From IMG/VR virus record IMGVR_UViG_3300046468_001412, positions 1 through 22,156 of that record: a stretch of DNA of 22,156 bases; one strand, given 5' to 3'. This DNA is from a virus. Positions within the stretch are counted from its first letter, which is position 1. Each line of letters opens with the position of its first letter. A program made the position numbers and the translations under genes. Of the stretch, positions 1 through 22,156 are shown one piece after another. The notes under the pieces are model-generated. The model saw only the letters and a program-made list of their open reading frames with translations, did not search any database and was not told the DNA's origin.

Positions 1-30
1 ACCGTATTGTGAAAGATTAACTAATGTCAT
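1..30 (-). CDS. Partial CDS, N-terminus only (possible replicative helicase)
   Basis: An ATG at 30-28 lies three bases after the stop of the 5' nuclease gene and opens a frame that runs to the window edge without a stop. It gives ten residues, MTLVNLSQYG. The tight spacing matches the rest of this replication block, so a real downstream gene is likely. In T4 the gp41 helicase lies near uvsX, and phage DnaB-like helicases can start with a similar short leader, but ten residues cannot identify a family. The helicase idea is only a guess from context. Confidence 0.4.
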   Translation of the reverse strand, partial: MTLVNLSQYG

Positions 31-33
31 AAC

Positions 34-1077
34 TTATTTTTCTGTAAAACTATTTAATATTTTAAAAATGTCTTTTAACCAAAAATCTACATTGCGTATC
101 ATTTTGCCAATTCCGTCTTCATTATAAATTCGTAAAAAAGATTCGGGATTCAAAGTTGGAGCTGAAAGCTTCGTATAGTCTTCAAGATCTGATTTATCTT
201 GTTCATCAAGTAATGGATTTGCTAGGTCCATTAATTTATAATTATTTTCTAAACGGTCAAATTCATTTATAATACGAGCATAAACTACATGATCTTTTAA
301 TTTTTCTTCTGAAATATCATAGATATCATCCATAGTTAATGGGCGTTCATTTAACTCAGGGAATTTTTTAAATAATCCTTTTTCACCTAATCCTTTAATA
401 CCTTTGATTTTATCCGAAGCATCACCTAATAATGTTTTATATAAAATGAAATTTTCTGATAATACACCAAATTTATTTTCAAGAGTGTCTTGTTGATAAA
501 ATACCTTTTCCATTGGTCTATAAACAGTAACATTATCATTTACTAATTGTAAAAAATCTTTATCACTAGATACTATAATACATTTTGAATTATATTCTTG
601 AGGGAGGTATTGAGCATAATGAGCAATAATATCATCTGCTTCTGCTTTATCTATTGATACTGTTCTAACAGGAAGACATTTTAAATAATGAACTAGACGA
701 ACAATTTGGTCTATTTTAGAATTATGTTCATCATCTAAATCATCAAATATTTCCCAATTAGTAATACGAGAAGTATGTCTATCCTTTTTATAATCAGGAT
801 TTACATTTTTTCTATTATTAGCGGAACCTACCCCATCAAATACTACATAAACTGATGTTGGTTGGATTTGATTAATCAATGATCCTAATGAACGTATAAA
901 TCCACCTAGACCCCCAATATGGACCCCATCTTGATTTACTATATTCATCATAGCAAAATTTCTAAAAAATAGATTTAATCCATCTATTAATAGAACACGA
1001 TCATGCTCATTTGAGGAAACAGTATCATTCTCCTCATTTATATTATTGAGGAGTTTAAGGTAATCTTTTTGTTTCAT
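34..1077 (-). CDS. FEN/T4 RNase H-type 5'-3' exonuclease
   Basis: A 347-residue structure-specific 5' nuclease of the FEN-1/T4 RNase H family, which removes RNA primers and flaps during lagging-strand synthesis. The acidic two-metal site is visible in order: LIDGLN (about 30-35, D32), VVFDG (78-82, D81), KAEADD (144-149) and SSDKDF (170-175). A helix-hairpin-helix segment, GDASDKIKGIKGLGEK (about 218-233), is the duplex-binding H3TH motif. The length is a little above T4 RNase H (305 aa), with an extra N-terminal leader of about 25 residues before the first strand. It starts 61 bases after uvsX, beyond a strong RNA hairpin, and is followed after three bases by another start codon, so it probably heads or joins a replication operon. 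The family is clear; the T4 rnh name is inferred from context. Confidence 0.9.
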   Translation of the reverse strand: MKQKDYLKLLNNINEENDTVSSNEHDRVLLIDGLNLFFRNFAMMNIVNQDGVHIGGLGGFIRSLGSLINQIQPTSVYVVFDGVGSANNRKNVNPDYKKDRHTSRITNWEIFDDLDDEHNSKIDQIVRLVHYLKCLPVRTVSIDKAEADDIIAHYAQYLPQEYNSKCIIVSSDKDFLQLVNDNVTVYRPMEKVFYQQDTLENKFGVLSENFILYKTLLGDASDKIKGIKGLGEKGLFKKFPELNERPLTMDDIYDISEEKLKDHVVYARIINEFDRLENNYKLMDLANPLLDEQDKSDLEDYTKLSAPTLNPESFLRIYNEDGIGKMIRNVDFWLKDIFKILNSFTEK

Positions 1078-1101
1078 AACTTTTTATTTGATGGGAATGT
1101 A

Positions 1102-1134
1102 ATATAGGGAGATGGCTAAACCAACCCCCTATAT
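1102..1134 (-). terminator. Strong RNA hairpin between uvsX and the 5' nuclease gene
   Basis: On the coding strand ATATAGGGGGTTGG pairs with CCATCTCCCTATAT around a TTTAG loop. That gives 14 positions with one T-T mismatch and one G-U pair. It starts five bases after the uvsX stop codon. No T-run follows, so it is not a textbook intrinsic terminator. It could end transcription, protect the uvsX mRNA 3' end, or be a processing site. Confidence 0.55.
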
Positions 1135-1138
1135 ACAT

Positions 1139-2221
1139 TTATTCAGGTTCTTGTGCAAATATATTGGTAGGCGCTTCTGATGATTCTTCTTCAAAAATAT
1201 CAAAATCAGTTCCTCCTAATATTCTACTCCACTCTTCTACTTGATCAGATTTGTAATCTTTAAGGGCTTTATCATTATCTTCAATAAAACCATGAGGTGT
1301 CATAATAATTTTACCTCTAGTAGTAATACCATTAATATGATTTTTATCAATCTGGAGATTAGTACGTTTAGCAAATTCGACTTGTTTACCGTCTTTAACA
1401 GCTTTAATTTTATTAGTACCAGCATTTGCTATATTACCAAATGTAACTACGAATGTAGCGTCATACCACATAGCAAACCCACCTTTATTCATCATTTTAG
1501 GTTTACCCATAGGCATTTCTGCTTTAGCTGCCCATACTTTATTAACGCAAACTAAAGTATTAGTATATGGTGATGACTCTTTACGAGACATTACTACTTT
1601 TTGGTTTACATTATTACTGAATTGGGTGGACATTGCTCCTGCATTCCACTCATTATTATTTTTGTTTGATTTAATAGACATTTCACAAGGGATAGAACCA
1701 ATTGAATCCCAAAAGAAACATAAGTCATAAGGTAAATTACCTTTTTTCTGCTCATCCATTAAATCTAAAACAAATCCAGCTACATCCTCAATTGTATTTA
1801 GATTTTCTCTATCTACATAAATAAAGTTACCCTCGTAATTAATAATTTCTCCAGTTTCTTCATCTACTACTTCATTAAATTCTAAACCCATTTGTTTAGC
1901 ATGTTCCCAATTCCATTTCATCTCAGTAACAATAAATACTGGAAGTATACCTGCTTTTTGGGCATTAACTGCTGCTTCAATCAAAGCAGTAGTTTTTCCA
2001 GTATCTGAATGTCCACGAAGTAGACAAATATGCCCAGTAGGAATACCAGGCACACTTGTAACTTCTTGAAATGCTTTAGAAAGGGGAATCCATTGTTGCG
2101 GCTTAAACTTAACACTATTGTTAAGCATTTTTTTCTCCTTGAATTTATTTAAGTCAAAGTTTGCTTTTAATTCTTTGGAGACGGCAGCCGTCAAAGATTC
2201 ACTCTTTTTCTTTCTTGGCAT
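1139..2221 (-). CDS. uvsX: UvsX-type RecA-family recombinase
   Basis: A 360-residue strand-exchange recombinase of the RecA/UvsX family. It forms filaments on ssDNA and drives recombination-dependent replication and repair with gp32. The Walker A loop is GHSDTGKT (70-77), followed by an ALIEAAVNAQKAG helix. A Walker B strand ends in LCFFWDS (about 168-173, D172). The N-terminal 40 residues are Lys-rich, and the C-terminal tail is acidic (about 320-360), as in other UvsX proteins. The length is close to T4 UvsX (about 390 aa). It begins 17 bases after gene 32, so the two are surely co-transcribed, and it is followed by a hairpin. There is no Shine-Dalgarno sequence before the ATG. Identification is firm from the P-loop, the length and the gp32 neighbour. 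Confidence 0.95.
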   Translation of the reverse strand: MPRKKKSESLTAAVSKELKANFDLNKFKEKKMLNNSVKFKPQQWIPLSKAFQEVTSVPGIPTGHICLLRGHSDTGKTTALIEAAVNAQKAGILPVFIVTEMKWNWEHAKQMGLEFNEVVDEETGEIINYEGNFIYVDRENLNTIEDVAGFVLDLMDEQKKGNLPYDLCFFWDSIGSIPCEMSIKSNKNNNEWNAGAMSTQFSNNVNQKVVMSRKESSPYTNTLVCVNKVWAAKAEMPMGKPKMMNKGGFAMWYDATFVVTFGNIANAGTNKIKAVKDGKQVEFAKRTNLQIDKNHINGITTRGKIIMTPHGFIEDNDKALKDYKSDQVEEWSRILGGTDFDIFEEESSEAPTNIFAQEPE

Positions 2222-2238
2222 AATAAGTTAATTTTTAA

Positions 2239-3054
2239 TTAAAATGGTAAATCGTCATCTTCAAACATTGAATCAAATTTCTCAGTTTTTGACTGTTTTG
2301 TTGGTGTCTTAACTGAGTAATTTTGTTGAGGAGAAGGAGTAACTGCTACTGGTTCCTTTTCATCATCAATGATATCACCTTCTTGAGCTTCATCTTCAGG
2401 AGCTAACCATTCTTGAAGTGATTTTTTCATTTCATCAAATGAATAACGCTTAAATACCTCTAGAGGGTTTGGTTGATCATCTAACCATTTTTGAACTTGA
2501 TCTGCATCTGCACTCAATGGTGTTTGAGTAACTTTAGGCATAATAGATGATTTATTATAAGCTGTACCTGTTGTCTCTGGACCTACTGTACTAATAGTAA
2601 TGTCGCGACCTGTAGCTACATCTGTAAAATCACCTACATCTTCATTATCGGCTAGGTTCAAGAAATCCATATACATTTCTTTACCAAACTGCCATAATTT
2701 AACACCTTCATCTTCTTGCCCACGAACAATTACAGGTGCAAAGATACGCATTTTAGCATCAAGTTTCTTAGCTAGACGCCAGTTATCTCGATCACTAGTT
2801 TGACGCAGTTGTTTTGCAAATTCTGCAATCGGATCTGATTCGCCAAAATTAGTTGGTGAGATCATTACTCGTTGACCAATACCATAATAGAAAAATGCTT
2901 CAGTAAATGGGTTTGATTTGTTGAACTTATTAGGTACAACACGTACTACTTGTTTTCCAACTTCAGGACGCCAAAAGATATTTCTTTTGCCTCCTGTTGG
3001 AGATGATTTTGTTTGAAGTGAATTCAAACGGCTTTTGATTTCTTTTAAATCCAT
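2239..3054 (-). CDS. 32: gp32-like single-stranded DNA-binding protein
   Basis: A 271-residue homologue of T4 gp32, which coats ssDNA during replication and recombination and loads UvsX. It has a basic N-terminus (MDLKEIKSRLNSLQ), an aromatic-rich OB-fold core with RNIFWRPEVGKQVVRVVP (about 24-41) and WQFGKEMYMDFLNL, and a low-complexity C-terminal tail rich in Asp/Glu ending FEDDDLPF. Such a tail is the usual partner-binding tip of SSBs. The protein contains no cysteine and no histidine, so the zinc site of T4 gp32 (one His, three Cys) is absent; the equivalent loop seems to be ISPTNFGESDPI. It sits directly before uvsX, the expected functional partner. The leader is A/T-rich without a Shine-Dalgarno sequence. 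Confidence 0.9.
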   Translation of the reverse strand: MDLKEIKSRLNSLQTKSSPTGGKRNIFWRPEVGKQVVRVVPNKFNKSNPFTEAFFYYGIGQRVMISPTNFGESDPIAEFAKQLRQTSDRDNWRLAKKLDAKMRIFAPVIVRGQEDEGVKLWQFGKEMYMDFLNLADNEDVGDFTDVATGRDITISTVGPETTGTAYNKSSIMPKVTQTPLSADADQVQKWLDDQPNPLEVFKRYSFDEMKKSLQEWLAPEDEAQEGDIIDDEKEPVAVTPSPQQNYSVKTPTKQSKTEKFDSMFEDDDLPF

Positions 3055-3077
3055 GTTTTATAACTATTTTTATTAAT

Positions 3078-3099
3078 GAAACTAAATATACGAAACTAA
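3078..3099. repeat. Short direct repeat GAAACTAA in the gene 32 leader
   Basis: GAAACTAA occurs at 3078-3085 and again at 3092-3099 (plus strand), a 14-base period, 24-45 bases upstream of the gene 32 start codon. The leader is otherwise A/T-rich and unstructured. T4 gp32 represses its own translation by binding its mRNA leader, so a regulatory role is conceivable, but nothing here proves it. Chance is a real alternative in DNA this AT-rich. Confidence 0.25.
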
Positions 3100-3114
3100 T
3101 TTAGGGCAACCAAA

Positions 3115-3582
3115 CTACAGTTCAACAATTTTGTGAACTTTTGTATTTAATTGTCTAATGTCATTTTGTTGGGTAAGAAGAATACAATTACGATAATGCT
3201 TCCAATCAACTCTAAATCTGGTATCTACTATTCCACCGTTGAGGGATTTGATTAGGGTATTTAATGCATTGATTGTATATAGTGTATTTGTATCTTTTTT
3301 TCTATGTACTAGAATAGTATTGTCAGGAATAGTATCAACATTTCCTTGATCAACATTATATGTTATAACGTATTCACCTGTACTTTTAATAAAAAGGACA
3401 AACATTTTATTATACATTATACTGTATGAGTTAGATATAGAATATATCTTTTCGTCAATGAATTCTTCATCAACAAAAGTACAAAATAACTTATTATTCA
3501 CGTCTATTGTGTTTAGGGATTTTTCAAAATCGTATCCCTTATACATATATTGACTAGGGGGCAAAATCGTAGGTGCTTCCAT
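3115..3582 (-). CDS. Hypothetical protein between polymerase and gene 32
   Basis: A 155-residue protein I do not recognise. It has no membrane segment, signal peptide or metal-binding cluster. It alternates short hydrophobic strands (KMFVLFIKS, GEYVITYNV, NTILVHRKK) with charged turns, which suggests a small beta-rich or alpha/beta fold. With the first ATG the gene overlaps the polymerase gene by 29 bases. A second ATG at 3546 (residue 13, MYKGYDFEK) would remove the overlap and give 143 residues with a seven-base gap, and may be the true start. Its place between a DNA polymerase and gene 32 points to replication, recombination or their control, but that rests on position only. Confidence 0.7.
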   Translation of the reverse strand: MEAPTILPPSQYMYKGYDFEKSLNTIDVNNKLFCTFVDEEFIDEKIYSISNSYSIMYNKMFVLFIKSTGEYVITYNVDQGNVDTIPDNTILVHRKKDTNTLYTINALNTLIKSLNGGIVDTRFRVDWKHYRNCILLTQQNDIRQLNTKVHKIVEL

Positions 3583-4822
3583 AACTGTTTTTTATATTAA
3601 CTTGATATTTTTTAAAAATTTGTTCTATTTCTATTTCTAATTGTTCACTTTTGTCTAAATCAAATAAAAAACTATCGTAAGTATATAATACTAATTTAGT
3701 ATTTTTACCACATAGTAATTTATGTAACTCAATCAATATACAAATGTTAGTTGCGGTCTCCAAGTTTTGGAGGACATAATTAAACAACTTTTGAGGATTC
3801 ATATTGTCTAATTTTGACTTATAAAACCTATACCCAGAGGTTGGAACTTCTATATACCCCACCTCATTGAATTTCTTCCAGTTATCCTCAATATATACAC
3901 TTGTTTTCTTAAAGAATGGAAGGTCTTTATAATTATCAAATACTCCTCCGTATAATTGCTTAAAGGTTAATTCCTTTGCTTTCTTATATTCTACACCATA
4001 CATTTCGGCAAACGCTTGATGGATGTCTCCCTCACCGAAATCATAATCTACCAATTTAGCTGCTAAAGTGGGGTGATAAGCGGATATATCATATTCTACA
4101 AATTCATCATTTCGAGGTATAAAACTTTTTCTACAACCATTTTCCTTATTAAGAGCGGCATAATTAACTCCCCCAAATTTATTAGATGGTCTAGTCGTTA
4201 GTGTATTGTAGTTATATGATGTGTATACAAATTCGTCGTCAACTGGGTGAAAATGGGTTTCAAATTCATCTTTATTTATTTTAATTCCATTTTTTTCCAA
4301 TCCAAGGAAAGCTAATGGTGCCCACTTATTATAAAAATCGAAATATGGTGGTCTTTCTTCCTCGAATCCATGTTTTACATTATTGTATATCAATTGACAA
4401 GTCTCATAATGTTTTACTATAGGGATTATTGTATTGATATCTTTTTTATTTGGATATCTTTGGTATAATATATGATGAGCTTGTGTTTTATCTTGTATAT
4501 ACGGAGGAATAATTGTGGATACGTCGAGCAAGCTTTGAATTTGAAAATAAAATAATGTTGATTTTTTATCTCGGGTCCATAATGATTTAGTTTGTGTTAA
4601 TAATTCATTTACTAACGTTTTACTTACACCTAAACACTCGCTATGCGTAATACATAACATAAAACCTTTTGGCTCAACAAACGGTTTAAAATAAACTAGA
4701 GAAACATCATTATTAGCAGGATGAACATTATCACTTAAAGGTATTACTTCAATGAATGCATCTCTAAATTGCCTACTAATTAAATAATTTATTTGTTCTT
4801 CTGTCTCTACAAGCCAATACAT
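3554..4822 (-). CDS. Compact divergent family A DNA polymerase
   Basis: A 422-residue protein with the palm and fingers motifs of family A (Pol I) DNA polymerases. Before motif A there is WAPLAFLGLEKNGIKIN (about 167-183) and a TTRPSNKFGGVNYAAL segment, matching the Pol I region that binds primer-template. Motif A is VEYDISAYHP (D245). Motif B is KAKELTFKQLYGG, with K283, F287 and Y291 spaced like K758, F762 and Y766 of E. coli Pol I. Motif C is LYTYDSFLF (D383), where Pol I has HDE, so the Glu is replaced by Ser. The first 160 residues resemble a worn-down exonuclease domain with no clear DxE or DxxxD metal ligands. It is short for Pol I (about 930 aa) and T7 polymerase (704 aa). T4 itself uses a family B enzyme. 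It could be the main replicase, a gap-filling enzyme, or a partial enzyme. Confidence 0.8.
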   Translation of the reverse strand: MYWLVETEEQINYLISRQFRDAFIEVIPLSDNVHPANNDVSLVYFKPFVEPKGFMLCITHSECLGVSKTLVNELLTQTKSLWTRDKKSTLFYFQIQSLLDVSTIIPPYIQDKTQAHHILYQRYPNKKDINTIIPIVKHYETCQLIYNNVKHGFEEERPPYFDFYNKWAPLAFLGLEKNGIKINKDEFETHFHPVDDEFVYTSYNYNTLTTRPSNKFGGVNYAALNKENGCRKSFIPRNDEFVEYDISAYHPTLAAKLVDYDFGEGDIHQAFAEMYGVEYKKAKELTFKQLYGGVFDNYKDLPFFKKTSVYIEDNWKKFNEVGYIEVPTSGYRFYKSKLDNMNPQKLFNYVLQNLETATNICILIELHKLLCGKNTKLVLYTYDSFLFDLDKSEQLEIEIEQIFKKYQVNIKNSYGSTYDFAP

Positions 4823-4879
4823 TTATAACCGATTTTGAATCCAATATAATGAATTTACTTACGGTTTCCAACTTTGTTT

Positions 4880-5656
4880 TTAATATCCTCCTCTATTTGT
4901 ATTATTTGAGGTTGATGAATTGGTTGAAGTTGGTAATGTTTTAGATAGTTTTTTAGATAATTTTACAGAATCTAGTTTTTTAGATTCTTTATGTGTTTTT
5001 CCTTCCATTATTCTACCATCAGGCATTACATGAAAATCTTCACCTATATAATATTTGACGTAATTTTTTCTTAGGAATTGAGATAAACCTTTAAAATTAT
5101 TTTTTTCTTGAATGAATACTACACTTTCATTTGTTTTATATACATCAGTAGCATTTCCTCTTATTTGCCAAGGTATTTCAGTTACATAATATAATTGCCA
5201 AAGATATTCACTATTTTTTGAGTCTAAATTTTTATAAGCTAATTGGTTTATTTCAATAAAAGAATAATTATTTATTTGTTTAGCAAAATACCTAGTAAAA
5301 TATCCTCGTTTATAATCTTCTACATTTGGATTTGGATAAAAGGGGACTGGGATTTGTTGGTTTTTAGGGGAGTCATCTAAATTCCCAATATAATTGTTTA
5401 CTATAGTATTATTTATGTTAATATCACTAATTGTAATTTCATTTATAATTTTGGTTGTATTTGGAGTTGTATCTTCTATTAAAGGTATTAATTCTTCAGG
5501 ATATCTTTGAGAGTTTGGAGTTACCCCTACATACATTTTTCCATTTGATATTTTATAATAAGGACCTGTATATAATTCTAAATTGGATGATTTTACAAGA
5601 TTATCCCCATTAGAATATAAATTAGTTTGGATTTTATTTTTAGGGTAATAAGGCAT
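4880..5656 (-). CDS. Hypothetical structural (baseplate-region) protein
   Basis: A 258-residue protein without a recognised family. The N-terminus (TNLYSNGDNLV, then LYTGPYYKISNGKMYVG) is a Tyr/Gly/Asn-rich beta pattern like small repeats in T4-like tail or baseplate proteins. The middle (about 115-205) is aromatic and globular (RYFAKQINNYSFIEI, YLWQLYYVTEIPWQI). The C-terminal 50 residues are Lys/Ser/Thr-rich and end in a disordered Ser/Asn tail. Its start codon shares one base with the stop of the 1013-aa gene (TAATG), so translation is probably coupled and the two products may act together. No catalytic motif is visible. It is the last gene of the tail block; 57 bases later the polymerase gene starts. 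Confidence 0.7.
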   Translation of the reverse strand: MPYYPKNKIQTNLYSNGDNLVKSSNLELYTGPYYKISNGKMYVGVTPNSQRYPEELIPLIEDTTPNTTKIINEITISDININNTIVNNYIGNLDDSPKNQQIPVPFYPNPNVEDYKRGYFTRYFAKQINNYSFIEINQLAYKNLDSKNSEYLWQLYYVTEIPWQIRGNATDVYKTNESVVFIQEKNNFKGLSQFLRKNYVKYYIGEDFHVMPDGRIMEGKTHKESKKLDSVKLSKKLSKTLPTSTNSSTSNNTNRGGY

Positions 5657-8600
5657 TATTCTTGTGGTTTTGCTCCTACACTAAGAGAATCAATACTAGT
5701 AGTCCATTCATTATTATCTATTTTGTGAGATATTCCTTTTACTAAAAAGTTAATTACTCCTCCTTGATCACCTGATCTATAGCTATATGGTAATACATCT
5801 TCAGTAATAGAAAATCTTTCATAATTTCTTATCCCAGATATTCCTTGCATGTCTAATTTAAGATTAAAGGGTATAAAGAAGGGTGCTGGGGACTTTTTTA
5901 GGTATAAAGGATTACCTGTTAAATACATTGCTATATCTCTATTTTTAGATCTCATAGATTTAACACTATCTTCAGCATACTTTTTTTTATTATATAATAT
6001 TTCAACTTCTTTTTCTACAGTTTCTAAAGTTTGATTAAATATTACAGTAGGATCATTTTTACCAGATTTAGCTCCTTCAATACTATCAGCATCTAATTTA
6101 ACTGTAATTAATCGATCAACTAAACCTGTGTTTAGTTTTGATAATCCTGTAGCATTTTCTCCTACAATATTACCATTAGCTTGAGCAGAAATAGTAGCCA
6201 TAGCCGCCATATTAGGGGGTAATTGGACTTGGAAATCTACATTAGTAACAAAGCTACCTTTTTGAGATGCTTCATTTCCAATACCATACACATTAAATAC
6301 CCCCATTTTTTGTCGTTTTTTATTTTCTTTATCAGGGAAAGTTCTTTCAGCTGCAGGGACATTATTAGCGTCGATTATTGTTAATGTATTTTCCTCAGTA
6401 TTAAATGTAGGTTCTAGCTTATTAACATTACCTAAAGCATCATTTATTTCATTAAGTAAACTAGTTAAAAATTTATTAAGATTTACTTTACCATTTTTAT
6501 CTATATTTTTATCTAATACTGAAGCTGTTTGATCTATATTAACCATGATATTCATTAGTCTTCCTATTTGATCATTTTCTTTTATAGTAAAAGGAATGTT
6601 TTTTTCTAAATCTTTAAGAATATTCCATTCAATTTCTTTACTTTCATCAGTAACATTATTAGAACTTTTATAAACACTAGGAATGACACATACTTTAGGA
6701 TCTGATGAAAATTGTCCAGGGAAGCGAAGACAAAAATTTCGTTCTACATTATAATCAACATTAAAAATAGGATTAGGTTTAGTTTCAGTACTATTGGGGT
6801 CTCTTGGTTTACCTCCCTCTTTTTCATCTGTTTTAGTGTTATCATATACTAACAAATTTTCTTCAATCCATTTAAGCATATATCCTAACCTAACATAGTA
6901 AAAATTTAAACTAATAGTTGAAACTCCTGTTTGATCTGAATTAGCTGAATTAGCTTTGAATGCTAATTTATATAATTCTTTTGGAGCTTTTTCATGTTGG
7001 GCTTCTACCCTCCACTGATATAATTGTTGGTTAAATAAACTTTTATTTGCTGTTTCTTTTGATGTTTCCGGAGAAAGTTTAAGTTGTTCTTTTCGTGCTT
7101 CTATTTGTTGGCGAATTATATTAGCACGTTGTTTTTGTTTTTCTGAAAGTGATTTTTGGTTTTCTAAAGCTGATTTAGCTTTTTCTAAATCTTTGGTTTG
7201 ATCTTTAGATATTCTTTGACCTTGTTTTTTTATTGCAGAAAGAAGTGATCCTAATCGTTGCTTCCATCCATTTAAAGTGCTGGTGCCATCTCGACCAGCC
7301 CAAGCATATCCATTATTTTCTATATTTTCTATCTTATTAACATCCCTTCTTATTTTTGTTTGAAGATTTTTTAAGTTACTGTTAAGGTTCTCACCTTCAG
7401 ATTCTTTAAAATTTGCAAGGATATTAGTAAGATTTTGTCTTTCTTTTTTAATTTGTTGAAATGCTTCTTGGTTTGATTCATTATCCGTAGAAAAGTTAAT
7501 AAATAAAGTACCGGTATATCCTCTTAAAGCTGATCGTGCACCATCATTTACCCAATTTGCATTATTTGCAAAATACTTTTCGTCTCTACTAAAAAACCCA
7601 CCTATAGCCTCATACACTTTAGCAATTTTTTCAATTTTTGCATTTACTTCTTCTACTAAGTTATCTAATTTTTCTTGTTTTTTCTGGAGTTTATCTGCGG
7701 CTGCTTCTTGATCAGCATCTGCTTTCTTTTCAATGTTATTTGCTCCTTTTTTAGCATCTCCTACTTCTTTTGTAGGTTTTATAATTCCTTTTCCTTTAGT
7801 TTTTATAGGAGATTTATTAATTTTTAAAGATTCAATGATATCTCCCATTCCTATTAATTTTAAATTAATATTATAAGTTCCATCATCATTAAATTTCCAA
7901 GTAAAATTAGTAACTTTACCTAACATGGCATCATAATTACATGAATCTAATTTACGTTGTTCATCAATTGCATTGAATATTTTTTGTTGGGTTGTAGTTT
8001 TATCAAAAAATAATTCAAAAGGTTTTGTGGAAAATTTAGTTCTATTTTTTAATTTAAACTCACTAATATTTTCAGACTTAGTGCTATCATTATCTATCCA
8101 TATATTATGACCCCATTCTAAAAGCATTGTATATCCAATCCTAAAGTATAAAATATCAAATATCTGAAGTTGTTCTAGGGAATATACTTTAATGGATACA
8201 TCTGCTTTTTGAATAGCTCCTCTATTATAAAAACTTATTTTAGCATTATCAATAGCAGGCATGGGAACATAACCTTTTTTTCCTAAACCACCCCAACCAT
8301 ATGCTGCTATAGTACTAATAGGATCATCTGAGGAATTATATACCCCAAATTTTAGTTTTGGGTTTAATTGGTTTTTTATCCCTACTACTCCTCCAAATAA
8401 GACACAAGATTTAGCTAATGAATCACCTGTTAGTGTTTCATTTATTCCTCTAGCTTTAAGCTGATTAACTCCCTCTTCTGAGGGGTTATTACCTGTTTCC
8501 GGTTCTTCTTTTGTTATAACTTGAGGGCTTTCAATATTAACTGAGGAAGCTAAACGTAAAAAAGCTGTTTGATTATTAGAATATAGTAAAGTTTTATCAT

Positions 8601-8697
8601 TTCTAGTACGTTGACCTAAAACTTTTTCTCTATTTTCTATTTGCTCAATAACTTTATCGTCAAAAACTTGACCTGTAATGTTTCCATTTCTAGGCAT
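5656..8697 (-). CDS. Large baseplate/hub-like structural protein with coiled coils
   Basis: A 1013-residue protein inside the tail gene block. The N-terminal part (about 1-300) is beta-rich and includes ILYFRIGYTMLLEWGHNIW (182-200). The middle (about 314-365, 412-460 and 495-540) is rich in Lys, Glu, Gln and Ala with heptad-like spacing and is probably long coiled coils. The C-terminal part (about 555-1013) is globular again and ends with a beta pattern (FNLKLDMQGISGIRNYERF, then VKGISHKIDNNEWTTSI) of the kind seen in hub proteins of contractile tails. The segment FYYVRLGYMLKW (599-610) resembles residues 184-193. I infer a baseplate hub or wedge role from position and these features; no catalytic or lysozyme motif is apparent. 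It follows the LysM gene after two bases. Confidence 0.7.
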   Translation of the reverse strand: MPRNGNITGQVFDDKVIEQIENREKVLGQRTRNDKTLLYSNNQTAFLRLASSVNIESPQVITKEEPETGNNPSEEGVNQLKARGINETLTGDSLAKSCVLFGGVVGIKNQLNPKLKFGVYNSSDDPISTIAAYGWGGLGKKGYVPMPAIDNAKISFYNRGAIQKADVSIKVYSLEQLQIFDILYFRIGYTMLLEWGHNIWIDNDSTKSENISEFKLKNRTKFSTKPFELFFDKTTTQQKIFNAIDEQRKLDSCNYDAMLGKVTNFTWKFNDDGTYNINLKLIGMGDIIESLKINKSPIKTKGKGIIKPTKEVGDAKKGANNIEKKADADQEAAADKLQKKQEKLDNLVEEVNAKIEKIAKVYEAIGGFFSRDEKYFANNANWVNDGARSALRGYTGTLFINFSTDNESNQEAFQQIKKERQNLTNILANFKESEGENLNSNLKNLQTKIRRDVNKIENIENNGYAWAGRDGTSTLNGWKQRLGSLLSAIKKQGQRISKDQTKDLEKAKSALENQKSLSEKQKQRANIIRQQIEARKEQLKLSPETSKETANKSLFNQQLYQWRVEAQHEKAPKELYKLAFKANSANSDQTGVSTISLNFYYVRLGYMLKWIEENLLVYDNTKTDEKEGGKPRDPNSTETKPNPIFNVDYNVERNFCLRFPGQFSSDPKVCVIPSVYKSSNNVTDESKEIEWNILKDLEKNIPFTIKENDQIGRLMNIMVNIDQTASVLDKNIDKNGKVNLNKFLTSLLNEINDALGNVNKLEPTFNTEENTLTIIDANNVPAAERTFPDKENKKRQKMGVFNVYGIGNEASQKGSFVTNVDFQVQLPPNMAAMATISAQANGNIVGENATGLSKLNTGLVDRLITVKLDADSIEGAKSGKNDPTVIFNQTLETVEKEVEILYNKKKYAEDSVKSMRSKNRDIAMYLTGNPLYLKKSPAPFFIPFNLKLDMQGISGIRNYERFSITEDVLPYSYRSGDQGGVINFLVKGISHKIDNNEWTTSIDSLSVGAKPQE

Positions 8698-8699
8698 AT

Positions 8700-9020
8700 T
8701 TATATTCTATTTATTGAGTTAAATAAACTTTGTGCAAGTGATACATTTGTTGGTATTCTTATTTCAGTTCCTACAGGAACGTATAATGAATTTAATGATA
8801 GTTTTTCAGGATTCCCAGTTGCAATTATCCACCATAAAGAAATATCACCGTAAAATTGTTGTGCTAGTAAATCTAGTCTATCTCCTTCAGTAATATAAGC
8901 ATATATATCATTTACATCTGTTGGAATTTCTGGGTAGCGAGTACTTCTTTGGATAGGAAATCCTCGCCTTCCTTTTTTAGGAGGGGATAAAATTATAGGT
9001 GTATTTATATATCTACTCAT
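8700..9020 (-). CDS. 53: gp53-like baseplate wedge protein with LysM fold
   Basis: A 106-residue protein with a single LysM-like domain (about 38-92): YAYITEGDRLDLLAQQFYGDISLWWIIATGNP and then VPVGTEIRIP. In contractile tails this domain marks the gp53/XkdP class of baseplate proteins, which clamp neighbouring baseplate parts rather than cell-wall glycan. The basic Pro-rich N-terminus (ILSPPKKGRRGF) is probably an extended arm. The gene lies six bases after the 455-aa gene and two before the 1013-aa gene, a tight cluster with no room for a promoter. T4 gp53 is longer (about 196 aa), so this is a minimal version. The LysM fold is clear; the exact gp53 equivalence is inferred. Confidence 0.8.
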   Translation of the reverse strand: MSRYINTPIILSPPKKGRRGFPIQRSTRYPEIPTDVNDIYAYITEGDRLDLLAQQFYGDISLWWIIATGNPEKLSLNSLYVPVGTEIRIPTNVSLAQSLFNSINRI

Positions 9021-9026
9021 GTTATA

Positions 9027-10394
9027 TTATTGGTTTGATACTCCAGCAGAAACTGTTGAAAGTTTATTAGGGATTTTTTTCTTCCTTTCTTTTTCCTCTC
9101 TTTCTACTTGATCTGCTAATCTTTTTTGAAATGCTGTATTTGTAGCTTTATCAGGTTGGAATAAATACCCACCGGGGTTAAGACCTTTCTTACCATAAGT
9201 AATAAAGGGAGCATCATTATTTACTCCGTCACCTGTTTCGATAAATGACTGTTGTACTGTTTTAGGTATAAAATCATGTATTGGTAAGAATTTAAATCCA
9301 CCTACTTCAATTAATTTAGGCATTACGTAATCTTCTGAAATTTTGTCTCCATTTTGGTCACGTCCTATATTCCAACCTGCACTTTCATCTATTTTAAAAT
9401 CAATACCTGTTAATATTCCAGGAACATCAGTAATATAATCTCCTACTGTTAGTTTTACAAGATTACCTCTCATAAATCCACCTTGAGTATAATCAGGGGC
9501 CATCAATGAAGCCAAATAGTTTAATTTAGAATATACTATTGATTGTTCTCTAGCAGATAATATAGGGACTTGGAAATTAAATGAAATATCTCTTTTAAAG
9601 CCATTATATGAATAAAAATCCTCTCCACGACCCATATAACGAGTTGATTTCCAATCAGCATTATACCCATCTGAAAGTCCACTTATATATGATCTAAGAT
9701 GTATGTATGTATTATTCCCTGAACCATCGTTATTAATTTTGGTAATATACATATTAACAGTATCATCATATCCAGGTCCTGTTTTTGCTGATTTAGCAAT
9801 ATACATTGGGGATGTAGTGATCCTATCTGTTCCTTCTAATGAATTTGCTGATATTTTAGCTTGGGTAACATCAGTAACCGCTTCTCCATATTTTTCTACT
9901 CGTGGGTCTCTATCTCTAACCAAACCTAAACCATACTTAAATGTATTAGGTGTATGAACTCCAGTAGCAGCTAAAGCTGTATTTGCAATATAAGATGTTG
10001 GGTTGTTGTATCTCCATTTTCCTGTATCATTACCATAAAGAGCTAGGTTTTCTTGGAATTGTAATGTTTGTTGTTTGGCTAAAAATTGTAGACCTTGTTC
10101 TGTTATTAAGAATTTTGAAATTCTTTTAGTATCATCTAATACTGCTTTAGTTATAACACCTTGACCACGGTATAACCCATCAGGTAATGTTGTAGGACTA
10201 GGTGATGATTCTACATCTGGTAAAGGGGTAGTTACTAGAGGAAATTTACTATCTCCTCCTCCTGGTCTATCATCACCATAGGGTCTCTCCCGAGGACCAT
10301 ATTCATACCCTTTACCTTGGTATTTTGAATACGGATCTCCATTTGCATAAAATTTAAATGATGAAGGATCAGTAAGTAACTTAATTAAACCCAT
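9027..10394 (-). CDS. Baseplate or tail-tube-end structural protein (gp48/gp54-like candidate)
   Basis: A 455-residue structural protein. The first 90 residues are Gly/Pro/Tyr-rich and probably extended. Residues about 90-170 are helical then mixed (ITKAVLDDTKRISKFLITEQG). A central beta domain (about 245-345) has NGFKRDISFNFQVPI, SKLNYLASLMAPDY and RGNLVKLTVGDYITDVPGILTGI. This pattern resembles tail-tube folds and the tube-capping baseplate proteins gp48 and gp54, which start tube polymerisation. The C-terminus is charged (EREEKERKKK). It lies between the tape measure and the gp53-like gene, where T4 also keeps 48 and 54. The family is therefore an inference from fold-like pattern and order, not a firm match. 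Confidence 0.65.
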   Translation of the reverse strand: MGLIKLLTDPSSFKFYANGDPYSKYQGKGYEYGPRERPYGDDRPGGGDSKFPLVTTPLPDVESSPSPTTLPDGLYRGQGVITKAVLDDTKRISKFLITEQGLQFLAKQQTLQFQENLALYGNDTGKWRYNNPTSYIANTALAATGVHTPNTFKYGLGLVRDRDPRVEKYGEAVTDVTQAKISANSLEGTDRITTSPMYIAKSAKTGPGYDDTVNMYITKINNDGSGNNTYIHLRSYISGLSDGYNADWKSTRYMGRGEDFYSYNGFKRDISFNFQVPILSAREQSIVYSKLNYLASLMAPDYTQGGFMRGNLVKLTVGDYITDVPGILTGIDFKIDESAGWNIGRDQNGDKISEDYVMPKLIEVGGFKFLPIHDFIPKTVQQSFIETGDGVNNDAPFITYGKKGLNPGGYLFQPDKATNTAFQKRLADQVEREEKERKKKIPNKLSTVSAGVSNQ

Positions 10395-10404
10395 AGTAAA
10401 TTAA

Positions 10405-10578
10405 TTATAAGGGTTTGTTATCGATATATTTTTTAGGATCCTCTCCGTTTAAATCTAATTGTGAGTCTTTAGCAAAATCTTTTTTTAATTGAGATACTTG
10501 ACCATCAAATGGTTTTGGTCTAACACCATCTTTACTTAATTCAGATTTTCCTTTTTTTAATAATTGTAATAAGTCCAT
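10405..10578 (-). CDS. Small 57-aa hypothetical protein between tape measure and baseplate genes
   Basis: A 57-residue reading frame, too short for usual cut-offs, fills the space between the tape measure gene and the 455-aa gene. It starts MDLLQLLKKGKSELSKDGVR and ends DPKKYIDNKPL. It is charged, Lys/Asp-rich and probably helical at the start, with no known domain. Support for it being real: it starts 11 bases after a copy of the promoter-like element, its codon use matches its neighbours, and without it there would be a 219-base gap in an otherwise packed block. It ends 10 bases before the next start codon. A small tail assembly factor or minor virion protein is possible, but the function is unknown. 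Confidence 0.75.
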   Translation of the reverse strand: MDLLQLLKKGKSELSKDGVRPKPFDGQVSQLKKDFAKDSQLDLNGEDPKKYIDNKPL

Positions 10579-10589
10579 GATTTTTTGAT

Positions 10590-10597
10590 TATAAATA
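10590..10597 (-). promoter_or_regulatory. Late-promoter-like element before the 57-aa gene
   Basis: The coding strand reads CTAATATTTATAATC, matching the shared element TTAATATTTATAAYA found before seven genes of the tail block. It lies 11 bases before the ATG of the 57-aa gene and 17 bases after the tape measure stop, so it would start the baseplate unit. Confidence 0.5.
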
Positions 10598-10613
10598 TTA
10601 GTTATTTTTATTT

Positions 10614-13238
10614 TTATTGTTGTTCGTAATTGGTTAATGCTATAGTCCCACCAACTTTATTACCATCAATGTATACTCCTCCTTCTTTATTTAGAAGTTG
10701 TTCTAATAAATTTGCTATTCTTCCTAATTCAGCTGAGTTATTTCCTCCACCACCACCTGAGTTTCCTTTGTTAAATAAATCGGTTCCGGCAATTATATCA
10801 TCTTTATCATTTAAAGCAATAGCTCCTTCAGGACCCATTAATGTACGATTACCATATCCTCCTCCCCCTCCTGGAGAGAATACATCATCCCCTTTGAGGT
10901 AAGATTTACCTAATTGGTAGGCAGCTACTGCTGCACCTGCTGCTAATACAGGTCCTACAAAAGGAATACCAGCAACTGCTTTTGCAGCATTAATAGCTAA
11001 TCCACCTATAGATTTTAATATACCTTTAGTTTTTATTGCTTCTTGGGCAGCTCTAATTCCTTTTCCAGCTCCTAATACTACATTTTTTGCTACTTCTATT
11101 GCTTTTGATGCTTTTGCTTGTATAAGAGATCTTTTTTGCATAGCATATATTGCCCCAAATGTAGATAATGCAACTATTGCTGTTTCTTTTGTTTGGAATA
11201 AATAACCTAAAAATTGTGAAATTCCTGAGACCATGCTTTTAATCATGTTTCCAATAAAGGTGAATACAGGTTTTATAGCTTCTATTGTTACTCTAATTGC
11301 TTGTAAAACAACATCTAAAATTCCTGTATCTTCTAATAATGAGGTAAATCCTTCAACAATTCCTACTACTGATTCTAATATAATAGGCATAATTTCTTCC
11401 ATTATAGGAGCAAGAGCTGTTTGTAATCTTAATATTGCTTCCTCAAACATAATGTAAAATCTTCCACTTTTTTCATTTGCTACTAGTGAATCTTCTTCCA
11501 TTTTATTTTTTCGTTCCATTGCTGTAACTAAACCAGTCATAGCCTCTATACCTTGTTTCTGCATATCTACCATGTCTGTATTTTCTGCGGTAGATTCTTT
11601 TTGTGTAACAAGCATATCAGCCATTTGACCTCTATTCATACCTAAAGATTTAGCTAATGCTTCTTGTTGTATGACATTCATTGCAGAATAATCGGCTTGA
11701 GTAATACCTTGTTCAGCTAATGCATCCATTAAAGCAACATTATCACCATTCAATGCTGCTGCCCTTGCTTTTTCAAGGTTTAATTCTTTACCTGTTAATA
11801 ACTCAGCTTCCATTTCAGCTTGTAAAGAATCTTCTATATTAAGTAAAGATGAAGCAATTCCTTCTACTTGAGACATTTCTAAACCTAATTTTTTAGCTTG
11901 AGCTACTGCTGCTGTAATACCTTTAGCTGATCCTCCCATTGCTAACTTAACATTGCTAGAAACTTTTCCTACTGCTTGCATGAGAGATTTCATGCTGGTA
12001 TTAAGTTTTAGGTTTTTAATGGATATTTGGGCTTGTTTTGCCATTTCATCAGCAGTTTTTCCTGCTTCTTGTCCACTTAATTTAGATAGATTTTTTATTG
12101 CTTTTAAATCTTCTCCTGACATTTTTGCAAATTTCTGCAATTTCATGAATGATCTCATGGTTTTGTCAGTCATTTTTTCAGCACCATCCATTGAGCTGTA
12201 TATAGAACCAGCAGCTGCTGCTGCTTCTTTCCTTGTCATACCCATACCCGCAGCTGCTTTATTTGCTTGACTTGCTACTTCTGCAGTCTTGGAAGCTGAA
12301 AGGCCTAACTCTCTACCCATATCAGCAGAAGCTTGTTCAATACCCTTTATTGCATCTGCTGATTTTTTGGCTTTTTCTTTCATTTTTTGGAATGCAGATA
12401 CAGCCATACTAATAAGAGCTATTGGACCTAATGCAGTTTTTAAAGCCATTCCAAATCCTTTAGCTGCTATTCTCATTTTTGCAAACCCACCTATGACTTT
12501 TTTTCCACCATTAGTAGCAGCATAAGTCATTTCTTTAACTCTTTTAGAAGCATCTCCAAATACAGAACCAACTTTACTCATTCCCATTTTATTGAAAATA
12601 GTTGCTGCTCCTGATAATGCATCCCCTATAAGCCCCCCAGATTTAACTAAATTTGTCTGGCGTCGTTCTTGTTCACTTAGATGGGCTGCTATTTTTTCGT
12701 TTTCTATAGCTGATTGTTCCAAGACAACTACTTGTTCGGCTTGATTACTTAATTGCTGCCCTGCTATTCCTAATTCTTCTTCTTTTCTTGCTGCTAAATC
12801 TTTAGCTCTTTTAACTTGGTCATTAGTAATATTTAAACCTTGTTTTTGTTTATCAGTTAAAGATTTAACTAAACTATTAGCTTTTGATAGTCCTTCTGAT
12901 GTTTTTTTATAATTATCTATTGATTTCTTTTCAGTTTCATTAAGATTACCATTAATAGCTAATATTTGTTTTTTTATTTTTTCTTGGAGTTTTTCTTGTT
13001 TTGTTATATCTTTTTGTACCTGGTTTAAATTTTCATACTCAGAATTTACTTTTTGAACCATAGCGGATGATTCACGTACTAAACCTAAAGAAGCCTTATC
13101 TAATTCTGTTCTTCGTGTACTAGAAGATACTATATCTTTCATTACATCGGACAGGCTAGAGGCTATATTAAGTTGTTCCCCTAAAGCAGCATTTGCTTCT
13201 TCAATATTTTTCTTTTGTATTTCTTCTTTACTAGCCAT
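10614..13238 (-). CDS. Tape measure protein
   Basis: An 874-residue tail tape measure protein, which sets tail length and fills the tube lumen before being ejected with the DNA. The N-terminal 190 residues are a long charged coiled coil. A Gly/Ala-rich section with hydrophobic helices (about 255-290) and a helical Ala/Lys/Met-rich region (290-590) follow. Near the C-terminus are strongly hydrophobic segments (VVGIVEGFTSLL, IPFVGPVLAAGAAVAAY) that could act in membrane passage. The end has the typical late motif ALNDKDDIIAGTD, a Gly/Asn linker and a VYIDGNKVGG strand seen at the tip of many tape measures. It follows the gp26/gp51-like pair, the usual place after tail chaperones. At about 1.5 angstrom per residue a tail of the order of 130 nm would be expected, a rough estimate. 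Confidence 0.85.
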   Translation of the reverse strand: MASKEEIQKKNIEEANAALGEQLNIASSLSDVMKDIVSSSTRRTELDKASLGLVRESSAMVQKVNSEYENLNQVQKDITKQEKLQEKIKKQILAINGNLNETEKKSIDNYKKTSEGLSKANSLVKSLTDKQKQGLNITNDQVKRAKDLAARKEEELGIAGQQLSNQAEQVVVLEQSAIENEKIAAHLSEQERRQTNLVKSGGLIGDALSGAATIFNKMGMSKVGSVFGDASKRVKEMTYAATNGGKKVIGGFAKMRIAAKGFGMALKTALGPIALISMAVSAFQKMKEKAKKSADAIKGIEQASADMGRELGLSASKTAEVASQANKAAAGMGMTRKEAAAAAGSIYSSMDGAEKMTDKTMRSFMKLQKFAKMSGEDLKAIKNLSKLSGQEAGKTADEMAKQAQISIKNLKLNTSMKSLMQAVGKVSSNVKLAMGGSAKGITAAVAQAKKLGLEMSQVEGIASSLLNIEDSLQAEMEAELLTGKELNLEKARAAALNGDNVALMDALAEQGITQADYSAMNVIQQEALAKSLGMNRGQMADMLVTQKESTAENTDMVDMQKQGIEAMTGLVTAMERKNKMEEDSLVANEKSGRFYIMFEEAILRLQTALAPIMEEIMPIILESVVGIVEGFTSLLEDTGILDVVLQAIRVTIEAIKPVFTFIGNMIKSMVSGISQFLGYLFQTKETAIVALSTFGAIYAMQKRSLIQAKASKAIEVAKNVVLGAGKGIRAAQEAIKTKGILKSIGGLAINAAKAVAGIPFVGPVLAAGAAVAAYQLGKSYLKGDDVFSPGGGGGYGNRTLMGPEGAIALNDKDDIIAGTDLFNKGNSGGGGGNNSAELGRIANLLEQLLNKEGGVYIDGNKVGGTIALTNYEQQ

Positions 13239-13256
13239 TAGTTATTGGATATATGT

Positions 13257-13264
13257 TATAAATA
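13257..13264 (-). promoter_or_regulatory. Late-promoter-like element before the tape measure gene
   Basis: The coding strand reads TTCATATTTATAACA, one of the seven copies of the shared element. It lies four bases after an RNA hairpin that ends the previous unit and 18 bases before the tape measure ATG, an arrangement that suggests terminator then promoter. Confidence 0.55.
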
Positions 13265-13268
13265 TGAA

Positions 13269-13292
13269 GGGGCACCAAAAATTTGATACCCC
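13269..13292 (-). terminator. Hairpin between gp51-like and tape measure genes
   Basis: On the coding strand GGGGTATC pairs with GGTGCCCC around an eight-base AAATTTTT loop, giving eight pairs including two G-U. On the opposite strand the same bases form two mismatches, so it is built for minus-strand RNA. No long T-run follows. It sits nine bases after the gp51-like stop and four before the promoter-like element. Confidence 0.5.
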
Positions 13293-13301
13293 TTTATATA
13301 T

Positions 13302-13604
13302 TTATTTTAATTTACTTCTATCAGGATTAGCCCAATCTAAATTTGTATTACCTCCACCTCCAGATCCTTCATATGCTTTTTTTTCAGCTTCAGCTTTTTG
13401 ATTAATTGAGTCTTGAATAAATTTAAAAGTAATATTTCTTAACCACAAAGGCATATTATATACCGTGTCATAATCATATCCTTGTCCATAATAGATTATC
13501 TCGTGGATTTGTTTGAAAAGGTTAAACCTATACTCTTGAGTCAGGCCAAAAAAACTGTACCTCAATGGGTACTGCGACCTCCTCCTCGCCGTTTTTACCA
13601 TCAT
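13302..13604 (-). CDS. 51: gp51-like baseplate/tail assembly chaperone part, probably made by frameshift
   Basis: This frame resembles the gp51 assembly-catalyst region of T4-like phages: YRFNLFKQIHEIIYYGQGYDYDTVYNMPLWLRN, followed by a helical tail and a Gly/Asn-rich end (residues after the first written: about 27-100). The open frame overlaps the gp26-like gene by 77 bases in the +1 frame. The residues encoded before the T7 run (MMVKTARRRSQYPLR) look like a shadow of the gp26 frame, and the ATG at 13604 has no ribosome-binding signal. Two ways to express the real domain are visible: a +1 or -2 ribosomal slip at 13554-13548, giving a gp26-gp51 fusion of about 326 residues, or a TTG start at 13565, 12 bases after a GGAGGAGG sequence. 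It stops just before the tape measure unit, the normal place for tail chaperones. Confidence 0.7.
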   Translation of the reverse strand: MMVKTARRRSQYPLRYSFFGLTQEYRFNLFKQIHEIIYYGQGYDYDTVYNMPLWLRNITFKFIQDSINQKAEAEKKAYEGSGGGGNTNLDWANPDRSKLK

Positions 13605-14283
13605 AAAGAAAGGTCATTTGAATATCTGGTTGGGTTAATTTCAAATGTTGTCTAAATGAAGCTGAATCTCTAGCTAGCATATAACCGTCTACAAATTCAC
13701 GTATTGTTTTTTTATCGGCATCCCCATCAACTGAAATAATTTGATGTTTCAAACGGGTAGATATGTCAGCAGACACATTTTTATTAATGCGTTTTAAACC
13801 TTTAATTTCAGCTTCAATAGCTTTTTCATCTTTTCCGTTTAATATTTTATAAGTAATTTTATTTTTTGAGAATGGTAATTCATATTCAAATTCATTTACA
13901 CCTTTAATAATTGCATTTTCATCTAAAGTAACTGGGTTTAATTCGGATAGGTCAACTACTATTTCTTCCCCTTCATAAGTAAAAGGATAATCTTTACCAT
14001 ATCCTAATACACGGGCCGCGACCATAATTGCATTTTTATCCCCTATAAGTAAATCAGAATAATCAAATTTAGTAACTATTAAGGATTGGAGTAATTTATC
14101 AATTACAATACCTTGTTTAACATAATTTAAATTAGTCAAAATATCTTCTTCTTTAGCAGTCATGTATTTCATTTCTACTGTCCCAGAAGATAAAGGATGA
14201 CCTTCAGGATATAATAATCCTTTTGAAGGTAATTCAACGTGTTCTGTTGGGAATTTGAATTTGGGTTTTTCTTGTTGTTCCAT
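13528..14283 (-). CDS. 26: gp26-like baseplate hub / tail assembly protein
   Basis: A 251-residue protein of the T4 gp26-like baseplate family. The N-terminal segment VELPSKGLLYPEGHPLSSG (about 17-35) followed by VEMKYMTAKEEDILTN is the recognisable family start. It continues with a helical section ending in VAARVLGYGKDYPF, a beta region with Asp/Glu-rich strands (EEIVVDLSELNP), and a C-terminal helical region. T4 gp26 has 208 residues. The gene follows an intrinsic terminator and a variant promoter-like element, and it overlaps the gp51-like frame. Only its last six residues (WPDSRV) lie beyond the slippery run, as expected if a share of ribosomes change frame there. Position before the tape measure suggests a role like the lambda gpG/gpGT chaperones; this is inference. 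Confidence 0.8.
   Translation of the reverse strand: MEQQEKPKFKFPTEHVELPSKGLLYPEGHPLSSGTVEMKYMTAKEEDILTNLNYVKQGIVIDKLLQSLIVTKFDYSDLLIGDKNAIMVAARVLGYGKDYPFTYEGEEIVVDLSELNPVTLDENAIIKGVNEFEYELPFSKNKITYKILNGKDEKAIEAEIKGLKRINKNVSADISTRLKHQIISVDGDADKKTIREFVDGYMLARDSASFRQHLKLTQPDIQMTFLYDGKNGEEEVAVPIEVQFFWPDSRV
13548..13554 (-). other. Slippery T7 run, candidate programmed frameshift site
   Basis: The coding strand reads CAG TTT TTT TGG in the gp26 frame. A +1 (or -2) shift at the Phe codons enters the gp51-like frame (TTT TTT GGC CTG). A -1 shift would hit TGA after a few codons, so only +1 or -2 makes sense. The gp26 stop is 18 bases further on. Confidence 0.55.
13578..13587 (-). promoter_or_regulatory. 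Internal GGAGGAGG, Shine-Dalgarno-like
   Basis: The coding strand carries GAGGAGGAGG inside the gp26-like gene, the strongest Shine-Dalgarno-like string noticed in the window, whereas gene starts here lack such signals. It is 12 bases before a TTG in the gp51 frame and 23 bases before the T7 run. It may support internal initiation or pausing, or may simply encode Glu-Glu-Glu. Confidence 0.35.
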
Positions 14284-14315
14284 AAATTTTTATTTAATAA
14301 TAACTTTTGTCTTAT

Positions 14316-14323
14316 GATAAATA
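14316..14323 (-). promoter_or_regulatory. Variant late-promoter-like element before the gp26-like gene
   Basis: The coding strand reads TTAATATTTATCATA, a one-base variant of the shared element. It begins nine bases after the terminator stem at 14333-14363 and lies 32 bases before the ATG, so it could start a gp26/gp51 transcription unit. Confidence 0.5.
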
Positions 14324-14332
14324 TTAACATAC

Positions 14333-14363
14333 AAAAGGAGCTTGACATAGCCAAGCTCCTCTT
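14333..14363 (-). terminator. Intrinsic terminator after the tail tube gene
   Basis: On the coding strand AGGAGCTTG and CAAGCTCCT form a perfect nine-base stem around GCTATGT, extendable to 12 pairs with flanking AAG/TTT, and the stem runs into TTTTGT. This is the clearest terminator in the window. It lies 22 bases after the tail tube stop codon. Confidence 0.8.
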
Positions 14364-14385
14364 TAAAATATCTTGAATTTCTTTA

Positions 14386-14874
14386 TTAGAAGTTCAATAC
14401 GCAATAATCCATTCCTAATACTACTGTCATATTTTGAGCAGCAGCTTCATTATCCCAGTTGTATTCTCCGAATTCGCCTGATTTAATAAATGCACCTTTT
14501 AAGATCCATTCCGAAACAATATCACCTACAGGTCCTAATACGTTGATTGTTACATCTTTTTTATACATATCAGAATAACCATCTCTACCAGTAACTGATT
14601 CATGGTGTAATCTTACCCATTCCATTACTGCTTGAGCTCCTGATGGAGTAATCGGATCAAATAGAGTCATTGTAACATCATTCCATGATAATTTACCTTT
14701 GATTTTTCTATAAGTGTTGATGTGGTTTAATTTAATTTCTTCCTGTGCAAATCCTACAGATGAAACACCTTTAATAGTATATGCAGGAATACCATCAACA
14801 TACATGATAAACCTATTTTGTACTTTCGGTTCGAAAGCTGTGAAGAAAATTTCGTTGGAATCTAATATCGCCAT
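14386..14874 (-). CDS. 19: Tail tube protein (gp19-like)
   Basis: A 162-residue major tail tube protein, which stacks as hexamers to form the inner DNA channel of the contractile tail. The T4 gp19 pattern is visible: NRFIMYVDGIPAYTIKGVSSVGF near the start (about 21-43), EEIKLNHINTYRKIKGKLSWNDVTMTLFDPI (45-75), VMEWVRLHHE, and a C-terminal strand set (WILKGAFIKSGEFGEYNWDN, MTVVLGMDYC). The length equals T4 gp19 (163 aa). It follows the sheath gene after 39 bases with its own promoter-like element between, and it is closed by an intrinsic terminator, so it can be made in high amounts from a short transcript. The start ATGGC has an A/T-only leader with no Shine-Dalgarno. Confidence 0.93.
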   Translation of the reverse strand: MAILDSNEIFFTAFEPKVQNRFIMYVDGIPAYTIKGVSSVGFAQEEIKLNHINTYRKIKGKLSWNDVTMTLFDPITPSGAQAVMEWVRLHHESVTGRDGYSDMYKKDVTINVLGPVGDIVSEWILKGAFIKSGEFGEYNWDNEAAAQNMTVVLGMDYCVLNF

Positions 14875-14889
14875 TTTATTTTATTTTAT

Positions 14890-14897
14890 TATAAATA
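14890..14897 (-). promoter_or_regulatory. Late-promoter-like element before the tail tube gene
   Basis: The coding strand reads TTAAATATTTATAATA, a copy of the shared element, in the 39-base gap between the sheath stop and the tube start, 15 bases before the ATG. Confidence 0.55.
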
Positions 14898-14913
14898 TTT
14901 AACTTTTAAAAAA

Positions 14914-16641
14914 TTATGCAGGGAAAGTAGCTCCAGTTGGTAAAATATTGAAATCTAGGTAAATGAATTCAGCTGTTTTAGTAGGCTGGAGGTAAATTTG
15001 ACCAATCATTTCATTTCTATCAATTACGTCTGCTGAGTTGTTACTTTCATCCATAATCACTTTAAATGCATATAAACCTTGTCTTTGTTGTACTGTTTCT
15101 AAGTACGGGTTAACTTGGCTTATAAAAGCATTTCTTGTTGCAATTGTGTTTTGTTCAAATACTAAGTTTTGAGCTACATCTGAGATGTAGTTTTTCAAAG
15201 CAATTAATAATCTTCTAACATTTACTCTATCTAAAGCAGAAGCTTTAGTTTGTAATGTTTTCTGACCATATACTACTACTCCTGTTGCTGGGAATGAAGC
15301 AATTGGATTTGTTTTTCCTGAGTATAATGAATCACGTTGTGCTTGGGTTAATTTAACTTCAGGTCTAACAACTTGATCTAAACCACCTCTATTGATACCT
15401 GCAGGTGCAAACCATGGTTCAGAAACTGAATCATTAAATGCATATACTCCTGGGATCATTGTTGATGCTGGTACCCATACTAATTGACCGGAATTTGGAT
15501 CAATTACTTGTAACCAAGGCCAGTACGAAGCAGCATATGAAGTATTTCTAGCAGCTGCTTGAGTAGTTACTTGTGTTACTGTTGAACCATAATCAACTAA
15601 ATCCATTACAAAAATACTATCTCCTCTTTGTTGAGTATTATTAATTGCATTTGCAATTGGAGTAGCTAAATTAGTTCCTGAGTTAAATAAACCTGGGGTT
15701 GATAATGTATTGAATTTATAATCATCTTGGTTAGCTAATAAGCTAATCATGTTGGTATAATCAGCAGCTACTAAACCTTGAGTATTTGTATCTGTAATAT
15801 TTTCGTAAAAATTAACTCCATTAATTAAATCACCTTCTGCAGCTCCAAATGAACCACTAGCATTTACTGGAATCATATCAGCATATGCTGTTTTTGCAAC
15901 TCCATTATTATCAAAATAATTTGGTGTTAAGAAACCAGCAGTAACTGAAGCTACATAAATGTATCTTGAGTTTGATTTATAATTTCCGTTAACTGAAATT
16001 TGGTTATTAACTGAATCATAAGTTTCATACATATCACCTATTACTTTGGAAACAAAGTTAGAGGCTAAAGGATCTAATGATAAACCCGTCCATGCTTCAA
16101 CTACAATCTTATTATCAGTGTTATCATCACCTCTTCTAACAAGAAGATCAAATGTACCATTGGCAACATTTGAATTTGTTACTTCCCATCTTAAGTTATC
16201 AGAAGATCCACTTACTAATGCACCTTCAGCATCTTCAGCTCCGTCACTATTATAAATAACACCATCACCGAAAGTTTTGAATGTAATTCCATTAACTGCA
16301 GCTAAAGTACCACTACCAAATAAATCAGCTGATGAGCTTGCTGGAGTATAATCAGTAGCTGTATTAGCTACTCTTGATACTAAAAGTGTCTCACCACCAT
16401 TTGAAAAGTAATTAAATGCAGCGATTGATGTGAAATAAGAATATTCTAAACTACCACTAGTAAGAGTAGTTCCAAATCTACTTTCATAATCACTATAAGA
16501 AGTAACAACGGTTGGAACTTCTACTGGACCTTTTACTGTTGGACCAACAATAGCTGCCGCGTTTCTAATAGGTCTTTCGGAGATAAAAGAATTATCGTTT
16601 TCTCTTGCTAATACTCCTGGAGATATTAATGTTTCTGCCAT
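14914..16641 (-). CDS. 18: Contractile tail sheath protein (gp18-like)
   Basis: A 575-residue tail sheath protein, which surrounds the tube and contracts to drive it through the host envelope. The N-terminus has the conserved SPGVLARENDNSF and IRNAAAIVGPTVKGPVEVPTVVTSYSDYESRFG (about 7-60), followed by AAFNYFSNGGETLLVSRV. The central part (about 110-330) is a variable, Asn/Ser/Thr-rich protrusion domain. The C-terminal part has the sheath core: QKTLQTKASALDRVNVRRLLIALKNYI, then AQNLVFEQN and the final strand pair GQIYLQPTKTAEFIYLDFNI used for linking neighbouring subunits. The length is a bit below T4 gp18 (659 aa). It has its own promoter-like element 25 bases upstream of the ATG. Confidence 0.95.
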   Translation of the reverse strand: MAETLISPGVLARENDNSFISERPIRNAAAIVGPTVKGPVEVPTVVTSYSDYESRFGTTLTSGSLEYSYFTSIAAFNYFSNGGETLLVSRVANTATDYTPASSSADLFGSGTLAAVNGITFKTFGDGVIYNSDGAEDAEGALVSGSSDNLRWEVTNSNVANGTFDLLVRRGDDNTDNKIVVEAWTGLSLDPLASNFVSKVIGDMYETYDSVNNQISVNGNYKSNSRYIYVASVTAGFLTPNYFDNNGVAKTAYADMIPVNASGSFGAAEGDLINGVNFYENITDTNTQGLVAADYTNMISLLANQDDYKFNTLSTPGLFNSGTNLATPIANAINNTQQRGDSIFVMDLVDYGSTVTQVTTQAAARNTSYAASYWPWLQVIDPNSGQLVWVPASTMIPGVYAFNDSVSEPWFAPAGINRGGLDQVVRPEVKLTQAQRDSLYSGKTNPIASFPATGVVVYGQKTLQTKASALDRVNVRRLLIALKNYISDVAQNLVFEQNTIATRNAFISQVNPYLETVQQRQGLYAFKVIMDESNNSADVIDRNEMIGQIYLQPTKTAEFIYLDFNILPTGATFPA

Positions 16642-16666
16642 TTTGTTTTGTATTATTTTATTTTGT

Positions 16667-16674
16667 TATAAATA
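16667..16674 (-). promoter_or_regulatory. Late-promoter-like element before the sheath gene
   Basis: The coding strand reads TATATATTTATAACA, a copy of the shared element, 25 bases before the sheath ATG and 19 bases after the stop of the 82-aa gene. Confidence 0.55.
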
Positions 16675-16693
16675 TATAGAAAGGTTTTAAAAA

Positions 16694-16942
16694 TCATCGT
16701 TTTATAAACTCTCCTGTTTCTACATTAACGTTGCCTTCTCCATACTTTTCTTGTAGGTTAAGAGCCATTTTATCTGTAGCTTCACTTACATTTTTTAATT
16801 CTTCTACTACTTTTAATTTTTCTATTTTTATTAATTGTAGGTCAAATTCTAAACTTCCAAATAATTCAGTTAGTTTATTTCTTTGTTTATTTAAAGATTT
16901 AATTTCTGTAAGTTCTTCAGGGGTTAAAAACTGTTGTTCCAT
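16694..16942 (-). CDS. Small coiled-coil phage protein
   Basis: An 82-residue protein, mostly one long helix with heptad-like hydrophobic spacing (about 8-65: LTPEELTEIKSLNKQRNKL, LIKIEKLKVVEELKNV), followed by the short end KYGEGNVNVETGEFI. Small proteins with this layout and a YGxGxVxxxTGEF end are common near tail or capsid genes of T4-like marine phages, and their role is not settled. It lies between the fibre-like gene and the sheath, 29 bases after the former. A copy of the promoter-like element is only two bases before the ATG, too close to make a normal leader, so it may be read from an upstream start. Confidence 0.8.
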   Translation of the reverse strand: MEQQFLTPEELTEIKSLNKQRNKLTELFGSLEFDLQLIKIEKLKVVEELKNVSEATDKMALNLQEKYGEGNVNVETGEFIKR

Positions 16943-16944
16943 TG

Positions 16945-16952
16945 TATAAATA
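16945..16952 (-). promoter_or_regulatory. Copy of the AT element abutting the 82-aa gene
   Basis: The coding strand reads TTATATATTTATACA, close to the shared element, but it ends two bases before the ATG. A promoter here would start transcription inside the gene, so this copy may be non-functional, act in translation, or be chance. Confidence 0.3.
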
Positions 16953-16971
16953 TATAAAACTTATTGTTAAT

Positions 16972-17724
16972 TTAAGCTTCTAACCATCCGTGGTAAGAAA
17001 CTTCTTTGTTATATGGGGCCCCAGTACTATCGTAAAAATTAAGCAAAGGTTGGGCTGGGTTTGTAGTATCTAAAGTTACTCCAATTGCTGTAGCAACTCC
17101 GGGAGATGCAAAATTTGGGTCGTAACAGGTAGCTGTTACTAATATATCTACCCCAAATTGAGTTGGGGTTTTACCAAAAATAGCCACTATATTTACACCT
17201 GTGCCCCCTGTAGTTATAGGGTCCCAAATACCTCCAAAAGGAACCATTATTACATTAGATCCTGGAGTGAGGGGGTCACTATTTGGTGTTGCTCTGAATG
17301 TTAGAGAACTTCCTCCACCCCCTCCACCGCCGTTTAAAGCGTAAGATGCAGTAACAGCATATGAAGAGGTAACTTGTAGTAAATTATTTGAAGGTTGATA
17401 ATGCATACCTGAGCCATCTGAGCCTGAATCTACATATAATTGTTTATATGTTGGAGACGTAGGAGCATCAGCAAATACAACTGAGTAAGAAGTGGGTGCT
17501 GTTATATTATTAGATATTCTACCAAAATTAGAATTAGTAGAAGTGGTTGCTGTATCTGCGTTACCTGTTAAATCACCCGTAACGTCACCTTTAAGACTAC
17601 CGGTTATAACTAAACCATCAATAGTACCAGGGGAACCTGTACCTAATGCGGTATATAATTGTTGAATATCAGATGCTTCAACAGTATTACCTGTAGATAT
17701 ATTTGAATTGTCTAATCCTGCCAT
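16972..17724 (-). CDS. Fibre-like structural protein with Gly hinge
   Basis: A 250-residue protein with the look of a phage tail fibre or virion appendage. The N-terminal part has LVITGSLKGDVTGDLTGNADTATTS (about 39-63), a TGSLxGDVxG pattern common in trimeric fibre shafts, and then VTSSYAVTASYAL (about 118-130), a repeated SYAxTASYA element frequent in fibres of marine phages. Seven glycines in a row (about 132-138) separate this shaft from a globular C-terminal domain of about 110 residues rich in Pro, Thr and Gly that could be the binding tip. It starts three bases after a TibC-like glycosyltransferase and is Ser/Thr-rich, so it is a reasonable substrate for that enzyme; this is only inference. 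Confidence 0.7.
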   Translation of the reverse strand: MAGLDNSNISTGNTVEASDIQQLYTALGTGSPGTIDGLVITGSLKGDVTGDLTGNADTATTSTNSNFGRISNNITAPTSYSVVFADAPTSPTYKQLYVDSGSDGSGMHYQPSNNLLQVTSSYAVTASYALNGGGGGGGSSLTFRATPNSDPLTPGSNVIMVPFGGIWDPITTGGTGVNIVAIFGKTPTQFGVDILVTATCYDPNFASPGVATAIGVTLDTTNPAQPLLNFYDSTGAPYNKEVSYHGWLEA

Positions 17725-17727
17725 AAT

Positions 17728-18939
17728 TTAATTTTTGTTATAAATATTAAGGGTTCTATTAATCGATGCAAGTACACGAGAAGGAGTAATAGTTTTGCTA
17801 CACTCAAATTGTCGTGGGGTATCTTTTTGATCTGGGCACCAATCCCAATCTCCAGGGTTAAGCCATTCTCTATTGAAACATCCAGTACATACATCCTCAT
17901 CATAATTAAATACACGTTCACAGTCTAAAAATTCACTATAAGGTTCACTAAATCCTGAAATTAAAGTAACGGGGGTTCCAGTAGCCCAAGCTAACCAACT
18001 TAAACCACTACCTACACCTATAAAAGCATCAGCATATTTAATATCTACCATTCTATCTTCTATAGGATAATCACCCGTTTTATCAATTATACCTTTTAAA
18101 GTACCTCCTAATTTAGAATCATGCCAATCATTACCTAAACGTTCTTTAGTAATCATAACTACTTTATAACCATTATCTTTTAAGTAATCAATTACTATTT
18201 GCCATCCTCCAGGATACATCCAATATTTGGCATGTGCCGAAGCATGAGGTGCTATAACAACATATTTTCCATCTATTTGTTTTCCTTTATTAGGTATTGT
18301 AATTTTTGGTTTTATTTCTTTATAATCTAAACCTAATATAGAAGTTGTTGTTTCACCTAAAGGATGTTGTTTAAAATCAATGGGAATTTTTGTATCATCA
18401 TATTTTTTATCTTCATTATAATGCCATCCAATACTATACATTGCGTATAAATTTTGCACTTCAGTTCCTGGTTTTACAAATTCTAATTCTGGGTATTCTT
18501 TTTCAAACCATTCATTATGAAATGTAGATGTAATTACTTCACAGTTCCATTTTTTTCTAAATTCATCTATATGAGGGAACCAAGCTAATGTATCTCCAAT
18601 AGCAGAAGAATCTAAATGAATGTAGATACGTTTTCCTTTAGGATTAAATATATGTTTTAATTCTACTTCTCCAGTTTCTTTATTTACTACTTCAATCTTC
18701 CAATTTATAAAATATTTAATATTAGAACGAGTCCACATATTATTAGTTACATCACAATAATATTTTAATTGGTTTGTATCTTGATCGTAAAAATTAATAG
18801 TATAATTTGCAGAATTAGGTCCTATTACTTCAGCAAATGCTCCTTTAATAAAATTAACTTTAAGTGTATTTGTTCCTTTTTTAAATGGGATACTTAATTG
18901 TTTAAGATTATTATATTCTTTTATCAATATTTCTTTCAT
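17728..18939 (-). CDS. GT9-like heptosyltransferase, TibC/Aah family
   Basis: A 403-residue glycosyltransferase resembling the bacterial autotransporter heptosyltransferase (TibC/Aah) family, which adds heptose to Ser on beta-helical proteins. An N-terminal beta-rich domain (about 1-110: NFIKGAFAEVIGPNSANYTINFYDQDT) precedes a GT-B core beginning IYIHLDSSAIGDTLAWFPHIDEFRKKW (about 130-156). The donor half has YVVIAPHASAHAKYWMYPGGWQIVIDYL and DAFIGVGSGLSWLAWATGTPVTLISG. At the C-terminus cysteines 351, 354, 368 and 380 form CX2CX13CX11C, similar to the iron-binding cysteine cluster of TibC. The gene overlaps the FkbM gene by four bases. Its last codons contain the promoter-like element for the fibre-like gene. 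Confidence 0.8.
   Translation of the reverse strand: MKEILIKEYNNLKQLSIPFKKGTNTLKVNFIKGAFAEVIGPNSANYTINFYDQDTNQLKYYCDVTNNMWTRSNIKYFINWKIEVVNKETGEVELKHIFNPKGKRIYIHLDSSAIGDTLAWFPHIDEFRKKWNCEVITSTFHNEWFEKEYPELEFVKPGTEVQNLYAMYSIGWHYNEDKKYDDTKIPIDFKQHPLGETTTSILGLDYKEIKPKITIPNKGKQIDGKYVVIAPHASAHAKYWMYPGGWQIVIDYLKDNGYKVVMITKERLGNDWHDSKLGGTLKGIIDKTGDYPIEDRMVDIKYADAFIGVGSGLSWLAWATGTPVTLISGFSEPYSEFLDCERVFNYDEDVCTGCFNREWLNPGDWDWCPDQKDTPRQFECSKTITPSRVLASINRTLNIYNKN
17739..17746 (-). promoter_or_regulatory. Late-promoter-like element inside the end of the GT9 gene
   Basis: The coding strand reads TTAATATTTATAACA, the exact consensus of the shared element, and also encodes the final residues LNIYN of the glycosyltransferase. 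It is 14 bases before the fibre-like ATG and would start the tail-structural transcripts. Confidence 0.55.
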
Positions 18940-19574
18940 ATCATTAAATAATCGTTTGTTGATATTTGTTTTTGTATTATTTTATATCCTAATTTTTCTA
19001 AATAAGGGACTGCTGTTTTACTATTATCTTCTAACCATATTGTAGGTTTATATTTTAATAGTAAATCTGTCATTCCTTCAAAAGCAGATAATTCATGTCC
19101 TTCTACATCAATTTTAATAAATTTAACAGGTTCAGGGAATGTAATTGTATCTAAAGCAATAACTAAATTAGTAATATTACTTTTAGGAACTATTTTTATT
19201 ACACCTGAGTTTTGTTCTTGTTCGTTTCCGAAATGAACCATTGAATTATTACTACCTACTCCTAAATTAAAACAATGAACATCATTATATCTATCAGTAT
19301 TAGTTTTTAATATATTATAATTTTCAAAAAATGGTTCAAAAGCCCATATCTTTAAATTAGGAAAATAATGTTTAAATTGAACACAATGGGCTCCTATATT
19401 AGCTCCAATATCCAACATTAATCCTTCTTTAGGGAACCAATGTTTAAAGTAATCAAATAATTCAAATTCCCAAAAATTATTATATTTTACTATATCATCT
19501 GATATACATTCAGGGCCCTCATATATTACCATAGGGGTATTTTTAATACTAACTAAACGGGTATTTCTTTTCAT
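18936..19574 (-). CDS. FkbM-family SAM-dependent methyltransferase
   Basis: A 212-residue methyltransferase of the FkbM type, which methylates hydroxyls on sugars or small molecules. The SAM-binding motif I is MLDIGANIGAHCVQF (about 53-67), followed by IWAFEPFFENYNILKTN (motif II area, acidic Glu after the second strand) and FIKIDVEGHELSAFEGM (about 147-163), the FkbM hallmark. The C-terminal strand is PTIWLED. The gene is linked by four-base overlaps to glycosyltransferases on both sides, so its substrate is probably a sugar added by them, perhaps capping a chain. Methylation of host lipopolysaccharide-type sugar or of a glycan on a virion protein are both possible. Confidence 0.88.
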   Translation of the reverse strand: MKRNTRLVSIKNTPMVIYEGPECISDDIVKYNNFWEFELFDYFKHWFPKEGLMLDIGANIGAHCVQFKHYFPNLKIWAFEPFFENYNILKTNTDRYNDVHCFNLGVGSNNSMVHFGNEQEQNSGVIKIVPKSNITNLVIALDTITFPEPVKFIKIDVEGHELSAFEGMTDLLLKYKPTIWLEDNSKTAVPYLEKLGYKIIQKQISTNDYLMI

Positions 19575-20521
19575 ATAACTGAATTATATAATTTTAATAT
19601 TTCTTTGGATCTATTATACCATGATAATTCTCTACCAGTATTAATAGATTGCTCAACATATGATTCCCAATTAGATAAAATATCTTTTAATCCTTTATCC
19701 ATTTCAAAAACATCACGAGGTGCTCTCCATGCCCCATGAAAATCAGTAGCATATTCCCAATTAGCAATAATAGGTAAACCAGCAGCTGCTGCTTCAATCA
19801 TTGTTAAATTAGGATGTCCTGCTTCTAACATAGTAGGATGAACAAATATGTCATGATCATGATACAATTCTAGTAATGTACTATTAGGAGTATCAAAAAC
19901 CAAATTTAATTTAGGATAATTTAACATCCATAAATGAGAATTAAAAAATTGTTTATTAGCTGAAGGTCCAGCTATAGTAATTTCTAAGTTATTCATCATT
20001 GCTAGCCCTAAACCATAAGTAAATCCTTTTCTATCAAATGAAGGATCACCAGCTAAACCATTATTAGCTACCATCAATAATTTGGGATTATTTAATGGAT
20101 GACGTTTAATTGTAGGATAAAACTCTTTAGTATTTACCCCATGGGCAAAATAAATACATTTATCATTAGCAAAATAATCTACTAAAAATTTAGCAGGCAT
20201 TAAGGATAATAGTGATCCCTCAATTGCTTTTAAATTTTGTTTATAAACAAATGAATCTTTACCATAATGATAAGCATGATGATCATGTAATTGATATATA
20301 TAAGGAATACCACGTGATGATAATTCAATAGCTAAATTAGCAACATGACAATGTACTATATCATACTCACCAGGTTTAATATCACCTGACCATTTTAAAT
20401 CAACTTCATGACCTAATTCTTTCTGATTACATATAAACTCCCATACTATTTTTTCAATTGCTCCCCATGATGGAGGGGGTACAGGAATTCCACATCCTGG
20501 ATGTACTTGTGCTATTCTCAT
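19571..20521 (-). CDS. GT4-family glycosyltransferase
   Basis: A 316-residue GT-B fold glycosyltransferase of family 4. The N-terminal acceptor half begins MRIAQVHPGCG and has PPSWGAIEKIVWEFI (about 16-30), the Gly-rich loop of GT4, then YDIVHCHVANLA and YIYQLHDHHAYHYGK. The donor half has LLMVANNGLAGDPSFDRKGF, ITIAGPSANKQFF, DIFVHPTMLEAGHPNLTMIEAAAAGLPIIANW (about 228-260). The catalytic EX7E motif appears as EX9E (E then nine residues then E), a slight stretch from the usual form. It is shorter than many GT4 enzymes (350-400 aa). It overlaps both neighbours by four bases (ATGA), so it is translated with the methyltransferase and the GT25 gene. The sugar donor cannot be read from sequence. 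Confidence 0.87.
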   Translation of the reverse strand: MRIAQVHPGCGIPVPPPSWGAIEKIVWEFICNQKELGHEVDLKWSGDIKPGEYDIVHCHVANLAIELSSRGIPYIYQLHDHHAYHYGKDSFVYKQNLKAIEGSLLSLMPAKFLVDYFANDKCIYFAHGVNTKEFYPTIKRHPLNNPKLLMVANNGLAGDPSFDRKGFTYGLGLAMMNNLEITIAGPSANKQFFNSHLWMLNYPKLNLVFDTPNSTLLELYHDHDIFVHPTMLEAGHPNLTMIEAAAAGLPIIANWEYATDFHGAWRAPRDVFEMDKGLKDILSNWESYVEQSINTGRELSWYNRSKEILKLYNSVI

Positions 20522-22156
20522 TTTGCGTAAATTTCAGGGCTATTTTCATCCATACCTTTAAATTCTTGTTCTATAATACTAAATCCGGGTAGGTGTTTTG
20601 TGTAGATTTTATCTGCTGTTCCTACTCTTAATTTAGCTACATTACATATCCATAAATCAAAAGCATCCCAAGGTAATGTATTTAATTTTTTTCTAATACC
20701 TTTTAATTTAGTTCTAGTAATTAAATACGATTGAGCAGGTACAAATGGAGTTACATCTGTATGGATTTCATCTATTTTAGGACCATTTAAATTTCTATTA
20801 TCTGTTGGATTACCAAACCCAATAATATCCATATCAGTTTTAATAGCTGTTTGGTTAAATTCAACTAATTTATTATATAATTCACTTATTGGTGTATCTA
20901 TAATAACGTCACCTTCAAATATTAATACATAATCATATTCTTCATTGTCTGATGCCAACATTGCGTTTTTATGCGCTAAAAAACAACCATAATGCCCAGG
21001 AGCTAATTTATAATATCCAGGTTTATCTTGGACATCATCTGGTCTATTACAATTATTTTTAGGTGGGGTATTTTTATAAATTTCATTAACACGTTGTTCA
21101 TACTTAATACCTGTTAGCTCACAAAATTCTTTAACACTTTCTATAGAAGTAATTTCTTTTTCATTTGTGTCAGGTTCCGTAACTAAATGCATTAATTTAA
21201 TTTTAGGTTTTCGAGCATATTCTTTAATACCACCTTTCCAATTAAATGTACCATTATTAGGCATTTTATTTAAAAAATAATCTTTATTTAAATTAAATAC
21301 GTGTTCTTTAATAAAGTCACCTGTGTTTAAATCGGTAATATGGAATTTTACTACTGTGTTATCATCTAATGAGTAAGGAACCATATCCCAAAAATAGTAT
21401 TTACCTGTAACTTCTAAATTTCTATCAATGATTATTTCACCATTTCTTTCTACAGTATAATGGATTAATTTACTTTCTTTAGCATTTGAAATAGTAATCC
21501 AAGGACAAAATCTACCAGGTACATTTGTTGGGAGAATACTGTAGTACTCTACCATTGAATAATCTTCAAAATCAAAATATTTTTCAGCATCTGATTCGAA
21601 TTTTTCTTTAGGTTCAATGTGATTATTTGGGTAATCTTTAAATAAATGGTAATACATATTTTCAATACCATTAGATTCAGATCCACAAGTAAACATCAAA
21701 TCATCATATTCTTTAGCTGAATGGATATCTGGTGTGTTTTCTAAGATTGGTTCTGGTTTAGAGCTAAAGAAATATGTATAATAACATTTGCCTTCTTGGG
21801 CTTCAAATTCACCAAAGAATGTATCTTTAGTATTTAGAATTTTAGAAATATAATTGATATAATCTTCATCTTTTAAAATATAATCATAATTAATAAAATG
21901 AAGCTTTTCAATACCTAAATTTTTAGCAAATGTAGCAGGGTTTCTAAAACTAGTGTAACAAGCAGGTCCATGGTATATATCATTATCTTCACCTTTTAAA
22001 TTTAAATTAGTATCATATAAATCTGTATAGAAATTAAAACTAGAGTAGTAAGTATGTTTTGTTAAGATATTATTAGCATCATAAAAAACATAATCAACCA
22101 TTTCTTGTAATTCCTTAGGAACAGGAGCATGTGATGAAATTATAATCTTTCTACCA
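20518..22156 (-). CDS. GT25-like glycosyltransferase, 5' end outside the window
   Basis: A protein of at least 545 residues. The ATG at 22101 gives 527 residues, but the frame stays open for 18 more codons to the window edge (GRKIIISSHAPVPKELQE), and these look like coding, an IIISSH strand, so the true start is outside. The C-terminal domain (from about residue 300 of the 527) is a GT25 (LPS-type) glycosyltransferase: IKLMHLVTEP, YYKLAPGHYGCFLAHKNAM (about 364-382) and YDYVLIFEGDVIIDTP, where EGD is the metal-binding motif. The upstream part includes an acidic region of unknown fold, perhaps another sugar-handling domain. A four-base overlap couples it to the GT4 gene. It probably acts on the same glycan as the next three genes. 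Confidence 0.8.
   Translation of the reverse strand, partial: GRKIIISSHAPVPKELQEMVDYVFYDANNILTKHTYYSSFNFYTDLYDTNLNLKGEDNDIYHGPACYTSFRNPATFAKNLGIEKLHFINYDYILKDEDYINYISKILNTKDTFFGEFEAQEGKCYYTYFFSSKPEPILENTPDIHSAKEYDDLMFTCGSESNGIENMYYHLFKDYPNNHIEPKEKFESDAEKYFDFEDYSMVEYYSILPTNVPGRFCPWITISNAKESKLIHYTVERNGEIIIDRNLEVTGKYYFWDMVPYSLDDNTVVKFHITDLNTGDFIKEHVFNLNKDYFLNKMPNNGTFNWKGGIKEYARKPKIKLMHLVTEPDTNEKEITSIESVKEFCELTGIKYEQRVNEIYKNTPPKNNCNRPDDVQDKPGYYKLAPGHYGCFLAHKNAMLASDNEEYDYVLIFEGDVIIDTPISELYNKLVEFNQTAIKTDMDIIGFGNPTDNRNLNGPKIDEIHTDVTPFVPAQSYLITRTKLKGIRKKLNTLPWDAFDLWICNVAKLRVGTADKIYTKHLPGFSIIEQEFKGMDENSPEIYAK

Follow-up and report, generated by a model that had tools for sequence, protein, structure and literature searches.

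Frameshifted tail assembly chaperones (TACs) are a classic feature of long-tailed phages. In lambda (gpG/gpGT) and P2 (gpE/E+E'), a short and a long chaperone are encoded before the tape measure gene, as at the locus described here, and the slip sequence of lambda is GGGAAAG. Both of these phages differ from the present case in using -1 slippage (for lambda, PMC5009743). In their treatment of frameshifted tail chaperones, Atkins et al. 2016 added the words 'except T4' (PMC5009743). T4 too has a short and a long chaperone, gp26 and gp51, which belong to the family of the TAC studied here; T4 encodes them in two distinct genes, one on each strand, and uses no frameshift. The TAC genes of T4-like phages were reportedly identified by Vladimirov, Gautam and Davidson 2022 (Virology, pmid 34826709), whose abstract is said to describe frameshifting as conserved in several T4-like groups. 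Passages that cite Vladimirov et al. 2022 state that a short and a long gene replace frameshifting in some T4-like phages (PMC10885494), and that poly-T sites are known in the TAC-N genes of T4-like phages (PMC12846349). In the Kyanoviridae P-SSM2 and S-PM2, a homologous short chaperone (TAC-N, PHROG_150) ends in a T-rich site and is overlapped in another frame by its extension (TAC-C), as at this locus; there, however, the extension is read in the -1 frame and the joins are AGT TTT TTC or TCT TTT TTC, whereas here it lies in the +1 frame and the join is TTT TTT TGG.

Shifts in the +1 direction are known from prfB, encoding release factor 2, and from the UUU_Y site of YopN-TyeA, in which CUU_U or UUU_U in the P site slips forward, and a CTT TGG variant found among relatives of the present site resembles the CUU UGA of prfB. 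In prfB the A site holds a stop codon and a Shine-Dalgarno (SD) sequence lies 3 nt upstream, whereas the A-site codon of the TAC site is the sense codon UGG; YopN-TyeA likewise has a sense codon there (PMC5009743). The authors of PRFect rank CCC and UUU just below CUU in slipperiness ahead of a stop codon (PMC10885494), and the SEA-PHAGES training set of that program includes 350 forward sites; +1 TACs are thus known elsewhere. The tail chaperone gene of the archaeal myovirus HSTV-2 is very likely expressed by a +1 shift (PMC5009743), although this virus and its host are unrelated to the phage considered here. The preliminary description of this locus had also cited SPP1-like phages for a +1 chaperone. 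That comparison was wrong, since the +1 shift of SPP1 belongs to its tail tube gene and the SPP1 TAC is a putative -1 case (PMC6316719). The same description called fused expression an unusual arrangement for a T4-like phage, which holds for T4 itself with its separate genes, but not for other T4-like groups, such as the cyanophages with their -1 shift. A frameshifted TAC is therefore known from other phages; what distinguishes the present one is its +1 direction, unlike the -1 of cyanophages, and the fact that current annotations miss it.

The locus was found in a virus record of 22,156 bases (IMG/VR IMGVR_UViG_3300046468_001412), the whole of which was analysed and is referred to below as the window. 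The main genes are all on the minus strand, in the order sheath-tube-TAC-tape measure. Genes for a tail sheath protein (14914..16641; phrog_23, E 1.1e-70) and a tail tube protein (14386..14874; phrog_4542, E 3.5e-24) precede the TAC, and a probable tape measure gene of 874 aa (10614..13238) follows it directly on the 3' side. The latter assignment is suggested by a long ORF in the right place; its match to the PHROG_167 tape measure family is weak (0.2), and the syntenic gene of Flavobacterium phage immuto carries the annotation tail tape measure. The order tube-TAC-tape measure is the same in immuto, Bacillus phage SP-15 and Listeria phage LIS04, and the placement of the pair directly before the tape measure gene, in the position of a tail chaperone, was correctly recognised at the outset.

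TAC-N, the short chaperone of 251 aa, is read in the zero frame from the minus strand (13528..14283), and an ORF in the +1 frame, ending at 13302, overlaps it by 77 nt (13528-13604). The first frame ends CAG TTT TTT TGG CCT GAC TCA AGA GTA TAG, with the TAG of TAC-N at 13528, and the +1 frame reads TTT TTT GGC CTG ACT CAA over the same stretch. The predicted shift site is the T7 run at 13548..13554, six codons before the stop, which contains the two Phe codons (13554-13552 and 13551-13549) and the T that would be skipped. From GGC onwards the extension TAC-C (GLTQEYR..., 13302..13547, minus strand) comprises 81 aa and a stop codon, and the predicted frameshift product TAC-NC (...VQFF-GLTQEY..., 13305..14283, minus strand) has 326 aa. 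These coordinates, the overlap, the relative frame and the codons of the junction are as first described. A lambda-type -1 slip (XXXYYYZ) was considered and rejected, as it had been from the start, because in the window it would read TTG GCC TGA, meeting a stop two codons past the run, and the relatives of the main set all carry the extension in the +1 frame.

Apart from the run at the junction, the minus (coding) strand of the window has no T7. Across both strands the window contains 21 T7 matches, 20 of them on the plus strand, where they read as A7 in the coding sense. By chance, 46 would be expected on both strands. In DNA this rich in AT, a T7 on its own is no rarer than chance would have it. 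Since such runs are common by chance, the case rests on comparison with relatives.

TAC-N matches PHROG_150, annotated as 'baseplate hub' (E 3.6e-9), a family that includes both T4 gp26 and T4 gp51. When TAC-N and TAC-C were joined in silico into the 326-aa fusion, the match was extended from positions 7-186 to positions 7-278 of the 282 in the profile and its score rose (E 1.6e-11); the frameshift product would therefore be co-linear with the long form. A two-sequence comparison shows T4 gp26 and gp51 to be homologues of each other as well (E 2e-6). When the profile of the fusion was compared directly with T4 gp51 as one sequence, no match was found, and the link came through PHROG_150 instead; a PDB sequence search with the fusion alignment likewise gave no match. 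TAC-C resembles the TAC-C of cyanophages (hhalign E 2.8e-5, probability 74%) and matches PHROG_634 weakly (0.029). Among 47 aligned TAC-C members, 11 show a weak Pfam match to DUF6760 (PF20546), a domain of unknown function, with a best E of 0.0011. TAC-N alone was modelled by AlphaFold2 with a pLDDT of 91, and the model clearly matches predicted viral structures, including the SP-15 baseplate hub subunit (Foldseek E 2e-17); its top match in the PDB is the HK97 tail assembly chaperone 2ob9, which is suggestive only, because E = 1.0 (probability 0.33). Judged by the family matches and gene order, the pair is the short and the long tail assembly chaperone, TAC-N and TAC-NC, preceding the tape measure gene. 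The terms gp26-like and gp51-like, under which the two reading frames had been introduced, correctly convey two joined domains but are less apt as names, since T4 gp51 itself contains the two domains, gp26 being the short copy; TAC-N and TAC-C are used here instead.

Relatives were collected by scanning IMG/VR with the 251-aa protein, which gave 80 loci, and again with the homologue from Microcystis phage Mel-JY01, which gave 80 further loci; after removal of duplicates the main set consisted of 139 distinct loci in 108 clusters (12-mer containment below 25%). Scans queried with the proteins of SP-15 and Rhodothermus phage RM378 returned only the queries themselves. Annotated isolates with a TAC-N homologue are immuto, Mel-JY01, SP-15, LIS04, Streptococcus phage GXN1 and RM378. 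In every one of the 139 loci an ORF in the +1 frame crosses the end of the first gene, and overlap, frame and site are all kept. The preliminary description had proposed such a comparison, to be counted against it if homologues started the second gene at an ATG of its own and kept no slippery run; carried out on the main set, the comparison did not refute its reading. Differences in TAC-C among 384 pairs are distributed over codon positions 1, 2 and 3 as 1385, 751 and 4238, and by this pattern TAC-C evolves as a protein in the +1 frame, under purifying selection.

Conservation is strongest at the proposed site. Its nine bases are TTTTTTTGG in 92 of the 108 clusters and TTTCTTTGG, TTTTTTTTC, TTTTTTTAC, TTTCTTTAC, CTTTTTTGG, TTTCTATTC or TTTCTATGG in the others, and CCT always follows directly. 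The shift codons are TTT TTT in 98 clusters, and the only variants in the main set are CTT and CTA, never TTC; immuto, for example, has TTT CTT TGG. Phe is thus encoded at these two positions by TTT in 206 of 206 cases, whereas in the remainder of these genes TTT accounts for 77% of the Phe codons; the nominal probability of this excess, 10^-23, is not to be read literally, because the clusters share kinship. Of 77 conserved degenerate columns in the same alignment, only three have a single codon throughout, namely F, F and P of the motif F-F-W-P, while the column ranking next stands at 89% and the median at 65%. CCT is held constant by its use in both reading frames (WP and GL) and not by slippage, and it is the two invariant TTT codons that mark the presumed shift site. 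Taken together, the comparative data strongly support a programmed shift into the +1 frame at the T run, joining the two TAC domains ahead of the tape measure gene.

The same frame would be entered by a -2 slip, as in phage Mu, with one extra residue (FFF-GLT), and the initial reading had accordingly been worded as '+1 or -2'. Its first part, a shift into the +1 frame, is upheld. In a pure T7 run the frame offset alone fits both directions equally, as P-site tRNA-Phe could re-pair at -2 as well as at +1. Three variant sites separate them: at TTT CTA T (L004 and L017) and at TTC TTT C (GXN1) re-pairing at -2 is impossible while +1 is possible. Shifted one base forward, the P-site tRNA can pair again in every variant, at one or other of the two codons, as UUU_Y or CUU_U; SP-15, GXN1, LIS04 and RM378 are included in this. 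A shift by +1 is accordingly favoured over -2 by the variant sites, and backward slippage is considered improbable, though it is the least improbable of the alternatives weighed here.

The claim that the second domain has no good ATG of its own proved too strong. The +1 ORF of the window contains ATG ATG (13599..13604, minus strand; the codons begin at 13604 and 13601), a possible independent start, and a TTG at 13565, which follows AGGAGGAGGT; with an SD-like element close by, TAC-C might be made from one of these as a separate protein. None of these codons is conserved. No ATG, GTG or TTG lies between the upstream stop and the conserved domain of TAC-C in 40 of the 108 clusters, often because the +1 frame is closed three to five codons before GGC; 62 clusters have no ATG upstream of the domain, and two loci (L114 and L142) have none of the three codons anywhere in the +1 ORF. 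Independent initiation would also leave the exclusive use of TTT unexplained, and T4 gp51 has both domains in one chain. It is therefore a very unlikely explanation, and frameshifting would be the only ordinary route to TAC-C, given the 40 clusters and two loci that have no start. Slippage of the RNA polymerase on the T7 tract, yielding mRNAs with differing numbers of U's, would be helped by the homopolymer present in most members, but in 10 of the 108 clusters the run is broken (TTTCTTT, TTTCTAT) or only a T6 (CTTTTTT), with frame and domain both kept, so that transcriptional slippage is unlikely and is given slightly less credence still than a separate start. As for a sequencing or assembly error, to which homopolymers are prone, or a decaying gene, the identical frame offset in 139 distinct contigs and isolate genomes, together with the purifying selection on TAC-C, reduces its likelihood almost to nil, and the preservation of the arrangement across isolates and contigs is regarded as a refutation.

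The elements known to stimulate +1 shifts, which are common but not universal, are an A-site stop codon, an SD sequence at 3 nt and downstream structure. At the TAC site the A-site codon is UGG, no SD sequence lies at 3 nt, and folding of 70 nt downstream at 107 loci gave no signal of RNA structure, the mean z of -0.65 being the same as in the upstream control. An SD-like element with GAGGAGG (GAGGAGGAGGT, 13577..13587, minus strand) is located about 23-33 nt 5' of the shift codons. In the 60 nt upstream of the site, SD-like motifs are 11-fold denser than in the remainder of the gene, and GAG makes up 64% of the Glu codons there vs 19% elsewhere; the element thus looks to be under selection at the nucleotide level, through codon choice, in many relatives. 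No conserved start codon was found after it among the relatives. A distance of 23-33 nt is too great for the known geometry of RF2 or dnaX, and it fits no known mechanism. The element may help the +1 shift.

The locus with high probability encodes a short and a long TAC of a contractile-tailed T4-like phage, the long form being made by a +1 shift within U7. Most ribosomes would translate TAC-N and terminate at the TAG at 13528. In a minority, the UUU in the P site, with a further U behind it (UUU_U), would be paired with peptidyl-tRNA-Phe; this tRNA would move ahead by one base within U7 and pair with UUU again, after which reading would resume at GGC CUG ACU and give the 326-residue TAC-NC. 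If the analogy with lambda gpG/gpGT holds, the tape measure protein would be coated by TAC-N, and tail tube subunits would be recruited by TAC-C. What the sequences show directly is the conservation of frame and site, the coding nature of both parts, the missing starts in many relatives and the homology to the T4 chaperone family; a low-frequency +1 shift of ribosomes, and a role of the products like that of gpG and gpGT, are inferred.

In public records TAC-C is reduced to stubs of 36-39 aa starting from an inner ATG in immuto (gp038; L002, 3354-3464) and SP-15 (SP15_046; L005, 3309-3428), and it is omitted from that of LIS04 (L175, after 2208). Two mis-annotated fragments would thus be united in a single chaperone that comes in a short and a long form, and the site TTTTTTTGGCCT would point to the right gene model in many T4-like phages from the environment. 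The loci also form a large natural set for the study of +1 slippage at a sense codon. Whether a widespread T4-like clade uses a sense-codon +1 shift (UUU_UGG), perhaps aided by the SD-like element, as opposed to the -1 shift of cyanophages and the two genes of T4, is put at about even chances; if true, one gene family would hold three solutions to one stoichiometry problem. Because -1, +1 and two-gene solutions occur in homologous genes, the evolution of frameshift direction can be studied. In a distant huge-phage relative (LR756511, L008), the C-terminal ORF is in the -1 frame and its ATG overlaps the TAA of TAC-N (TAATGG), and this ORF may use its own start instead of a +1 shift.

Elsewhere in the window, the region 17728-22155, adjoining the tail genes, encodes a family 9 glycosyltransferase, an FkbM-type methyltransferase, a group 1 glycosyltransferase and a gene resembling family 25 glycosyltransferases. 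Two overlapping ORFs at 3115-3582 and 3554-4822 have no Pfam match; the larger contains motifs that by eye resemble the palm domain of family A DNA polymerases, and the two are possibly a divergent or split polymerase.
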